This document shows positions 1-64,000 of a stretch of 64,000 bases of DNA, in pieces. The notes under the pieces were generated by a model, which had not been told where the DNA came from, did no database searches, and saw only the letters and a program-made list of their open reading frames with translations. How positions within the stretch are numbered: position 1 is the first letter of the stretch; each line of letters opens with the position of its first letter. The DNA comes from an uncultured Methylococcaceae bacterium (GTDB lineage Bacteria; Pseudomonadota; Gammaproteobacteria; Methylococcales; Methylomonadaceae): NCBI GenBank assembly GCA_903859415.1, contig CAIOMN010000236.1:1-64000 (forward strand). The letters are read 5' to 3'. The position numbers and the translations under genes were made by a program.

Positions 1-606
1 AGTTGCCCGATTAACTTCAAACAGGTGTTAGCCATCTCTCTCCAGGTATTATGTATTGCTTTAAAGCATCACAAAGCGTTCAGGTTTAGTTTTTATAAGC
101 GCGTGTAAGGTCTGGGGTAATCACTGAAGCCATTAAGAAAATTAGCTATGTGGTTTTCTTGATAAGGGATTGAAATATTATGTCTAATCAAGGCTATTTC
201 TCAGCCACTGGGGCTGAACGCTCAGTTAAGCTTGCACATTTTTGCACCAAGCTTCCGGTTCATCGCGTGGAGCTTGGCTTTTCCCTTGAAAATATCGCAA
301 ATACCCTAGCGAATAGTGATTTTTATATCCGGCGGGTTCAGAGTTGTAAACCCGCCGTTCAGAAAAATGCGCTGTAAGCTTCTGCTTTTAAAGCGCTGAT
401 TGGCAATGGCTCGGGTAGTGAGCTGGTTGCATTACTCGTGCATGTGGTGTTTAATCCAGAGCCATTGCCTGTGTTGTCCGGAGTTTTGACGCGCTTATTT
501 AATCTGATCTAACGCATTAAAATGGTCACGACTTGTAATCGGGTGGTGGGTAAAGATTTAGGTATTATAGGTACTCAAAGCACGACTGACTCTGCTGTCA
601 CTGATT
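1..606 (+). repeat. Left copy of a 606-bp dispersed direct repeat
   Basis: This segment aligns without any gap to 61092-61697 at a constant offset of 61091 bases and in the same orientation. Similarity covers about 180 bp upstream of the start codon as well as the first 140 codons of a gene, so regulatory and coding DNA were copied together. Similarity stops abruptly after base 606, where the right copy continues with 270 more bp of coding sequence. The left boundary is cut by the window edge, so the true length is unknown. Confidence 0.9.
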
Positions 607-608
607 AA
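180..608 (+). pseudogene. Truncated, stop-riddled copy of the 231-aa gene at 61271-61966
   Basis: The reading frame starts with the same MSNQGYF residues as the intact gene and follows it codon for codon. TAA stops interrupt it at 375-377 (the intact gene has GAA) and at 510-512 (the intact gene has CAA). It ends at a third TAA at 606-608, where homology is lost. The C-terminal 90 residues of the intact protein, which look beta-rich, are missing. The first 65 codons could still be translated but would give only the helical N-terminal piece. Function of the family is unknown. The substitution pattern is that of a decaying duplicate, not of a sequencing error. Confidence 0.85.
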
Positions 609-727
609 TGTCGTAAATCATCCAGTTAATAGCCTGATTGTCGGAATAATAGCACTACCCTAGAGATAGCTTTAGGTTAAACAAATCTATCTTACTCATA
701 TTTAACACAAAATATTTCTTATGATAC

Positions 728-743
728 TGGCTTAAAATTTGCT
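728..743 (+). promoter_or_regulatory. Candidate sigma-54 promoter of the flavodoxin gene
   Basis: The sequence reads TGGCTT, five bases, then TTGCT. This is the RpoN layout TGGCAC-N5-TTGCW with exact spacing and two mismatches in the -24 element. It lies 58 bp upstream of the flavodoxin start codon, which predicts transcription from about base 755. No TGT-N10-ACA NifA-type site was found between 609 and 727, so any activator could be NtrC or another enhancer-binding protein. Confidence 0.5.
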
Positions 744-800
744 TTTCTTATTTGTAATGACCATAGCGTCTTATCCCACAATCTGAAGCACGGGTGATAT

Positions 801-1355
801 ATGAGTAAAATAGGCATTTTTTTCGGAACAGATACCGGTAGTACACGTTTAGTCGCTAAAAAGATCTACAGTTTGTTAGGTGAAGAACTGGCCGACAAAC
901 CTAAAAATATCAACCGTACAACACTCGCAGAATTATTAAAGTATGATGCCTTGATTCTGGGCACACCCAGTTATGGGGTGGGTGATTTACCGGGGCTTGC
1001 GGTCGGCTGTATGGAAGCGAACTGGCAGGAGTTTGTGCCTTATCTGGATGATGTCGATTTAAAAGGTAAGCGTGTGGCTTTATTTGGTTTGGGTAATCAG
1101 GAACGGTATGCGTCTCGCTTTGCCAGTTCCTTGATTCAGTTATATCGGGTATTTTATGGTTACGGCGCCACCATAATAGGCTCGTGGAGTACAGAAGGTT
1201 ATCAGTTTAAACATTCTGATTCGATTATCGATAATCAGTTTGTGGGGTTGGTGCTAGACCAGCGTACCCAGCCCTTCTTAACGGAAGAGCGGGTTAAAAC
1301 CTGGCTGTCACAAATAACACCGCAGTTGTTACCTGATTCAGCAAAGTCAGTTTAA
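801..1355 (+). CDS. Long-chain flavodoxin
   Basis: A 184-aa cytoplasmic FMN electron carrier. The phosphate-binding loop is GTDTGSTRL at residues 9-17, preceded by the usual first beta strand (KIGIFF). The flavin-stacking region GTPSYGVGDLPG lies at about residues 54-65, and the second loop FGLGNQERYASRF at about 95-107 matches the GLGDQ-type segment of long-chain flavodoxins. Length and motifs resemble NifF/IsiB/FldA proteins. The sigma-54-like promoter upstream favours a nitrogen-regulated, NifF-like electron donor, but no nif genes are in the window and an iron-stress or general FldA role is not excluded. The 3' end stops 12 bp from the convergent leuA gene. Confidence 0.85.
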   Translation: MSKIGIFFGTDTGSTRLVAKKIYSLLGEELADKPKNINRTTLAELLKYDALILGTPSYGVGDLPGLAVGCMEANWQEFVPYLDDVDLKGKRVALFGLGNQERYASRFASSLIQLYRVFYGYGATIIGSWSTEGYQFKHSDSIIDNQFVGLVLDQRTQPFLTEERVKTWLSQITPQLLPDSAKSV

Positions 1356-1367
1356 CGATACGATCCG

Positions 1368-2918
1368 TTAGCTTTCTACCGGATTAACCGTCAACTCATG
1401 CAACTGCATGTTGATCATTTTAAGGGTTGCCAATATCCCGGCAAATACCTGATTAGCATGCACGGCCAGAGTTTTACGAAGCTCACCCCCACAATCCCAG
1501 GTAATGACACATTCGGTGAGTGCATTGGTATTACCGCCTCGGGGAATACGAACCTCATAATCCAGCAAAGCCGGCAAGGTGTAATTATGATGCTTCATCA
1601 CTTTATTAATGGCATCGATAAAGGCATCGAAACCGCCATTACCCGACCCGGAAGCAATATGCTTGGCGCCATTAACATTAACTCGAATACTGGCCGTTGA
1701 TTCTAAATCCAGACCACTGGTGATAGAGCAATTCAATAGCTTAATGTGATGATAGTTTTTACTTTCTAACACATCGGCGATGATAAAAGGTAAATCATCG
1801 GTGGTAATGATCTGTTTAGAATCACCCAGACTCACAATACGCTCTAAGACTTTTTTCTGATTCTCTTCAGAGAGATCCAAGGCTAATTGTTCCAGGTTTT
1901 TCTTTAGCGAGGCTTTACCACTCATTTTCCCTAGCGCATAACTACGGGTACGAGAAAAGCGTTCAGGGCCTAACTTGGTTTTATATAAGCCCCCTTTCTG
2001 ATCCCCATCTGCATGAATCCCAGCCGTTTGCGTAAAGACGTCTGCGCCAATAATCGGTGCATTAGCTGCCACACGCTTACCAGAGAAACTTTCAACCATG
2101 TTACTCAGGCGCACAATATGGTTTTCATTGAGTGATAACTGCATGTTCATTTTATCGCGCAAAACCACAGCCACTTCTGCGATCGATGCGTTACCCGCCC
2201 GCTCACCTAAACAATTAACCGTGCAATGAATCGCACTCACCCCAGCTCGAACTGCCGCCATCACATTAGCGGTGGCTAAGCCATAATCATTGTGAGGGTG
2301 GAAATCAAATTGCACTTCAGGATAACGCTGACACATATCACTGAGGTGATTAAACACTTCATCCGGTGATAATACGCCTAAGGTATCGGGCAACATAAAA
2401 TGTTTAATGCCTGAATAACGCAAATTATCCATTAACTGATAAACATACTCAGGACTGTCGCGATAACCATTGGACCAATCTTCCAGATAGACATTAACAT
2501 TCAAGCCCTTTTCTAAGGCATAGTTAACGGTCTGTAAAATATCAACTGTATGCTGTTCTAAGGTTTTGCCTAGTTGTTCGCGGCAATGTTTTTCGCTGCC
2601 TTTGGTGAGTAAATTGATTACTCGTCCACCGGTGTCTAGAATCCAGTCAACGCTTTTAGTATGATCAACAAAACCCAAAACTTCAACACAACCATCAAAA
2701 CCTTCTTTTAAGGCCCATTGGTTTATATTGGTAACCGCCTCTTTTTCGCCTTCAGAAACGCGTGCTGAAGCCACTTCAATACGATCGACACGCAGTAACT
2801 GAAGCAGTGCTTTTGCGATATTGACTTTTTCGGTCGGCGTAAAAGAAACACCTTGCGTTTGTTCACCATCACGCAAGGTGGTGTCCATCAGTTGGATAAT
2901 TCTAGACGCTGTGGACAT
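1368..2918 (-). CDS. leuA: 2-isopropylmalate synthase (or citramalate synthase)
   Basis: A 516-aa member of the LeuA/citramalate/homocitrate synthase family. These enzymes condense acetyl-CoA with a 2-oxoacid, here most likely 2-oxoisovalerate for leucine synthesis. The N-terminal TIM barrel opens with MDTTLRDGEQ, the usual metal- and substrate-binding motif. HPHNDYGLA near residues 220-230 holds the metal-binding histidines, and NCLGERAGNA follows. The C-terminal 130 residues form the allosteric domain (LeuA_dimer-like). The ATG at 2918 is preferred over a TTG at 2963 because CAGGCAG precedes it at good spacing. It follows leuD directly in a leuC-leuD-leuA operon. Substrate cannot be settled from sequence; citramalate synthase is the main alternative. 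Confidence 0.85.
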   Translation of the reverse strand: MSTASRIIQLMDTTLRDGEQTQGVSFTPTEKVNIAKALLQLLRVDRIEVASARVSEGEKEAVTNINQWALKEGFDGCVEVLGFVDHTKSVDWILDTGGRVINLLTKGSEKHCREQLGKTLEQHTVDILQTVNYALEKGLNVNVYLEDWSNGYRDSPEYVYQLMDNLRYSGIKHFMLPDTLGVLSPDEVFNHLSDMCQRYPEVQFDFHPHNDYGLATANVMAAVRAGVSAIHCTVNCLGERAGNASIAEVAVVLRDKMNMQLSLNENHIVRLSNMVESFSGKRVAANAPIIGADVFTQTAGIHADGDQKGGLYKTKLGPERFSRTRSYALGKMSGKASLKKNLEQLALDLSEENQKKVLERIVSLGDSKQIITTDDLPFIIADVLESKNYHHIKLLNCSITSGLDLESTASIRVNVNGAKHIASGSGNGGFDAFIDAINKVMKHHNYTLPALLDYEVRIPRGGNTNALTECVITWDCGGELRKTLAVHANQVFAGILATLKMINMQLHELTVNPVES

Positions 2919-2963
2919 TAAATCTGCCTGTATTGATATTGCAATCTTTGAGCTTTTATTCAA

Positions 2964-3575
2964 TTAAGCCCAAAGCCAAGGAAAGTTTTGCTTGTGCTGA
3001 ACTTCGTAGGCAGAAATTTTATCCACGTGCTTAAGTGTTAAACCAATATCATCCAATCCACTTAACAAGTTGCCTTTACGGAAGGGGTCTATCTCAAACG
3101 TAAAACCATTACCCGCTGGCGTAATCACTTGTTGGTTTTCTAAATCAACGGTAAAACGCGCGCCTTCGTTAGCGTTAATTTCAGCCATTAATTGTTCTAA
3201 CTGCTCTTGAGAGACACGAATGGCTAAGATGCCATTTTTAAAGCAGTTGTTATAAAAAATATCTGCATAGCTGGTTGAGATAATGGTGTTAAAGCCATAA
3301 TCAGCAATCGCCCAAGGCGCGTGCTCACGTGAAGAACCACACCCAAAGTTATCACCAGCGACTAAAATTTTAGCGCCTTTAAAGGCTGGTTTATTGAGTT
3401 CAAACTCTGCGTTGTCACTGCCATCATCGTTATAGCGCCAGTCATGGAATAAGTGAATACCAAAACCACTACGCTCTACTTTCTTTAAAAACTGTTTAGG
3501 AATAATTTGATCGGTGTCGACATTGTTGCGATCCATTAACGCAGCAATGCTGTCATGTTTTAAATACGGTTCCAT
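2964..3575 (-). CDS. leuD: 3-isopropylmalate dehydratase, small subunit
   Basis: A 203-aa protein matching the full length of proteobacterial LeuD. It pairs with LeuC to isomerise 2- to 3-isopropylmalate in leucine biosynthesis. The aconitase swivel-domain signature is clear: the early DTDQIIPKQFLK segment at about residues 20-31, and GDNFGCGSSREHAPWA at about 73-88, which carries substrate-binding Ser/Arg residues. The start has AGGCAGAG upstream. It lies 21 bp downstream of leuC and the LeuA-family gene follows it, so the three are almost certainly one transcript. Confidence 0.97.
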   Translation of the reverse strand: MEPYLKHDSIAALMDRNNVDTDQIIPKQFLKKVERSGFGIHLFHDWRYNDDGSDNAEFELNKPAFKGAKILVAGDNFGCGSSREHAPWAIADYGFNTIISTSYADIFYNNCFKNGILAIRVSQEQLEQLMAEINANEGARFTVDLENQQVITPAGNGFTFEIDPFRKGNLLSGLDDIGLTLKHVDKISAYEVQHKQNFPWLWA

Positions 3576-3596
3576 AATTTTTGCTCTGCCTGTTGA

Positions 3597-4994
3597 TTAA
3601 AGGGTGCGAATATCGACAAAATGACCTGCTGCAGCGGCTGCCGCTGCCATTGCTGGTGACACTAAATGCGTACGACCGCCTTTGCCTTGTCTACCTTCAA
3701 AGTTACGGTTTGAAGTGGACGCACTGCGTTGACCTTTAGTTAACTCATCACCGTTCATGGCTAAACACATTGAACAACCTGGATCACGCCATTCCCAACC
3801 GGCTTCAATAAAGATTTTGTCCAAACCTTCGTCTTCTGCCTGCTTCTTGACATGATAAGAACCGGGCACAGCCAATGCAGTAACACCGGGCGCGACTTTA
3901 GTGCCTTTGGCTACTTCTGCCGCGATTCTAAAGTCTTCAATACGACCATTAGTACATGAACCGATAAAAACTAAATCAACCGGGATATCAGTGATTTTAG
4001 TATTCGCTGTTAAGCCCATATAAGCCAAAGCACCTTCACAGGCTTTACGTTTGCCTTCATCCGCGAAACTGTCTGGACTTGGCACCACGCCATCGACACC
4101 GACGACTTGCTCAGGAGAAGTTCCCCATGATACTTGTGGTGCAATATCAGCGCCTTCAAGTACAACCGTGGTATCAAATTCAGCACCTTCGTCACTGGTT
4201 AAACTTTTCCAATACGCAAGGGCTTGATCCCAATAATCTCCCGCCGGTGCAAACTCACGACCTTTTAAATATTCATACGTTTTTTCATCGGGAGCCACTA
4301 AGCCGGCTCTAGCGCCCGCTTCAATCGCCATGTTGCATAAGGTCATCCGACCTTCCATCGATAATTCTCTAATCGCAGAACCGGTGTATTCAATAACATA
4401 ACCTGTACCACCTGCAGTACCGATTTTACCGGTAATCGCTAAAGCGATATCTTTTGCTGAGGCATATTTAGATAAAGATCCGTTAACAACCACTTGCATG
4501 GTTTTAGATTTCTTTTGTGGTAAGGTTTGCGTTGCCATCACGTGCTCAACTTCAGACGTTCCAATACCAAACGCTAACGCACCAAAGGCACCATGCGTTG
4601 CGGTATGGCTATCACCACACACCACCACCATACCCGGATGCACAAAACCATGCTCAGGCACTACAACGTGAATAACACCGTTGTTTGGATTTTTCATGTC
4701 ATAAAGATTCAAACCATTTTCATGGCAGTTGTCCGCCATGGTTTCAATTTGTTTTTTAGCAATAGGATCTGCAATCGGCAAATGTCTATTTTTAGTCGGT
4801 ACACAATGATCCATTGTGGCCAAAATACTATGAGGATTTCGGACTTTACGCCCGGAAAGCTTTAAGCCTTCAAACGCTTGAGGACTCGTCACCTCGTGCA
4901 TCAAATGGCGATCAACATAAATTAAAGGAGCCTGGCCAGCCTCGTCAACCACAAGGTGACTGTCCCAAATTTTTTCGTACATGGTCTTTTTCAT
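3597..4994 (-). CDS. leuC: 3-isopropylmalate dehydratase, large subunit
   Basis: A 465-aa [4Fe-4S] hydro-lyase of the aconitase superfamily, the partner of LeuD. Visible signatures are [20 protein letters not shown] near residues 125-145, with the substrate-contacting GDSHT, and the cluster cysteines in FIGSCTNGR at about 345 and in [11 protein letters not shown] near 405. The ATG at 4994 is chosen over an in-frame TTG at 5006. It gives [15 protein letters not shown], the normal family N-terminus, and has GGA at -10. It is the first gene of the leuCDA operon. Confidence 0.97.
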
Positions 4995-5338
4995 TGCGTA
5001 TTCCAAAGCTTACATACAAGCCCATTATTGAGCGTATGGCGTGTTACAGGATAAATCCAGTTGCATATTTATTATGCTTAATCGGTTATTATCTCTCAAA
5101 CTAGGCTTGTTTTGCAATTAAGGGATATTTAACTTGGCAATCTGATCATCCAAATAGTCAGTCACTTGCAAGAATGCATCACTTCATTTATAACTACTAG
5201 CCAAATTGTTTTGCAATCACTTTGCAGTAATATATTAAATGCTTACTATTCAACTATAACAATAGCGTCAATAGACTTTGAATTAAGTCCTGTTATCGCT
5301 CAATCATCAACTATTTGATAAAATCTGAGGCAACAATT
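4995..5338. other. Divergent intergenic region between leuC and the DUF6763-like gene
   Basis: This 344-bp AT-rich gap must carry promoters for both directions. On the minus strand, TTGACG at 5271-5266 followed after 17 bp by TAGTAA at 5248-5243 is a weak -35/-10 pair that could drive leuC, giving a leader of over 200 nt. I found no leucine-rich leader peptide, attenuator hairpin or T-box motif in that leader. No clear promoter could be assigned in the plus direction. Confidence 0.4.
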
Positions 5339-5638
5339 ATGGCAACAGTAGCAGACCCCATTATAGGTAGCTGGTACAAAGACTTAGAAAACAACTTGAA
5401 ATTTAAAGTTGTAGCGATCGATGAAAAGGATGACACCATTGATGTTCAATATATAAACGGCGATATCGGAGAATATGATAGTGAGAGTTGGTTTAGCTCA
5501 ACTTTTGATTACATTGAAGAACCTGAAGACTGGGGTGCCGCATATGATGATATGGAAATTGATGATCTTGGTTATACTGATACAGATGAACACAAGCCTA
5601 ACCCTGAAGATTTAGACTTAGACGATTATCTGGATTAA
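5339..5638 (+). CDS. Small acidic DUF6763-like protein
   Basis: A 99-aa, strongly acidic cytoplasmic protein of unknown function. The N-terminal half (about residues 5-50) has a compact beta-rich pattern, with PIIGSWYKDL followed by an FKVVAIDE and DVQYINGD strand pair, like the gammaproteobacterial DUF6763 family. The C-terminal 45 residues are almost all Asp/Glu with few hydrophobics and are probably disordered. The ATG at 5339 has GAGG eight bases upstream and is preferred over the in-frame start at 5315. Only 15 bp separate it from the P-loop NTPase gene, so the two are likely co-transcribed. The family name is from memory and only moderately certain. Confidence 0.65.
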   Translation: MATVADPIIGSWYKDLENNLKFKVVAIDEKDDTIDVQYINGDIGEYDSESWFSSTFDYIEEPEDWGAAYDDMEIDDLGYTDTDEHKPNPEDLDLDDYLD

Positions 5639-5653
5639 TCAGGAATCTATTCT

Positions 5654-6499
5654 ATGAAAATGAGTTCTCAGGAGTTTATAGACTGGCCATCAAAAAGAAT
5701 CACCTTGCTTGCGATGTCGGGCGCTGGTAAAACAACGTTGGCAAACAAGCTACCAAAATCCAAATGGTTTCATTACTCCGGTGATTATCGCATTGGAACG
5801 AGATACTTACGTGAACCTATTTTAGATAATATTAAGCGACAGGCGATGAGTGTGCCGTTTTTGCGAGACCTTTTATTATCTGATTCAATCTATATCTCTA
5901 ATAAGATTACCGTTGATAATCTCGCCCCTGTATCTACTTTTCTAAGTAAATTAGGTGACCCCTCAAAAGGAGGGCTACCCTTAGAAGAATTTAAGCATCG
6001 ACAACATCTCCATCATCAAGCAGAAATTGCGGCAATGAATGATGTGCCTGAATTTATTCATAAAGCGGAGGATATCTACGGTTATCATCATTTTATTAAT
6101 GATGCGGGGGGGAGTGTTTGTGAACTGGATAGTCCAGAAGTTTTAGAGACACTGGCGCAAAACACCTTAATCATTTATATCAAAATACCTGAAACCCTAG
6201 AGCAAACAATTATTGAACGCGCCAAAACTGATCCTAAACCATTGTATTACCGAGAAGCCTTTCTTGAGGAAAAGCTTGAAGAATTTATGACGCTAAAAAA
6301 CTATTCCTCAACTGATGCTATTCAGCCTGACGAATTTGTTTCTTGGATTTTTCCTGAATTATTTAAGTCACGATTGCCCCGCTATCAGGCAATTGCTGAC
6401 CAATATGGCTATACCGTTGATGCAAACGACATTGCCCATGTTAAAAATGAAACGGACTTTATCCAGTTAGTTAGCGCAGCACTAGATAAACAACCATGA
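5654..6499 (+). CDS. P-loop NTPase of unknown function
   Basis: A 281-aa protein with a clear Walker A, AMSGAGKTTLANKLP, at about residues 20-34, right after a short beta strand (ITLLA). Much of the rest is helical. Near residues 165-180 the strand TLIIYIKIPE is followed by EQTIIERAKTDPKPLYYR, which resembles the lid region of nucleotide/shikimate-kinase-like folds. It may therefore be a small-molecule kinase, but no substrate-specific motif was recognised. AGGA precedes the start. It sits between the DUF6763-like gene (15 bp upstream) and metA (19 bp downstream) in the same direction, suggesting one operon. Confidence 0.7.
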   Translation: MKMSSQEFIDWPSKRITLLAMSGAGKTTLANKLPKSKWFHYSGDYRIGTRYLREPILDNIKRQAMSVPFLRDLLLSDSIYISNKITVDNLAPVSTFLSKLGDPSKGGLPLEEFKHRQHLHHQAEIAAMNDVPEFIHKAEDIYGYHHFINDAGGSVCELDSPEVLETLAQNTLIIYIKIPETLEQTIIERAKTDPKPLYYREAFLEEKLEEFMTLKNYSSTDAIQPDEFVSWIFPELFKSRLPRYQAIADQYGYTVDANDIAHVKNETDFIQLVSAALDKQP

Positions 6500-6518
6500 A
6501 CACATTTGAGTTAACACT

Positions 6519-7583
6519 ATGCCTTTAGTTGCTCATATTGATTTACCAACGTTTAATCGCCTGCGTGAAGAAGGCGAAGAAATTTTATCGCCTGATAGAG
6601 CCTCTAAACAAGATATTAGAGAGCAACACATTGGCCTTTTAAATATGATGCCTGATGCCGCCTTAGAAGCGACTGAGCGCCAGTTTTTTCGCTTGGTAGG
6701 GGCTTGTAATCAAATCGTACAATTCCATGTACACCCTTTTACTATAACGGGTCTTAAAAGAAGCCCTGAGGCTCAAGCGCATATTGATAAATATTATGAA
6801 ACTTTTGAACACATCAAACAAAATGGTTTAGATGCCTTAATCATTAGCGGTGCAAATGTAACCCATAATAACCTACCCGAAGAAGACTTCTGGCAACCCC
6901 TCATGGAGGTTTTTTCATGGGCAAAAGAAAACGTTACCTCTATATTGTGTTCATGTTTAGCCACTCATGCGGTTATTCAATACTGTTACGGCATTGAACG
7001 TACTCGCTTACCAGACAAACGTTGGGGCGTTTTTTCTCACAAACTGATTAACCGAAATCACCCTTTAATTGCAGAGATAAATACTCGTTTTGATGTACCT
7101 CATTCCCGCTTTAATGAAATATTCCAAAGCGACATGGAGCGGTGTGGTCTTAAAGTCCTGGTTGCCAGTAAAGAAGCGGGGGTCCATCTTGCAGTGAGTC
7201 CCGATGGTTTTCGTATCATTTTTTTTCAGGGTCATCCCGAGTACGATGATATCAGCCTATTGAAAGAATATAAGCGAGAAGTGATGAGCTTCTACAACAA
7301 TGATAGAAGCGATTACCCGCCATTTCCCGCCCATTATTTTGATGAGACTGTACAAACTATTTTTACTGCTTATGAACAACATGTTAGAGCCGTCAAAAAT
7401 ACCTCTTATACACTGGAGCGCTTTCCAGAAGATCAAGTTATTGAGTATCTTGATAACACCTGGAAAGATACAGCAAAAGCTGTTTTTAACAACTGGCTAG
7501 GAAAAATATATCAGTTAACAAATGAGAACAGACGATTACCTTTTATGGATGGTATAGACCCACACAACCCGTTGGGACTATAA
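6519..7583 (+). CDS. metA: Homoserine O-succinyltransferase (MetA/MetAS family)
   Basis: A 354-aa acyltransferase that activates homoserine with succinyl-CoA (or acetyl-CoA in some members) for methionine synthesis. The class-I-glutamine-amidotransferase-like triad is visible: Cys146 in SCLATHA, and His239 and Glu241 in QGHPEYD. The family N-terminal IGLLNMMPDAALEATERQF segment is at about residues 38-56. At 354 aa it is longer than enteric MetA (about 309), with the extra length in a C-terminal extension, as in the MetAS variant found in many gammaproteobacteria. Acyl-donor preference cannot be read safely here. It is the last gene of a probable three-gene operon and converges on mpl 20 bp away. 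Confidence 0.93.
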   Translation: MPLVAHIDLPTFNRLREEGEEILSPDRASKQDIREQHIGLLNMMPDAALEATERQFFRLVGACNQIVQFHVHPFTITGLKRSPEAQAHIDKYYETFEHIKQNGLDALIISGANVTHNNLPEEDFWQPLMEVFSWAKENVTSILCSCLATHAVIQYCYGIERTRLPDKRWGVFSHKLINRNHPLIAEINTRFDVPHSRFNEIFQSDMERCGLKVLVASKEAGVHLAVSPDGFRIIFFQGHPEYDDISLLKEYKREVMSFYNNDRSDYPPFPAHYFDETVQTIFTAYEQHVRAVKNTSYTLERFPEDQVIEYLDNTWKDTAKAVFNNWLGKIYQLTNENRRLPFMDGIDPHNPLGL

Positions 7584-7603
7584 ACTTGATAATAGATTGA
7601 CAC

Positions 7604-8968
7604 TTATATTTCTTCCTGTAAACGTTGATAAATACCCCCGAAACTACCGTTGCTCATTAATACAAAATGCCCACCTAAACAGGCTTCGACTTTAAGTTTT
7701 GCAATAATTGCATCAATAGACTGAAAAATTTCAATATTATCAGCATAATGATTGAGTCTACTTAAATCCCAATCCAGATTTTTAGGTTGATAAATAATTG
7801 CCACATCGGCATTAGCCAAAGACTTGGCTAATGTTTCTGTGTGCACACCTAAACGCATCGTATTTGATCGAGGCTCAACAATAGCAACAATTCGCTCGTT
7901 ACCCACTTGCTTACGCAAACCATCCAATGTAGTTGAGATTGCCGTTGGATGATGGGCAAAATCATCGTATATCGTTACGCCTTTGATCCTAGCTATGACT
8001 TCCATACGCCGCTTGACATTAATAAATTGAATTAAAGCGGCTATTGAATCTTTTGGTAAGATACCAATATGGTTTGCAGCGGCAATCGCCGAAAGAGCAT
8101 TGTAAACATTATGTTGCCCAGTTAACGACCAATCGACAACCCCTTGTTCATTATTTTCAAACAAAACTGCAAATTGACTTCCATCTTCTTTCAGTAATTT
8201 TGCATTCCATGGTGAACACCCATTGATTGAAGTATTTTCAATCGGTGTCCAACACCCCATTGTTAAAACATCATGGATATTGTCATCTCTTTCAGGGCAA
8301 ATAATCAAACCTTCACTTGGAATGGTTCTGACCAAATGATGAAACTGCCGCTTTATTGCCTCAAGATCCGGAAAAATATCAGCATGATCAAATTCTAAAT
8401 TATTGAGAATTGCCGTACGAGGCCGATAATGCACAAATTTGGAGCGCTTATCAAAAAATGCAGAATCATATTCATCAGCTTCAATCACAAAAAAGCCTGA
8501 CTTGTTCTCCACTCCACCATCTAACCGAGCTGAAATACCAAAATTTAACGGAATACCGCCAATTAAAAAACCGGGATTAAAGCCCTGATATTCAAGTATC
8601 CAACTTAACATACTAGTCGTTGTTGTTTTACCATGCGTTCCAGCAACACCCAACACCCACTTATCATGCAAGACATGCTCTGCCAACCATTGTGGACCCG
8701 ATACATAATTCAAGCCTTTATTCAATACTTCTTCTACTTCTGGATTTCCTCTAGATAGAGCATTACCTATGATAACCAGATCGGGATTACTATCCAGATT
8801 CTCTGCTCGATAGCCATCCATTAATTGAATTCCTTGTTGTTGCAACTGTGTACTCATGGGAGGATATACATTTTGATCAGAACCACTGACTTCATAACCC
8901 AATTGCCGAGCAATAACAGCCAGCCCACCCATAAAAGTCCCACAAATACCTAAGATATGAATATGCAA
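7604..8968 (-). CDS. mpl: UDP-MurNAc:L-Ala-gamma-D-Glu-meso-DAP ligase
   Basis: A 454-aa murein-recycling ligase that reattaches the recovered tripeptide to UDP-MurNAc in the cytoplasm. It has the three-domain Mur ligase layout: an N-terminal Rossmann-like domain opening with HIHILGICGTFMGG, the ATP P-loop GTHGKTTTTSM from residue 110, and the central EADEYDSAFF segment at about 165-175. The C-terminal domain carries DDFAHHPTAI near residue 335. Length is typical (E. coli Mpl is 457 aa). It stands alone on the minus strand between metA and apaG. Confidence 0.96.
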   Translation of the reverse strand: MHIHILGICGTFMGGLAVIARQLGYEVSGSDQNVYPPMSTQLQQQGIQLMDGYRAENLDSNPDLVIIGNALSRGNPEVEEVLNKGLNYVSGPQWLAEHVLHDKWVLGVAGTHGKTTTTSMLSWILEYQGFNPGFLIGGIPLNFGISARLDGGVENKSGFFVIEADEYDSAFFDKRSKFVHYRPRTAILNNLEFDHADIFPDLEAIKRQFHHLVRTIPSEGLIICPERDDNIHDVLTMGCWTPIENTSINGCSPWNAKLLKEDGSQFAVLFENNEQGVVDWSLTGQHNVYNALSAIAAANHIGILPKDSIAALIQFINVKRRMEVIARIKGVTIYDDFAHHPTAISTTLDGLRKQVGNERIVAIVEPRSNTMRLGVHTETLAKSLANADVAIIYQPKNLDWDLSRLNHYADNIEIFQSIDAIIAKLKVEACLGGHFVLMSNGSFGGIYQRLQEEI

Positions 8969-9097
8969 TTTCTTGTCCTAATTGATAATAATAAATAATA
9001 TTTTTATAGCGTCTGGCTATTTATATGAAATAGTTACTTGCGTTTAATGATAAGTTAAGATGAAATAATCATGAAATAATTTACATATGATCTAATA

Positions 9098-9475
9098 ATG
9101 ACTGAAAAAAATAAAATATTAGTTGAAGCTACACCCTATTTTATTGCTGAACAATCAGCACCAGAAAAGGATCATTATGTGTTTGCCTATACTATCACAA
9201 TCACAAACAAAGGCTCTGTACCTGCACAACTTTTGAATCGCCACTGGTTAATTACCGATTCGAATGGCAAAGTTCAGGAAGTAAGAGGTGATGGTGTCAT
9301 TGGCGAACAGCCTTATCTTAAACCGGGAGAAATATTCCGCTATACCAGTGGAGCAATACTTGAGACGCCTGTTGGCACTATGCAGGGTCAATATACAATG
9401 CATTCGGATGATGGCGATGAATTTAATGCTACTATACCGAAATTTACTTTATCAATTCCTAGAACACTGCATTAG
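9098..9475 (+). CDS. apaG: ApaG domain protein
   Basis: A 125-aa protein of the ApaG family, a fibronectin-III-like beta-sandwich often linked to Co2+/Mg2+ homeostasis and pyrophosphate binding, whose exact role remains open. The conserved core is present: the [20 protein letters not shown] strand-turn at about residues 30-49, and the [20 protein letters not shown] signature at about 68-87. The MQGQY segment is near 97. It is full length. The stop lies 4 bp before apaH, the common apaG-apaH arrangement. The rsmA and pdxA neighbours found in many relatives are absent. Confidence 0.96.
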
Positions 9476-9479
9476 TTAA

Positions 9480-10319
9480 ATGTCTATTTACGCGATTGGT
9501 GATATACAAGGTTGCTTTGATGACCTATTAAGGCTATTGGATACCATTTCCTTTAATGAAAATACTGATCAGTTGTGGTTTGCTGGCGATCTAGTTAATA
9601 GAGGACCCAAATCCTTGGAAACCCTGCGCTTTGTTAAATCATTAGGTCGTTCGGCAGTCACTGTACTCGGCAACCATGATATGCACTTACTCGCGGCCTC
9701 CTGTGTACCGAAGGTAGCCGATAAAAAATGTACGCTTAGTGCTGTGCTGGAAGCTCCAGATCGAGATGAGTTAATTGATTGGCTTAGATATCGACCATTG
9801 TTTCATTATAATGACGATTTCTGTCTGCTACATGCGGGCTTACCTCCGCAATGGGATTTTAAAACCACAAAAAAAATGGCTCTCTTCGCTGAGCAGACGT
9901 TAAAGAGTCCCGATTATCAAGTCTTTTTAAAACAAATGTATGGTAACAAACCCAATATTTGGTCAACCGACTTAAAAGGAGCTTCAAAGTTACGCTTTAT
10001 CATTAACTGTTTTACACGCATGCGTTATTGTGATGTTAATGGTCGCCTTGACTTTGCCAACAGCGGACCGTTGGGCTCTCAACCGAAGAATTTATTGCCG
10101 TGGTTTGACGTTCCAAAACGTAAAAATGCCGACATGCGTATTGTCTTCGGACACTGGTCAACTCTTGGGTATTACGAAGGCCGCAATTGCTATGCCATTG
10201 ATACGGGCTGCTTATGGGGTGGGCAGTTAACAGCACTAAAATTAGATAAAGAAACTCAGCGTTTCAGCATTGACTGCCCTGGCGCAAAAAAACCTAATAA
10301 ATCTTATAGCGTAGCTTAA
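9480..10319 (+). CDS. apaH: Symmetrical diadenosine tetraphosphatase
   Basis: A 279-aa metallophosphatase that hydrolyses Ap4A to two ADP, and in Proteobacteria also removes Np4 caps from RNA. Phosphoesterase motifs are all visible: GDIQGCFDD (residues 7-15), FAGDLVNRGP (about 35-44), LGNHDMHLLA (about 60-70), LLHAGLPPQW (about 118-127) and FGHWSTLG (about 222-229). Length is typical. Translation is probably coupled to apaG. Confidence 0.97.
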   Translation: MSIYAIGDIQGCFDDLLRLLDTISFNENTDQLWFAGDLVNRGPKSLETLRFVKSLGRSAVTVLGNHDMHLLAASCVPKVADKKCTLSAVLEAPDRDELIDWLRYRPLFHYNDDFCLLHAGLPPQWDFKTTKKMALFAEQTLKSPDYQVFLKQMYGNKPNIWSTDLKGASKLRFIINCFTRMRYCDVNGRLDFANSGPLGSQPKNLLPWFDVPKRKNADMRIVFGHWSTLGYYEGRNCYAIDTGCLWGGQLTALKLDKETQRFSIDCPGAKKPNKSYSVA

Positions 10320-10372
10320 ACCATACAATTGTTTAATGAAATTAATTGGCATTATCTTCAACTTCTGAAAGA

Positions 10373-11695
10373 CTATGAAGCAATAGCTGCGGACTTACCC
10401 CTACTTTCATTAACTTTAGTTAATAGAACTAAGCCAAGGATAAAAAACAGGAGTGTCGAGATTAGCGATGAACGATGATTTCCATCAGTAAAATAATTGA
10501 TCAAACCATAACTTAATGGGCCAAGGATTGCTGACAAACGGTTCACTAACCCCCATAAACCTAAAAATTCACCTGCTCGTTCTGTAGGTGAAAACTTACT
10601 CACTAAAGCACGCCCAACCGCTTGACTTGCTCCCATCGCTATTCCGATAATATTTCCTGCAATCCACATATCTGTTGGCGTGCTTGCGAATAAAGCGAAA
10701 ATAACGGCGACAATCCAGATGACCAGTGTAATAGCAAGCGTTGGAACTGAACCGATTCTATCTTGCATATGTCCACAAATCAAAGCACCTACCGCCGCTG
10801 TGACGTTCACAACCATAATGAGTATAATCAATGACTGAGTGTCGAACCCAATAACCTCTTGTGCATAAATTGCAGCCAACACCACAACGGTGCTAACGCC
10901 GGACTGATAAATACCAAGCGTTATCAAAAACCAAAGCAAATCCCGAAACCTAGCCGCTTCTTTAAAGGTGTTAGCCAATCGAGTGTAGCTAACCTGAAGA
11001 TTTGATAGCGTATTATCACCCGCTACGGGTATGGCTCGTTCTTGTAACCAAATAAAGGTAGGTGCAGCAGCCAAAGCAAAAATGGATGCTGTAATCAGCA
11101 ACGTCACTGGCACGTAATGAGTTTCTGGCAAACCTTGTTGCTTGGCCCAAGTAATATAAGCCAAACAAATTCCCAAAGTGAGTAATCCTCCAAAATACCC
11201 CAAACTCCAACCATAACCCGATAATCGCCCCATATTCTCTTCTGGCACAAGTTCCGGTAGAAATCCTGCAATCAGGCTTTCTCCACTTGCAAACATAATG
11301 GCAGAACTAGTTACCAATACCATTCCCAGCCATATATCGCCTGGCCCAACCAATGCCAGTAATGCCGTTGCTGTAATACAACCAACGGAAGATATTAAGA
11401 GAAAAAACTTTTTACAGGCACGATGATCGGCAATTGCTCCAAGTAATGGACCACTGATCATCACTACAAAATTAGCAATACCAATTGCAATCGACCACAA
11501 CAAAGTTGATAACCCTGGAGAATATCCTTGTGAAGCACCTGCAACTACGGCTACAAAATAAGCGCTAAAGATTGTTGTTTGCACAACCGTTGTATAGCCA
11601 GAGTTGGCAAAATCATATAATGCCCAAGAGATAAGCTCTCTTCGTCCAGCCCAACTTTTACAATCCATCGAGATTTTATTCGGAATGCTATTCAT
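10373..11695 (-). CDS. MFS transporter of the UMF1/Atg22-like family
   Basis: A 440-aa integral membrane protein with about 12 predicted transmembrane helices. The N-terminal SWALYDFANSGYTTVVQTTI segment (about residues 23-42) is the hallmark of the UMF1 (Atg22-like) branch of the major facilitator superfamily. The central loop around residues 210-245 is hydrophilic, splitting the protein into two six-helix halves. Substrate is unknown; fungal relatives export amino acids from the vacuole, which does not define the bacterial role. It lies 55 bp downstream of the TetR gene on the same strand and may be its target. Confidence 0.85.
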   Translation of the reverse strand: MNSIPNKISMDCKSWAGRRELISWALYDFANSGYTTVVQTTIFSAYFVAVVAGASQGYSPGLSTLLWSIAIGIANFVVMISGPLLGAIADHRACKKFFLLISSVGCITATALLALVGPGDIWLGMVLVTSSAIMFASGESLIAGFLPELVPEENMGRLSGYGWSLGYFGGLLTLGICLAYITWAKQQGLPETHYVPVTLLITASIFALAAAPTFIWLQERAIPVAGDNTLSNLQVSYTRLANTFKEAARFRDLLWFLITLGIYQSGVSTVVVLAAIYAQEVIGFDTQSLIILIMVVNVTAAVGALICGHMQDRIGSVPTLAITLVIWIVAVIFALFASTPTDMWIAGNIIGIAMGASQAVGRALVSKFSPTERAGEFLGLWGLVNRLSAILGPLSYGLINYFTDGNHRSSLISTLLFFILGLVLLTKVNESRGKSAAIAS

Positions 11696-11750
11696 ACTAA
11701 AGAATCCTTAACAATTGTTTTTTACAGTTCTTTTATGCTTTAAAAAGAGC

Positions 11751-12362
11751 TTATTCATTAGTCTCTATAAGCCATCCACGCAAAAAATTTCTTACCAACA
11801 CAGTGACTATGTCTTCTATCTCTCTTGTTTCTGATTTGTCGCTTTGTTCATTTATCAATAATACACAGATGCCTTGAATCCCTGTTGATAATGCAAGGGC
11901 AGCATACTTAATTTGCTGTTCAGTCCTAGCAGGTTTAATTCGAGCTAATCTTTCTCTGACTGGAAAGAGTATTTTATCAATTTTAGTCTGATACCAGGCA
12001 TGAGTTTCTTGCTCAATCTTAGTAGGCAGAGGATATTTAAGTGCTTGGGACCACTGATTAAAATTCTGAATGGCATAAGAGACATAATTCACCGCCCATA
12101 ACTCAAGGAACTGTTGATCATTGTCATCATTTACCATGAGCAAGTTTTCAGCGAGCTTATCCAGTGTTCTTGCGTTTATTTGCATGATCAAATCTGCCAT
12201 ATTCGCGAAGACCATATAGATACTACCGACGGTATAGCCAATTTCTCTTGCTATTCGGCGCACATTCAATGCCGAAATTCCCTCTTCAGAAACAATGATT
12301 TCAGCTGCGTTAAGAATCAAGGCTTTTAATTCTTCAGAACTATGTTCACATCGTTTTGCCAT
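11751..12362 (-). CDS. TetR/AcrR family transcriptional regulator
   Basis: A 203-aa one-component repressor. The N-terminal helix-turn-helix is clear: ILNAAEIIVSEEGISALNVR followed by IAREIGYTVGSIYMVFANM (about residues 16-55). The C-terminal half is helical and ligand-binding-like, resembling WHG-type TetR C-domains, though no ligand can be named. The ATG at 12362 has GGAGAAA just upstream and is preferred over a start at 12401. It precedes the MFS gene and is divergent from the DUF475 gene, so it could control either. An 8-bp palindrome CAATATTG at 12442-12449 is the only operator-like element noticed and is weak. Confidence 0.88.
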   Translation of the reverse strand: MAKRCEHSSEELKALILNAAEIIVSEEGISALNVRRIAREIGYTVGSIYMVFANMADLIMQINARTLDKLAENLLMVNDDNDQQFLELWAVNYVSYAIQNFNQWSQALKYPLPTKIEQETHAWYQTKIDKILFPVRERLARIKPARTEQQIKYAALALSTGIQGICVLLINEQSDKSETREIEDIVTVLVRNFLRGWLIETNE

Positions 12363-12526
12363 ATTTTCTCCGTTTGAGGAACTGTCCCTAGTTAAGCACA
12401 ATATTTAAACATCAACGTTATGCGATGCAATCAATGACTGACAATATTGACTGAATAGGAGAATGATGATTATATTAGGGAACATCCTCGATACTTCTCA
12501 ATAAATCAGCATAATATCATTAGGAA

Positions 12527-12545
12527 ATTCATGATTATCATTCTA
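12527..12545. promoter_or_regulatory. Fur-like box upstream of the DUF475 gene
   Basis: The 19 bp match 13 positions of the GATAATGATTATCATTATC-type Fur consensus, with an unbroken 12-bp core ATGATTATCATT. About 60 bp further from the gene (12459-12476), GAGAAT-GATGAT-TATATT resembles two imperfect GATAAT hexamers. Both lie in the 249-bp gap between the divergent TetR and DUF475 genes. Such AT-rich matches arise by chance in this genome, so this is only a candidate. Confidence 0.3.
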
Positions 12546-12611
12546 TAAGTTGATTTTCAGTATACCTGCTGACAGTTACGGGACAAAACACTCATCAATT
12601 AAAGGTACTAT

Positions 12612-13619
12612 ATGCAGCATTTTCGTCTTTCGTTTATCGTTACAACAATATGTTTATCTGTAGCAGTTTATTGGGGCGGCGCCATGGGCGCGTTTATCGC
12701 TCTAATTCTCGGCATCCTTGAGGTGAGTTTATCATTTGATAATGCGGTTGTGAATGCTTCAATATTGAAACGCATGGATGAACGTTGGCAACAGTACTTT
12801 TTAACGTGGGGAATTTTAATCGCAGTCTTTGGTATGCGACTTTTATTTCCTATTTTAATCGTAGCGACAGCAACGGGGCTTGATTTTATCGCTGTCACCC
12901 AAATGGCATTGCATGACCCCAATACATATGCACACCATCTGGATGAGTCCCATGTACAAATTGCCGCTTTTGGTGGCATGTTCTTAATGATGGTCTTTTT
13001 CTCTTTTATTTTTGACAATAGTAAAGAGTTACATTGGTTAGGCTATATTGAAAGGAAGCTATCCGACTTTGGAAAGCTTGAATCTATTGAAATTATTTTA
13101 GCATTAGCCATTTTGTTGATTGGTCAGCACTGGATTCCCGAAGCCATTCGTTTAAAAGCACTGATTGCGGGCATATCAGGACTCATCCTATTTGTCATCG
13201 TAGACAGTTTATCCGCATTATTCGAAGACGAAGAAGAAGGTGAAGAAGTTTCTAACGCTATTAAAAAAGGTAGTGTAATGAGCTTCTTATATCTTGAAGT
13301 TTTAGATGCTTCGTTTTCATTCGATGGCGTTATCGGTGCATTTGCAATCACACAAGATGTGGTTATTATTATGTTGGGCTTAGCGATAGGTGCTATGTTT
13401 GTTAGAAGTCTGACTGTTTATTTAGTTAGAAAGGGAACATTAGACGAATATGTATTTTTGGAACACGGCGCTCATTATGCCATCGGTTCACTCGCCGGTA
13501 TTATGCTTGCCAGTATTAACTACTCAATTTCTGAAGTTATAACAGGGTTGATTGGCGCTGTTATGATTGGCTTATCGGTTTTATCTTCAATCTTTTATAA
13601 AAAGAAACACGCCAAATAA
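12612..13619 (+). CDS. DUF475 (TerC-like) multispanning membrane protein
   Basis: A 335-aa inner-membrane protein with about eight or nine hydrophobic segments. Two related motifs, LEVSLSFDNAVVNASIL (about residues 36-52) and LEVLDASFSFDGVIGAFAI (about 227-245), show an internal duplication. Each carries an acidic residue inside a membrane helix, as in TerC/Alx-type metal transporters of the LysE superfamily. A cytoplasmic acidic loop (FEDEEEGEE) is near residue 205. The function of DUF475 proteins is not established; export of Mn or another divalent metal is the best guess. A terminator-like hairpin follows it, and rpiA begins 52 bp downstream. Confidence 0.85.
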   Translation: MQHFRLSFIVTTICLSVAVYWGGAMGAFIALILGILEVSLSFDNAVVNASILKRMDERWQQYFLTWGILIAVFGMRLLFPILIVATATGLDFIAVTQMALHDPNTYAHHLDESHVQIAAFGGMFLMMVFFSFIFDNSKELHWLGYIERKLSDFGKLESIEIILALAILLIGQHWIPEAIRLKALIAGISGLILFVIVDSLSALFEDEEEGEEVSNAIKKGSVMSFLYLEVLDASFSFDGVIGAFAITQDVVIIMLGLAIGAMFVRSLTVYLVRKGTLDEYVFLEHGAHYAIGSLAGIMLASINYSISEVITGLIGAVMIGLSVLSSIFYKKKHAK

Positions 13620-13629
13620 TCTGATTTTT

Positions 13630-13658
13630 AAGGTATCATCCCATACCTTTTATTTTTT
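13630..13658 (+). terminator. Rho-independent terminator after the DUF475 gene
   Basis: The 7-bp stem AAGGTAT/ATACCTT encloses the loop CATCCC and is followed directly by a run of ten T within twelve bases. It fills most of the 52-bp gap before rpiA, which leaves no obvious room for a separate rpiA promoter. Rpi expression may thus depend on read-through. Confidence 0.75.
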
Positions 13659-13671
13659 ACGGTAACACACT

Positions 13672-14325
13672 ATGACACAAGATGAATTAAAACAAAAAGT
13701 AGCCTTAGCGGCCATCGAATACGTTAAAAACGTTGCGATTATCGGCGTAGGCACTGGTTCAACTGTTAAGCACTTTATTGATTATTTAGCGGATATTAAA
13801 GGCAATATCGAAGGCGCTGTTTCTAGCTCTGAAGTCAGTACAGAACACTTGAAAAAGGTAGGAATTCCAGTATTCGATCTTAACGCTGTCGGTACTTTAG
13901 ATGTTTATGTCGATGGCGCTGATGAAGTCAATCCACACAAGCACCTTATCAAAGGCGGTGGTGGTGCTTTAACTCGTGAAAAAATTATTGCAGCAGCCAG
14001 CAAGAAATTCGTTTGTATCGTTGATGAAACTAAAACGGTTGATGTATTAGGCGCTTTTGCTTTGCCTGTGGAAGTTATTCCAATGGCAAGAAGTTATGTA
14101 GCCAGAGAATTGGTTAAATTAGGTGGTCAACCAGTATGGCGTGAAAACTACATCACCGACAACCACAACGAAATTCTAGATGTACACAATTTATCGATCT
14201 TAGATCCTATTGAACTCGAAAAAATTATTAACAATATTACTGGTGTTGTCACTAACGGTCTTTTCGCGATACGTCCTGCTGATATCGTTTTAATTGGTAA
14301 AGGTACAGAGGTAATTACTCGTTAA
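13672..14325 (+). CDS. rpiA: Ribose-5-phosphate isomerase A
   Basis: A 217-aa cytosolic enzyme of the pentose phosphate pathway, interconverting ribose 5-phosphate and ribulose 5-phosphate. All family motifs are present: [13 protein letters not shown] (phosphate loop, about residues 22-34), the VDGADEVNP segment (about 81-89) with catalytic Asp residues, and [12 protein letters not shown] (about 94-105) with the catalytic Glu in LTREK. Length matches E. coli RpiA (219 aa). Only a weak ribosome-binding site (ACGGTAA) is visible. Confidence 0.98.
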
Positions 14326-14337
14326 TTGCGTAAAAGC

Positions 14338-14365
14338 GTCGAGCAAGTAAGTTAACTTGCTCGAC
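14338..14365. terminator. Bidirectional terminator hairpin between rpiA and gspD
   Basis: A perfect 11-bp stem, GTCGAGCAAGT with ACTTGCTCGAC, encloses the 6-nt loop AAGTTA. It lies between convergent rpiA and the end of the T2SS operon. The flanks are only moderately T-rich, so termination strength is uncertain. Confidence 0.65.
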
Positions 14366-14451
14366 ATCATTTCTCTAGTGTCACCGAATCGCCTAACGCA
14401 ACCAATGAACCTAATTTGCGTTTATAACTTACTTTTTATTGAAGTAGCTTC

Positions 14452-16668
14452 CTAATTAACGTGGGAGTCATCTTGATAAATCCCAGTTAATTTGCGCTTA
14501 AACTCATTAGAAATCACCCTTGAATCTTGCTTACTTGTTACGACTCTCGGTGTGATTAATACAACTAATTCTGTTTTTTTCTTTGTCTTATCGGTACTCC
14601 CGAATAACTCCCCAACTAGTGGCAAATTAGTTAAAAACGGAAACCCCGTTTTAGTGATTGTATAATTGTCAGCTATTAATCCACCTAGCACAACAGTTTC
14701 TCCGTCATGAACCACTACGGAACTGTCAATTTCTTTTTTATCAAAAGTTGCAGTTGAGGTAACGCCTGTTGCAGGTGCTGGAGCTACATCACTGACGATT
14801 TGCTTTAACTTCATAATCACCATGCCATTTGCATTGACTCTGGGTGAAACTTCCAAAGTAACCCCAGTATCTTTATATTGAATTGAAGTTCCAAGAGCGA
14901 TACTTGGTGTTCCTGATGTAGCAACAGGAAGTGATGATGTACTAGTTTGAACCGGAACTTGTTGACCTACATTGATTTTAGCTTTCTGATTATTTAATAC
15001 CATTAATGATGGAGAAGATATAACATTTAAATTAGAAGATTTAGCCAAAGAATTTAAAAGTGATTGCACAGCACCGGAACTATACAAAGCAGTCAGTCCG
15101 CCTGTTCCCAATGCTGCAGCTGTTGCAGTTGCAGCCCCTCCAAAAGATACGGCACTGCTCCCATGAGACAAATACCAAGATATACCGTAACTTAATTCGC
15201 CAGATAATGTAACTTCGACTACAGTTGCGTCAATCAATACTTGTAACGGCATCACATCAAGTTGATTAATAATTGGCAATATCACCTCATAATCCTGTGC
15301 GGTTGCTACAATAATAATTGAATTATTCGGCTCGTCAGCAATGATTTTTACCTTACCCACATTAGCAATTGAACCACTGGCTATCGGATCACCGTTACTA
15401 CCAGCTCCAGTGCCACCGTTTTCCAATTCGTTGGTAGCAAAAGCGCCTAAATTCCCGGACAATCCATTGCTCATATTAGTATTACCCATGCCGGTACTAC
15501 CCATACCAGTATTTCCCATATTGGAAGGTGAACTTCCCATACTAGACGATGAGGAATCTTGACTAGAAATACTGTCAGCTATTTCACCTGGGGCAACCTT
15601 AGCAGACGTATCCGCACTTTTAGCACCCGTAAAAATCTGATTCAGTGTAGCAGCCAATTTCTTCGCGTCAACATGTTGAGCTTTATAAACATTGACCCCA
15701 CCACCAGAAGCAGTGTTAGCCTTATCTAATCTAGCTATCCAATTTTCTATATCATCTAGATAGTGGGCTTGGTGAGTCACTGCCATAACGGCATTCAAAC
15801 GCTTAATCGGCATAAACTGAAAAAATTCAGATTCTCCACCCTTACTACCTTTCTGATAAAAAACACTTTGCAACTCTTTAATGATCGTTTCTGGATCTAC
15901 ATGGGTCAGTGGAAATACACCAAAAGATCGTCCCTTCAATATATTAATATCAAATGTATTGATCATATCTATCACTCTGGCTATCTCATCGGCTGTGCCA
16001 GAAACAACCATTATATTTCTCTTGCTGTCTACATTTAGTATTGTTTTATCATGAACTAACGGCTTTATGATATCTGCAATATCTTTGACCGCAACATTTT
16101 TAACCGGGATCACTCGAGTCTGATACCCAGCCGCTCTAGCAGAAAAATCTGATGTATATAGTGCATCCGCTGCTGGTTCAATGTGATAAATTTTTCCATC
16201 TTTAACCAGCGCCGCATTATTCATTCTAAGAACCATCTCTAATGCTGGCAACAACTCTTCCTTGGTTAAAGGTTCCGTAGTTTGCAATGTCACCTTACCT
16301 GTTACTTTTGGACTTAAAACATAGTTCTGACCCAAAATATCACTCAACACGACCTTTGCTACTTCACCAAGATCTGCTTCATCGAAATTAAGACTATATG
16401 AGCCCGATCCTTTTGATGCTATATTCCTAATTTTCTTAGGCTCACTGGTAACTGCACGGTCAGTGCCAAGATACCGTTCACTGGCGGGCGGAGAAATAAT
16501 CGTTTTGTTTTCTAATTGATGGAAAACCTCAGCTGGGGCCTCCTTTTTCACTGGCTCCAAAAGCAGTTTATCTCGTTGCTTAAACCCTATTAATTCACAT
16601 CCGGCTAATGATAAGCCCATAACCAACACACAGCTATTGATACTGATTTTTCTAAAATCTTTATTCAT
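14452..16668 (-). CDS. gspD: Type II secretion outer-membrane secretin
   Basis: A 738-aa secretin that forms the outer-membrane channel of the T2SS. The N-terminus has a lipoprotein-type signal ending SLAGCELIG near residue 25, unlike classical GspD, which is cut by signal peptidase I and uses a pilotin. N-domains (N0-N3) span about residues 90-400. The C-terminal secretin domain includes SGELSYGISWYL, the VPVQTSTSS strand and EIDSSVVVHDGETVVLGGL. A Ser/Gly/Met/Asn-rich low-complexity insert of about 80 residues lies in the N3 region. The ATG at 16668 has GAGAA upstream and overlaps gspC by 8 bp. It is the last gene of the operon. Confidence 0.93.
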   Translation of the reverse strand: MNKDFRKISINSCVLVMGLSLAGCELIGFKQRDKLLLEPVKKEAPAEVFHQLENKTIISPPASERYLGTDRAVTSEPKKIRNIASKGSGSYSLNFDEADLGEVAKVVLSDILGQNYVLSPKVTGKVTLQTTEPLTKEELLPALEMVLRMNNAALVKDGKIYHIEPAADALYTSDFSARAAGYQTRVIPVKNVAVKDIADIIKPLVHDKTILNVDSKRNIMVVSGTADEIARVIDMINTFDINILKGRSFGVFPLTHVDPETIIKELQSVFYQKGSKGGESEFFQFMPIKRLNAVMAVTHQAHYLDDIENWIARLDKANTASGGGVNVYKAQHVDAKKLAATLNQIFTGAKSADTSAKVAPGEIADSISSQDSSSSSMGSSPSNMGNTGMGSTGMGNTNMSNGLSGNLGAFATNELENGGTGAGSNGDPIASGSIANVGKVKIIADEPNNSIIIVATAQDYEVILPIINQLDVMPLQVLIDATVVEVTLSGELSYGISWYLSHGSSAVSFGGAATATAAALGTGGLTALYSSGAVQSLLNSLAKSSNLNVISSPSLMVLNNQKAKINVGQQVPVQTSTSSLPVATSGTPSIALGTSIQYKDTGVTLEVSPRVNANGMVIMKLKQIVSDVAPAPATGVTSTATFDKKEIDSSVVVHDGETVVLGGLIADNYTITKTGFPFLTNLPLVGELFGSTDKTKKKTELVVLITPRVVTSKQDSRVISNEFKRKLTGIYQDDSHVN

Positions 16669-17272
16669 GGGTATTCTCAAGTTCACCTTGTACAGGCATT
16701 TGGACATCTTCTGGTTTAGGGACATTAAATTTATTGGGTACATTCATTTTCTTGGACGAATCTTTTACCTTTACTTTTCGCAAAAGCAATTCTTTTTGCT
16801 GATCACCTTGCTTTACTATAACCTTATCTTGATGAACCTCAGTGAGCTTCCAACCATCTAAATCAGCACCTAAAGCAATTCTTCTGTATTTGTCTTTTGC
16901 TGTCTTACCGCTTTGCCTATTAAATAAAGCAGATAAACCTTTTTCTGTCGAGTAGATACCCATTAACTCCCAGTCAAAAACAATCGGTATTTCTAGGCTT
17001 TGCGCCGCTGTTGCAACTTCTTGCTGAGATTCATCAACTGGACGTCTACCCTTAATAAATAACGGACGCGCCACAAAATCAACATAACTGTCTTGTGGCT
17101 TTTTATGAAGGTCAATTTGTGGCATGTCTTCCAGTGAGGTTTTAACATCATTTGGCATTAAAGACTTCATAATAGAGCTTTGTGACCATCCCGCATAAAG
17201 CCACTCACCGGCAATTATAAATAAGCTAGCAACACAAATCGATGCTAACAAAAATACTAATTTAATATTCAT
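16661..17272 (-). CDS. gspC: GspC-like inner-membrane T2SS component
   Basis: A 203-aa bitopic protein with one N-terminal transmembrane segment (about residues 5-25) and a periplasmic part. The DFVARPLFIKGRRPVDE segment (about 64-80) and the following beta-rich block (VFDWELMGIYS through KEKVIVKQGDQQKELLLRKV-like strands, about 97-160) resemble the homology region of GspC, which contacts the N0 domain of GspD. No PDZ domain is present. It might alternatively be called a T2SS protein N/PilP-like factor. It overlaps gspD at its 3' end and abuts gspM, which supports a GspC-type role linking platform and secretin. Confidence 0.75.
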   Translation of the reverse strand: MNIKLVFLLASICVASLFIIAGEWLYAGWSQSSIMKSLMPNDVKTSLEDMPQIDLHKKPQDSYVDFVARPLFIKGRRPVDESQQEVATAAQSLEIPIVFDWELMGIYSTEKGLSALFNRQSGKTAKDKYRRIALGADLDGWKLTEVHQDKVIVKQGDQQKELLLRKVKVKDSSKKMNVPNKFNVPKPEDVQMPVQGELENTHE

Positions 17273-17877
17273 TATGCTGGTTTTCTCATAAAACTAACCG
17301 CCTGAAAATTAACGTTCAGTTCGTTACTATCCTCAATTTGCCGGGTTACTTTATTTCTAGTTCCCCGCATAGGTCTTATATCGATTTGATTAATTATAAT
17401 AAGCGGCTCAGATGTCTCTAATTTATATAGAACTGCCTGTAAAACTTGACTATTTCCAGTCATCCTAACACTTACCGTTATACGCTTAAAAGCATCTTTA
17501 TTACTAACCGGTAAAGCTTGCGTACTACTTAACTGTCCGCCAGCATCAACAATGGTTTTTTTTATAAATTCTTGCATTTCAGCGGAAGCTAAGGCATCTG
17601 TCGCCTGACGATTAAAATATCCTTGCTGCTCCTGCTTTTTTGATATATCAGCCATACTATTGGTCACTGTATCTGAGTTCGCTAAAATGCGTTCATATTG
17701 CTGGAGTTTAAAGACCAGACTCCTCTTCGCTTCAAGCAAATCAAGTTCTTTGCTTATTAAAGGTAAAAAAACAACTAAACCTATCACCAGTACAACCCCC
17801 ACTAACAAACCGACGGCAAGCAAACGCTGTTGAGATACTTGTAATTCTACATCAGCGCTTTTTAATTTACTCTCCAC
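17272..17877 (-). CDS. gspM: GspM/PilO-like T2SS assembly-platform protein
   Basis: A 201-aa bitopic inner-membrane protein. A transmembrane helix at about residues 18-42 (LLAVGLLVGVVLVIGLVVFLP core) is followed by a coiled-coil stretch (KELDLLEAKRSLVFKLQQYERIL) and a ferredoxin-like periplasmic domain with the ending NFQAVSFMRKPA. This architecture fits GspM of the short T2SS type. It overlaps gspL by 11 bp and gspC by 1 bp. Confidence 0.85.
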   Translation of the reverse strand: MESKLKSADVELQVSQQRLLAVGLLVGVVLVIGLVVFLPLISKELDLLEAKRSLVFKLQQYERILANSDTVTNSMADISKKQEQQGYFNRQATDALASAEMQEFIKKTIVDAGGQLSSTQALPVSNKDAFKRITVSVRMTGNSQVLQAVLYKLETSEPLIIINQIDIRPMRGTRNKVTRQIEDSNELNVNFQAVSFMRKPA

Positions 17878-18973
17878 TATTACCCCCAGCTTTTACTACA
17901 TCAACAGTAATTTGGAATCGTTCTAAATTACTAATTCTATCCTGTGTAACGGGCGAAGCAAATCGCGCATTTGAAAATAATTTAGACTCTTCTAAAACGG
18001 CCAATAACGCCGATGCTGCAGGTGACTCCCCTTGTATTTGCAAATGACCTTCTGAGTATTGAGCATAATTAAGTGATGTATCATCTTTAATTAATAAGCT
18101 TAAAGTATTTAGAATATTAATAACATCTGGGCTTGAATTTTTCTCTTTAATGAGCTGACTAGTTTCATCTATAACGGCATCAATGGATGATTGCATCGCC
18201 TTTACCTTCTTAGCCTCTTTCTCTAGACTTTCTGCTTTTAATTGCAACGTATTAACGGTTTGCGATTCAAACCAAACCGGCATAGCAATAACTAAAACAA
18301 GTAAAATACTTGTCAATGTTATGAGCACACCATTTAGTAAACGCGGCAAATTAGCAGTTTTTTGCCTAAACTTCTCTGGTAACAGATTATAGGCTTCATC
18401 AAAGCCATCAAGACTATTAGGAGAGTCTTGATAATCAACAAATAAAAGAGAGATTCCCATTGCTTTTACATCTTCATAGAGCCCATCGAGTAATTCCCGA
18501 GTTGTTAGTATCATCATTACTCTTAGATAACCTGGCTCATTCTCTCCAGCAATAAGCTTAACCGAAAAATAAACCTGCTCTGCTTTAAACGGTGTATAAC
18601 GATCTAATTCATATGAAACAACTTGATGCAGATTCTCTTTTGCAGCGATGGGCAAGCTAAATTCTTTTTGGATAGCATCTTGTGATGATAATCTTAGAAT
18701 TATTTTAGCTTTAGCTAATCGTTCATCCTTTGAATATAAACTTTGCAATGTAAAAGCTCTATCCGTTCGATCTACTGTTACAAGATGCTCATCTTTATCT
18801 AAAAATCGGTAAGTCAATACTAACTGGCTACCCATAGTGCTAATAATAATAAAACCTTGTTCATTATAGAAAAACGGCTTTATTCTCTCAGGAACGAGAA
18901 AAGCAAGTTCCCGCTTCCACCAGTGGAAGAACTGTTTAAAATTCAGATCAATTGTTGAGTTCAGGTTCAGCAT
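17867..18973 (-). CDS. gspL: GspL/PilN-like T2SS platform protein
   Basis: A 368-aa bitopic protein. The cytoplasmic N-terminal part (about residues 1-215) is an actin-like/PilM-like domain that in GspL binds the GspE ATPase; it opens with FKQFFHWWKRELAFLVPERI, typical of the PilN-containing GspL type. A transmembrane helix lies at about 228-250. A coiled coil and a PilN-like periplasmic domain follow. It overlaps gspK by 26 bp upstream and gspM by 11 bp downstream. Confidence 0.88.
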   Translation of the reverse strand: MLNLNSTIDLNFKQFFHWWKRELAFLVPERIKPFFYNEQGFIIISTMGSQLVLTYRFLDKDEHLVTVDRTDRAFTLQSLYSKDERLAKAKIILRLSSQDAIQKEFSLPIAAKENLHQVVSYELDRYTPFKAEQVYFSVKLIAGENEPGYLRVMMILTTRELLDGLYEDVKAMGISLLFVDYQDSPNSLDGFDEAYNLLPEKFRQKTANLPRLLNGVLITLTSILLVLVIAMPVWFESQTVNTLQLKAESLEKEAKKVKAMQSSIDAVIDETSQLIKEKNSSPDVINILNTLSLLIKDDTSLNYAQYSEGHLQIQGESPAASALLAVLEESKLFSNARFASPVTQDRISNLERFQITVDVVKAGGNSGE

Positions 18974-19901
18974 ATTTTTTAACTAATAATTCGCTCATTT
19001 TAGCAGTAAATAATGTCTTGGTATTTGCAGTAACCCGACTCCATTTCAACACCTGAAAAGGAGTTTCGACATTCTGTTCAGATTTTTTAATCACTGCATT
19101 AATAATTGCTTTGGAATGATCATCTAAAACTGCTTCAGAGACCAAATTAAAAACATTACTTTGTCCTGCAGGGTTATTGAAAATTGAATTTAAAGGAAAA
19201 GAGGGGGGGAGCTGATTATTGATTGCACTTCGTAATCTTGCGAAAATATACGACTCAACTAAGCCTTGATCTAATCCGGGAATTACCTGCAAAACCTCTT
19301 TACTAGCCATTTGCATGTTAATTTGTGACTGGCCCGAATAAACGGTCACTAAAGGCTCAATCCATGCAAATATTGCTTTATCCATACCCAATACCAATTG
19401 TAATTCTTCGATTGATTGAAAAGACTTGTTAGCAGGCTGATAATTTAAACCTGCCTCCTCATATTGTTCCTTTTCAGCGCCATTAAGATTGACCAAATCA
19501 TCAGGATCACGCCAATCAAGAATGGCGCCCACCAAATGACTTTGTTGATCTTCATCTACAGGTGCATGAGCCATTAAACTTTTTAATAATTGCTGATCAG
19601 CTTTGTTAATATCAATCTTTCCAGCTTCGGAAAACAATTGTATTCGGATTTTTGCACGATCCGCAATTATTTCATAAACACGTCCATCTGCTTTCCATGC
19701 TTTAAAAGGATCAGGACTTGATAACATCATCTCAGCTATTGAAATACCCGACTCAGCAATAGACATTGCCTGCGCATTATTTTTAATCGTTGAAACAATG
19801 GATGCTTCTCTACGCATAGTTAGTGCAAAACTGCCTGCCATGATTATCAACAAGCTCAAGACCCACAATACCAAAATCAAGGCAACACCTTTTTGTTGCA
19901 T
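18948..19901 (-). CDS. gspK: T2SS minor pseudopilin GspK
   Basis: A 317-aa pseudopilin. It starts MQQKGVALILVLWVLSLLII, with the short leader cut after Gly5 and without the Glu+5 seen in other pseudopilins; a hydrophobic residue at that position is characteristic of GspK. The long globular domain includes KIDINKADQQLLKSLM and DWRDPDDLVNLNGAE (about residues 95-165), the GspK alpha-domain signature. GspK caps the pseudopilus tip with GspI and GspJ. It abuts gspJ (1-bp overlap). Confidence 0.93.
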   Translation of the reverse strand: MQQKGVALILVLWVLSLLIIMAGSFALTMRREASIVSTIKNNAQAMSIAESGISIAEMMLSSPDPFKAWKADGRVYEIIADRAKIRIQLFSEAGKIDINKADQQLLKSLMAHAPVDEDQQSHLVGAILDWRDPDDLVNLNGAEKEQYEEAGLNYQPANKSFQSIEELQLVLGMDKAIFAWIEPLVTVYSGQSQINMQMASKEVLQVIPGLDQGLVESYIFARLRSAINNQLPPSFPLNSIFNNPAGQSNVFNLVSEAVLDDHSKAIINAVIKKSEQNVETPFQVLKWSRVTANTKTLFTAKMSELLVKKYAEPELNN

Positions 19902-20674
19902 TACCTAAAACTCTCCGTGGGATTTATAGGCGACAAAGCCATTGGATTTATGGGCTGCGCACCCACAGCATTAAGTCCAGAACCTATATTGTTTGCTATT
20001 GTATCAGTTACTTTAAGCTCAATAATCATCTCCGGCCAATAAATCCCGCTTTCAAGTTCAATATTAATTTTAACTAACCGGGGTAATATATTCTTATTTA
20101 GCCAATCATCAGCCCACACACCTTTACTGCCCACAGTATCCGCACCAAAATAAGATAACTTAAAATCTTTAACGTGCTTGATTAATGTAATCTCTTCTTC
20201 CTTCGGCTCATCCCCGTCTATCGGTTCAACGTACGGAACCAATGACACGTTAATTAGCTGTTCATTATCCACTTCAATTTTACTTAAGGAATAGCGTTGT
20301 AATCCCGGCCGAGCAGCACTTGCAGGAAATTCAGAAACAAATTTTAAGGACTGAGCATCACCCTGAAAAGAAAAACCCTGATCTTCTCCAGATGAATCAT
20401 TTGATAAAGGTTTTGCAACAGACAAATGTTGTTGAAAAAAATTATAAACAACCGCTATTTCGTTAACATCAGTAATTTTATTTTCACCTCTTTCCCAACT
20501 ATCCGTACATATTTTCAAACTTGCAAACAATAAAACGACCATTACACTTAGCAAGGTTAATGCAATAAGCACTTCAATTAATGTAAAGCCCTTCGAATTA
20601 GATCTTAGTCCAACTGGATGTTTCTCACTAGATCGTTTATCAGGAGATCCAATAAGTGGTGCTTTTTTTTTCAT
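19901..20674 (-). CDS. gspJ: T2SS minor pseudopilin GspJ
   Basis: A 257-aa minor pseudopilin with an unusually long, charged leader of about 29 residues before the prepilin motif KGFTLIEVLIALTLL. Cleavage would fall after the Gly and the conserved Glu+5 is present. The globular domain contains the expected FSFQGDAQSLKFVSEF strand region. GspJ forms the tip complex with GspI and GspK. Start and stop overlap gspI by 4 bp (ATGA) and gspK by 1 bp. A later start inside the leader is possible but no better ribosome-binding site was seen. Confidence 0.9.
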   Translation of the reverse strand: MKKKAPLIGSPDKRSSEKHPVGLRSNSKGFTLIEVLIALTLLSVMVVLLFASLKICTDSWERGENKITDVNEIAVVYNFFQQHLSVAKPLSNDSSGEDQGFSFQGDAQSLKFVSEFPASAARPGLQRYSLSKIEVDNEQLINVSLVPYVEPIDGDEPKEEEITLIKHVKDFKLSYFGADTVGSKGVWADDWLNKNILPRLVKINIELESGIYWPEMIIELKVTDTIANNIGSGLNAVGAQPINPMALSPINPTESFR

Positions 20675-21081
20675 CTATTTTGATTGGCTAATTTTAAAGT
20701 TGTAAGTTCTACTCGTCTACTGTTTACAGCTTTACCCCAACTCACAATAACTTTAATTTTAAAAAGTCCCATTGTCGTAGTTACACTATCAGCATTACCT
20801 GGCTCAAACAGGTATGGATTCACAGTCAACAGCCATTCATATTTTTCATTTTCAGTACCTGAATCCTGACCTGCCTGCAACGAATTTTCTAACCCTGTTT
20901 TAGCCATTAAGCTTTCCGCAATTTGAACAGCTGCAGTGTAATCCTCGGCCACAATAGCCGTATCAACGCCGGATGAAAATATTTTTAGCAAAATACCCAA
21001 GGAAAATGCAAGAATCGAAAATGCAATCAGGATTTCCAATAAAGAAAAACCTTTCTGTTTATTCACTTGAATCTTTATCAT
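20671..21081 (-). CDS. gspI: T2SS minor pseudopilin GspI
   Basis: A 136-aa minor pseudopilin with the prepilin cleavage motif KGFSLLEILIAFSILA after a 10-residue basic leader. The small C-terminal domain matches GspI length. The ATG at 21081, with GAG upstream, is preferred to an in-frame TTG at 21090. It lies inside the end of gspH (23-bp overlap), so translation is probably coupled. It ends in an ATGA overlap with gspJ. Confidence 0.92.
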   Translation of the reverse strand: MIKIQVNKQKGFSLLEILIAFSILAFSLGILLKIFSSGVDTAIVAEDYTAAVQIAESLMAKTGLENSLQAGQDSGTENEKYEWLLTVNPYLFEPGNADSVTTTMGLFKIKVIVSWGKAVNSRRVELTTLKLANQNR

Positions 21082-21535
21082 CAAGCTCAACTTGACCCGT
21101 TAACCAATTGATATCTAATTGCCAAGATGACTTATTCTTCTTCAAAGTTACCCTTCCACCCGTTGAAGAACCATCCGGAAAAAACCGAACACTTCCCATT
21201 CCTTTACCAGTTAACTCTCTCTTAGCTGTTACTAAGGTCACACCTATTGACTTAGGAATAGCGTAGATCTTATCTCGTCGACTGACTCTATAAGTATTTT
21301 GTGTAAGATCAAAGTTAACGGTCATTTCTTGATGAGAAATTAAAGCCTCACCTCTTGCAAACCGTAAGGCAGACACGATATCCCTAGAAGCAGCTTTAAG
21401 TGTAGTGGCGTCATTACCAGACGACAAACTAACACCGACAACAGAAAAACCCAAAACCACAATAAATAATACAATCATTAACTCTAGTAGAGTAAAACCC
21501 TTGGATTTATTTAATCCACTAGACATGCTGCTCAT
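21059..21535 (-). CDS. gspH: T2SS minor pseudopilin GspH
   Basis: A 158-aa pseudopilin with the motif KGFTLLELMIVLFIVVLG and the Glu+5 after a 12-residue leader. The globular part contains the SALRFARGEALISHQEMTVNF-like segment (about residues 52-72) and the RFFPDGSSTGGRVTL strand-turn (about 118-132), both diagnostic of GspH. It lies 23 bp downstream of gspG and overlaps gspI. Confidence 0.93.
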   Translation of the reverse strand: MSSMSSGLNKSKGFTLLELMIVLFIVVLGFSVVGVSLSSGNDATTLKAASRDIVSALRFARGEALISHQEMTVNFDLTQNTYRVSRRDKIYAIPKSIGVTLVTAKRELTGKGMGSVRFFPDGSSTGGRVTLKKNKSSWQLDINWLTGQVELDDKDSSE

Positions 21536-21558
21536 CTGTGTTTTCTTTAATTCGACTG

Positions 21559-21996
21559 TTATTCCCAGCTAACAACGTCCTGATCTTCGCCTGTTCCGCC
21601 TTCTTTACCATCCGCACCATAAGAAAAAATATCAAATTTTGAATGTTCACCAGGGAACACATAGTGATATTCATTTTGCCATGGATCAAGAGGGATTTTA
21701 GATTTAGATAGATAAGGACCACTCCAATGTTTAGCATTATCAGGAGCTTCAACTAATGCCTGCAATCCTTGTTCAGTGGTTGGATAGCCGCCTGCATCCA
21801 GCTTATACATATCTAAAGTTGAAGCTAGATCCTCAATCTGTACCTTTGCTGCTTTAGTTTTGGACTCGCCCATATGTTTCATTACTTGTGGCCCAACTAT
21901 GCCGGCTAACATTGCGATAATTCCTAAAACAACCAACAACTCAAGTAAAGTAAATCCCATTTGCTTACGATTTTTTATATGTTTCATTGTTGCCAT
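21559..21996 (-). CDS. gspG: T2SS major pseudopilin GspG
   Basis: A 145-aa major pseudopilin, the main subunit of the periplasmic pseudopilus. The leader ends before MGFTLLELLVVLGIIAML, with the Glu+5. The conserved C-terminal block is intact: LDAGGYPTTEQGLQALV, GPYLSKSKIPLDPWQ and FSYGADGKEGGTGEDQD, which contains calcium-ligand positions. The second Met (codon 4) could be the true start. Located 9 bp after gspF. Confidence 0.97.
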   Translation of the reverse strand: MATMKHIKNRKQMGFTLLELLVVLGIIAMLAGIVGPQVMKHMGESKTKAAKVQIEDLASTLDMYKLDAGGYPTTEQGLQALVEAPDNAKHWSGPYLSKSKIPLDPWQNEYHYVFPGEHSKFDIFSYGADGKEGGTGEDQDVVSWE

Positions 21997-22005
21997 TATT
22001 TCCTA

Positions 22006-23217
22006 TTAAAAAGCCAAATCATTAACACTCAAGATAGCAAGTAAAATTGACACAATAATACCTGCGATCATAAGCCCAAGAGTAATAATCAGCACTGGCT
22101 CAAGAAAAGCCAACAAACGCTGAATAGCAACTCTAAGTTGTTTATCATAAATTGTTGCAACCCGAAGTAACATCTCTTCTAGTCGCCCCGTCTCTTCCCC
22201 CATCTTTATCATTTGCAAGGCCATTTTTGGCAGCAAACGCTTTTCCATTAGGGCATCAGATAAGTGCTTACCTTGCTTCAAATGCTCTTCAGCATCAGCA
22301 ATAGCATCAGCCAATACCAGATTATCTACGGTTTCACGAACAATAACCAACGCAGCTAATATTGAAACTCCATTTCCAAGCAAAGTCCCAAGCGTTCGAC
22401 TGATATTAGCTGTTTCTTTATTCGTTATAATAGTACCCGCCAAAGGTAATTTTAAAAAGCGAGCGTCCCACACTTTTTTTCTGAAAGGATCAGCCATCTG
22501 ATATTTCATATAACTAGAGATAAAAATAATCCCCATCAGCAAAGCCCACCAATAACTTTGTAACCAATTAGCCAAACCTACAACTATCTGAGTAGACACA
22601 GGTAAAGCTTTCCCTGCACTTTCAAACATTTCAGTGAATTGTGGCACAACAAAAGTTAACATCACAAATAATGAAGCAAGTGACATGACTAACAAAATAG
22701 CGGGGTAAATTAAGGCCGTACTCACCGTATCTTTTAATTCCTGAGAACGCTCTAAATACTCTGACAAGCGTGTTAAAACCTCATCAAGACCTCCGCCTGC
22801 TTCACCAGCACGCACCATATTCAAATAGAACTTGCTAAAAATACCTTGCTGCTGTTCTAGAGCATCTGCCAAAGAAACACCCCCTTTAACTTTTTCTAAA
22901 ACCTTAGCAATTAACTTTGTTAAACGTGGATTATCTTCCGTCAAATCCATTAAAACAGACAAAGATTTATCAATAGGTAAGCCAGATTCTAATAACGTTG
23001 CTAACTCTCCCGTTAGCAATCCAATGTCTTTCTGCGACAACTTTGCCTGTTTATTCTTCGACCAAAAAAATGATCTACTATTAGCTGGCGCAACTCGAAT
23101 AGGAATATAGCCCTCGGACTGCAATGCGGCTATGAGAAGCTTTTCATCAACTACGTCACGGACCCCTTCCTCCGTTTCACCTAAGCTATTTATCGCTTTA
23201 TAAGTAAATAAAGGCAT
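22006..23217 (-). CDS. gspF: T2SS inner-membrane platform protein GspF
   Basis: A 403-aa polytopic protein with two cytoplasmic helical GspF domains (about residues 70-190 and 275-395) and three transmembrane segments (about 170-195, 220-240 and 375-400). Signatures include LLTGELATLLESGLPIDKSL and the MVRAGEAGGGLDEVL motif in the first domain, repeated as MIKMGEETGRLEEMLLRVA in the second. The N-terminal MPLFTYKAINSLGETEEG is typical. It is separated from gspE by one base. Confidence 0.97.
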   Translation of the reverse strand: MPLFTYKAINSLGETEEGVRDVVDEKLLIAALQSEGYIPIRVAPANSRSFFWSKNKQAKLSQKDIGLLTGELATLLESGLPIDKSLSVLMDLTEDNPRLTKLIAKVLEKVKGGVSLADALEQQQGIFSKFYLNMVRAGEAGGGLDEVLTRLSEYLERSQELKDTVSTALIYPAILLVMSLASLFVMLTFVVPQFTEMFESAGKALPVSTQIVVGLANWLQSYWWALLMGIIFISSYMKYQMADPFRKKVWDARFLKLPLAGTIITNKETANISRTLGTLLGNGVSILAALVIVRETVDNLVLADAIADAEEHLKQGKHLSDALMEKRLLPKMALQMIKMGEETGRLEEMLLRVATIYDKQLRVAIQRLLAFLEPVLIITLGLMIAGIIVSILLAILSVNDLAF

Positions 23218-23218
23218 C

Positions 23219-24904
23219 TTAGTTTTCCGAAGTTACTCGCATTACCTCTTCAAGAGTGGTAATGCCTTCTATAACCTTAACTAATCCATTTTCATAAAGC
23301 GTTTGCATACCTTCAGCAATAGCCAATTTTTGAATAGCTCCAGACTCCTCATGTGACATGATAAGTTTACGGATTGGATCAGTCATGGGTAAAAGCTCAA
23401 TAATGGCAAGTCGACCTCGATAACCCGTGCCTGCACAAGCTGGACACCCAACTGGTTTGTATAAAACAATTTCACTCTGAGAAGAAAAACGCTGTAATTG
23501 TAATTCCTTAACCAATTCAGGCGCAGCAACCATACTTATTTTACAGGCTGGACATAATTTCCTGACTAACCGCTGAGCGAGTATGCCATTGACAGTGGAT
23601 GTCAGTAAATACTCTTCTAAACCCATATCAAGTAAGCGTGTAATCCCACCAGCAGCATCGTTGGTATGCAATGTAGATAACACTAAATGACCTGTGAGCG
23701 CAGACTGAACAGCAATTTTTGCAGTTTCCAAATCCCGCATTTCACCAATCATAATAACATCAGGATCTTGTCTTACAATAGAACGTAAAGCAGAAGCGAA
23801 CGTCAAACCTATTTGAGGCTTGGCCTGAATTTGGTTAATACCTTCCATTTGATATTCAACCGGATCTTCAACAGTAATTATTTTACGCTCAGGCGTATTT
23901 AACTGCTTTAATGCTGCATACATGGTAGTCGATTTACCACTACCAGTAGGACCCGTAATCAAAATGATGCCGTGTGGAAGAGCCAGTACATCGATAAAGT
24001 TTTGTAAATGCCTACCAGAAAAACCCAAAGCCTCAAAATCCAGTACCGTATTTTCCTTGTCCAATAGACGTATCACAACACTCTCTCCATACATTGTAGG
24101 TATCGTAGATACCCGCAAATCCAACTCTTTCCCTAGCATTTGTATTTTGATACGTCCATCCTGAGGCAAACGACGTTCGGCAATATTCAACTTGGCCATG
24201 ATCTTAATGCGGGAAATCACAGCGGCCGTTGACTTTACATTAGGCGCATCTATCTCCTGTAGAACACCATCAACACGCAACCTTACTTTTAACGATTGTT
24301 CAAAAGGTTCTATATGAATATCTGACGCCCGGGTTTCAATCGCTCGCTGCATAATCAAATTAACCATTTTTATAACAGGTGCCTCACTTGCTAAATCCTT
24401 CAAGTGTTCTAAATCTTCTTCACCAAGATCATCTAAGGCTAAGTCATCGATCAACTTATCCATTTTCGAACGATCTTCACCATATTGAACATCTATAGCA
24501 GTATCAATTTCTGAAAGTAATCCCACTTTAACAAAAACCGACTTCCCTATCATCAAGCTAAGCGCGTTAATAGTAAATTGATCTTCTGGATCCATCATCG
24601 CGATGGTCACATCATTATCAGTTTGACCCAAACCAATAATGTGGTAATTCTTTAAAAAACGTAAAGACACCTCTTCAGGCAATTGTCTTTCTAATGGATA
24701 TTGGTCTGCTGCCACTTTCTCAAACTTACCCGATTCGACAAATGCATCGGCTACATCGAGCTCAGAACATAATCCCAGCTTTACAAGTAACTTGGGCAAA
24801 CTCTCCCCTACTGAGGTTTTTTGCACACGCTCAACTTTCTTTAATTCCGAAACTGACAGTTTATGCCTGTCCTGTAAAGTTGCTAACAAAGACTGATAAG
24901 TCAT
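23219..24904 (-). CDS. gspE: T2SS cytoplasmic ATPase GspE
   Basis: A 561-aa secretion ATPase that powers pseudopilus assembly. After an N-terminal MshEN-like region (about residues 1-150) come the N2 domain and the RecA-like core. The core has Walker A GPTGSGKSTTMYAAL (about 320-334), the Asp box (IIT-VEDPVEY), Walker B (DVIMIGEMRD, about 385-394) and the His box (GHLVLSTLHTNDA). The tetracysteine zinc motif CPAC...CPAC lies at about 455-490. First gene of the operon. No prepilin peptidase gene (gspO/pilD) is in the window. Confidence 0.98.
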   Translation of the reverse strand: MTYQSLLATLQDRHKLSVSELKKVERVQKTSVGESLPKLLVKLGLCSELDVADAFVESGKFEKVAADQYPLERQLPEEVSLRFLKNYHIIGLGQTDNDVTIAMMDPEDQFTINALSLMIGKSVFVKVGLLSEIDTAIDVQYGEDRSKMDKLIDDLALDDLGEEDLEHLKDLASEAPVIKMVNLIMQRAIETRASDIHIEPFEQSLKVRLRVDGVLQEIDAPNVKSTAAVISRIKIMAKLNIAERRLPQDGRIKIQMLGKELDLRVSTIPTMYGESVVIRLLDKENTVLDFEALGFSGRHLQNFIDVLALPHGIILITGPTGSGKSTTMYAALKQLNTPERKIITVEDPVEYQMEGINQIQAKPQIGLTFASALRSIVRQDPDVIMIGEMRDLETAKIAVQSALTGHLVLSTLHTNDAAGGITRLLDMGLEEYLLTSTVNGILAQRLVRKLCPACKISMVAAPELVKELQLQRFSSQSEIVLYKPVGCPACAGTGYRGRLAIIELLPMTDPIRKLIMSHEESGAIQKLAIAEGMQTLYENGLVKVIEGITTLEEVMRVTSEN

Positions 24905-25199
24905 ATTTTTCCACTAAATTTGAATTAATATCTATAGAAATAATAAATTGGATTGGGAATCGAGGTATTATCATAATAATCCGCAACCCTGCAAACTAGC
25001 GGATAACTGAAAAGACGGGGATATTATGTTTGAAACTAAAACTTTTCGTTCCGTGACTTGTTCGTTAATCTCAGGCAACTTTGTCATTAATAAAATAGCC
25101 AAGGCAAAAACACCTACAGCATCATATAAAATTCAAAGCTACCTATTGAAATAGAGATTGGTTCAAACGCTCCTTGACTAATAATACTATCCTTTATTT
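24905..25199. other. Intergenic region after amtB, with a possible gene remnant
   Basis: This 295-bp gap lies upstream of gspE and must hold the T2SS promoter, which I could not assign with confidence. On the minus strand an open frame at 25132-24971 (53 codons, no start codon, preceded by an in-frame TGA) begins with a hydrophobic stretch, GVFALAILLMTKLPE, like a transmembrane helix of a transporter. It may be the last fragment of a deleted membrane-protein gene. The evidence is weak. Confidence 0.25.
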
Positions 25200-26492
25200 T
25201 TATAAGTCTACATAACCGGTTTCTTCGTGCAAAACAGTATCTAAACCTTGCATTTCTTGATCGACCGTGACACGTAGACCCAACACTTTATCTAGTAATT
25301 TTAAAATCAAATAGCTAAAAAATGCACTCCAGAGAGCTGTAACAACGATCGCTAAAGCCTGAACACTAACTTGATGAGTCATTGAAACACCATCGGGTAA
25401 TCCCAAGCCACCTAAATCTGTACTCACAAAAACCCCAGTCAATAATGAACCAGTAATACCGCCTATACCATGCACAGGAAACACATCTAATGAATCATCA
25501 ATTTTTAAAGTACGCTTGACGTATTGAGTTGCATAAAAACACACCACTCCAGCAACGACTCCAATAACTAACGCTCCCGATGGACCAACAAAACCTGAAG
25601 CAGGTGTGATTGTCCCTAAACCCGCCACCATGCCAGTAACAATACCCAACACACTGGGCTTACCAAAACGTTTCCATTCAATAAACATCCAGGTTAACGA
25701 ACCAGAAGCGGCTGCAATATGAGTGACTAACATAGCCATCCCTGCACGTCCATCTGCTGTTAATGCACTGCCTGCATTAAAACCAAACCAGCCTACCCAA
25801 AGCATACCAGCTCCAGTCACCACCATAGTCATATTATGAGGCGGCATTGCCGTGTTTGGAAAACCTTTTCTTTTACCTAGAACTAGAGCAGCCACTAATG
25901 CTGCGACACCCGCATTAACATGAATAACAATACCACCAGCAAAGTCCATTGTACCGAGATCAGCTAACCAGCCACCACCCCATATCCAATGACAAATGGG
26001 CATATAGACAAGAATCAGCCATAAACTACTAAACCAAAGCATAGATGAAAACTTCATACGCTCAGCAAATGCACCCACAATAAGAGCGGGCGTGATAATA
26101 GCGAAGGTCATTTGAAACATAAAATAAACTGTTTCTGGAATGTCGCCCGTCAGCACAGTGGTATTGATATCAGGGAGAAATACTTTTGATGCCCCGCCGA
26201 TAAATTTCTGCAACTCTCCGCCATTAGCAAAGATAAAACTATAGACACCCGCGAGCCAAAGAATTGAAACTACACACGTAATAGCAAAGCACTGCATCAA
26301 TACAGATAAAACGTTCTTACTTCTTACTAATCCGGCATAAAATAACGATAAGCCGGGGATAGTCATAAAAAGAACTAGTGCTGTGGATGTTAAAATCCAC
26401 GAAGTATTAGCCTGATTTAATGAATCTGCTGATGCTAAATCAGGTAGTATAAATAAACCTAAAATTAATTTCTTAATCGTAGTAGACGACAT
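25200..26492 (-). CDS. amtB: Ammonium transporter
   Basis: A 430-aa AmtB/Mep/Rh channel with an N-terminal cleavable signal (MSSTTIKKLILGLFILPDLASADS) and 11 predicted transmembrane helices. Family landmarks are visible: LFYAGLVRSKN early (about residues 48-58), DFAGGIVIHVNAGVAALVAAL (about 160-180) with the first pore histidine, and HGIGGITGSLLTGVF (about 335-349) with the twin histidine. The ATG at 26492 begins 1 bp after the glnK stop and has GAGG upstream, so the two genes are translationally coupled. GlnK normally binds and closes AmtB. Confidence 0.97.
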   Translation of the reverse strand: MSSTTIKKLILGLFILPDLASADSLNQANTSWILTSTALVLFMTIPGLSLFYAGLVRSKNVLSVLMQCFAITCVVSILWLAGVYSFIFANGGELQKFIGGASKVFLPDINTTVLTGDIPETVYFMFQMTFAIITPALIVGAFAERMKFSSMLWFSSLWLILVYMPICHWIWGGGWLADLGTMDFAGGIVIHVNAGVAALVAALVLGKRKGFPNTAMPPHNMTMVVTGAGMLWVGWFGFNAGSALTADGRAGMAMLVTHIAAASGSLTWMFIEWKRFGKPSVLGIVTGMVAGLGTITPASGFVGPSGALVIGVVAGVVCFYATQYVKRTLKIDDSLDVFPVHGIGGITGSLLTGVFVSTDLGGLGLPDGVSMTHQVSVQALAIVVTALWSAFFSYLILKLLDKVLGLRVTVDQEMQGLDTVLHEETGYVDL

Positions 26493-26493
26493 T

Positions 26494-26892
<399 letters not shown>

Positions 26893-26916
26893 TTATCAAT
26901 CAACATACAATTATTA

Positions 26917-26932
26917 GGCAGTTTTTTCGCCT
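26917..26932 (-). promoter_or_regulatory. Candidate sigma-54 promoter of glnK-amtB
   Basis: Read on the minus strand this is AGGCGA, five A, then CTGCC, which keeps the invariant GG and GC dinucleotides at exact RpoN spacing but matches the rest of TGGCAC-N5-TTGCW poorly. Its position 85 bp before glnK fits NtrC-controlled expression, which is well known for glnK-amtB operons. Confidence 0.35.
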
Positions 26933-26994
26933 TTAAAATATCATAGTATTATGACTAACCTTTTAAACGTCTATTAATAACCTGAAATAAATCT

Positions 26995-29163
26995 ATGCTA
27001 AAAATATGTCTACGATGGTTACTGAGCTTATTATACAGGGTCAAAATAACAGGCTTAGATAACTATACCAATGCAGGGAAAAGAATTTTGATTGTAGCGA
27101 ACCATACTTCTTTTCTGGACCCTTTACTTCTGGGTGTTTTTTTGCCGGATGATATAACCTTTGCCATCAACACCCAAATATCTCAACGCTGGTGGCTAAA
27201 ACCCTTCCTCAGTTTATCAAAAGTATTTCCTATGGACCCTACTCATCCTTTATCACTAAAGGATTTAATTCACCATCTCGAAAATGATACTCGAACGGTC
27301 ATATTTCCCGAAGGTCGAATTTCAGTGACGGGTACACTGATGAAAGTCTACGATGGAACGGGTATGGTCGCAGATAAAACACAAGCTACTATATTACCTA
27401 TACGCATAGATGGTGCTCAATACACCCATTTTTCAAAGCTACACAAAATCGTCCGATTGCGTTTATTTCCACCCATCAGCATTCATATTTCAAAACCAAC
27501 CCGCATGTCAGTCCCTGAAAATCTTAGGGGTAAAGAGCGTCGCGCCTATTGCGGCCATTTATTGGCTGATATCATGTCCAATATGATGTTTGACACTAGC
27601 CATTATCAACAACCCATTTTTTCTAGCTTGCTTATGGCCAGGAAAATTCATGGTGGACAGCACATAATAGCAGAAGATCTTGACCGCACAACGCTCTCCT
27701 ATAATGATCTCATTACCCGTAGCATAGCTATTGGTCATGAATTAAATAACATCACCACACAAGGCGAAAACGTAGGCGTTTTCCTTCCTAACTCCTATAA
27801 AACGTTATTATGCATCTTGGGATTACAACTACATGGCCGAGTTCCTGCCATGTTAAATTATTCAATGGGGACAGCAAATATTGTCTCTGCCTGTCAAACG
27901 GCAAAAGTTAATAACATCATAACCTCTCGCCGTTTTATAGAGTTAGGTCACTTACAAGACGAAGCTGCACAATTAGAAAAACATGGCAATTTAATTTTTC
28001 TAGAAGATTTAGCAAAAAACATATCCACATTCAACAAACTACTTGCGAAACTAAAATCTGCCACAACCAACCTTTGGTATAACCCAAACCTGATCGACCC
28101 CAATAGCCCTGCCGTCGTTCTTTTTACGTCTGGATCAGAAGGTACACCCAAAGGCGTCGTTCTGTCACACACGAATGTCGTTGGCAATCTTAAACAGTTG
28201 GAAGCTTGTATTAGTTTTAATGCTCGCGATATCGTCCTCAATTTTTTACCCATGTTTCATTCATTCGGATTTACCGTAGGAACAATACTTCCGATTATTA
28301 GTGGTATGAGAACTTTTTTCTACCCAACACCTCTCCATTTTAGCGTTATCCCTGAAATTGCTTATGAAACCCAGGCGACAATCATGTTCGGGACTAATAC
28401 ATTTTTTGCCGCTTATGCTAAAAAGGCACACGCTTACGACTTTTATAACTTGCGTTATGTCGTGGCGGGGGCCGAAAAACTACAAGAGAACACTCGTCAA
28501 CTCTGGGCAGATAAATTCGGCATTCGAATTCTGGAAGGCTATGGAGCCACCGAAACCTCGCCAATTACTTCTGTTAATACACCGATGTATCATAAAACTG
28601 GGACTGTCGGTAGATTTATGCCAGGTATGAAGTACAAATTAGAGCCTATTCAAGGCATTAATGATGGCGGACAACTTCATGTGAGCGGCCCCAATATCAT
28701 GCTGGGCTATATCTTGGCCAATAACCCAGGTACACTGGTTCCATCTGAATCAATCTATGGTAAAGGCTGGCATGATACCGGCGACATTGTACAAGTCGAT
28801 GAGGAAGGTTTTATCAGCATTCGCGGACGTAGCAAACGTTTTGCTAAAATTGGAGGAGAAATGGTCTCCCTAGTCGCCGTAGAGCAGTTAGCAATAAATG
28901 CCTGGCCAGATGCTCATCATGCGGTAGTAAGCTTACCTGATGCAAAAAAAGGTGAACAGATCATTTTATTGACAACCCAGAAAAACGCGACGATTAACGA
29001 CCTAATGGCTGCAAATGATGGCGTTTCAAATTTAAGTATACCCAAGAAAATTCTAATCGCTGAGGCCATTCCAGTTTTAGTGACTGGCAAAACAAACTAC
29101 CCAGAAGTTACCGAGTTAGTGACTTCCCTCATGACACCCAAAAAGAATAACACAATATTTTGA
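26995..29163 (+). CDS. aas: Bifunctional acyltransferase / acyl-ACP synthetase (Aas-like)
   Basis: A 722-aa two-domain protein. Residues 1-190 are a PlsC-type acyltransferase with NHTSFLD (the HX4D motif, about 35-41) and FPEGRIS (about 102-108). From about 205 to 715 it is an ANL adenylating enzyme with the P-loop FTSGSEGTPKGVVLSH (about 381-396), the GYGATET motif (about 517-523) and WHDTGDIV (about 591-598). E. coli Aas has the same order and re-acylates lysophosphatidylethanolamine in the inner membrane. It lacks the extra MFS (LplT) domain found fused in some relatives. Transcribed divergently from glnK. Confidence 0.88.
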   Translation: MLKICLRWLLSLLYRVKITGLDNYTNAGKRILIVANHTSFLDPLLLGVFLPDDITFAINTQISQRWWLKPFLSLSKVFPMDPTHPLSLKDLIHHLENDTRTVIFPEGRISVTGTLMKVYDGTGMVADKTQATILPIRIDGAQYTHFSKLHKIVRLRLFPPISIHISKPTRMSVPENLRGKERRAYCGHLLADIMSNMMFDTSHYQQPIFSSLLMARKIHGGQHIIAEDLDRTTLSYNDLITRSIAIGHELNNITTQGENVGVFLPNSYKTLLCILGLQLHGRVPAMLNYSMGTANIVSACQTAKVNNIITSRRFIELGHLQDEAAQLEKHGNLIFLEDLAKNISTFNKLLAKLKSATTNLWYNPNLIDPNSPAVVLFTSGSEGTPKGVVLSHTNVVGNLKQLEACISFNARDIVLNFLPMFHSFGFTVGTILPIISGMRTFFYPTPLHFSVIPEIAYETQATIMFGTNTFFAAYAKKAHAYDFYNLRYVVAGAEKLQENTRQLWADKFGIRILEGYGATETSPITSVNTPMYHKTGTVGRFMPGMKYKLEPIQGINDGGQLHVSGPNIMLGYILANNPGTLVPSESIYGKGWHDTGDIVQVDEEGFISIRGRSKRFAKIGGEMVSLVAVEQLAINAWPDAHHAVVSLPDAKKGEQIILLTTQKNATINDLMAANDGVSNLSIPKKILIAEAIPVLVTGKTNYPEVTELVTSLMTPKKNNTIF

Positions 29164-29319
29164 TTGCTTGATAAGAAGTATAACCATCATCTATGGGAAG
29201 CTTATAAGACTTACTATTATAACTTTCATTGCTGAAACCGATCAATTCGCATAGAATTAATCTGGTTTTAAGTACCTCGTCATACGACTGGGCGCATCAC
29301 AGATACAGAGGAATATATA

Positions 29320-29691
29320 ATGTCTGAAACAACAAAGGTCGGGCTCGCAATTATTGGGGTTTTTGTAGCTGGATTTATTATGGTTGGCATCAGTAAAGAT
29401 GAACCAAGTATTGCACAAAAAGAAGCAGCAGCGGGCATTAGAAACTATGTTGCCATACAAACAATGGCGAGTGAAAAATGTCCCGTACTGATCAAAAAAG
29501 AAACCGGTGAGCAGGTATTTTTCCCATCAGAAACAAAAAGTGATAGAGAAACCTACATTACTCTAATTTGGTTAGGTGAAAACACTAAAACAGGTGGATT
29601 CAAAAAAGCATCATGTACACTGCAAACTTCTTTAGGTGGAATATCAGAATTAATTATCGATGATAAAGTAATAGTAAATAAAAAGTTCTAA
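29320..29691 (+). CDS. Hypothetical membrane-anchored protein
   Basis: A 123-aa protein not recognised as any named family. One transmembrane helix lies near the N-terminus (VGLAIIGVFVAGFIMVGI, about residues 7-24) and the rest is likely periplasmic. The C-terminal part has a beta-rich pattern with two Cys (EKCPVL at about 53 and KASCTLQ at about 98), which could form a disulfide. GAGGA precedes the ATG. A strong hairpin follows it. It appears monocistronic. Confidence 0.6.
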   Translation: MSETTKVGLAIIGVFVAGFIMVGISKDEPSIAQKEAAAGIRNYVAIQTMASEKCPVLIKKETGEQVFFPSETKSDRETYITLIWLGENTKTGGFKKASCTLQTSLGGISELIIDDKVIVNKKF

Positions 29692-29707
29692 GCTAAACTT
29701 AAAGAAA

Positions 29708-29739
29708 ATACCGATATTTTGTAACTCAAATATCGGTAT
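29708..29739. terminator. Bidirectional terminator hairpin
   Basis: A perfect 12-bp stem, ATACCGATATTT with AAATATCGGTAT, around an 8-nt loop. It lies between the convergent 123-aa gene and ppk2. A-rich sequence to the left gives a T tract on the minus strand, so it should work best for ppk2. Confidence 0.7.
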
Positions 29740-29773
29740 CCCTCCAAAGAAGCACATGCTCACTAAAACTATT

Positions 29774-30670
29774 TTACGCCTCTGCTTCAAGCGTTTTGCG
29801 TGCTTCATCTAACATTTCTAATTGGGCCTCAGACAATTTAGGGAATTTAAGCTCTAAGCCTCTTAAAGTTGAAGTAATAATATCTGCGACTAAAGCCCGG
29901 GTTACCCATTTATTATCCGCAGGAATAATATACCAAGGGGCAGACTCAGTATTAGTTACTCTAATAGCCTCTTCATAAGCATGCATATAATCAGTCCAAT
30001 AGGCTCTTTCAGAAAGATCGGCTGCAGAAAACTTCCAATTCTTCTCGGGACGCATTAATCTGTCCATAAAACGTTTCTTTTGCTCCTCCTTAGAAACATT
30101 CAAGAAAAACTTTATAATCACGGTACCATTCCGAACCAAATGACGTTCAAAAGTATTGATATCTTCGTAACGATTCTCCCAAAAAGCACTATTTCTCTTA
30201 CCATCAGGTAAATTCTTAAGCAACTCAGGATGAACTTTAACCACAAGCACATCTTCATAGTATGAACGATTGAAAATACCGATTCGACCTCTTTCTGGTA
30301 AATTCTTCATATACCGCCAAAGAAAATTATGATTCATCTCCTCATCCGAAGGCTTTTTAAAACTAAAAACCTGGCACCCTTGTGGATTTACACCCGACAT
30401 CACATGCTTAATAGTGCCATCTTTACCCGCTGCATCCATCGCCTGAAAAATAATTAACAGAGAATAACGATCATCCGCATATAACAGTTGTTGTGCTGAG
30501 GTCAATTCCACTAGATTTTGCTGCAAAAGAATATTTACATGCTCCTTTAATTTATCCTTACCATATTCTTTGAGCCCTTCAATCTGAGTCCACCCCGTAT
30601 CAAAGTCTTTAAGATGAATCTTTTTGCCTGGTAAAACACGTAAATGATCGTTATATTCTTGTTTTATCAT
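29774..30670 (-). CDS. ppk2: Polyphosphate kinase 2 family protein
   Basis: A 298-aa polyphosphate:nucleotide phosphotransferase. The single PPK2 domain has Walker A AMDAAGKDGTIKHVMSG (about residues 78-94), Walker B RIGIFNRSYYEDV (about 131-143) and the lid RFMDRLMRPEKNWKFS (about 197-212). PPK2 enzymes use polyphosphate to phosphorylate NDP or NMP. The polyphosphate:AMP/ADP subgroup (class III-like) is likely from length and lid sequence, but substrate cannot be fixed by eye. Monocistronic. Confidence 0.9.
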   Translation of the reverse strand: MIKQEYNDHLRVLPGKKIHLKDFDTGWTQIEGLKEYGKDKLKEHVNILLQQNLVELTSAQQLLYADDRYSLLIIFQAMDAAGKDGTIKHVMSGVNPQGCQVFSFKKPSDEEMNHNFLWRYMKNLPERGRIGIFNRSYYEDVLVVKVHPELLKNLPDGKRNSAFWENRYEDINTFERHLVRNGTVIIKFFLNVSKEEQKKRFMDRLMRPEKNWKFSAADLSERAYWTDYMHAYEEAIRVTNTESAPWYIIPADNKWVTRALVADIITSTLRGLELKFPKLSEAQLEMLDEARKTLEAEA

Positions 30671-30781
30671 CTGTATATCCTGTTAGTAATGAAGTAAATG
30701 ACACCAAACAACAAATTAATCTCCTTAATGGAATCTTTGGCATAATAAAGGCTTCTGACGAATACCGGCAAACAACTCAAC

Positions 30782-31420
30782 ATGAATCAAAAAAAGCGAC
30801 TAGCCATTTTTGACAAACTATCACTGGCAATCCCAGAACCTAAAACAGAGCTTATTTATAACAGCCCCTTTGAATTATTAATTGCGGTAGTCCTATCAGC
30901 ACAAGCCACTGACAAAAGTGTCAACAAAGCTACTTCAGTCCTATTTGCTATTGCCAATACACCTCAAGCAATTTTAGAACTCGGTTTAGCTGGCTTAAAA
31001 GACTATATCAAAACCATAGGTCTATTTAATACCAAGGGGGAAAACATTATTACACTTTGTCAGCAATTATTGAAACACCATCAAGGCGAAGTACCAAAAA
31101 ACCGCGAAGAACTTGAAGCTCTGGCAGGCGTTGGTAGAAAAACGGCCAACGTTATTCTTAATACCGCTTTTGGACTACCCACTATTGCCGTAGACACACA
31201 TATCTTTAGGGTGTCTAACCGAACTGGATTAGCGCCCGGTAATACCGTTTTAGAAGTAGAGAACAAACTCAATAAATGGGTGCCAAATCAACATAAAAAA
31301 GATGCTCACCATTTACTAATTTTACATGGCAGATATACTTGTGTAGCCAGAAAACCTAAATGCAACAGTTGTATCATTGAAGACTTATGTGACTTTAAAG
31401 AAAAACTCAATGAGAGCTGA
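30782..31420 (+). CDS. nth: Endonuclease III
   Basis: A 212-aa base-excision-repair DNA glycosylase/AP lyase acting on oxidised pyrimidines. The helix-hairpin-helix LAGVGRKTANVIL carries catalytic Lys120, and Asp138 lies in VDTHIFRVSNR. The four cysteines of the [4Fe-4S] cluster are at 187, 194, 197 and 203, the same positions as in E. coli Nth. Monocistronic; hvfA starts 160 bp downstream behind its own promoter. Confidence 0.98.
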   Translation: MNQKKRLAIFDKLSLAIPEPKTELIYNSPFELLIAVVLSAQATDKSVNKATSVLFAIANTPQAILELGLAGLKDYIKTIGLFNTKGENIITLCQQLLKHHQGEVPKNREELEALAGVGRKTANVILNTAFGLPTIAVDTHIFRVSNRTGLAPGNTVLEVENKLNKWVPNQHKKDAHHLLILHGRYTCVARKPKCNSCIIEDLCDFKEKLNES

Positions 31421-31516
31421 ATTATTACTTACCCAAATTCTACATAAAGTTAGCCTGAACTAACCACAGCATCACTAAAATAAATGTATATTCCTTCTTT
31501 ATTTTTTGGTCTTTGG

Positions 31517-31553
31517 TATGATAGTTACATTCGATAAACCTAATTTATCGAAT
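31517..31553 (+). promoter_or_regulatory. Promoter and inverted repeat upstream of hvfA
   Basis: An extended -10 element (TGG then TATGAT at 31517-31522) is followed at 31529-31553 by a perfect 10-bp inverted repeat, ATTCGATAAA and TTTATCGAAT, separated by CCTAA. Transcription would start at about the left edge of the repeat, so it could be an operator at the start site or a hairpin at the very 5' end of the mRNA. The start codon is 27 bp further on. No convincing -35 element was found, which suits an activator- or extended-10-dependent promoter. Confidence 0.55.
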
Positions 31554-31579
31554 ATTTATAATAATATATGGGAGCCAAC

Positions 31580-32011
31580 ATGAAAAAAATCAACAAAACA
31601 CCTTTAGCAGCGGCTATGGGTGCAGCTTTAATTTCAACTTTGTCAGTCAATGTAGCTAATGCAGAAGCAAACCCTTTTGGAATGACTGAACTATCTACTG
31701 GCTATATGCAAGTTGCTGAAGCAGGCAAAACAGCAGAAATGGCTTGTGGTGCATCAATGAATATGGCTAAACCTAAAACTCCAGAAGGCGCTTGTGCGGG
31801 TAGTGCAGCACCAGCAAAAAAAGGGACTGAAGGCTCTTGTGGCGATATGATGAAAGACGGCAAAATGAAGCCAGGTATGGAACACGCTTGTGGTGCTATG
31901 ATGAAAGGCAAAGAAGGTGCTTGTGGCGAAATGATGAAAGGCGAATCAATGAAAGGCAAAGAAGGTGCTTGCGGTGCAGGTATGACACCCCCAGCGACTC
32001 CAGCTAAATAA
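31580..32011 (+). CDS. hvfA: HvfA/bufferin-like RiPP metallophore precursor
   Basis: A 143-aa precursor peptide. A Sec signal of about 28 residues ends ANA-EANPF, and the NPFGMTELSTGYM leader-like stretch that follows is the HvfA hallmark. The remainder is low-complexity, rich in Lys, Gly, Met and Ala, with six cysteines in repeated contexts: EMACG, EGACAG, EGSCG, EHACG, EGACG and EGACG. In Haemophilus HvfA, Cys in EGKCG motifs is converted by HvfB/HvfC to oxazolone/thioamide groups that bind copper; bufferins carry related modified Cys. The ATG at 31580 has GGGAG upstream. The partner genes follow directly. Confidence 0.85.
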   Translation: MKKINKTPLAAAMGAALISTLSVNVANAEANPFGMTELSTGYMQVAEAGKTAEMACGASMNMAKPKTPEGACAGSAAPAKKGTEGSCGDMMKDGKMKPGMEHACGAMMKGKEGACGEMMKGESMKGKEGACGAGMTPPATPAK

Positions 32012-32088
32012 AAATTAACACCGCTAACTTGGAGGGTAATAACACTTTGCCCTCCAATTCAAAACTCAATAACTCAAAAGGTGTTCAC

Positions 32089-32940
32089 ATGGACACAACC
32101 CCATTTTTATTTGAAGGGGCTGGCTTAGGTCTACGAAGACCCCTTATTACCCAGTTTCTCGAAACACAACCTAAAGAGGTCAGTTTTTTTGAGGTAGCGC
32201 CGGAAAACTGGATCACCATTGGTGGCAAATACGGTAAAGCTTTTCGTGCAATGACCGAACGCTTTAATTTTATTTGTCATGGCTTATCATTATCACTCGG
32301 TAGCACTGACCCCTTGGATGAAAAATTCATCCGGGAAATCAAACAATTTATGACGGACCATAACATCAAACTTTACAGTGAACACCTCAGTTACTGCAGT
32401 AAAAATGGTCACTTATATGATCTTATGCCGATTCCTTTTACCTCCGAAGCCGTCAGTCATGTCGCTGAACGTATTAAACGCGTTCAAGACATTATGGAAC
32501 AAAAGATAGCGGTTGAAAATGTCTCTTATTATGCTGCACCTGGCCAAGAGATGACGGAAATTGATTTCTTCAATGCTGTCGTTGAAGAAGCGGACTGCAA
32601 TATTTTGATCGATATTAATAACATTTACGTCAACAGCGTTAATCACCAGTATGATGCAGAAGCTTTCTTAAAAGCCATCCCTGCTCAACGTATCGCTTAT
32701 GCACACATTGCCGGACACTATGCAGCAGCCGATGACTTTTTAGTTGATACCCATGGCGCTGATATTATTGATCCCGTTTGGCGTCTTTTAGGTAAAGCCT
32801 ACGAACTCTATGGTGTTTTTCCTACCTTATTGGAAAGAGACTTTAATCTACCCCCAATAGCTGACTTATTAAAAGAAGTTAATATCATCAGAACGATGCA
32901 AAGTACTTGGCAAACCCAACATGAAAAACGTTATGCATAA
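32089..32940 (+). CDS. hvfB: DUF692 multinuclear iron oxidase, RiPP maturase
   Basis: A 283-aa TIM-barrel enzyme of the DUF692/MNIO family, related to methanobactin MbnB. Metal-ligand motifs are spread as expected: EVAPENW (about residues 32-38), FICHGLSLSLG (about 60-70), SEHLSYC (about 98-104), ENVSYYA (about 143-149), DINNIYVNSVNH (about 175-186) and HIAGHY (about 206-211). It would modify cysteines of the neighbouring precursor using O2. The ATG at 32089 with AAGG upstream is preferred to a TTG at 32029. It overlaps hvfC by 20 bp. Confidence 0.9.
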   Translation: MDTTPFLFEGAGLGLRRPLITQFLETQPKEVSFFEVAPENWITIGGKYGKAFRAMTERFNFICHGLSLSLGSTDPLDEKFIREIKQFMTDHNIKLYSEHLSYCSKNGHLYDLMPIPFTSEAVSHVAERIKRVQDIMEQKIAVENVSYYAAPGQEMTEIDFFNAVVEEADCNILIDINNIYVNSVNHQYDAEAFLKAIPAQRIAYAHIAGHYAAADDFLVDTHGADIIDPVWRLLGKAYELYGVFPTLLERDFNLPPIADLLKEVNIIRTMQSTWQTQHEKRYA

Positions 32941-33694
32941 AACGCTTGTGCCTGTAGACTTTAAAGCTAAACAAGCAGAATTTGCCGCCTATATCAGAGA
33001 CCCTGATAAAAATCCGCCTCCTGCGGATGTTAAAGAACAACGGATACAGATGTATAGAGAACTGTTCTTTAACAATATTGAGGGCTTTCTATCCGGCAAC
33101 TTTCCAGTTTTAAAAAAGATACTCGGTGAATCGCAATGGTTAACATTGGCTGAAGATTTCTTCGCTAAACACCAATGTCAAACGCCCCATTTTTCGGAGA
33201 TTCCTGAAGAATTTCTAGACTACCTACAAAATGAGCGTGATAGTTCGGAAGACTATCCATTTATGTTAGAGCTTGCGCATTATGAATGGGTAGAAATGGC
33301 GCTATCTGTATCAAGAGATGAAACTAGTCCAGAAATTCCCAAACTCGATAACCTGCTTAACCAAACACTCGGTTTATCGCCTTTAGCCTGGTCATTAGCC
33401 TACCAATACCCTGTCCATAAAATTGCACCCGGATTCTTACCTCTAGAAGCACCCGAACAAGCTACTTTTCTGATTGTCTATCGAGATCCAGCCGACGAGG
33501 TTAATTTTATTGAGATAACTGCAATGACTTACCGATTACTGGAAATCATTCAGGAACAAGACAACTCAAATACCGAAACATGTTTAAAACAAGTTGCAAA
33601 AGAAATGAACCACCCTAATCCGGAACTTGTGATTTCAGGAGGCCTACAAATACTTAAGGACTTAGCTGAAAAAACCATTGTTTACAGGGTGTAA
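32921..33694 (+). CDS. hvfC: DUF2063 RiPP recognition partner protein
   Basis: A 257-aa partner of the DUF692 enzyme. The N-terminal DUF2063 domain shows QAEFAAYIRDPDKNP and the RIQMYRELFFNNIEGFLSGNFPVLKKIL segment (about residues 17-70). A C-terminal winged or RRE-like region follows that is thought to bind the precursor leader in this family. It lies inside the end of hvfB and is translationally coupled to it. A hairpin follows. No DoxX-type membrane protein (HvfD) or regulator is linked here. Confidence 0.88.
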   Translation: MKNVMHKTLVPVDFKAKQAEFAAYIRDPDKNPPPADVKEQRIQMYRELFFNNIEGFLSGNFPVLKKILGESQWLTLAEDFFAKHQCQTPHFSEIPEEFLDYLQNERDSSEDYPFMLELAHYEWVEMALSVSRDETSPEIPKLDNLLNQTLGLSPLAWSLAYQYPVHKIAPGFLPLEAPEQATFLIVYRDPADEVNFIEITAMTYRLLEIIQEQDNSNTETCLKQVAKEMNHPNPELVISGGLQILKDLAEKTIVYRV

Positions 33695-33717
33695 AAGCCA
33701 ACAGGAAAACGCTTAAG

Positions 33718-33745
33718 GTGTCGGGTTAGTTAACCAACCCGACAC
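33718..33745. terminator. Bidirectional terminator hairpin after hvfABC
   Basis: A perfect 10-bp GC-rich stem, GTGTCGGGTT with AACCCGACAC, around an 8-nt loop that itself contains AGTTAACC. It lies between convergent hvfC and the lipoprotein gene and is followed by a T-rich stretch on the plus side (TCTTATTT). Confidence 0.7.
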
Positions 33746-33767
33746 TGACTCTTATTTAAATCAAGCG

Positions 33768-34250
33768 CTAGAAAAGTTTATTAAAGAAGCCTTCCTTCTT
33801 AACTTCAGGCACCTGATACGTTTTAAAACCTTTATCTATCGGTTGTTGCTGCGTGCAATGATAAGCCGCACTATTAAACTTGATTTGTAACGAACGTGGA
33901 TTTTCATGCTCATCCAGGTATTTCTCAACCTCTTCATCCGTTAGATCTTTAAGCATAAACGTGGTAACGCATTCACACGATTTAGTAAAACGCACCTTAT
34001 CTTCTTCTACGTTAACCGAATTCTTTAGCTCTCTTACGACACATTGTGCTGCAAAAGCATCATGAAACTTATGCTTTTCAGCCACAGTAACAGGTGCATC
34101 TTGAGAATGATCAAAAGGATTAAACACTGTTTTAACGGGCGTCTTTTTTTGTTCTTTTTCGGCATCAGAACAACCCGTAACAGAGAGTGCAAAAATTGAA
34201 CAGGTCAAAGCGACAAGAAATAAGTTTTTTGTAAAGCTGTGTATTTTCAT
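33768..34250 (-). CDS. Hypothetical lipoprotein
   Basis: A 160-aa protein with a type II signal peptide: basic N-terminus, hydrophobic core LFLVALTCSIFALS and lipobox SVTGC (Cys about residue 27). The mature part has four further cysteines (AAQCVV, KSCECV, YHC), suggesting disulfides or metal binding, and an acidic helix LTDEEVEKYLDEHE near residue 104. No family recognised. Monocistronic and convergent with hvfC; no functional link is implied. Confidence 0.65.
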   Translation of the reverse strand: MKIHSFTKNLFLVALTCSIFALSVTGCSDAEKEQKKTPVKTVFNPFDHSQDAPVTVAEKHKFHDAFAAQCVVRELKNSVNVEEDKVRFTKSCECVTTFMLKDLTDEEVEKYLDEHENPRSLQIKFNSAAYHCTQQQPIDKGFKTYQVPEVKKEGFFNKLF

Positions 34251-34439
34251 AAGCTACATCGCAAAGGTTAAATTGTTACTGATAAAAATACGGTAACTTT
34301 ATCATTTAATAAGGAGTAGTTCTAGTTATCTTCCATTTGAAAACCTCATAATTGAAAACATACTCTCTTCATTTATGCGATACTACGCAGCTTTTAAATA
34401 GTCAAGATTGTACTGATAGCATCTTTTAAGGAGTAATAC

Positions 34440-34937
34440 ATGACAGCACTGGTTGGCATCATTATGGGTTCAACCTCTGACTGGGAAACCATGCGTTTTG
34501 CAGTTGAAACACTTGAGCGCCTAGGTATCCCTCATCAAGTTGAAGTCGTTTCCGCACATAGAACGCCAGACAAACTTTTTCAATACGCCGAAACCGCTGA
34601 ATCAAAAGGCTTGGAAGTCATTATTGCTGGAGCGGGTGGAGCTGCGCATCTTCCAGGTATGACTGCAGCCAAAACAGCACTCCCTGTTTTAGGTGTACCT
34701 GTGCAATCTAAAGCTCTTAATGGCATGGACTCACTCTTATCGATTGTACAAATGCCCGCTGGAATCCCAGTCGGAACACTGGCAATAGGCAAAGCAGGTG
34801 CTATCAATGCCGCGTTATTAGCCGCCGCAATTATCAGTAATAAACACACAGAATACCGTAGTGCTCTAAATACCTTTAGAAACGATCAGACTGAAGCGGT
34901 ACTTGCACACCCCGATCCTCGTGAGGAAGTATTATGA
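34440..34937 (+). CDS. purE: N5-CAIR mutase
   Basis: A 165-aa class I PurE, converting N5-carboxyaminoimidazole ribonucleotide to CAIR in purine synthesis. Motifs: [12 protein letters not shown] (about residues 7-18), [13 protein letters not shown] (about 43-55) with the catalytic His, and the [12 protein letters not shown] loop (about 67-78). The ATG has AAGGAG upstream. It overlaps purK by 4 bp (ATGA), so both act as a coupled pair. No PurR-type operator was recognised upstream. Confidence 0.97.
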
Positions 34938-36028
34938 AAGTTGGCATACTAGGTGCCGGACAACTGGCCAGAATGATTGCCTTGGCAGGTTACCCTTTAG
35001 ACGTTGAGTTTGTATTTCTTGACCCCTCGGCTGATGCCTGTGCAAACCCTTTAGGCGAACACCTGCACGGTGATTATAATGATCCCCGACTACTCGCAGA
35101 ACTTGCTGCGCGTGCAGATGTTGTTACCTACGAATTTGAAAACGTACCGGCTGATGTCGCTGAGTTTTTAGCGTCACATACCCAAGTCCATCCTGCACCC
35201 AAATCATTAGCCGTTGCTCAGGATCGCTTGATCGAAAAAGCTTATTTTCGAGAACTTGATATACCTACTGCTCCTTATGCCCCCGTCTACAGCTTTGAAA
35301 GTCTGGAGCAAGCCATCTCAAGCATTGGTTTTCCTGCCATATTAAAAAGCTGCACCATGGGCTATGACGGTAAAGGGCAATCTGTCGTTAAATCACTTGA
35401 AGACTTAAAACCCGCTTGGGAACAACTAGCCGGCGCCCCTGGGGTATTGGAAGGCTTTGTGCCTTTTAATCGTGAAGTCTCAATCATTGCTGCTCGGAGT
35501 ATTTCTGGCGATATCGTTTTTTATCCTCTATCAGAAAACGTCCATCGTGACGGCATTCTTCGCATTGCAACGAGCTGTGAAGGTGATTCCATGCAACAAC
35601 AAGCCGAAGCTTATGTTTCGAGGTTAATGGAAGCCTTAAATTATGTCGGTGTACTGGCCCTTGAATTATTTGAAGTGGAGGGTGACCTCATTGCTAATGA
35701 GTTTGCCCCTAGGGTTCATAACTCAGGACACTGGACCATTGAAGGTGCAGAGACTAGCCAATTTGAAAATCATTTACGCGCTATCCTAGATTTACCTTTA
35801 GGCTCAACGGCTGCAGTGAGTAAATCTGCGATGGTTAATTTTATTGGTAATGTCCCTGCAACTGAAGAAATATTGGCTATTCCTAATGTACATGTCCATC
35901 TTTACAATAAAACACCCCGCAAAGGCCGTAAAGTCGCGCATGCAACTGTAAGAGCAGAGACCAAAGACCAATTGGATTCGCTCGTAAAACAATTAGCTAC
36001 ACTGGCTGATCAGGTTGATGATTCTTAG
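34934..36028 (+). CDS. purK: N5-carboxyaminoimidazole ribonucleotide synthase
   Basis: A 364-aa ATP-grasp enzyme that uses ATP and bicarbonate to make N5-CAIR from AIR. It opens with the dinucleotide-like [17 protein letters not shown]. The ATP-grasp core includes [20 protein letters not shown] (about residues 134-153), [16 protein letters not shown] and [30 protein letters not shown]-type residues near 255-285, which hold metal and ATP ligands. Length is normal. Coupled to purE. Confidence 0.97.
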
Positions 36029-36055
36029 TTTTTACCCCATCAATCTGCACACGCT

Positions 36056-36796
36056 ATGACCGAACAAGATAGAGTATTTCAGCAAACCGCCAGAATAGAA
36101 GATTTTACCTTTGATGAGAAGGTCGCTAAAGTCTTTGATAACATGGTTTCAAGAAGCGTGCCCTTTTATAATGAGATCCAGCGTATTCAGTCGGATCTCA
36201 TTATGGATTTTTTACCTAAAGAAGGGGGGATTGTTTGTGACTTAGGCTGTTCTACTGGGACTTCCTTAGAATACTTAACCCAGCATCCAAAATGTCCACC
36301 CAGCACCCAATTTATGGGTTATGACAATTCAGAATCGATGCTGGATAAAGCCAGAGAGAAATTATCCTCTCAGATCAATGCGGGCAAAGTCACTCTCATT
36401 ACTGCTGATCTCAGCGATCTTCCGCCATTGCCTGCCTGCGATATTGTCATCCTTAACTGGACACTTCAATTCGTCAGACCTATTGGAAGAGAGAAATTAC
36501 TTAAAGCCATTTTTCAATCGCTTAAACCCGGTGGCATCATCTTATTGTCTGAAAAGATTCTGGTGAATGATCCTGTCTTAAACCGCTTGTACATTGATCA
36601 TTATCTACAGTTTAAAGTATCACAAAGTCATTACACCGACTTTGAGAATCAGCGAAAACGTGAAGCCCTAGAGAATGTTTTAATCCCCTATCGCCTCGAT
36701 GAAAACTACGAGTTATTAGAAAGAGCCGGCTTTGGCAGGATTGGCACTTACTTTCAGTGGTTTAACTTTGCCTGTATGATTGCGGTTAAGATTTAA
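36056..36796 (+). CDS. cmoA: Carboxy-S-adenosyl-L-methionine synthase
   Basis: A 246-aa SAM-dependent enzyme that makes carboxy-SAM from SAM and prephenate for wobble-uridine (cmo5U34) tRNA modification. The Rossmann motif I VCDLGCSTGTSLEYL is at about residues 59-73 and GYDNSESMLDKAR at about 89-101. The family end FQWFNFACMIAVKI is present. The cmoB partner, adjacent in E. coli, is absent from the window. It lies 27 bp after purK on the same strand and may share its transcript. Confidence 0.95.
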   Translation: MTEQDRVFQQTARIEDFTFDEKVAKVFDNMVSRSVPFYNEIQRIQSDLIMDFLPKEGGIVCDLGCSTGTSLEYLTQHPKCPPSTQFMGYDNSESMLDKAREKLSSQINAGKVTLITADLSDLPPLPACDIVILNWTLQFVRPIGREKLLKAIFQSLKPGGIILLSEKILVNDPVLNRLYIDHYLQFKVSQSHYTDFENQRKREALENVLIPYRLDENYELLERAGFGRIGTYFQWFNFACMIAVKI

Positions 36797-36929
36797 TTTC
36801 ACCCCAAGATGTCAGCTGATTATAAAGCTCTCGGTTAACCCATTCAGTTTGTTCTTTCAGAATTGAAATACTGCGCTTCAAAACGATAGAATAAAGTTGT
36901 CCTAGTCACAGGCAAATAGCTGAGAAGTT

Positions 36930-39900
36930 CTACAAACGTGATAATTCATGGTGATCACGAATCATCGTAGTCAACTTATCCACATTCATCGGCTTACTCA
37001 AAAAACCGTTAATACCTGCATCCAGTGCATTCTGTTGTTCATCAGGAAAAACACCAGCAGTCAGCGCAATAATGGGTAGCTTGTCCAACTTAAGTTCTTG
37101 TCGAATAAGGCGAGTGGCAGTAAGTCCATCCAGGATTGGCATATGCACATCCATCAGCACTGCATCAAAGCCATGTGGATTAGCCGTCAGGCAATCTACT
37201 GCCTGTTGACCATCTTTTACCAGCGTAGTGACTGCGCCCTCTCTCTGTAAAATTCGATCAGCAACAAACAGATTCAGTTGATTATCATCAGCGACCAAAA
37301 CTCTAATGCCAGTCAGACGGGGTCCGATAGATTTAATTTTGGCATTGCTCTCTTCAGAAGTAGACGCTTCACTTTCAATACGATCAAACGGTAGTTCGAA
37401 CCAAAAGGTACTGCCAACGCCTACTTTGCTATCCACACCAATCTCACCCCCCATCAGTTCCACTAGCCGTTTACTAATGGATAACCCCAATCCTGTGCCA
37501 CCAAAGCGTCTAGTGATACTACCATCGGCTTGAGTAAAAGGCGTAAACAACGTAGACATCACTTCTTCTGCAATTCCAATACCTGGGTCCTTAATTTCAA
37601 ATCGTAGGCGAGTGTATAATTCCGTTACTGAAAGTGGTAAAACCCGAATCAGGATTTCGCCCTGTTGAGTAAATTTAATGGCATTACCGATCAGATTAAT
37701 AAACACTTGTTCTAGACGACTGTCATCACCTATTAATCGCCCACTAACAGGTGAAGGTTCATCTATCCTCAGTGTTAAACCCTTTTCGTGGGCAATACTA
37801 CCTATCAAAGACTCAATGTGATTAAGTAATTCTCTTAACGTAAATGGCTGCCTTTCAATGGCTAATTGGCCTGCCTCTATCTTAGAGTAATCCAGAATAT
37901 CATTGATGATATTGAGTAAGGATCGGCCTGCCGAGCTAATTCGACGTACAATATTTAATTGATCAGCGGACAGTGTTTCTTTCTCTAAAAGCTGGGTCAA
38001 CCCTAATACTGCATTCATGGGAGTACGGATTTCATGACTCATATTGGCAAGAAACTCGCTCTTAGCTGCATTGGCAGCGACTAACTGCTCGGTTCGCTCT
38101 TCAACTTTCTGTTCCAACCCGGCATTCAGCGCGCGTATTTCTCTTTCCAATACGCGGCGTTCAGTCACGTCAAACAGAATACAGTGACTGCGAACAAAAC
38201 AGCCTTCCGCATCGCGCTGTATACAACCGGAAACCTGCACCGCAATTAACAGTCCATCCCTGCGTCGTAAGACCAACTCCTTATCCATGTTATGAGTTCG
38301 CTTGAAATCACCATAGTGATCACTGAATTTAGCATAGTTCGCATCATCCCAATAGTCGGCAAAATCCAATCCCAACATCGCTTCTGGTTCCTTAAACCCC
38401 AACAGATCTGCCAGTTTCTGGTTAGAATCTAACCAACGCCCCTCTATGTCCAGAGATTGATAGGCGATCGGTAAATGTTCAAACAACTCACGGAAACGTC
38501 CCTCACTTTCAATAAGTCGAAGTTCGTTTTCCTTCCGTTCGTTTATATCGATGGTGATTCCGACAAGCAGCTTCTGCCCGCTGGCATTGATATAAGGTAA
38601 CGCAGCCCCCTGAACCCAGCGAATTTCTCCATCCTTACGCCTGATGCGGAATTCAGCTTTCCTAACAGCATGATCCGTATTTGGGTTAAGAAAAATACTA
38701 TCAACATATTCACGATCCTCTGGAATTACATGCCCCAGGAAAATCTGATGTCCCCAGTCGGGCAGCTGCCCGTTATAACCAAAAATGTTTGCATTAGTCA
38801 CTGATTGAAACAAGACAAGATCAGCCAGATTAAGCTGCCACTCGCCGATATCCATAATTTCCAGCGCCAGTCGGTGACGCTGCTCGCTTTCCTGTAACTT
38901 TAATTCCATATGCTTATGCTCAGTCACATCATAAACAACCCCTTCCATGTTTTTGGGTTTCCCATCCGTCCCCACTAAAACACGACCTATACCAACTATC
39001 CAATGTTCTGACCCATCTGGCCAGATAACTCGATATTCCTTGACGTAATCATTTCTTTCATCCAATGCTTTACGAAGCGCTAGCTCAACAGACTCCCGGT
39101 CATCAGGATGTAATGTAGCCAGAAAGCTATCATAATTTACAGGTGTACCCATGGGCAAACCAAAGAGCCCGTACATAAAGTCCGACCAGATAACGATATT
39201 GGAATCAATATTCCAATCCCAAACACCCAGTTTGGCCGCATTAGTCGCTAGATTGAAGCGTTGCTTGCTAACTTCAAGCTCTTGCTTTTCCTTGTTGAAA
39301 CGCTCCGTAATATCCTCAATCATACAAAATAGACGATCTTTATCCTCTAATAAAGAGTTGACCGTCATACTAACCCAAACGACCGCCCCATCTGGTTTTA
39401 AATAACGTTTATTCATTTTAAAGCCAGTGATCTTGCCCGCTTTCAATTTAACTATATTGGCTTGCTCTTCCTGTATATCATCTGGATGAGTAATAGCCCG
39501 CCAATCTATCGCAGATAATTCCTCATGAGAACGTCCAGTGATACTAACAAAACTCGAATTAACATCATACATATGCCCTGTTGTTAAATCTTTAACCGCA
39601 ATACCAATCGGAGCCTCCTCGAATAAGGTTCGAAAACGCTTTTCGGACTTCAGTTTAGCCACTAAAGCCTGTTGGTATCGTTCATGAAAAATAGAGAACA
39701 CCCCCCCCATAACACCAAACAAGGCTATCGTCAGGACTTTTTTATTATCAGCTAGTGCAAAAGAGTGAATAGGCTCCAAAAAAAACCAATCCACCAATAG
39801 GATTGAAATCAGCGTCGCCATCAGGCCCCCGCGTAAACCACTCAACCAGGCACTGAAAAATACAGCAGGATAGAAAAAAAACCATGCATAGGGTTGAACG

Positions 39901-39989
39901 ACACTCCAGAGCAAAAGCTGGAGTCCGTATGCCAAAAATGGGAGCAGAACCGACAGGACAATCCTTAAAGGTTTGTTATGGATTAACAT
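36930..39989 (-). CDS. Multi-PAS hybrid sensor histidine kinase
   Basis: A 1019-aa membrane kinase. The N-terminus (about residues 1-105) has about four transmembrane segments of the DUF4118 type (KdpD-like). Four or five PAS/PAC units follow between about 110 and 625. The HisKA domain has phospho-acceptor His652 in MSHEIRTPMN. The HATPase has the N box (NLIGNAIKF), G1 (DPGIGI) and G2 (GGTGLGLSI). A C-terminal receiver has Asp947 in MDVHMPILDG and the late ALTAG/LSKPM residues. No HPt domain or response regulator is nearby, so it is an orphan. It lies 129 bp downstream of the symporter gene on the same strand; a sensory link is possible but unproved. Confidence 0.9.
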   Translation of the reverse strand: MLIHNKPLRIVLSVLLPFLAYGLQLLLWSVVQPYAWFFFYPAVFFSAWLSGLRGGLMATLISILLVDWFFLEPIHSFALADNKKVLTIALFGVMGGVFSIFHERYQQALVAKLKSEKRFRTLFEEAPIGIAVKDLTTGHMYDVNSSFVSITGRSHEELSAIDWRAITHPDDIQEEQANIVKLKAGKITGFKMNKRYLKPDGAVVWVSMTVNSLLEDKDRLFCMIEDITERFNKEKQELEVSKQRFNLATNAAKLGVWDWNIDSNIVIWSDFMYGLFGLPMGTPVNYDSFLATLHPDDRESVELALRKALDERNDYVKEYRVIWPDGSEHWIVGIGRVLVGTDGKPKNMEGVVYDVTEHKHMELKLQESEQRHRLALEIMDIGEWQLNLADLVLFQSVTNANIFGYNGQLPDWGHQIFLGHVIPEDREYVDSIFLNPNTDHAVRKAEFRIRRKDGEIRWVQGAALPYINASGQKLLVGITIDINERKENELRLIESEGRFRELFEHLPIAYQSLDIEGRWLDSNQKLADLLGFKEPEAMLGLDFADYWDDANYAKFSDHYGDFKRTHNMDKELVLRRRDGLLIAVQVSGCIQRDAEGCFVRSHCILFDVTERRVLEREIRALNAGLEQKVEERTEQLVAANAAKSEFLANMSHEIRTPMNAVLGLTQLLEKETLSADQLNIVRRISSAGRSLLNIINDILDYSKIEAGQLAIERQPFTLRELLNHIESLIGSIAHEKGLTLRIDEPSPVSGRLIGDDSRLEQVFINLIGNAIKFTQQGEILIRVLPLSVTELYTRLRFEIKDPGIGIAEEVMSTLFTPFTQADGSITRRFGGTGLGLSISKRLVELMGGEIGVDSKVGVGSTFWFELPFDRIESEASTSEESNAKIKSIGPRLTGIRVLVADDNQLNLFVADRILQREGAVTTLVKDGQQAVDCLTANPHGFDAVLMDVHMPILDGLTATRLIRQELKLDKLPIIALTAGVFPDEQQNALDAGINGFLSKPMNVDKLTTMIRDHHELSRL

Positions 39990-40118
39990 TGCAAACTCCT
40001 TTATACATCAATGGACTGATGATTTTTATTCTGTTTTCCATGCCATTAAGTCGGTAAAAGGGAGCACTATAACAGTACCATTATATTTTTCAAGGTATCG
40101 TTTTATTCCTTTTACTCC

Positions 40119-41384
40119 CTATCGCAAGGCTTTTTCCCACTTACTGACCAATGCTGATGCCATACTGTTACCAAATACATTGGTCGCACTACGGCCCATA
40201 TCCAGAATTTGATCAATACCCAGTAACAACAGCAAACCCGCCTCTGGAATTTTGAACATAGACAGGGTTGCTGCAATCACAATTAATGAGGCTCTGGGTA
40301 CTCCTGCGACCCCTTTACTTGTAAATAACAACACAAACAACATAATCAATTGATCGGCAACGGGCATATCAATACCGTAGGCTTGAGCGATAAATAAGAC
40401 CGCAAAAGTCATATACATCATGCTGCCATCCAGATTAAACGAGTAACCCAACGGTAAGACCAGGCCACATACTTTTTCATCACAGCCAAAGCGCTCAAGT
40501 TGTTGTAGTAACTTAGGATAAGCACTCTCACTGCTGGCTGTACCAAAAGCCAGTAACATAGGCTCACGAATATGGCTTAGCAAGGATAAAACCCTGCGCC
40601 CTAAAAATAAGAAGCTCACGCAGCCCAGTAAGATACACAACAATAACAGCCCTAAATAAAACTCACCAATAAATTTTCCGTAAGACAATAAAACTCCAAT
40701 ACCCTGCTGTGCCACCACAGAAGCTATCGCAGAAAATACCGCGACAGGCGCATAGTGCATCACATAACTCGTGATTTTCAGCATAATATGCGCCAATGAA
40801 TCCAGCAGCTTAACGGTGGGCTTGGCTGGATCTCCAATAGCCGCACAGGCGATACCAAAGAACATGGAAAACACCACAATCTGTAAAATTTCATTGGTTG
40901 CCATCGCCTCGGTAAAGCTTTTGGGAACGATATGAGCGACAAAATTACCCAGGGTGGGCTTAATTTGCGAAAGCCCTGTTTCAGTTCCTATGGCAGGCAG
41001 TGTAATATGTAAAGAACGACCTGGCTCAAATAAATTGACCAGCAACAAGCCTAATAACAAACTCACCACTGATGCTGAAAAAAACCAGGCCAGAGCCTTA
41101 ATACCAATGCGTCCGACCGTTTGAATATCGCCCATCTTAGCCATACCCACCACCAATGTTGAAAACACCAGCGGGGCAATAATCATTTTGACTAGCCGCA
41201 GAAAGATATCCGTTAAAACAGAAAAGACTTCGATAATTTGATTGAGAATTGACTTTGTCTGCACTGTATCAGAACTACCCAACATTACATTGAGAAGCTC
41301 CCCCACAATGATTCCAGCTACCAGTGCAATAGCAACATAAAGCGTTTGACGATTAGGTGGTGCGATGTGAGTTTGAGCCATCAT
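40119..41384 (-). CDS. Dicarboxylate/amino acid:cation symporter
   Basis: A 421-aa DAACS-family (GltP/DctA) transporter with about eight helices and two re-entrant loops. Signatures: LRLVKMIIAPLVFSTLVVGMA (about residues 62-82), the Ser-rich hairpin FGTASSESAYPKLL (about 273-286), LPLGYSFNLDGSMMYMTFAVLFIA (about 302-325) with the NMDGT-like cation site altered to NLDGSM, and FTSKGVAGVPRASLIVIAATL (about 349-369). It likely imports glutamate, aspartate or C4-dicarboxylates with H+ or Na+; specificity is undecided. Confidence 0.9.
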   Translation of the reverse strand: MMAQTHIAPPNRQTLYVAIALVAGIIVGELLNVMLGSSDTVQTKSILNQIIEVFSVLTDIFLRLVKMIIAPLVFSTLVVGMAKMGDIQTVGRIGIKALAWFFSASVVSLLLGLLLVNLFEPGRSLHITLPAIGTETGLSQIKPTLGNFVAHIVPKSFTEAMATNEILQIVVFSMFFGIACAAIGDPAKPTVKLLDSLAHIMLKITSYVMHYAPVAVFSAIASVVAQQGIGVLLSYGKFIGEFYLGLLLLCILLGCVSFLFLGRRVLSLLSHIREPMLLAFGTASSESAYPKLLQQLERFGCDEKVCGLVLPLGYSFNLDGSMMYMTFAVLFIAQAYGIDMPVADQLIMLFVLLFTSKGVAGVPRASLIVIAATLSMFKIPEAGLLLLLGIDQILDMGRSATNVFGNSMASALVSKWEKALR

Positions 41385-41559
41385 AAAAGTGTCTCTTTAA
41401 AGTGATAGTATTGCCTGGATCTAAACCTCAGACGCTTTGGGTACTTTATGTTCAACAGATTTTGGGTTACTGTTTAGTCAGTCGCTTTAAAATATCAGTT
41501 TTTGTTAAGAAATCATAAAGATAATGTTAAAAACTTCTTCCAATGGGTTACTGTAATTT

Positions 41560-43080
41560 ATGCAACGGAACATAAATATATTTTTGGGGTTGCTTTCAGT
41601 GTTTGCAGGTATTCTGTTCACTCTCGCCTTTGCGCCTTTTAATTTTTCATACTTAGCGCCATTAGCACTGTGTTTACTGTTTACTGCCTGGCATAATACT
41701 AGCCCTCAACAGGCCTTGCTCAGAGGCTATTTGTTCGGCTTTGGGTCATTTGGCTTAGGGGTCTCGTGGGTCTATATTAGCATTCATGATTTTGGTGGCA
41801 GCAGTCCACTGATTGCCGCTTCACTGACTTTCTTATTTGTCGGTTTCTGGGCTTTATTTCCAGCACTAGCCGGTTATCTCTCAGTAAAAATACAGTTGCT
41901 TAACAATAGAAACCGTTCATATCTAACATCGCCTATCGTGTGGATGCTGGTTGAATACTTACGAGGAAATCTCGTCCTTAATGGCTTTCCATGGCTGCAA
42001 AGTGCCTATTCTCAATTAGATACTCCCTTGGCCGGTTATATTCCTGTTGTCGGTGGTTATGGTACGGGGCTTTTAGTTGCCTTGACTGCATCAGGTTTAC
42101 TGGCAATCGTTCAAAAACCCCGTTGTAGATACTTTCTGATGTGTGCCTTGTTAAGCATCTGGGGAACGGGAAGTTACTTACAGTCTTTATCATGGACTCA
42201 GGCTGTTGGTGAACCCATCAAGGTATCCTTGCTGCAAGGTAATATTACCCAGGATCAAAAATGGCGACCTGAAAATAAGCTTAATACCTTACGATGGTAT
42301 CAAACCATGACAGAAGCACATTGGGATTCAGCTATTATTGTCTGGCCTGAAACGTCCATTCCCGCATATTTATCGGATGTTAACGACTGGTTTCTACGTC
42401 CCTTAAGTCAAGCCGCTGAAGAGCATCAGACCAGTATTATCGTCAGTCTACCCATCAACAACACTGAGACTAATGAAAAATACAATGCGGTTATGACCTT
42501 AGGGAAAGATACAGGCAACTATAAAAAAACCCATTTACTTCCCTTTGGCGAGTACTTACCCTGGCAACCTATCTCTGGATTGATCTTAAATAATCTCGGC
42601 ATGAGGTTAGGTCTGTTTACCGAAGGCGCGATTGATCAACCCCTTTTAAAAGCTGCTGGTTATCCTTTTATCACGACGATTTGTTACGAAGATGCCTTTG
42701 ATGAATTAGTACTTAACCAATTATCCGCAGCAGCCTTCCTGATTAATGTTACAAATGATGGTTGGTTTGGTCAGTCCATTGAACCGCATCAACATTTACA
42801 AATTGCCAGAATGCGGGCTTTAGAAACGGGACGTTATTTGTTACGGGCTACCAATACCGGAGCCACTGCAATAGTAGACCCAAAAGGCAAAATACTCCGT
42901 CAAGCCCCTTTATTCGAAGCTACTGTACTCACGGATAGAATCATACCCATGCAGGGCTTAACCCCTTATGCCCGCTTAGGAGAAAAGCCTGTTTTAATCT
43001 TCTTGATGATTTTATTTTTAACACTATTGCTACCCAATAGTCTATTTTCATATCTTGTTAAAAACAAACCGGAAAACTAA
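41560..43080 (+). CDS. lnt: Apolipoprotein N-acyltransferase
   Basis: A 506-aa inner-membrane enzyme that adds the third acyl chain to lipoproteins. N-terminal transmembrane helices fill about residues 1-205 and a nitrilase domain about 215-475, with a final helix at about 480-500. The nitrilase triad is Glu264 (WPETSIP), Lys323 (KTHLLPFGEY) and Cys375 (TICYEDAF). The HDFGG segment at about 76-80 is also conserved. E. coli Lnt is 512 aa. Unlike the common arrangement, it is not next to ybeX/corC. Confidence 0.96.
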   Translation: MQRNINIFLGLLSVFAGILFTLAFAPFNFSYLAPLALCLLFTAWHNTSPQQALLRGYLFGFGSFGLGVSWVYISIHDFGGSSPLIAASLTFLFVGFWALFPALAGYLSVKIQLLNNRNRSYLTSPIVWMLVEYLRGNLVLNGFPWLQSAYSQLDTPLAGYIPVVGGYGTGLLVALTASGLLAIVQKPRCRYFLMCALLSIWGTGSYLQSLSWTQAVGEPIKVSLLQGNITQDQKWRPENKLNTLRWYQTMTEAHWDSAIIVWPETSIPAYLSDVNDWFLRPLSQAAEEHQTSIIVSLPINNTETNEKYNAVMTLGKDTGNYKKTHLLPFGEYLPWQPISGLILNNLGMRLGLFTEGAIDQPLLKAAGYPFITTICYEDAFDELVLNQLSAAAFLINVTNDGWFGQSIEPHQHLQIARMRALETGRYLLRATNTGATAIVDPKGKILRQAPLFEATVLTDRIIPMQGLTPYARLGEKPVLIFLMILFLTLLLPNSLFSYLVKNKPEN

Positions 43081-43158
43081 AAACTAGGGTCGGTTATTAA
43101 ATAGAAAAAATGTTAGAATGTCCGGCTATTTACACTATGAACACCTGCAAATTTATCC

Positions 43159-45546
43159 ATGACGACTACTTTAAAGCTTCCCATTGAGTCACTAAAACTA
43201 AATGTCGATTTAACAGGCATTGACTTCCCGGAAGCTCCCCGCTCGCAAAGCGGCATTTTAGGACAACCCAGAGCACAATCCGCCTTAGAATTCGGCATTG
43301 CAATGCCAAACCCTGGTTACAATATATTTGTGATGGGTGAGCCTGGCTTGGGTCGTCTTTCCATGATTACTAATCATTTGGATCTATTGGCCCACTTACA
43401 GCCAGCCCCCTCGTCTTATGCCTATGTCGATAACTTTGATAATTCCAGAGAGCCTGTAGCTATCGAGTTACCTGCTGAATATGGTCAGGTGCTTTGTAAG
43501 GATATTGAAAAACTATTGGATAATTTATTAGCTACTTTTCCTGCTGCGTTTGAAAGCCCTACTTATCAACAAAAGAAATCCGCTATCGAACGACAATTTA
43601 GTCAGTGTTATAACGCCGCTATTGATCTGGTTGATAAAAAAGCCCAAGCAGAAAGCATTGCCTTATTTAGAGAAAGTGAATCCATCACTTTTGCGCCTAT
43701 CAGAGACAACAAATCTCTTAATGAAGAACAATTTACCCAATTGCCGCAAACTGAACGTGAGAGTTTTCATAGTCATGTTGAAGCATTAGAAGAATACTTA
43801 AGTGACGTGTTGTTGGATCTGCCCCAATGGCGCAGAACCATGGTCGAAAAAATCAAACAACTAGACAATGACACCATTAGTTTGGCCATTGATCCTTTAT
43901 TCTCTGAGCTGAATGAGAAATATCAAAATATTGATGATGTTATTACCTATTTAGCAGAAGTTAAAAAGAACTTAAGCCTGACCATTTCTGACTATTTAAT
44001 GCCGGGGCGTACACTTGAACCCCGAGAGACTGCGGCCAGACGCCTTGCTCTGAACGAACTCTACGCCCCCAACATTCTGGTTGATAACAAACTGGAAAAC
44101 GGCGCACCGGTTATTTACGAACCCCATCCCATCTACCAAAACCTGTTTGGTAGAATTGAGTATGTCAGTGACCAAGGCACTTTAGTCACCAATTATCAAA
44201 AGATTTGTGCGGGTTCATTACATAGAGCCAATGGTGGATATTTAATTCTTGATGCGGAAAAGCTGCTCACCTACCCTTTTGTCTGGGAAGGTCTTAAACG
44301 CGCGTTGCAATCAAGCCGTATTGAAATTGAATCACCCTATTCAGAACTTGGCGTCAACACCATTACCTTAAAACCTGAAGTCATTCCACTCAATGTAAAA
44401 GTCATTCTGGTCGGTTCACGCGATATTTATTATCTGCTCGAAGAGATGGATAGTGAGTTTAATGAAATGTTCAGAATCCTGGCTGATTTTGATAATTACA
44501 TTCCACGCACTAATGAGTCGATGCAAGGCTTTGCGATGCTAATGCGGAAACAGGCCGCTGACTCAGGGGCAAAGTCCTTGTCACATGAAGCTATTGAAAG
44601 TTTAATTGAGCATAGTTGCCGCCTGGCAGAAAATCAGCATCATTTTTCTGCGCATATAAAGGATTCCCTGGACATTATTGCTGAAGCTAATTTGTTTTGT
44701 AAGCAAGCGCAACATCATCAGATTGACCGCTATCATATTGAACAAGCATTAAGCGCTAGAGAACACCGTAATGGTCGCTTATCTCAAGCGATTCTTGAAG
44801 AAATGCTGGACGGCACTATCTTGATTGATACCCACGGAGAAGCGATTGGAAAAATCAATGGATTAACAGTGCTGGAAATTGGTGGTAGTAGCTTTGGTGC
44901 GCCAGCAAGAATTACAACCACTGTCTACCCGGGTTCACGCGGCATTGTGGATATTGAGCGGGAAGCAGAACTGGGTCAAGCGATTCATTCAAAAGGCGTG
45001 ATGATTTTAACAGGTTATCTGGGACATTCTTATGCTCAACAATTCCCATTAGCTGTATCTGCAAGCATTGCCATTGAACAATCTTATGGTTATATTGATG
45101 GTGATAGCGCATCACTTGCCGAACTGTGCTGCCTTATTTCTGCCTTAACGCGCACGCCTGTAATACAATCGTTTGCTGTAACCGGTTCGGTTAATCAATA
45201 CGGTGAAGTTCAGGCTGTAGGGGGTATTAATGAGAAAATAGAAGGGTATTTTAGGCTTTGCCAAGCCAGAGGCTTAGATGGTCAACATGCTGTTATTATT
45301 CCAGTAGCCAATAAACGCAACCTGATGTTAAAACAGGAAGTGATTGATGCAGTTGCTAACGGCTTATTTGCTGTCTATGCAGTCGCTAGTGTTAATGAGA
45401 CATTGGAGTTATTGACTGGACACCTTGCAGGTGAAGCAAACGAAGAAGGCCAATACCCAGAAAACAGTATCAACTTTAAAGCCATATCCCGTCTAAAAGA
45501 AATTTCTGATATGGCGACAGATGATGATAAAGAGGACGAAGGTTAA
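43159..45546 (+). CDS. Lon-like protease with AAA_32 domain (LonH/YcbZ type)
   Basis: A 795-aa protein of the YcbZ/LonH-like branch of Lon proteases. The C-terminal protease domain has the Ser-Lys dyad with canonical 43-residue spacing: Ser650 in GDSAS and Lys693 in GGINEKIEG. The P-loop position near the N-terminus reads GEPGLGRLS (residues 60-68), with Arg in place of the Walker Lys, so ATP binding may be altered. The Walker B-like stretch GGYLILDAEKLL is near residue 359. A coiled-coil insertion lies at about 110-290. A Mg-chelatase-like lid precedes the protease. Role unknown; ATP-independent or self-limiting proteolysis has been proposed for relatives. Confidence 0.88.
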   Translation: MTTTLKLPIESLKLNVDLTGIDFPEAPRSQSGILGQPRAQSALEFGIAMPNPGYNIFVMGEPGLGRLSMITNHLDLLAHLQPAPSSYAYVDNFDNSREPVAIELPAEYGQVLCKDIEKLLDNLLATFPAAFESPTYQQKKSAIERQFSQCYNAAIDLVDKKAQAESIALFRESESITFAPIRDNKSLNEEQFTQLPQTERESFHSHVEALEEYLSDVLLDLPQWRRTMVEKIKQLDNDTISLAIDPLFSELNEKYQNIDDVITYLAEVKKNLSLTISDYLMPGRTLEPRETAARRLALNELYAPNILVDNKLENGAPVIYEPHPIYQNLFGRIEYVSDQGTLVTNYQKICAGSLHRANGGYLILDAEKLLTYPFVWEGLKRALQSSRIEIESPYSELGVNTITLKPEVIPLNVKVILVGSRDIYYLLEEMDSEFNEMFRILADFDNYIPRTNESMQGFAMLMRKQAADSGAKSLSHEAIESLIEHSCRLAENQHHFSAHIKDSLDIIAEANLFCKQAQHHQIDRYHIEQALSAREHRNGRLSQAILEEMLDGTILIDTHGEAIGKINGLTVLEIGGSSFGAPARITTTVYPGSRGIVDIEREAELGQAIHSKGVMILTGYLGHSYAQQFPLAVSASIAIEQSYGYIDGDSASLAELCCLISALTRTPVIQSFAVTGSVNQYGEVQAVGGINEKIEGYFRLCQARGLDGQHAVIIPVANKRNLMLKQEVIDAVANGLFAVYAVASVNETLELLTGHLAGEANEEGQYPENSINFKAISRLKEISDMATDDDKEDEG

Positions 45547-45553
45547 AGGAAAA

Positions 45554-46135
45554 TCAATCGTTAACTTCTGTAATAACAGCCGAAATACCACGCTGCTTTA
45601 ATCGGGCACTGATAGTATTCATACTATCAGTCTTGGCATAGGGACCCATTTTAACCCGATACCAATGCACTGTACCAACCTTGCCCTTCTCGACTTTCGA
45701 TTCCAGACCCATTGCAGCCAGTTTAACTCTTAATTGGTCAGCTTCTTTAAATGAATTGAACGTACTACCGGCTTGTATAATATAGTGTGTAGCCTTTGCC
45801 TTACCAACCCTCTCTTCCCTGGCCCGGGTCTTAATCTCATACTCAGGAACCACCACTTCTTTCTCAGGGAGTATGGTGTAAAAATCAAATTGTGGCCCTG
45901 TCTTAACCTCTGGCTTGGGTTCTTCTTTCTTTGTAACCTGCTTTTCAGTACTCGCAACCCCAGAGTTATGCTTCGCTCCAGTACTGCGTAAGTAAACTAA
46001 AAAGACCGCAAACAAAATAATAATCGCGGTAATCAACATCCATTTCCACAAACCAATACTGGGCTTATCGTCATAGTCCTGACGACGTCGCCCCGTTTTT
46101 TTATCTAGGTTTCTTGGTTTATAGTCTCTGGACAT
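45554..46135 (-). CDS. SPOR-domain (FtsN-like) protein
   Basis: A 193-aa bitopic protein: a basic cytoplasmic N-terminus with RRR, one transmembrane helix (about residues 31-50), a charged Pro/Lys/Glu-rich periplasmic linker and a C-terminal SPOR domain (about 115-190) that binds denuded glycan strands at the septum. SPOR landmarks are YIIQAGSTFNSFKEADQLRVKLAAMG and WYRVKMGPY. It resembles FtsN in layout but is shorter than E. coli FtsN (319 aa). The start overlaps the argS stop by one base (TAATG), so translation is coupled; argS-ftsN-like linkage is common in gammaproteobacteria. Confidence 0.85.
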   Translation of the reverse strand: MSRDYKPRNLDKKTGRRRQDYDDKPSIGLWKWMLITAIIILFAVFLVYLRSTGAKHNSGVASTEKQVTKKEEPKPEVKTGPQFDFYTILPEKEVVVPEYEIKTRAREERVGKAKATHYIIQAGSTFNSFKEADQLRVKLAAMGLESKVEKGKVGTVHWYRVKMGPYAKTDSMNTISARLKQRGISAVITEVND

Positions 46136-47895
46136 TACATGGATTCAGGTGTGTTAATATTCAAAATACCCAAGCCATTTGCCAACACTTGCCTCACTGC
46201 ACAGATTAAGTTCAATCTGGCATCACGAATACAAGCATCTTCAACAAGAAACTGATGAGCATTGTAATAAGTATGAAACTCATGTGACAACTCACGTAAA
46301 TAGAGCACTAATTGATGCGGCTCATATTGCAACGCGGCTTTTTCAAGAACTTCCGGGTAACGCGCTAGGCTTACTAATAGAGCATTTTCATGCTCTTCAG
46401 TCAATTTATTTAAATGCTCCATTCCCTGCTCAACATTTCTTTCCAAACTTTTCTCATCCAATTGCCGCAATACGCTGCAAACCCGTGCATGCGCATATTG
46501 CACATAAAACACCGGATTTTCATTAGACTTAGACGTCGCTAATTTCAAATCAAAGTCCATATGCTGCTCTGATCGGCGCATCACATAAAAGAAGCGTGCA
46601 GCATCTTTGCCCACTTCGTCCCTTAATTGCCGTAAAGTCACAAACTCACCAGAACGAGTAGACATCTGTACTCTTTCTTCGCCACGATAAAGTACAGCAA
46701 ATTGAACCAATAATACTTTCAGCTTGGACTCATCAGCCCCTAATGCCTGAATAGCGGCTCTTACCCTTGGCACATAACCGTGATGATCCGCTCCCCAGAT
46801 ATCAATAATCTGATCAAAACCCCGATCGAGTTTATTCATATGGTAAGCGATATCTGAAGCAAAATAAGTATACTGCCCATTCTCTCTTACGACTACTCGA
46901 TCTTTTTCATCACCCAATTGACTAGAGGCAAACCAGATTGCACCATCACGCTCATAAAGATGGTCTTTCTCACGCAGACGGGCCAGCGCTTTTTCAACAG
47001 AGCCATCATCCATTAAGTGACGCTCTGAAAACCACTCCTGATATTCAACACCAAATTCTTTTAAATCAACTTTAATGTCATCCAGAATGCTATCCAAGCC
47101 AATCTGAAAGAAATCGCGGTATTGCAAGGCTCCAAGTAATGTCTTGGCTCTCTGTATGAGCGCATCAATATGCAAATCTTTATCACCACCTTGTGGCTCA
47201 TCAGGCGTTATGTTTTCAAAGACCAAATCAATGGGTCTACGATAATCATTACCAGCATTTAGGTAAATGTCTCTAGCAATATCACGTACATACCCCCCAC
47301 GATAGCCATTGCTAGGAAAAACAACTTCTTCGCCACATTCTTCAAGATACCGTAACCAAACACTGGTTGCCAAAATATCCATCTGGCGTCCTGCATCATT
47401 AACATAGTATTCACGACAGACATCAAAACCAACCGCCTGCAGTAAATCAGCAACAGCAGAACCATAAGCGGCTCCTCGACCATGACCTACATGCAAAGGT
47501 CCGGTAGGATTGGCAGAAACAAATTCGACCTGAACCTTTTTACCCGCACCCACTTTACTTAACCCATACTCAAGCCCTTGAGCATAAATCTGACTAACAA
47601 CCTGGTACTGAGTATTCGGGTTAATAAAGAAATTAATAAAGCCTGGGCCTGCCAACTCTACTTTTGTAACCGCATCATGGGCCGGTAATGCCGCGATAAT
47701 TCGGGCAGCAAGCTCTCTTGGATTTGATTTTGCTGGTTTTGCCAACAACAAAGCCAAGTTTGAAGCAAAGTCTCCATGCGAAGCATCACGAGTGCGGTCT
47801 ATCGTTATCTGTGGAATAGTTTCTATATCCAGAACGCCTTCTGCTTTAAGACTTTCAATGGCTTGCAGAATGAGTTCTTCTAATTTCTTTTTCAT
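46135..47895 (-). CDS. argS: Arginyl-tRNA synthetase
   Basis: A 586-aa class I aminoacyl-tRNA synthetase. The N-terminal Add-1 domain (about residues 1-100) is followed by the catalytic core with [20 protein letters not shown] (about 125-144) holding the HIGH-like HVGH, and by the KMSKS equivalent [13 protein letters not shown] near residue 405. The C-terminal anticodon-binding helical domain begins near 465. The length matches E. coli ArgS (577 aa). The priA gene lies 78 bp upstream on the same strand. Confidence 0.98.
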
Positions 47896-47973
47896 TGCTT
47901 CACTGCGTAGTTAAATCGGATAAATATTTACACATTATCCATTAAAATAAGCGGATTATCCATTCAATCAATC

Positions 47974-50184
47974 TCAATATAAATCGACAGGATCAACATC
48001 TAACGACCAGCGTACTTTTTTAGCCTGTTTAAGCTTGGCAATTTCTGTTATTAATGCATCAAGCAAAACATGCAACTCCTTTCGCCTTACGTTTTGAAAC
48101 AACAATTGATATCGATAAAGACCGGCACGCCGGGCCATAGGAGCAAAGACAGGACCTAATACCTGAGTCTGTCCAGTGTTATGTTTTTCTATTAGCATAG
48201 TCAACGCCTTAAAGAAAAGCTGTGGCATCTTGATATCTACGGCTTGTACTCTTAATAAAGCCTGATAACTAAAAGGGGGTAAAGCGGCTGCTTTTCTCTC
48301 TTGTAAAGCAGATTTAGCAAAACTACGATAACCTTGTTGTATTAACGTCACCAACAGAGGATGATCAGGTTGTCGGGTTTGCATAATGACTTTTCCTGGC
48401 TTATCAGCTCTCCCCGCTCGACCAGACACCTGCACAATCATTTGGGCTAATTTTTCAGCCGCGTGAAAATCAATACTAAATAGGCCACTATCGACATCCA
48501 GAATAGCCACCAGGGTGACATTAGGAAAATGATGTCCTTTAGCCAACATTTGAGTGCCTAAAATAATATCAACATGTCCTGCATTAATTTGTTGCAAGTA
48601 ATTCTCTAACGCCCCCTTTCGTTGCGTAGAGTCACGATCTAAACGAACCGTGACTTTATCTTTAAAAATATCGGCAAGCGCTTGTTCAACACGCTCAGTC
48701 CCTAGTCCTAAGGGAATTAACTCTCCAACCTTACACGCTGGACATTGTTTAAGTAATGCTTGTTCTTGACCGCAATGATGGCATTTTAAATGTGCCGCAT
48801 CGAAATGGATCACCATATTGGCATCACAGCGCTGACAACGGGCTACCCAACCACAACCATGACAAATTAACGTGGGAGCAAATCCACGCCTATTTAAAAA
48901 CAGTAAGACCTGTTCATTTTTGGCGAGGGTTTTATGCATCTCCACTACCAACGCTTCAGACAAGCCTTCCTGTATTCTCTTATTACGAATATCCATTAAT
49001 TGTAAGACAGGTGCCAGTGCAGTACCTGCCCGCTCGGGTAAGTGTAATAATTGATAGCGTTGTTTATCGACGTTATACAAACTTTCCAGGGACGGTGTCG
49101 CCGAACCTAACAGAACAGGAATATGTAACTGTTTTCCCCTGACCACTGCAATATCCCGCGCCGAAAACCGAAAGCCCTCTTGCTGTTTAAAGGAGGCATC
49201 ATGTTCTTCATCAAGGATGATTAAACCGGGGTTCTTGAGTGGCGTAAATAAAGCCGAACGGGTACCTAACATAATTGAACAAGTGCCCTGTTTCAACTGC
49301 ACCCATGCTGCTTGTCGTTGCTTATCGGTCAGCTTGGAATGTGATAGGGCGATATCAACAGCAAAGCGTTGTTTAAAGCGATCTTCAAGTTGAGGGGTTA
49401 AGGTAATTTCTGGCACTAGAATTAATACTTGTTGCCCTCGCTCTAATACCGACTGGATAATCTGTAAATAAACCTCAGTCTTACCGCTGCCCGTTACACC
49501 TTCTAATAGAAATACCCCAAACTGCCCCAGCTTTTGACATACACTATCAATCGCCTGCTGTTGCTGAGGATTACAATTCAGTGGAGGATTACGAATAATT
49601 GCTTTAGACTCAGCAAACACCGAATCGGTCAGTTCCATACTTACTAACTCTTTACGGATTAACGCCGTCACAGCAGGACGCCAGTGATCATTCCACGCAG
49701 TTAACTCAGCCTCGGATAAATCATGCGTACTGGCCTGAAACTTATCCAGAACACTTTTTTGTTTAGGGCTGCGCTTTAAAGTATTGCTATCAGTCGTTCG
49801 CCCTAACTCAGTCAATGCAAAATGCTTTTCTGTCTTGATCGTCATCGCTTTGCCTTGACGAAGTGCATTGGGAATAGCTGTACTAATCACTTCACCTAAG
49901 GGATGATGATAATAATGGCTCGCCCAATGCAATAACTGTAAATCTTTGGCTGACAACAAGGGCTTATCATCTAACACACTTAGTACGTGTTTTAATTTAT
50001 CCGTGTCCAACTCACTGTGTTCAGTCACTTCAATCAGCACAGCTGTCTTGGTACCTTTTCCAAAAGGTACTTCTAAGCGCACCCCTGGTTTAATCAAAGC
50101 ACCATCAACGCCTTCAGGGGCAAGATAATCAAACAAACGGTAAAGAGGCACCGGAAGAGCAACTTTAAAAATCAGCGGTCTCAT
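47974..50184 (-). CDS. priA: Primosomal protein N' (replication-restart helicase)
   Basis: A 736-aa 3'-5' DNA helicase that restarts collapsed replication forks. A 3'-binding domain (about residues 1-105) is followed by the helicase core: Walker A LLEGVTGSGKTEVYLQ (about 225-240), DEEHD (about 325-329), GSATPS and the QMLAKGHHFPNVTLV motif. The zinc-binding cysteines are in CHGCGWVARCQRCD and CHHCGQEQALLKQCPAC (about 440-485). The start lies only 3 bp after the jetD stop, an unusual neighbour that could place priA under jet transcription. Confidence 0.97.
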   Translation of the reverse strand: MRPLIFKVALPVPLYRLFDYLAPEGVDGALIKPGVRLEVPFGKGTKTAVLIEVTEHSELDTDKLKHVLSVLDDKPLLSAKDLQLLHWASHYYHHPLGEVISTAIPNALRQGKAMTIKTEKHFALTELGRTTDSNTLKRSPKQKSVLDKFQASTHDLSEAELTAWNDHWRPAVTALIRKELVSMELTDSVFAESKAIIRNPPLNCNPQQQQAIDSVCQKLGQFGVFLLEGVTGSGKTEVYLQIIQSVLERGQQVLILVPEITLTPQLEDRFKQRFAVDIALSHSKLTDKQRQAAWVQLKQGTCSIMLGTRSALFTPLKNPGLIILDEEHDASFKQQEGFRFSARDIAVVRGKQLHIPVLLGSATPSLESLYNVDKQRYQLLHLPERAGTALAPVLQLMDIRNKRIQEGLSEALVVEMHKTLAKNEQVLLFLNRRGFAPTLICHGCGWVARCQRCDANMVIHFDAAHLKCHHCGQEQALLKQCPACKVGELIPLGLGTERVEQALADIFKDKVTVRLDRDSTQRKGALENYLQQINAGHVDIILGTQMLAKGHHFPNVTLVAILDVDSGLFSIDFHAAEKLAQMIVQVSGRAGRADKPGKVIMQTRQPDHPLLVTLIQQGYRSFAKSALQERKAAALPPFSYQALLRVQAVDIKMPQLFFKALTMLIEKHNTGQTQVLGPVFAPMARRAGLYRYQLLFQNVRRKELHVLLDALITEIAKLKQAKKVRWSLDVDPVDLY

Positions 50185-50187
50185 AGG

Positions 50188-51063
50188 TTATAACCAGATC
50201 GCTTCTTGTTCTAACACTTTACCGTAGCGTTGCGATAACTGGCCCAGCTTAATAAAGTCTTCTGTTAATAAGTCCAGCGTGCTGAGTTTTTGAAAGGCGT
50301 TTTCAAAGACTTGTCGAGTGTTTAACCACACCTCTGCATTACCGTAGCGGGGTAATTTATCTTCCCAATCCGATAGCCAATAAAACTGTAAAGTCGTCTC
50401 AGGAGGGAGTGCTTGTTTTAAGCGTACATAGTTACTTAAGCCCACGCCATCATAATCGGGAAATAAGATCACGGTATCAGCACGTTTGTAGCTTGAGAAC
50501 CAGTGTAATAATAATTCAGATAACTGTCCGCCATAGTAGACAAGGCAGCCTGTAAAATCGGCAGGCAACCAGTCACATTGATCAAACAAAGCCTGATTTT
50601 CGACTAATAGTATCGAACCAGTACACTGCCAAGTCGATTCAGCTTTAATTTGCAGACTGGCTACCCCAAAGCGTTCGGTTAAATCTGCGACCTTCAAGCT
50701 ATGGGTGTAATCTTGCCAAACGACCTTGGCATCCCAAGCTTTCATAAGCAGATAGTAACAAGCGTGTCGGGTCTTTCCGGTCTTACTGCTTCTATCCAAG
50801 CCTATATTACGACTGCGTTCTGGAATATCAGCCGGTAAGTCATTCACGTCTATCGGGTGCTGTTGTCGTAGATAGTTGAGTACACTTTGGCGATTAAGCA
50901 CTTTATAAACCGTACTTCTACCTTGTTTAACCAGTTCTAGTAACCGGGTATCCCGAGCAAACTGTTCTAAGGCTTGCCGTTGTTTCGATGTAAAAGCAGA
51001 CGCTGTTAAGGTCGGCTCATCCTCCTCTATCAGACGCCTTAAAGCTTCTGTAAGCATACTCAT
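50188..51063 (-). CDS. jetD: Wadjet/Mks TOPRIM nuclease subunit JetD (MksG)
   Basis: A 291-aa protein matching the JetD/MksG nuclease of plasmid-restricting condensins. The N-terminal 100 residues look like winged-helix arms. The TOPRIM domain has Glu155 in ILLVENQ and the Asp pair 203/205 in FPDYDGVG, the metal-binding residues needed to cut DNA. A helical tail ends LEQEAIWL. It is at the short end for JetD (many are near 380-400 aa), which fits the MksG type. The start overlaps jetC by 4 bp (ATGA). In characterised systems JetABC extrudes a DNA loop and JetD cuts small closed circles. Confidence 0.85.
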   Translation of the reverse strand: MSMLTEALRRLIEEDEPTLTASAFTSKQRQALEQFARDTRLLELVKQGRSTVYKVLNRQSVLNYLRQQHPIDVNDLPADIPERSRNIGLDRSSKTGKTRHACYYLLMKAWDAKVVWQDYTHSLKVADLTERFGVASLQIKAESTWQCTGSILLVENQALFDQCDWLPADFTGCLVYYGGQLSELLLHWFSSYKRADTVILFPDYDGVGLSNYVRLKQALPPETTLQFYWLSDWEDKLPRYGNAEVWLNTRQVFENAFQKLSTLDLLTEDFIKLGQLSQRYGKVLEQEAIWL

Positions 51064-53885
51064 GCAGGTTCATTGACCAGGTCATCAAACGCTTCATTAC
51101 TCAGGGGTTCTAAAATTTGCCAATTGATGCGGCTAATATAGTTCTTACCGTTTGTAGTGCCAATCGGCACACAATACCGTGCGGTGATTTGAGGCTCAGG
51201 GGAAGCGAAGATCAGCGTAAAACCAAATTCAGCGGCAATTTCTATTAAGTTGCGTTGATTACGTTGATCCAATGAGGCCGCTTCATCCAGATAACATGCG
51301 GTCTTAATGGCTTTACGAGGATCTTGCATTTGGTTCAACATCGCCAAGCCGGTAATCAGTTTAGCCATTAATACGGTTCCATTAGAGGCGGCACTGTCCA
51401 TATCTTCAAACTCTGCGGGGGCCTGATTTTCTTTAGCAATAATAAACACCAGTCTGAATAGATGCTCTACCCTTAGACCGCCTCGTGCTTCACCTTCTTT
51501 AATTAAAATATCTTTAGCGCGATTCAGCTCTTTATCATCCAGTACGGTGTTTTGATCAAATAAATCGAATGAATCTCCCGACTCAACTAATTCAGAGGTA
51601 GAGATTAAGATTTGTATGGCTTTAACCAGTGAGTCTTCCTCTCTGGGTTCTATTTTAAAGACCTTTAAATCAGATAACTGGCGTTTATTAATCTTATGAT
51701 TAAACTCGCGCATCCGACGTTTAAGGGTTTCCAGGCTGTCTCGTAAATCACGTAAAATTGCTGCGACTTGTACCACGGCAGAACGGGCTTTGCGTTCGAT
51801 GGCGGCTTGTTCTTTACTTAAATTAGCTGTGTAGGCAAATAAGGCTTCTAGCTCTTGTTCAATGGAGTCCTGGTTTTGAAACTTATTCACCCCGTCGATA
51901 TGTAAATCACTCAATTGACGATGCAAGGTATCATCTAAATCTCTAAGGCGGCGGCAATCTTTATTATAAATCTCGATATGATCCGCTAAGCTAGACATCA
52001 CCCACGTGGCGGTTTCCATGTAGGGTATAAACGGGAGTTGTTCCAGAAACGTAAACGGCGCTTGTTGATCCAGGCGTTGTTGCCGCGCTTGATGAATGCG
52101 TTGGTGCTGATTCAGTAACTCTTTTTGGGCGCCTTTACTGTGTTCTTGTTGCTGAGTGAGATTTTTCTTCTGATCTGAAAGCGTCGCTTCTTCGTGTGTT
52201 AATTCTGCAAGCTTTGCTGTGCAGTCTGTGAGTTGTTGCTGTCTGGCTGAAGCCGTTTCTTGTAAGGATAACCAGATTTGATAGTCTTTTATATCGGTAT
52301 CTAACCGATTTATTTGTTGTTCTAAGTGAGTTTGCTCGGCCTTTTGTTTCGCTAGGGTTTCAACCGTTTGCAGTAACTGTTGATACTCGGCTAATTGACG
52401 GACGATATCATCAAACTCTGTTTCCAGTTCTTGCGCGGTTTTAATTGTTAGATTGGGCTCTAAGGATGATAAATCTAACGATAAGCCCGGAAGTGTTAAT
52501 TGTTCTGCTGTTAAGTGTTTGTCTAGTAAGGCCGCAAAGGATTGAAAGGCGGCGCCGTCGGTTAATTGCGCAGTATTATCTGTTCCTACAGGCAAGCTTA
52601 AAACCGATTTAGCTAATAAACGGGTTAGCAGATCAAACTGATGAGTCGGTAATAAGCTTTGCAGTTGTAGATATAAATTATTATGCAGACTGGCTAATTG
52701 GCGTTTAAGAGCCTGTTGCTCTTGTTCCAGTTTCGTAATAGTCCGTTTAATCGCGTCAGTGGAGGTTTGTTGTTCGGCATTTTTAATCACTCTAACCAAC
52801 TCATCGCGTTGCTCTTGCAATAGTTCGCGTTGGGTTTGCAGTTGTTTTAAGTCACTGACAAACTCAAAACGAATACTGAGTTCTTGATGTTCCTGATCAA
52901 TTTTCTGTTGTACTTTTAAAGTGGCATCTACCCCGGCCTGTTCTTTGTAAATGGCTTTTTGTCGGCTTTCTAGGTTTTGAACCGTCAGTGTTAAAGCCTG
53001 TTGTTGCTGGGTAAACTGCTCATTCTCTTTATGGTAGTACGCTTCCCACTCATTAAGTCCGTGTTCTAAGGTGGGACGCCAAGCAATTAATTTGCCTCTT
53101 AAACTGCGTTGCTGTTGTTGACTGTCTTCCATACTGGCAATACGTGCTTGATTGCGAAACACCACGTCATACTGGGATTTATCATAATTAACATCAGCAA
53201 AGGATTTATCCCACTCGTTTTTAAAATCAACATTACGATCCTGTAAGTCGTTTTTAAAGATTTCTAGTAGATAGTTTTTAACTTCTCGACTGTCTAAACG
53301 ATCTAAGCGTAAAGTGCGCGTTAAGATACGTTGATACGTGGCAGCTTGCGAGGTGAACTCTAAAGGGAATATGGTTAAATCGGGTTCATCAGTGCGTTGT
53401 TTTTGTTTGTTGCCATAGAGTAAGGCACGCAATTCTGGTTGTGGATAAATCTTGGCGGGTTTTCCGCGTTCAAATAAGCGGGCCATTAATTTTGGTTGCG
53501 CGACTAGCTTGCCATCGTCTAAACGATAGTCGTCTAAGTCAAGGCTGCCTTGATAAGCAAAGTATTCATAGTCATGACTTAAGCCTTTACCCACACAACC
53601 AATCACTGCCATGCCTGATGGCAATAATATCTCTAATAAGATATAAGCGCTGTTATCCGGAAAATAAAAGCGCTTGGTGTTTTCAAAACTATGCGCCCCA
53701 AAGTCCATGTGCTGCTTGTTAAGGATTAACAGAAATTGTAAGGCATTAATCAAGCTGGTTTTGCCCGTATTATTGGGTGCAATAATAGACACCGAATCAT
53801 CCAGCGGTAATTCGGCACGACTATAACCCGCACTATTAAGTAAGACTAGCTTTTGAAAGCCATATTGAATAAGACTCACCGTCAT
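51060..53885 (-). CDS. jetC: Wadjet/Mks SMC-like ATPase JetC (MksB)
   Basis: A 941-aa MukB/MksB-like SMC protein, the loop-extruding motor of the complex. The N-terminal ATPase half has Walker A PNNTGKTSL (residues 37-45). Long Gln/Glu/Leu-rich coiled coils run about 255-450 and 490-720, flanking a short hinge-like segment near 450-490. The C-terminal half has Walker B CYLDEAASLD (866-873 for LDEAASLD) and IFASPEP. The length fits MksB better than the larger MukB. A low-quality AGGA directly abuts the ATG. Its usual upstream partners jetA and jetB are not adjacent but 8.1 kb away at 62010-63808. Confidence 0.9.
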   Translation of the reverse strand: MTVSLIQYGFQKLVLLNSAGYSRAELPLDDSVSIIAPNNTGKTSLINALQFLLILNKQHMDFGAHSFENTKRFYFPDNSAYILLEILLPSGMAVIGCVGKGLSHDYEYFAYQGSLDLDDYRLDDGKLVAQPKLMARLFERGKPAKIYPQPELRALLYGNKQKQRTDEPDLTIFPLEFTSQAATYQRILTRTLRLDRLDSREVKNYLLEIFKNDLQDRNVDFKNEWDKSFADVNYDKSQYDVVFRNQARIASMEDSQQQQRSLRGKLIAWRPTLEHGLNEWEAYYHKENEQFTQQQQALTLTVQNLESRQKAIYKEQAGVDATLKVQQKIDQEHQELSIRFEFVSDLKQLQTQRELLQEQRDELVRVIKNAEQQTSTDAIKRTITKLEQEQQALKRQLASLHNNLYLQLQSLLPTHQFDLLTRLLAKSVLSLPVGTDNTAQLTDGAAFQSFAALLDKHLTAEQLTLPGLSLDLSSLEPNLTIKTAQELETEFDDIVRQLAEYQQLLQTVETLAKQKAEQTHLEQQINRLDTDIKDYQIWLSLQETASARQQQLTDCTAKLAELTHEEATLSDQKKNLTQQQEHSKGAQKELLNQHQRIHQARQQRLDQQAPFTFLEQLPFIPYMETATWVMSSLADHIEIYNKDCRRLRDLDDTLHRQLSDLHIDGVNKFQNQDSIEQELEALFAYTANLSKEQAAIERKARSAVVQVAAILRDLRDSLETLKRRMREFNHKINKRQLSDLKVFKIEPREEDSLVKAIQILISTSELVESGDSFDLFDQNTVLDDKELNRAKDILIKEGEARGGLRVEHLFRLVFIIAKENQAPAEFEDMDSAASNGTVLMAKLITGLAMLNQMQDPRKAIKTACYLDEAASLDQRNQRNLIEIAAEFGFTLIFASPEPQITARYCVPIGTTNGKNYISRINWQILEPLSNEAFDDLVNEPA

Positions 53886-54014
53886 TCCTGCTTCAAGATT
53901 TATAAAGATATTGATTTGATAATTCGCGTTCTGTTGATAGATTAAACCAAGAATCTCGAAAACCTGAATTTCTTAAGATTCAACTTATGGTATTTGACAT
54001 CTAATATTCTCTTT

Positions 54015-54344
54015 TTAGAGTAACAGTGTAGCAATAGCTGACTTAGCATTACACTGTGCTATGGCTTCTTCTAACTGTACTTCATTCAGTTTATGTTTAA
54101 TAGCTTCAGCGCCATTGAAATCAAACGCCTGATAATCTTTTTTGGCAAAGGTAACGATTTGGCATTTCTTGAAGGGCATATTTTCAAACGGCATTGTTGC
54201 AGGGTTCTGGCTTATTGGTGCAGTCTCTTCCAAACTGGGCGCATAAATCAAAAACTCACCTTTCATAGCGAGTACAGCACGATATTGATTGGCAGTGGTC
54301 AAATATAAACTACCGACTTCAACCTCTTTTTCTTTTAATCTCAT
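54015..54344 (-). CDS. Hypothetical 109-aa protein upstream of jetC
   Basis: No family recognised. The N-terminal half is beta-rich (VEVGSLYLTT, RAVLAMKGEFLIYAP), followed by a loop rich in Pro/Met and a C-terminal helix (AEAIKHKLNEVQLEEAIAQ). It has no signal peptide or membrane segment. It ends 129 bp before jetC on the same strand and starts 110 bp after the end of a truncated vapC, so it could be either cargo of the insertion or a new first gene of the jetCD transcript. Confidence 0.55.
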   Translation of the reverse strand: MRLKEKEVEVGSLYLTTANQYRAVLAMKGEFLIYAPSLEETAPISQNPATMPFENMPFKKCQIVTFAKKDYQAFDFNGAEAIKHKLNEVQLEEAIAQCNAKSAIATLLL

Positions 54345-54453
54345 CTTGTTAAATACCTGGGTTTATTTTGATTCTACAAGTTTAATTAGCATTGATTTAA
54401 TTATCACATAAAAAAAAATAAGACATAAAATCGTATGTCAAAATGGCACACAT

Positions 54454-54678
54454 TCAACTACGCAAGGCTGGGATAATTTCAAATGCACCCGTAAAAAACG
54501 CCTTATCACACATCTTACCTATACGGTACTTGGTAGCAATTTCCCAAGCGGATGCACCGCTGACAAAAATTTGATGCTTTGGATTTTTAATAATTTCCCG
54601 ACTTTCAGAGCACAATTTAGGATCATCAAACACCCACCACAATAAAACATGGGTATCGAGCAGATAATTCATTCCCAT
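54454..54678 (-). pseudogene. C-terminally truncated VapC PIN toxin
   Basis: The frame encodes only 74 residues of a PIN-domain ribonuclease that is normally about 125-130 aa. The N-terminal catalytic Asp segment NYLLDTHVLLWW and the second motif SGASAWEIATKYRIGK are intact. The frame then ends at PALRS, and the C-terminal motif that completes the active site (typically HRDPFDR) is not found in any frame downstream. The true start is probably the second Met (54672), which overlaps the antitoxin stop as ATGA. Toxicity is not expected. Confidence 0.8.
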
Positions 54679-54875
54679 GCGTCTAACTCTATATCGGGCA
54701 AAGGCTCAAAAAATGCGTCACCTAATTGGCCTTTTAAAAGTCCAGGTTTACGCTCAACATTTGTTGATACCGGATCAAGTGTCATAAAAATAACTTCCGT
54801 ACGACGATGACGAAACTCAGGAGGAATCGGAATCACATCTTGTGGGTCTTCAATAATCTGGCGAATGGCAAGCAT
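54669..54875 (-). CDS. VapB-like antitoxin (DUF2281-type tail)
   Basis: A 68-aa antitoxin. The N-terminal part (DVIPIPPEFRHRRTEVIFM, about residues 13-31) is a swapped-hairpin-like DNA-binding strand pair. The tail KPGLLKGQLGDAFFEPLPDIELDAWE-like block (positions 43-68, key residues LKGQLG and PLPD) resembles the toxin-binding end of VapB partners of PIN toxins. Its cognate toxin is truncated, so it may persist as an orphan antitoxin or a cross-reacting anti-addiction factor. Confidence 0.7.
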   Translation of the reverse strand: MLAIRQIIEDPQDVIPIPPEFRHRRTEVIFMTLDPVSTNVERKPGLLKGQLGDAFFEPLPDIELDAWE

Positions 54876-54967
54876 GTTTTATACTCCTATTGTTTTATCA
54901 TTTCTGCAGTCAATTATTATGGTGACGGCTATAGTATTCATAGTGTTTCCGGCTCTTGAATAATAAC

Positions 54968-55078
54968 TTAAGAAAGTCTAACACAGTCATTCATGGCTAT
55001 TCCAAGGGCTGCGTTAAAATAGTATCCACGAAAATTACAGGCGGGTGTTATATCAACTTCTATCTCAAGTGCCTGCAT
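54968..55078 (-). pseudogene. Antitoxin 5' remnant
   Basis: A 36-codon frame beginning MQALEIEVDITP, which matches the opening of the other antitoxins nearby (MQAIELQATID and MQAYFETEVIL), with GAGGTAA eight bases upstream inside the end of the preceding PIN gene. After about 12 residues the similarity is lost. It is probably what is left of another vapB after a deletion. Confidence 0.4.
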
Positions 55079-55085
55079 GAACAAT

Positions 55086-55505
55086 TTACCTCGTCATAAC
55101 CTCCAAACTATCCATATCTAGAACTTTCAAGTTTTTCAGAAGCTTATCATTAACCAATTTAACCAACTGTTGATCATTGGTCCAAAATTGATCACATACG
55201 TCTAATGCGGCTGCGAGGTGCAAGGCATCGGGAGTTTTCAAGTTATGAATAACACGTAACTCTGTTGCTTGCTCAAAAACGCTTCTATTCAAATCAATCA
55301 AATGGCAGTCTTTAAAAAAATACTCATAGACGTTTAAAAATATTTTTTGATTCTCGCGTAACGCCTTTATTCTCGATTCAAGCCGGACTAACTCACTGCT
55401 AAAAACAATTTTACCTAGCAAAGCCCGTTTTAAAATTTGTTGCTGCTGCGAATTTCCTTCAATTAAATGAATAACCATACAGGCGTCTAAATAAACACGC
55501 TGCAT
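55086..55505 (-). CDS. PIN-domain toxin (VapC-like)
   Basis: A 139-aa PIN ribonuclease that appears complete. Acidic active-site positions are all present: Asp in YLDACMVIHLIEG (about residue 7), Glu in SSELVRLESR (about 38-44), Asp in KTPDALHLAAAL (about 94) and Asp in FWTNDQQLV (about 112). It overlaps its antitoxin by one base. This is the only full-length toxin among the modules in this stretch. Confidence 0.8.
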   Translation of the reverse strand: MQRVYLDACMVIHLIEGNSQQQQILKRALLGKIVFSSELVRLESRIKALRENQKIFLNVYEYFFKDCHLIDLNRSVFEQATELRVIHNLKTPDALHLAAALDVCDQFWTNDQQLVKLVNDKLLKNLKVLDMDSLEVMTR

Positions 55506-55750
55506 TAGATTTCACCCCAACTATCTCGCTCTTCTTTTATCTGTTTTATAATATCTTCATCAGAGCGTCCTTGTACATTCAGTGGCAACGTGGATAAAAA
55601 TTGACTAAGATTCCCTTTCTCAGTCATGTTTTCTTCTTTCTCATAAATCACTGCGATCCGAACTCTCCCTGCCGGAATTTCATCGGGTAACTGAAGATTT
55701 AAATGATGATTTACAGGTAAAATAACTTCTGTTTCAAAATAGGCTTGCAT
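55505..55750 (-). CDS. Antitoxin of the PIN toxin
   Basis: An 81-aa protein. The N-terminal domain (FETEVILPVNHHLNLQLPDEIPAGRVRIAVIYE, about residues 5-37, key LQLP and P-GRVRI) is AbrB/swapped-hairpin-like. The acidic C-terminal helix DEDIIKQIKEERDSWGE would wrap the PIN toxin. Start and stop join the toxin gene as TAATG. It is of a different type from the DUF2281-tailed antitoxins on both sides. Confidence 0.75.
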   Translation of the reverse strand: MQAYFETEVILPVNHHLNLQLPDEIPAGRVRIAVIYEKEENMTEKGNLSQFLSTLPLNVQGRSDEDIIKQIKEERDSWGEI

Positions 55751-55888
55751 AATCTTTTCCTTGGTAATTTTACTGATTTAATCAATCAACACGGTATCAT
55801 TTATTGGGTTTTTCTTGAGCGTGTGATAAATATTGGTTCTATAAGAATTTACAGCCGATGCCCTCGATTCCTCTGCGTTTCATCGAGG

Positions 55889-56008
55889 CTACTTGCTAAC
55901 AAACAACTCATTAGCTGGATCATTACAAACAAGATGCAATGCGGGTGATAGTTTTGCAGGCTCATCATTAAGCTATAAAAATATATGGGTATCCAACAGA
56001 AACCTCAT
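55889..56008 (-). pseudogene. VapC remnant with in-frame stop
   Basis: The frame starts MRFLLDTHIFL, an ideal PIN N-terminus, then has TAG where VapC proteins have Trp, and continues LNDEPAKLSP...CNDPANELFVSK before a second stop. Everything after about residue 40 is missing. The ATG overlaps the TGA of the frameshifted antitoxin upstream, so the operon layout survives although both genes are broken. Confidence 0.75.
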
Positions 56009-56233
56009 GTGGAACCACCCAGCCAGAAGTTGTCTGGCAATTCGTCATTAAAATTATCCTCACTATGGATCTTGCCTTTAAAGTTGGCCAAATTGACGCT
56101 TCTTAATGGGTGGTGCGGTAATCGTTTCAAGCAAAACAATCACTTTTGCTACCTGAGGTGGAAAATCCTCAGGCAATTGCAGATGTATCTGGTGATTTTC
56201 ATCTATTGTGGCTTGTAGTTCAATGGCTTGCAT
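56005..56233 (-). pseudogene. VapB antitoxin with a single-base frameshift
   Basis: From the ATG at 56233 (GAGG upstream) the frame reads MQAIELQATIDENHQIHLQLP and stops after 51 codons at RQFGQL. Removing one T from the CTTTAAA run (complement of 56080-56083) restores a frame that continues LKGKIHSEDNF...ELPDNFWLGGST to the TGA at 56005, which is the normal DUF2281-type antitoxin tail. The lesion is therefore a 1-bp insertion, and the full gene would encode about 76 residues. Confidence 0.8.
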
Positions 56234-56258
56234 AGTGACCTCTTGAGTAATTTACTTC

Positions 56259-58271
56259 TTAGAAAATTTGAATTTCATGACACGTATCAAACGCATCTTT
56301 AAAAATAGTCTCTTCATCAGTTGAAATAAGCCTTACACATCGAAGATTAAATTTAGCTCTTGAGCAAGCCACGTATATCAACTGCATATTCTTCTCCTTT
56401 TTTCTAAGGTCTTTTTCATCGGGATCAAATGCTGCACGAAAGTTGTATTCAGGCCAAAAATACTCATCAAGAACTACCAATACATTATTAATCCCTGTAC
56501 CCTTGGTCTTGTGCATCGTAATAAATGGCGTTTGATCGTCCTCATATTTGAAATAATTAAGCACTTCTGAAAATGTAACTTTATTTGAAAAAAGAGTGCT
56601 ATAAAACTGTTTCTGTTTTAAATTTTTCTCTTGTTCTTTGAATGTATCCTCATCCATTTCAGGCTGCTTTTTTTGCATTTTTACTAGCGTATTCCCATCA
56701 TTTTTATAGTTCTCTTCAAAGTTTATGAAACTGGCATCCTGATTTATGTCCGCCAAAAAGCTTTCAGCTCTATCCTTATATGCCGTGTATGATTCTGATT
56801 TTTTCAACAGGTTTAGTGTAAAAGCTTGTTCAACAGTTTCTACTGCACCTTTATCTGAATCAATGATGGCCTGGATATTAGTGCTGATGCTTACTTTATC
56901 TGCTACTGTCTTAATTGAAAGTCCAGACTTTTTTAACTTTGAGATAATAAAATTGTAGTTTTTATTTTTATAAGCATCGCATATTTCAAATAAGTCTAGC
57001 AGTTGCAGTCTTGTTAATATTTTTGCTAATTCTTCTTTAGGCTCAGGATACCTATCTGAAAAAACTTCATATAAATTAGGAAAATTTGCTTTTATGGAAA
57101 CGGCTTTGTTACTCAATAGTAATGTTTTGGAATCGTCAATATTAATAAAAGAGGCTTTCTCGATTAGGGTGTTGAGGGCATTTATATATGCTTCCTTTTC
57201 AGCATAATCACCCCAAACATTAGGTTTGTTTTTATAAAAAGAATAAAAAAATTCAACTGTTCCTTGTCGCTCTTCAATAGACTCTTCTTTTCCATCTTTT
57301 ATTTTTAGTGCTAGCTCCTGATTTAAGTTATCGTTTCGTAGCTTATTGATAAACTCAATCACTTGGGTCGAACATCTATAATTATCTTCCTTATCTATTC
57401 TCTTTAAATTGCCAGTAGTAACATACTCTTTAACATTACCTATACCATTACCATAGATTGATTGCATAGAATCGCCAAATAGTCCTATCACAGGTTTATT
57501 TTTCGGCGGTAATTTTGTTAAAAATAAATCTACTATTTTCTGATGTGTGTCTTGATACTCATCAATGAAAATATAGTCAAATTTATCGTTTAAAATCTTA
57601 CCTAGAAGCGGATATTTATCCATCAATAAAGCAGCAATATCTAATAAGCCATCGTGACCGTATGTAAGATTTTTTAGATCATTAAAACGTGTCTCATTGT
57701 ACTCAATCGACTTAAATCCTTTTTGTTGTATATCCTCTTGTATTTTATTATTTAGAGCTAGAATTTTATTATTTAGGATGATATTAAATTCCTCTGGTTT
57801 CGGGTCGTAAACTCTTTTACCCTCAACCTTATCTATACGGTCTCCAAAGACTAAAAAATATCGATCAGAATATTTTTCGTAAACCTTTTTATATTTTTCA
57901 TGTTCTTTGCTTTTCTGCTCTTTTTCATCGCTGTAATATGACAGTTCACATCTTTCAATAGAATCAACTTTAAATAACTCATAAATCACTTGATGAATAT
58001 TTTTCTTATAATCCTTGATTAGAGTGTTTAAAAAAGAGTGGATAGTGCTAACGATATGCTCACCATCAATCCTAGATTTTATCTCGTCTGCTGCTTTATT
58101 CGTATGAGTGATACAGGCGATTTTTTTGTCGGGATATACCGTCGAAATAAAATCAATTAATTGCTTCAACGTTTCAGTTTTGCCACAACCTGCCCCACCT
58201 TGAAGTACAAAGTCTTCATCTTTTAAAAGACAATCTTTAATTTTATCTAATGCGTTTATTTTACTAACCAT
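56259..58271 (-). CDS. gajB: Gabija-like UvrD/Rep helicase (GajB)
   Basis: A 670-aa superfamily 1A helicase. Motifs: Walker A GGAGCGKTETL (residues 25-35), Ia ITHTNKAADEI (about 54-64), II DEYQDT (237-242), III FGDSMQSIYG (265-274), IV NYRCS (about 297), V MHKTKGTGINNVLVV and VI YVACSRAKFNLR near the C-terminus. It overlaps the OLD nuclease gene by 16 bp. An OLD-family class 2 nuclease followed by a UvrD-like helicase is the Gabija arrangement. At 670 aa it is longer than the prototype GajB of Bacillus cereus (about 494 aa). Not a housekeeping UvrD or Rep, which have different lengths and contexts. Confidence 0.85.
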   Translation of the reverse strand: MVSKINALDKIKDCLLKDEDFVLQGGAGCGKTETLKQLIDFISTVYPDKKIACITHTNKAADEIKSRIDGEHIVSTIHSFLNTLIKDYKKNIHQVIYELFKVDSIERCELSYYSDEKEQKSKEHEKYKKVYEKYSDRYFLVFGDRIDKVEGKRVYDPKPEEFNIILNNKILALNNKIQEDIQQKGFKSIEYNETRFNDLKNLTYGHDGLLDIAALLMDKYPLLGKILNDKFDYIFIDEYQDTHQKIVDLFLTKLPPKNKPVIGLFGDSMQSIYGNGIGNVKEYVTTGNLKRIDKEDNYRCSTQVIEFINKLRNDNLNQELALKIKDGKEESIEERQGTVEFFYSFYKNKPNVWGDYAEKEAYINALNTLIEKASFINIDDSKTLLLSNKAVSIKANFPNLYEVFSDRYPEPKEELAKILTRLQLLDLFEICDAYKNKNYNFIISKLKKSGLSIKTVADKVSISTNIQAIIDSDKGAVETVEQAFTLNLLKKSESYTAYKDRAESFLADINQDASFINFEENYKNDGNTLVKMQKKQPEMDEDTFKEQEKNLKQKQFYSTLFSNKVTFSEVLNYFKYEDDQTPFITMHKTKGTGINNVLVVLDEYFWPEYNFRAAFDPDEKDLRKKEKNMQLIYVACSRAKFNLRCVRLISTDEETIFKDAFDTCHEIQIF

Positions 58272-60241
58272 GAAAGTGCCTCCCTAATATAGGCAGGCAT
58301 TTCCCAGTCTAATTCATCCTCAGTTAACGCTTTGTAGAGTAATGATGAGGCAAAAGCGGACTTGTTATCCAATATTTTATCCGTCAAATCGTAAGTATTC
58401 ATCGTATCATCATTGATATACTTTACATTTTTCAATCCATTAAAATCACTACCAACTAGGCTTTTTAATTTTTCCCTATTAACGTGCAAAAACGCATCTT
58501 CAAAACTCCTCGCATGATAGTCATTTTCCTCAAGTTGATAAGCTACTTTAACAATATCCCCTTCTTTAAATAAGTTATATTCCTTTAGTCGATTATACCA
58601 ATCTGCAAAATCTGGTTTATCAATATTAGGGGCCTTGTAGAAATGCTTTATGGTGTAGTTGCTTGTGTTGTCTGAGTCTTTTACACAACTTGCAGGATAT
58701 GAAGTTTTTGGCTCTCCATCTATAATCTTTATAGTTTTCTTGGTTGAATCAATATCAGTAATAATTAATGTTTTAATAGCTAGAAACTCAAGAAATGGTG
58801 CAAATACTTTGGCATTTGCACCGACTTCTAATATTGAAATGTGCTGTGATGCTAATGAAGTTATTTCGGCAGGTTTAAACTTTTCGTCGAATAGTTTTAT
58901 GAAGTATGGAAGTAAAATCTTTTCTGTTGTCCCTTCAATAAAAATTATTTTATCCGCAAAAAATAACTCAGAGGATTGGAGTGTTAAGTACTGTACTAAA
59001 AACTTAAAGTGATCCTGTTCATTTTCGTAAGCTACCTTTAATTCATCATAAAAGTTTTTGATTTCAATATTTACTTCATTTTTATCGCCATCAGTTTTCG
59101 ATAAATATCTGACATCTTTAAAATCACACTGTGAAACTATATGGGATGAATGCGTTGTAATTAAGGTTTGTAGATCTTTTGTTTCTTCAATTATTTTTTT
59201 TATTTGCTTTGCAAACACATACTGCATTTGAGGGTGAGTATGCGCTTCAGGCTCTTCAATAAATAAAAGATTAATAGGTTTCTTGTCTTTTGAAATGTAG
59301 TCTTTTTTAATCTCTATATCCAATAGCAAATAGAGAATATTCATGTAACCCAGACCATTAAGATGTTCAGGCAACACATGGTCATCGTCTCCATAAACAA
59401 CTTGGGAAGAATTTGAAATTAGTTCATTGGATTGAAGATTTGAAATGACTTTAAGATTCTTTAAGTTCAAAAAATCTTTAGCATTTTTTAAAAATCCATC
59501 AAATACAGTAGCATACTCGGTATCAAGATTCTGATCCATTTCAATCATCTTTTTATTGATGTCAGTGAAATCGCTATCGGATGACTTAAAATTATCGTTA
59601 TAGTATTTAGTCGTTAAAAAAGATAATGCTTGTTTATCTCTGGTGGATTCCTCTGAGCTAGACACATTACGTTTAGCGTGTATGATCTGCAAATTGATGA
59701 CTTCTTTGAGTGTAGCCAGATTCTTTTCTACTAAGTTGCTCCTGTCGTTCCAATCTAGGTCACTTTCATTCTGAAAAACAAAGAGTTTATTTTTTGAATA
59801 CTTACCGATGTTTTTTGAAATATATCTTGCTTTAGCTGTATCTGTATCTGATACCCCAGCGATACTTTTTAATAGCTTTGACTTATCAATCTGGCATTCA
59901 AAAAGAACATTCACGCTATTTATTGAGGGGTCTAAATCCAAAATAAATTCTGACAAATACTCCAAGTTGTCCTTGGCGTCATATTTAATTTCAACAACCA
60001 TTTGGATTGTTAAATCACTCTCTTGAGTAGAGTCTGAAAGTGCTAAGATTTTTTGACGTTGGCATAGCGGATAATCATCTAAATTAAATTTATTATCCTG
60101 AAAAAACTTTTGAAAAATAACTATCAACGAGGTTTTACCGCTATTATTTTTTCCAATTAGAAGAGATAATCCTTCTTTTACATCTAAGGTCGTATCTCGT
60201 AATAAGCGGAAGTTTTTTATTTGTATTTTGCTGATGCGCAT
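58256..60241 (-). CDS. gajA: Gabija-like OLD-family ATPase-nuclease (GajA)
   Basis: A 661-aa class 2 OLD protein. The ABC-type ATPase domain has Walker A GKNNSGKTSL (30-39), Walker B LLFIEEPEAHTHPQM (325-339) and the H-loop TTHSSH (363-368). The C-terminal TOPRIM domain has Glu436 in FIEGTTE, Asp496/Asp498 in ITDIDST and the late RSFEDAF motif (578-584), so the nuclease site looks intact. GajA senses depleted nucleotides and cuts phage DNA in characterised systems. Prototype GajA is about 578 aa. It lies 40 bp downstream of an hsdR stump and is coupled to the helicase gene. Confidence 0.87.
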   Translation of the reverse strand: MRISKIQIKNFRLLRDTTLDVKEGLSLLIGKNNSGKTSLIVIFQKFFQDNKFNLDDYPLCQRQKILALSDSTQESDLTIQMVVEIKYDAKDNLEYLSEFILDLDPSINSVNVLFECQIDKSKLLKSIAGVSDTDTAKARYISKNIGKYSKNKLFVFQNESDLDWNDRSNLVEKNLATLKEVINLQIIHAKRNVSSSEESTRDKQALSFLTTKYYNDNFKSSDSDFTDINKKMIEMDQNLDTEYATVFDGFLKNAKDFLNLKNLKVISNLQSNELISNSSQVVYGDDDHVLPEHLNGLGYMNILYLLLDIEIKKDYISKDKKPINLLFIEEPEAHTHPQMQYVFAKQIKKIIEETKDLQTLITTHSSHIVSQCDFKDVRYLSKTDGDKNEVNIEIKNFYDELKVAYENEQDHFKFLVQYLTLQSSELFFADKIIFIEGTTEKILLPYFIKLFDEKFKPAEITSLASQHISILEVGANAKVFAPFLEFLAIKTLIITDIDSTKKTIKIIDGEPKTSYPASCVKDSDNTSNYTIKHFYKAPNIDKPDFADWYNRLKEYNLFKEGDIVKVAYQLEENDYHARSFEDAFLHVNREKLKSLVGSDFNGLKNVKYINDDTMNTYDLTDKILDNKSAFASSLLYKALTEDELDWEMPAYIREALSWLVK

Positions 60242-60280
60242 TTACGATCCTTATGATTTTAGTTTTTTAACGTGCTACAT

Positions 60281-60622
60281 TTAGCAAATAGCCTCGTTTA
60301 AGTAAAGTAGAATCGATGAATTATTTTCAATCCAAGCATTGAGGTAAAGCACTTCTGCATAAAGTTTAACCGTCAGAAAATTATAAAAGCCTTCGCCTAA
60401 GTCTTCATTTTCTAAAACCAGCGATACATTTTCAAAAGTTCTATTAATGGCACTGGCATCGCTATCGGGATTTATTTTTAAAAGACTGGCTGAAAATATA
60501 TCAGTAAAGATATTAGTGCTCTCGTCTCGCGGTGTTTGATTTAACGATAGATAAGAATAGCCTAAACGACATAAATGCAATATCGCCGGAATCTTGACTC
60601 GGGTATTTTCGTTAAAGCTCAT
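60281..60622 (-). pseudogene. hsdR: N-terminal stump of type I restriction subunit HsdR
   Basis: The frame from the ATG at 60622 (AGGATC upstream) begins MSFNENTRVKIPAILHLCRLGY and continues ...STNIFTDIFSASLLKINPD...SLVLENEDLGEGFYNFLT, which is the classical HsdR opening. Similarity ends there, at about residue 84, and unrelated codons run to a stop. HsdR is about 1000 aa, so more than 90% is missing; hsdM and hsdS are also absent. The restriction gene was probably cut off when the adjacent Gabija genes were acquired or by a later deletion. Confidence 0.75.
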
Positions 60623-61091
60623 GCTGATCCTATTTAAAGTGGCTACCGCGAATTGCTGGCAAACTATAATGAAGGCATCATAGCAAATAACGCCCCTACT
60701 CACTATGATTCAAAAAAAACCCCTAAAGTGATCGATGAAACCCATTCATGGACTCACTTAATTTTCATCCTCAAAAATAAATAGTTCCGTTACATATCAA
60801 CCACTCAGCACCATTTTCTCGTATCATCCTGAAAATAAAACATTTTTTAACTATCCCTTATCCAAAATAGGGCCTATAGTCTCGGTGTCAGTTATATTTT
60901 TCCGGGTAATAGCACTATTTGCACCTGTTTTAGTTGTTGATATAACGGTGATGCAACTGACTTTAGGATCTTGAACCTGATTGTTAGGGGTATTTTTAGG
61001 GGTGGTGGTTGAATAAACCACTAAACTTGCTCTACTCAAGCAGTTCGATGCTTGTCACAGGAGTATTATTAGCACCATTAGGGGGCATATC
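60623..61091. other. Gene-poor spacer between the hsdR stump and the duplicated gene
   Basis: No gene is convincing in this stretch. A 62-codon minus frame at 61039-60851 starts with TTG, lacks a ribosome-binding site and resembles nothing recognised. A T-rich segment and short repeats of AGGGGTA/GGGGTGG at about 60985-61005 are the only local structure seen. Either hsdR regulatory DNA or junction sequence may be here. Confidence 0.4.
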
Positions 61092-61697
61092 AGCTACCCG
61101 ACACGTTTCAAAGAGGTGTTAGCCTTCTCTCCCCAGGTATTATAGACGGCTTCAAAGCAGCAAGGATGGCTCAGGATTAGTTTTTATAAGTGCGCGTAAG
61201 GTCTGGAGTTCTCTCTACAGACATTGAGAATGCCAGCTATTTTGTTTTCTTAACAATGGATTGAATTATTATGTCTAATCAAGGCTATTTCCCAACGAAT
61301 GAAGCCGAACGCTCAGTTTGGCTTGCGCATTTTCGTACCAAGCTTCCGGTTCATTGCGTGGAGCTTGGCTTTTCCCTCGATGATATTAACAGTACCCTGG
61401 CGGATATTGATTTTTATATCTGGCTGGTACAGAGTTGGAACCCCGCCGTTCAAAAAAATGCGGTAGAAGCTTCGGCTTTTAAAGCGCTAATCGGCACTGG
61501 CTCAGGTAGTGAGCTGGTTGCATTACCTGTCCATGTAGTATTTGATCCAGAGCCTTTGCCAGTGTTACCCGGTGTTTTGACGCGCTTATTTAATCTGATC
61601 CAACGCATTAAAATGGCCGCGACTTATAACCTGGTGGTGGGTAAAGATTTAGGTATTATAGGTACTCAAAGCACGGCTGACTCTGATGTGCCTGATT
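61092..61697 (+). repeat. Right copy of the 606-bp dispersed direct repeat
   Basis: Gapless match to 1-606, covering the 179-bp leader and 142 codons of the 231-aa gene. This copy is the intact one. The leader contains conserved blocks shared by both copies (for example AGGTGTTAGCC, TTAGTTTTTATAAG and GTAAGGTCTGG) that may be promoter or mRNA leader elements. Confidence 0.9.
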
Positions 61698-61966
61698 TTA
61701 CCGTGACAACAGAACGTGGACCCACCATTGAGCGAGTCAAACTAAACTTTACCAAATACAATCATGGTGGAGTGGTAGTCGAGAGTCGCCGTAATGGCGG
61801 TCCGTGGGAGGTTTTGGGTATTGCAGTAACGAAACCCTGGTATGATGAACGCGCTTTGCTGGTTGATACCGCGCCTGAAATACGTGAGTATCGGTTAAGA
61901 TGGTGGGATAAAGGTGATGCCAATGGTGAATATACAGCGGTACAAAAAGTCACTGTTGCGCCTTAA
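61271..61966 (+). CDS. Conserved hypothetical protein of a multicopy family
   Basis: A 231-aa protein of unknown function without signal peptide or membrane helix. Residues 1-130 are mostly helical (for example AERSVWLAHFRTKLPVH and LTRLFNLIQRIKMAATYN). Residues 140-231 look like a beta sandwich of fibronectin-III type, with VKLNFTKYNHGGVVVESRR, PWEVLGIAV and EYRLRWWDKGDANGEYTAVQ. A decayed copy lies at 180-608. It is transcribed opposite to every other gene in the split jet locus and ends 43 bp from the convergent jetB stop. Similar proteins seem to occur in several copies in methanotroph genomes, but that is from memory. Confidence 0.65.
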   Translation: MSNQGYFPTNEAERSVWLAHFRTKLPVHCVELGFSLDDINSTLADIDFYIWLVQSWNPAVQKNAVEASAFKALIGTGSGSELVALPVHVVFDPEPLPVLPGVLTRLFNLIQRIKMAATYNLVVGKDLGIIGTQSTADSDVPDFTVTTERGPTIERVKLNFTKYNHGGVVVESRRNGGPWEVLGIAVTKPWYDERALLVDTAPEIREYRLRWWDKGDANGEYTAVQKVTVAP

Positions 61967-62009
61967 TTTAAGCACCAGACACAGACAGCTAATGGTATTG
62001 TTTTAAATC

Positions 62010-62567
62010 TTATATCACCAAGTCGGACGGCTGAGTTAAGTCGGCCCGTTCGGCTTGAGCGAGTTCTTCAAATAAATCCAAATATCGATGCACTGCCGGT
62101 AACAGCCAATACACGCCGTCAGTACAGACCAGAAAACCAATACGCGCGGCGCTATCCAATATTTCTTTTAGCGATTGCTGATGATGGATTTCTTCTGCTT
62201 CCAGGATAACCTGATAATGCAGCATGAGTTTTTCTAGCAAGGTGTCATTCAACGGCCACTGCTGAAACTTGAATAAATGCAAGCCTTGATCAGCTTGGTA
62301 TTCAAACAATAACATCAGCACTAACGCCAGGCGACGGGTGAGTTTTCCGGTATACGAACTGGCTTGATCAGTCTTAAAATAAGCAAAGCCGCGACCGTCC
62401 ACCACCAGGCTAAAGCCTAAACTGGCAAATAATGTTTGGTAAGAATCTTGATGCGTTTCAAGCTCTACCCAGAGCTCTGTTTCTTGTAGACGATTTAAAT
62501 GCGCACCCGAACTCAATAGTTTAAAGAGCGGTTGTAATTGCTTGAGGTGTGATAAGTCAATAATCAT
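62010..62567 (-). CDS. jetB: Wadjet/Mks MukE-like subunit JetB (MksE)
   Basis: A 185-aa MukE/MksE-like winged-helix (KITE) protein that bridges kleisin and SMC in the condensin complex. It has two winged-helix-like blocks (about residues 15-60 and 75-160) with the LTRRLALVLMLLFEYQADQG helix characteristic of this family. It overlaps jetA by 4 bp (ATGA), which marks it as a coupled pair. In intact loci jetC follows directly, often also by overlap; here the jetC start is 8.1 kb away. Confidence 0.8.
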   Translation of the reverse strand: MIIDLSHLKQLQPLFKLLSSGAHLNRLQETELWVELETHQDSYQTLFASLGFSLVVDGRGFAYFKTDQASSYTGKLTRRLALVLMLLFEYQADQGLHLFKFQQWPLNDTLLEKLMLHYQVILEAEEIHHQQSLKEILDSAARIGFLVCTDGVYWLLPAVHRYLDLFEELAQAERADLTQPSDLVI

Positions 62568-63808
62568 AAGGTGTTGAGCGTATGGCTGTGTAATGAAATA
62601 GCCACCCGTTTAAGTTCAATACGGGTTTGGTTTGCCTGAGGAATGGCGGTGATATCCGGTAATCGGATTAAGGCATGGTACTGCCGTAATAAAGTAATAT
62701 CCTGGTAAGTGCCATAATGATTCACCAACCAGGCCATTAAATCAGCAACTGGTAAGCTTTGATACAAGTGCTGACGAATGGCTTCTTCATCTATACGTTC
62801 TAACTGAATTTGAGCTTCTTCTATATTCAGCTCAGGAAATTCAACTGCTTTGGGCTGATAGTTTCGGACTTGCTCCATCAGAGTTAATAATTCAGGGCCG
62901 ATGGCAATAGACGTGGCGCGTTCCTTACGCCACAGCGGCAAACTGTTTTGAGGAAACGTTCGGCTTAAGCCTTTTTTACGCACCTCACCCAGCAATTGGC
63001 CAATCGCAGAACTAAGCTGGTTGTGTCGGCGTACTTCTTCCCGCAGTGGCATTAAGGTGTTGGTACATTTCTTTAAGGCCGTTAATCCGGTTTGACGTAA
63101 TATCTTAACGCGCAAGCCTATTTGGCGTAATAACCGCTGATGGCTGTATAAACCGCCTTGTATAGCCAGTTGGGTGCCAAGCGTTTCAAAGACCCGCTCT
63201 GCTTCTTCTAATAACGGATAAAAACTGCCGCCTGCTCCAGTATCCATGAGTTCGGTCATGGGTAAGACATAGCGGTCATAGGCCTCTAATACTTCGGCAT
63301 AGCGCCTCGCTAAAGGCATGCGTTCATCCGCACTTTTAGCCCGTTCAGCGATATCCTGAATCGCGTGGGTGTCTTGCTCCAGTTGTTGCAGGATTTGTCT
63401 CAGTTGATTATCAATCCGCACCGCGCCTCTTTGTAAGGCCGCCATATCATGAGCTTGCAGGGCTTGATGTAATTGCTCCAGTCCGGCTTTGATATCAATA
63501 ATCCGGGCTTTTAAAATATCCGATAAGCCCAGTTCATGCTCATGCAGTAAGCTACCTACAAATTGTCGAATCGATTCGTTCAGTTGCAAGGTGTTGCTCT
63601 GCGACATTTCGATCAATAACTCGGTATTAACCAACTGTTGCAGACGCTCAAGGTGCTGTTCAGTGGATTCGTTTAAATAGGTTTTACCTAAGAGAATCAG
63701 GACATCACTGCGCTCATAGGTAATTTGATCACGTCCTAATAACACTAAACGTTCAATAACGTCCCACTGTTTATCCAGTGCCCGAACCAGACTGCGAGGA
63801 TTAATCAT
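62564..63808 (-). CDS. jetA: Wadjet/Mks kleisin subunit JetA (MksF)
   Basis: A 414-aa MukF/MksF-like kleisin. An N-terminal winged-helix domain (about residues 1-110, with the QWDVIERLVLLGRDQITYERSD opening) is followed by a long helical middle region (about 110-290) rich in Gln, Leu and Arg, and a C-terminal winged helix (about 340-400) that would bind the SMC head. It is the first gene of the jet operon. A DnaA-box-like palindrome lies 31-52 bp upstream of its start. Confidence 0.8.
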   Translation of the reverse strand: MINPRSLVRALDKQWDVIERLVLLGRDQITYERSDVLILLGKTYLNESTEQHLERLQQLVNTELLIEMSQSNTLQLNESIRQFVGSLLHEHELGLSDILKARIIDIKAGLEQLHQALQAHDMAALQRGAVRIDNQLRQILQQLEQDTHAIQDIAERAKSADERMPLARRYAEVLEAYDRYVLPMTELMDTGAGGSFYPLLEEAERVFETLGTQLAIQGGLYSHQRLLRQIGLRVKILRQTGLTALKKCTNTLMPLREEVRRHNQLSSAIGQLLGEVRKKGLSRTFPQNSLPLWRKERATSIAIGPELLTLMEQVRNYQPKAVEFPELNIEEAQIQLERIDEEAIRQHLYQSLPVADLMAWLVNHYGTYQDITLLRQYHALIRLPDITAIPQANQTRIELKRVAISLHSHTLNTL

Positions 63809-63838
63809 AGTGAATCATGTAGGGAAGATTGAGATAAG

Positions 63839-63860
63839 TTACCCACAAGCCTGTGGATAA
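63839..63860. promoter_or_regulatory. Near-palindrome with two DnaA-box-like arms upstream of jetA
   Basis: The 22 bp read TTACCCACA, AGCC, TGTGGATAA. The right arm is an exact consensus DnaA box (TTATCCACA on the minus strand) and the left arm differs by one base, so the arms form an inverted repeat with one mismatch. It lies 31-52 bp before the jetA start, where an operator or promoter element would be. Whether DnaA or another regulator binds is unknown. Confidence 0.5.
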
Positions 63861-63909
63861 CTCTGTGACTAACTTGTTTGTTAACTGTTTAAGCTATTAT
63901 TTCTTAATA

Positions 63910-63999
63910 CTATTTATCAGTGTTCCAACGTTGTAAAAAGCTTAAGGTCGCTAATATCAAGAATGCTAACAAAGTCCAAACAGGCATACTAAAACCTAA
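63910..63999 (-). CDS. C-terminal end of a membrane protein (partial)
   Basis: Only the last 29 codons are inside the window. They read LGFSMPVWTLLAFLILATLS, a hydrophobic helix, followed by the polar tail FLQRWNTDK and a TAG stop at 63912-63910. This looks like the final transmembrane segment of an inner-membrane protein transcribed toward jetA. Family cannot be named. Confidence 0.4.
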   Translation of the reverse strand, partial: LGFSMPVWTLLAFLILATLSFLQRWNTDK

Positions 64000-64000
64000 C

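Follow-up and report, generated by a model that had tools for sequence, protein, structure and literature searches.

A Met-rich, Lys-poor oxazolin-type HvfABC operon from an uncultured Methylococcaceae bacterium

The stretch of DNA analysed here (the window; 64,000 nucleotides of contig CAIOMN010000236.1) carries, at positions 31580-33694, an hvfA-hvfB-hvfC operon of three closely spaced genes, all on the plus strand. To judge by open reading frames and sequence, the operon is real and well formed and belongs to a known kind, the HvfB/HvfC oxazolin type (Buf_EGKCG, captophorin), and the feature that deserves attention is the design of its precursor, rich in Met and poor in Lys. We consider it likely that the operon specifies an oxazolin/captophorin-type RiPP with six thiooxazoles that would bind Cu(I) in the periplasm and provide copper buffering or storage in a methanotroph. 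The most likely product is a thiooxazole peptide that binds Cu(I) in the periplasm; we infer both the chemistry and the copper binding by analogy with characterized systems.

The assignment follows from the two enzymes. The hvfB gene (32089-32940) encodes a 283-aa MNIO (DUF692) enzyme that matches PF05114 with 355 bits and the HvfB equivalog NF003818 with 442.5 bits, above the NCBIfam cut-off of 360. The hvfC gene (32921-33694), which overlaps hvfB by 20 bases, encodes a 257-aa partner with DUF2063 and an RRE-like domain (NF050145, PF09836, PF22106), scoring 322 bits on the HvfC equivalog NF050145 against a cut-off of 142. The earlier note, which had called an HvfABC/bufferin operon with a DUF692 oxidase and a DUF2063 partner 3´ of the precursor, was therefore right about the gene order and the oxazolin-type enzymes, both above the curated cut-offs, but the bufferin label, taken strictly as BufB, is not borne out. 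HvfB scores 270.8 bits on the BufB equivalog (cut-off 310), which rules out filing the operon with the bufferins, and 48.9 bits on the MbnB equivalog, far under the cut-off of 325, which likewise rules out filing it with the methanobactins. No Pfam or NCBIfam family matches the precursor, which is not a DUF2282 protein. The nearest solved structure to HvfB is 3bww, and the Asn and Asp/His residues that match the published iron site lie in corresponding blocks of the alignment between the two; a solved relative of HvfC is 3dee (NGO1945).

Because the closest relatives that bear names are uncultured Methylococcaceae, Methylobacter and Crenothrix, the organism is almost certainly a methanotroph of the Gammaproteobacteria; its genome also encodes two PF02461 (methane/ammonia monooxygenase) proteins. 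hvfB is the sole MNIO gene and hvfA the only precursor copy found in the genome, and since there is no second MNIO, the sequence gives no sign of methanobactin. Upstream of the operon lie genes for polyphosphate kinase 2 and endonuclease III (29774-31420). Downstream, on the minus strand and convergent to hvfC, is a lipoprotein-like 160-aa ORF (33771-34250) with several Cys and no Pfam or NCBIfam family, and beyond it are the PurE and PurK genes. None of the genes adjoining the operon is a copper gene or regulator.

The precursor gene, hvfA (31580-32011), lies upstream of the MNIO gene, as in oxazolin systems, and encodes a Met-rich protein of 143 aa with six Cys modules. Translation likely starts at 31580, a position kept in most relatives; an alternative ATG at 31568 overlaps the ribosome-binding site GGGAG (31570-31574), whose GGAG is invariant in 28/28 aligned sequences. 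A Sec signal peptide is predicted at 31580-31663, with cleavage after ANA, as judged by eye. It is followed by a conserved leader, EANPFGMTELSTGYMQVAEAGKTA (31664-31735), with N31-PFGMTEL and GYMQ invariant in 14/14 aligned precursors, and this leader is the probable recognition region. The modules then follow as EMACG (module 1, 31736-31750), EGACA (module 2, 31784-31798), EGSCG (module 3, 31829-31843), EHACG (module 4, 31880-31894) and EGACG twice (modules 5 and 6, 31913-31927 and 31961-31975). The six Cys reported earlier, in three canonical EGxCG sites and three variants (EMACG, EGACA(G) and EHACG), thus agree with the sequence. E-x-x-C-[GA] holds for 6/6 Cys, a context seen for at most three in 20,000 shuffles of the mature part. 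Because none of the six modules is EGKCG and three are EGxCG, while all fit E-x-x-C-[GA], we file the precursor by its sequence as a variant rather than a typical EGKCG member. Lys immediately precedes Cys in none of the modules, 15 of the 115 mature residues are Met, and a Met lies 3-4 residues past the Cys at 5/6 Cys (shuffle P = 0.0025).

Much of what the variant modules could have revealed about enzyme rules is already described for a close enzyme, FonBC (PMC12668002, of which we draw on the text concerning motif tolerance, residue contacts and copper binding). This enzyme pair takes every tested non-Pro residue at position 2, rejects just one non-Pro residue, Arg, across positions 1-2, tolerates Ala, Arg and Thr at position 3 and, besides Gly, accepts Ala alone among the tested residues at position 5. 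Its contacts include Arg15/Arg16 with Glu1 and Phe250 with the residues at positions 3 and 5, and the peptide that it makes binds up to four Cu. By this comparison EMACG, EGACA and EHACG each fall within FonBC tolerance, taken one position at a time, and since non-Pro residues are taken at position 2 and Ala at 3 or 5, all six Cys sites are probably modified. The earlier proposal that the variants would test the rules of the enzyme has therefore been largely overtaken for the single changes and keeps its force for the double change in EGACA, which does not appear in the PMC12668002 text on motif tolerance. The window HvfB carries the corresponding residues, LGLRR (Arg 16-17) and ERDF (249-252; the catalytic Asp, then Phe); six compared loci carry LGLRR a few residues further along HvfB. 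The Phe after the catalytic Asp was found in 46/46 methanotroph-type sequences and in 38/41 others, with three unmatched by the pattern, and as it is kept throughout the matched sequences, there is no co-variation of this residue with loss of the substrate Lys.

To place these modules in a wider context, 110 loci were compared, with 80 named HvfB loci retrieved for the comparison. A precursor was found upstream in 96, of which 87 are distinct, and none in 14, some of which lack upstream sequence, while eight extend upstream by more than 1 kb and six of the eight by at least 1.5 kb. By HvfB identity to the window, the distinct precursors divide into 32 (>76%), 14 (68-76%) and 41 (<=68%). We call the first two classes methanotroph-type, their titles being mostly Methylococcaceae or Methylococcales and one just Gammaproteobacteria; L068, also Methylococcaceae, sorts into the <=68% class. 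Precursors were chosen by their count of E..C[AG], which makes the E, C and G/A columns partly circular, and positions 2 and 3, the choice of Gly or Ala, and Met were not under direct selection by this picking. Five loci with methanotroph-type HvfB (L052, L057, L062, L063 and L065) have no recognisable precursor ORF within 2.3-4 kb of upstream sequence; their precursor could be encoded at another place or belong to a different type.

Two of the variants prove to be fixed. Module 1 is EM[A/K/S]CG in 32/32 distinct precursors whose HvfB is >76% identical, and the Ala after the module 2 Cys is likewise present in 32/32, written with four synonymous codons (GCA 21, GCC 5, GCG 3, GCT 3). From these counts, the variants of modules 1 and 2 are fixed features of a conserved lineage design rather than decay. 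It could be argued that the repeat array drifts neutrally and that module sequence has no function beyond E and Cys, and position 2 of module 4, which varies freely among the 32 close precursors (Ala 17, Met 6, Gln 5, His 2, Lys 2), fits that account. We nevertheless hold it improbable for the array, and for modules 1-2 the sequences disfavour it, given the unbroken Met and Ala, the latter through four codons, and the recurrence of EMxCG and ExxCA in distant members of the order (5/10 and 8/10 loci).

The same conservation invites another explanation, in which modification is partial and EGACA, perhaps EMACG as well, keep free thiols, so that thiooxazole and thiol ligands are combined by design. 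Modules 1-2 are distinct throughout the 32 close precursors, as against EGKCG elsewhere (347/378 Cys), and FonBC is strict at position 5 (PMC12668002, motif tolerance). FonBC does, however, process Ala at 5 and Ala at 3, in separate variants (same text), and the E and Cys of modules 1-2 are conserved; we regard partial modification as unlikely, and modification of all six sites as the better reading, with full modification of module 2 a conjectural part of it.

The earlier note had also suggested that the His of EHACG could add a second type of metal ligand. His does occur here and, as EHVCG, in the closest relative (L032/L003), and EHxCG is found in a few other loci (L036; L178, L186, L205). 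The homologous site, however, holds His in just 2/32 close precursors, and the median number of His per Cys is low in methanotroph-type and other precursors alike, which leaves a ligand role for His very improbable. As read from these sequences, the module 4 His is sporadic, one of several alternatives and minor; the conserved extra potential metal ligand is Met.

The change from Lys to small residues and the gain of Met extend across the lineage. Among 332 Cys of methanotroph-type precursors, the preceding residue is Ala in 173, Ser in 75 and Lys in 53; among 378 Cys of other relatives, it is Lys in 368 and Ala and Ser in three each, so that Ala or Ser stands in place of Lys at 248/332 versus 6/378. 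Homogeneous EGKCG repeats prevail outside the methanotroph-type set (347/378 Cys), and Ala directly follows Cys at 45/332 methanotroph-type sites versus 1/378 others. The median Met fraction of the mature part is 0.121 (0.014-0.161) in methanotroph-type precursors and 0.042 (0-0.102) in the others. Met at +3/+4 of Cys falls with HvfB identity, from 151/202 (>76%) and 87/130 (68-76%), together 238/332, to 38/378 (<=68%). In the window these traits meet in a Met-rich supramodule, CGDMMKDGKMKPGMEHACGAMMKGKEGACG (31838-31927), with the core K-M-x-x-G-M-E-x-x-C-G-x-M-M-K-G-K-E-G-x-C-G. The core is present in 32/32, 11/14 and 0/41 precursors of the three classes, and the supramodule is repeated as a whole block, in 2-4 copies, in L036, L041, L042, L044, L050 and L055.

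A wider sample bears on the age of these traits. HvfB is present in 55/61 genomes of the window's own genus, family and order, and a profile built from 14 precursors found matches in 131/151 genomes of the order and 82/369 of the class. The loci taken first were the best-scoring ones, among which L150 gave no precursor, and 29 weaker own-family loci were added for that reason of selection by score. The best-scoring own-family loci (n=31) have Lys before 45 and Ala/Ser before 147 of 235 Cys, with the supramodule in 28/31, and the best-scoring loci elsewhere in the class (n=25) have Lys before 149 and Ala/Ser before 8 of 176 Cys, with the supramodule in 0/25. The weaker own-family loci have Lys before 71 and Ala/Ser before 123 of 237 Cys, the supramodule in 18/29, Met in the first module in 13/29 and at least one E/D-x-x-C-A in 20/29. 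In ten loci from other families of the order, the supramodule is absent, ExxCA occurs in eight and EMxCG comes first in five, and Lys precedes 52/60 Cys. From the counts for the weaker loci and the other families, we therefore take ExxCA and EMxCG to be old within the order, and the loss of Lys and enrichment in Met to be chiefly traits of the window's family, though not of all its members.

Two further arrangements were noted among the compared loci. In L041 and L042, and also in L177, another Cys-module precursor stands in tandem immediately upstream of the first, so that a single enzyme pair may have two substrates there. Long precursors with an extra C-terminal block beside the usual modules occur at L127, L131, L136, L139, L142, L144 and L145; these blocks carry non-standard Cys (e.g. 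MKGCG, MKNCx, GxQCG), outside the tested motifs.

Several non-coding parts of the operon are also conserved. An extended -10-like element, GGTATGATA (31515-31523), has nearly invariant columns in 28 aligned close relatives and is the probable operon promoter, though it is absent from the list of a generic sigma-70 scan, and generic promoter and terminator scans performed no better than on shuffles. The 5´ UTR alignment of 28 close loci leaves out L036, L037 and L038 for length and L064, the one close locus without the GGTATGATA pattern as searched. Downstream lies an inverted repeat, ATTCGATA...TATCGAAT (31529-31553), that may act as an RNA hairpin or as an operator. Its arms pair in 98.0% of 196 cells across the 28 relatives, with six double-side changes and three U-G cells, and ATTCGA-N9-13-TCGAAT has this repeat as its single site in the 3.72 Mb genome. 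The single-sequence fold was no better than shuffles (z 0.05; the folded piece began 4 bases inside the 5´ arm), so it is the alignment that argues for pairing. Because the spacing of the TTCGA/TCGAA arms varies by about one base (12 to 14 in aligned rows), the sequences lean towards an RNA hairpin over a protein operator.

A second hairpin, between hvfA and hvfB (32029-32057), folds at -21.4 kcal/mol (z -5.36, 0/200 shuffles) and is paired in 97.9% of 240 cells in 30 relatives, aligned without L027 and L064; four pairs and 20 cells are changed on both sides. As there is no T run behind it, we infer a role in stabilising or trimming the precursor mRNA, not in termination. After hvfC, a terminator-like hairpin with an 11-pair stem lies at 33717-33746; such matches are about as common in shuffles (3 found versus a mean of 2.2). 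A search of Rfam gave no match up to E 1 within 31400-33800.

Together, these data suggest a model in which HvfC would bind the Met-rich, presumably Sec-exported precursor through the conserved leader and the iron oxidase HvfB would convert the Cys of all six E-x-[A/S]-C-[G/A] modules to 5-thiooxazoles, each with an expected loss of ~4 Da. Once exported, the modified peptide could bind periplasmic Cu(I) through its thiooxazoles, conceivably assisted by the Met thioethers 3-4 residues downstream, although Met could instead serve redox protection or flexibility. Methane monooxygenase of methanotrophs needs copper; the peptide may buffer or store copper, and a link to this enzyme is conceivable. 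We favour the thiooxazole-peptide reading because HvfB and HvfC exceed the curated cut-offs, the motif-reading Arg pair and ERDF of FonBC are present in HvfB, and the iron-site residues match in the 3bww alignment. It also draws on the E..C[GA] context of 198/202 Cys in the 32 close precursors, whose ORFs were picked partly by that motif, on the preservation of the module 2 Ala through synonymous codons, on the two PF02461 proteins in a genome with no second MNIO, and on FonBC, which takes the same single changes and whose peptide binds Cu (PMC12668002, motif and copper text). Against it, the FonBC data come from a different species, and the core that FonBC prefers carries Lys ahead of Cys; the operon has neither a copper gene nor a copper regulator next to it, and EGACA joins two changes that the FonBC text does not combine.

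A more specific proposal, which we offer tentatively as possible though not probable, is that the family's oxazolin is a Met-rich, Lys-free Cu(I) carrier with thiooxazole-Met pairs, in which modules 1-2 have jobs of their own, serving particulate methane monooxygenase. If so, each thiooxazole would be paired with Met thioethers 3-4 residues on, EMxCG and EGxCA might, for instance, be modified in another way or left unmodified, and the peptide could take the place of methanobactin in periplasmic copper handling in species without methanobactin. Special roles for modules 1 and 2 are speculation. Thiooxazole copper peptides are a recently recognised and very widespread class, and a large natural set in which Lys is replaced and Met added in a fixed module order would test how the enzyme reads its substrate and how the peptide holds copper, in methanotrophs, whose methane oxidation is controlled by copper supply.

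The closest comparison is with hvfABCX of nontypeable Haemophilus influenzae, in which HvfBC turns six Cys of HvfA into 5-thiooxazoles (PMC13419390). The two share the order of precursor, MNIO and DUF2063/RRE partner, repeated E-x-x-C-G and the HvfB/HvfC models, and a signal peptide is predicted by eye for the window precursor too. Unlike hvfABCX, the window operon has no adjoining DoxX (HvfX) and no Lys before Cys, and its precursor is Met-rich with a heterogeneous module order in place of the 17-residue EGKCG repeat. The genes next to hvfC are the minus-strand ORF and purE/purK, and both DoxX matches in the genome fall in a single open frame of 1217 codons on a different contig; we rejected the absence of DoxX as a special feature, since the typical relatives L070 and L080 also lack it just after hvfC. 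Methanobactin MbnABC likewise uses an MNIO on Cys of a methanotroph copper peptide, but the window has no MbnC-type partner and its precursor would be exported by a predicted signal peptide. With the bufferins Buf1/Buf2, as described in the main text of PMC12452194, the operon shares an MNIO with a DUF2063 partner, a predicted Sec precursor and a proposed copper role; it differs in its BufB score and in a precursor that is not DUF2282. The Microbulbifer mmr cluster, in the part of PMC12538549 on its genes, has an EGKCG-type precursor (5-8 Cys), MNIO and DUF2063 in common, and the Microbulbifer Lys is kept in every listed unit of L089 and 5/6 of L094, unlike in the window. Fontiphorin FonABC of Fontimonas thermophila, in the captophorin class, has the same type of enzyme pair with the motif-reading residues present, but FonA uses EGKCG, by the motif description in PMC12668002, and the window precursor has none. 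Of the ~2,000 Buf_EGKCG precursors, of two types, neither type is described as Met-rich in the main text of PMC12452194, where "Methylo" and "methionine" give no match, and among the papers retrieved by literature search none describes, by title or abstract, a Met-rich methanotroph oxazolin. Judged by sequence against these systems, the kind is already known, and the distinctive part is the lineage's own conserved version of it, Met-rich and poor in the usual Lys.

Follow-up and report, generated by a model that had tools for sequence, protein, structure and literature searches.

An Mks-type SMC–nuclease operon, split and occupied by changing cargo, with both halves retained, in an uncultured Methylococcaceae bacterium

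How do the genes of one putative SMC–nuclease complex come to lie more than 8 kb apart, with unrelated defence genes between them? Co-expression and co-inheritance are usually taken to be what keeps the genes of a multi-subunit complex in one operon. The locus considered here lies in a window of 64,000 nucleotides on contig C236 of a draft genome (G000; 3.72 Mb in 280 contigs) of an uncultured Methylococcaceae bacterium, and the nearest named matches of this window were uncultured Methylococcaceae MAGs and one Methylobacter isolate. On the minus strand a kleisin gene is followed by mksE, a gap of 8,124 bp, an SMC gene, a Toprim-type gene, priA and argS. The upstream pair consists of an intact mksF/jetA-like kleisin gene (62564–63808, minus strand, 414 aa; NCBIfam NF040857, 8e-45) and an mksE/jetB-like KITE gene (62010–62567, minus strand, 185 aa; Pfam MksE, PF21980, 2.2e-30). 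The downstream pair is formed by an intact mksB/jetC-like SMC ATPase gene, here called smc (51060–53885, minus strand, 941 aa; NCBIfam NF040859, 4.8e-115), and an intact mksG/jetD-like gene for a putative Toprim protein of 291 aa (50188–51063, minus strand; DUF7281, 1.7e-5, and predicted fold). The conserved downstream flank is priA (47974–50184, minus strand), which is syntenic with argS in the contiguous genomes G011 and G014 and in the split genomes G018 and G019. The Walker A (APNNTGKTS) and Walker B (ACYLDEA) motifs of the SMC protein are invariant across 11 orthologues. The initial annotation had described two gene pairs, each with a 4-bp overlap, on one strand, in canonical order and separated by this gap, and the ORF coordinates agree with all of these points; the smc start, which it had placed at 53885, is probably the GTG at 53879 instead, since this GTG has AGGA 7 bp upstream and G018 reads ATA at the position of the aligned ATG. 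The NCBIfam model names are reversed relative to the literature, with the kleisin model NF040857 called 'MksB' and the SMC model NF040859 called 'MksF'; in literature naming MksB is the JetC homologue (PMC10123090).

The system had been labelled Wadjet, and this label needs a qualifier. The MukF-like kleisin, the MksE KITE and the SMC ATPase were all matched by NCBIfam or Pfam models for MksBEFG subunits, and strongly so (1e-30 to 1e-115); the matches to the NCBIfam Mks models nevertheless fall below the equivalog cut-offs, which indicates a diverged branch. The typed PADLOC Jet models, on the other hand, matched only at about 1e-5 or worse (JetC1, 9e-6; JetB1, 2e-5), the JetA and JetD models did not match any protein of the locus, and the fourth subunit differs from that of type I, which is a DUF3322/DUF2220 protein. 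The match of the fourth protein here to DUF7281 reached 24.9 bits, under the Pfam cut-off of 27. In the predicted model of this MksG-like protein (pLDDT 75), a winged helix at the N-terminus is accompanied by a Toprim part; the best structural neighbour of the latter was topoisomerase VI-A (Z 8.2), with Pseudomonas aeruginosa JetD (7til) lower (Z 7.0; 105 residues aligned, 19% of them identical), both Z scores being near background. The acidic residues expected of a Toprim domain, E155, D203 and D205, are invariant in 13 sequences. A Toprim/JetD-like identity of the fourth subunit is thus consistent with the predicted fold, which falls short of proof. When profiles of the SMC, kleisin and MksG proteins were searched against the sequences of solved structures, no match was credible.

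As judged from its genes, the complex is of Mks type, with a putative DUF7281 Toprim protein as its fourth subunit and weak similarity to typed Wadjet. It shares with MksBEFG of Corynebacterium glutamicum and Pseudomonas a kleisin, MksE, an SMC ATPase and a putative Toprim subunit in the order F-E-B-G, but differs from it in the break between E and B, in having a short DUF7281 protein in place of a DUF3322/DUF2220 one, and in an SMC protein whose sequence matches no solved structure. With Wadjet types I–III (JetABCD) it has in common the functional layout and, in the predicted model, a JetD-like Toprim fold, yet the level of the PADLOC matches means that no type is assignable. Anti-plasmid activity is documented for type I Wadjet/MksBEFG (reviewed in PMC10586767; PMC10123090), and MksBEF of P. 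aeruginosa has a role in chromosome organisation (PMC7485682). By analogy, plasmid restriction may be the task of the complex described here.

We then asked how common such a gap is among 301 genomes of the order, taking as distance that from the mksE HMM match to the smc HMM match. The two genes lay no more than 236 bp apart in 26 of the 29 informative genomes, in line with the earlier statement that known jet/mks loci are compact; three further genomes were uninformative because the genes were at contig ends. Only the genome studied here and its close relatives G018 and G019 were split (3/29), a distribution that makes the split more than a matter of chance. G014 and the closed genome G011 have a gapless dsbB-mksF-mksE-smc-mksG-priA-argS order. 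The empty mksE–smc junction whose existence in relatives had been proposed as a check was found in 10 genomes: in 10/10 contiguous junctions examined, one of them in a closed genome, mksE ends in a TGA that is shared with the start of smc in a 4-bp overlap (NTGA). With identical flanks and overlapping junctions in the contiguous relatives, it is the gap that is derived.

It could be argued that the two pairs belong to different systems. The mksFE tree and the smc tree, however, both place this genome, G018 and G019 in one clade at 100%, so that an origin of the two halves in different clades is ruled out and the four genes make up one system, as the initial annotation had supposed. A second complete operon, which would have made one of the halves an unrelated fragment, was likewise sought: no other mks/Jet operon was found in this genome, nor any DUF3375 match, and there was a single SMC-type match.

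A leader directly upstream of smc (53886–53945, minus strand, by alignment and blastn), about 60–80 bp long, is common to the three split genomes and absent from the contiguous ones. The split therefore predates the divergence of the three and represents one event; on this comparison of sequences its origin is single. G018 and G019 are draft MAGs with the two mks halves on different contigs, where gap size and cargo are seen in part. The mksE–231-aa junction of the window (the 231-aa gene is described below) is also present in G019, with 97.7% identity, and is followed there by a pentapeptide-repeat gene. The smc side of G019 joins a relocated region with genes for a 515-aa kinase-like protein and a DHH protein; in closed G011, 2.5 Mb separate this region from mks, and in the present genome it is on a different contig from mks, so that the halves in G019 may be far apart. 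In G018 a fragment of an insertion-sequence transposase stands behind mksE, and hsdM and a HigA-like antitoxin gene stand before smc. The idea that this hsdM is the methylase of the mks-less genome G017 was rejected, as tblastn gave no match. The cargo consequently differs in all three split genomes, which bears out the suggestion that the junction had become a landing site.

Could the gap be spurious, produced when a MAG was assembled or binned? Each of the split genomes is a draft in hundreds of contigs, but the smc leader and the mksE–231-aa junction recur in independent assemblies, and the contig of the window runs on at either side into neighbourhoods of conserved synteny, which makes an artefact extremely improbable.

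The cargo in the window begins directly behind mksE with a gene for a 231-aa protein (61271–61966, plus strand), antisense to mks and lying between mksE and an hsdR stump. It belongs to a genus-wide multicopy family that matches 15 loci of this genome and 19 of G019 and may be a marker or a driver of rearrangements. No Pfam, PADLOC, PHROG or NCBIfam model matched the protein; its predicted structure (pLDDT 73) has a helical N-terminal half and an Fn3-like beta C-terminal half, and structure searches returned weak Fn3-like matches only. A decayed copy of the family was also seen at 180–608 of the window (plus strand), and copies sit both at the mks break and beside a rearranged leu block. The cargo list given earlier lacked this gene, whereas the other elements that it named, a GajAB pair, an hsdR stump and toxin–antitoxin pairs, are all there. 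The truncated hsdR gene (60281–60703, minus strand, 140 aa) encodes the N-terminus of a type I restriction protein, with a Pfam HSDR_N match (3.5e-5) slightly under the cut-off; a full-length homologue of 1054 aa is found in G017, and the homology breaks at 60372.

Next on the minus strand come two intact Gabija genes, gajA for a protein of 661 aa with an OLD-type ATPase and a TOPRIM part (58256–60241; PADLOC GajA 1.5e-195; OLD-like_TOPRIM 7.9e-15; AAA_15 1e-54) and, overlapping it by 16 bp, gajB for a UvrD-like helicase of 670 aa (56259–58271; PADLOC GajB 6.8e-271; UvrD-helicase 2.6e-22). With both components adjacent and strong model matches, the pair resembles known Gabija in everything but its location inside a split mks operon. 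Its GC content of 31.8%, against 45.4% for mksFE, fits a foreign origin; a search for a donor among the 301 genomes of the order gave as the closest GajA a protein of about 35% identity in distant genomes. Between gajB and smc, still on the minus strand, lie a VapBC-like pair (55086–55750), with a PIN toxin of 139 aa (Pfam PIN 2.5e-10) and an upstream partner of 81 aa in an ORF at 55505–55750 that has no Pfam match; a truncated PIN toxin of 74 aa with a 68-aa partner (54454–54875; Pfam PIN 3e-6, model positions 1–47 of 120); and orf109 (54015–54344, 109 aa), the last gene before smc, with no assigned function. The tail of orf109 is homologous to the G019 sequence upstream of smc, and a full-length copy with 91.5% identity stands directly before priA in the mks-less genome G021 (L116 10571–10900).

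What occupied the break earlier is suggested by G017, in which a block of 1.7 kb with 93% identity to the window (the 231-aa gene, orf62 and the start of hsdR) stands beside trxA, at a locus that has a complete hsdR as well as methylase and specificity genes. The edge of this block retains a 12-mer of the mksE tail, CAAGCCGAACGG. In the window, the final 12 or so mksE codons are within DNA homologous to the G017 block: homology to other mksE genes stops near 62045 and homology to the block extends to 62057. In both G017 and G007 a 29-aa relic of mksG stands against priA. Taken together, the block and the mksE-tail and mksG relics indicate that the earlier cargo in this lineage was probably a type I restriction block, of which the hsdR stump in the window would be the remnant, and that G017 and G007 probably lost mks after this stage. 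The G017 relics are at two loci, the mksE tail at L089 (about 3523–3551) and the mksG C-terminus at L112 (about 3309–3395). A simple deletion model for G017 was rejected, as the orientation of trxA requires an inversion too. Since G017 and G007 are without the system, mks is dispensable in part of the clade.

The dS values between this genome and G018 (loci L041 and L046) were 0.48–0.94 for the mks genes, as against about 2 for the flanking priA and argS, which suggests that already split mks genes were exchanged between lineages. The stretch between dsbB and priA also varies on its own account: in G002 (L114 3669–10039) it holds a different Wadjet-like operon, with a DUF3584 SMC, an MksE-like protein, a 409-aa protein and a DUF7281 protein. 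The dsbB–priA interval may be a recurrent site for SMC–nuclease systems.

Such losses raise the question of whether the Mks system is decaying here as well, the split being a step toward loss and the intact frames reflecting recency. G017 and G007, which belong to the same priA clade, keep beside priA only the mksG relic, and an smc match is absent in 22 of the 35 genus members. The split genomes are, however, separated by dS values of 0.2–0.9, and no stop or frameshift was found in the 12 gene copies of the three. The kleisin has 93–99% amino acid identity to its counterparts in the two split relatives. Pairwise dN/dS since the split was 0.03–0.065 for mksF, 0.013–0.061 for mksE, 0.048–0.063 for smc and 0.084–0.121 for mksG, compared with 0.045–0.069 for the flanking priA and argS and 0.074–0.165 for the contiguous pair G014–G011; dN/dS is an average over time, in which a very recent loss of function would stay hidden. 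Values of 0.01–0.12 since the split mean that both halves are still under selection, and we regard decay as unlikely. The intact appearance of the Jet proteins reported at first holds up in this comparison. It is clear from these ratios, as far as gene sequences can tell, that continued selection acts on both halves, a signal that is the same for condensation and for plasmid cleavage.

If both halves are maintained, the nested arrangement might itself be selected, either because promoters of the defence or toxin–antitoxin cargo drive smc-mksG conditionally or because GajAB cooperates with Mks. Each of the split genomes has a small same-strand gene ahead of smc (orf109 in the window, a relative of orf109 in G019, and the HigA-like antitoxin gene in G018), and no terminator-like site was found on the smc strand between orf109 and smc. 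A scan for promoters near smc turned up 25 sites, where shuffled sequences led one to expect 31, and hence no promoter above chance. There are also precedents in which an embedded system complements its host system, namely TgvAB within the type I restriction–modification operon of Vibrio cholerae (PMC11411939) and nuclease modules within BREX loci (PMC12839542). Against a selected nest, GajAB was not seen at the break on the draft contigs of G018 or G019, so that the proposed selection for a Jet–Gabija nest is not supported; even between the nearest relatives the cargo is not conserved, both hsdR and one of the PIN genes have decayed, and contiguous operons are the rule across the order. The odds are therefore poor for this reading. 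About equally doubtful is an adaptive split, in which the kleisin/KITE assembly half and the SMC/MksG motor–nuclease half would be separate transcription units and smc-mksG would capture the promoters of whatever toxin–antitoxin or defence cargo is resident; plasmid cleavage would then be armed conditionally.

The best explanation, to which we give a probability of about 0.78, is fission of an ancestral operon at an insertion-prone site, followed by cargo turnover, with both halves retained as one MksBEFG complex. The ancestral state would be a compact mksF-mksE-mksB-mksG operon between dsbB and priA. This operon would have opened once at the mksE/smc junction, in the lineage of methane-oxidising Methylobacter that includes this genome, G018 and G019, with destruction of the translational overlap, and from then on DNA would have been inserted, deleted and rearranged at the break time and again. 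In the lineage that this genome shares with G017, the first arrivals appear to have been a type I restriction block and the multicopy 231-aa gene, and low-GC GajAB and the PIN toxin–antitoxin genes would later have replaced most of hsdR here. The single origin of the split, the turnover of the cargo and the intact halves under purifying selection are directly visible in the genomes compared. We infer further that both halves are still expressed and form one complex, an SMC–kleisin–KITE loop extruder with a Toprim nuclease, that its activity is probably anti-plasmid, and that Gabija is a passenger and not a functional partner. From what is known of the families, the kleisin and MksE would bridge two SMC dimers, the SMC motor would extrude DNA and the Toprim subunit would cut DNA of the wrong topology or size. 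The kleisin–MksE pair would keep the old promoter upstream of mksF, and smc-mksG would have to rely for its transcription on its own leader or on read-through out of the small same-strand cargo genes.

That one defence system can be embedded in another is already known; what is new is an operon fission after which both halves were conserved. Like TgvAB, the BREX modules and the defence genes embedded in other defence operons described by Payne et al. 2024, as that work is cited in PMC11411939, the present locus has one defence system between the genes of another, but its inserted content is not conserved and hence does not demonstrate a stable embedded module. A split mksB gene has been mentioned for P. 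putida (PMC10123090), which is a different event from an operon break between E and B. A literature search, which left out preprints and many journals, found no report of an Mks/Wadjet operon that is interrupted between E and B and yet retains both parts.

The locus is a natural fission of an SMC–nuclease operon, with four genes under purifying selection and a break reused by unrelated defence genes. The different cargo that close relatives carry at this break is a warning that defence genes embedded in an operon can be passengers. The split also makes testable whether it matters that MksE and SMC are translationally coupled through a 4-bp overlap, and how far a nuclease-bearing condensin tolerates a motor–nuclease half that is expressed separately.
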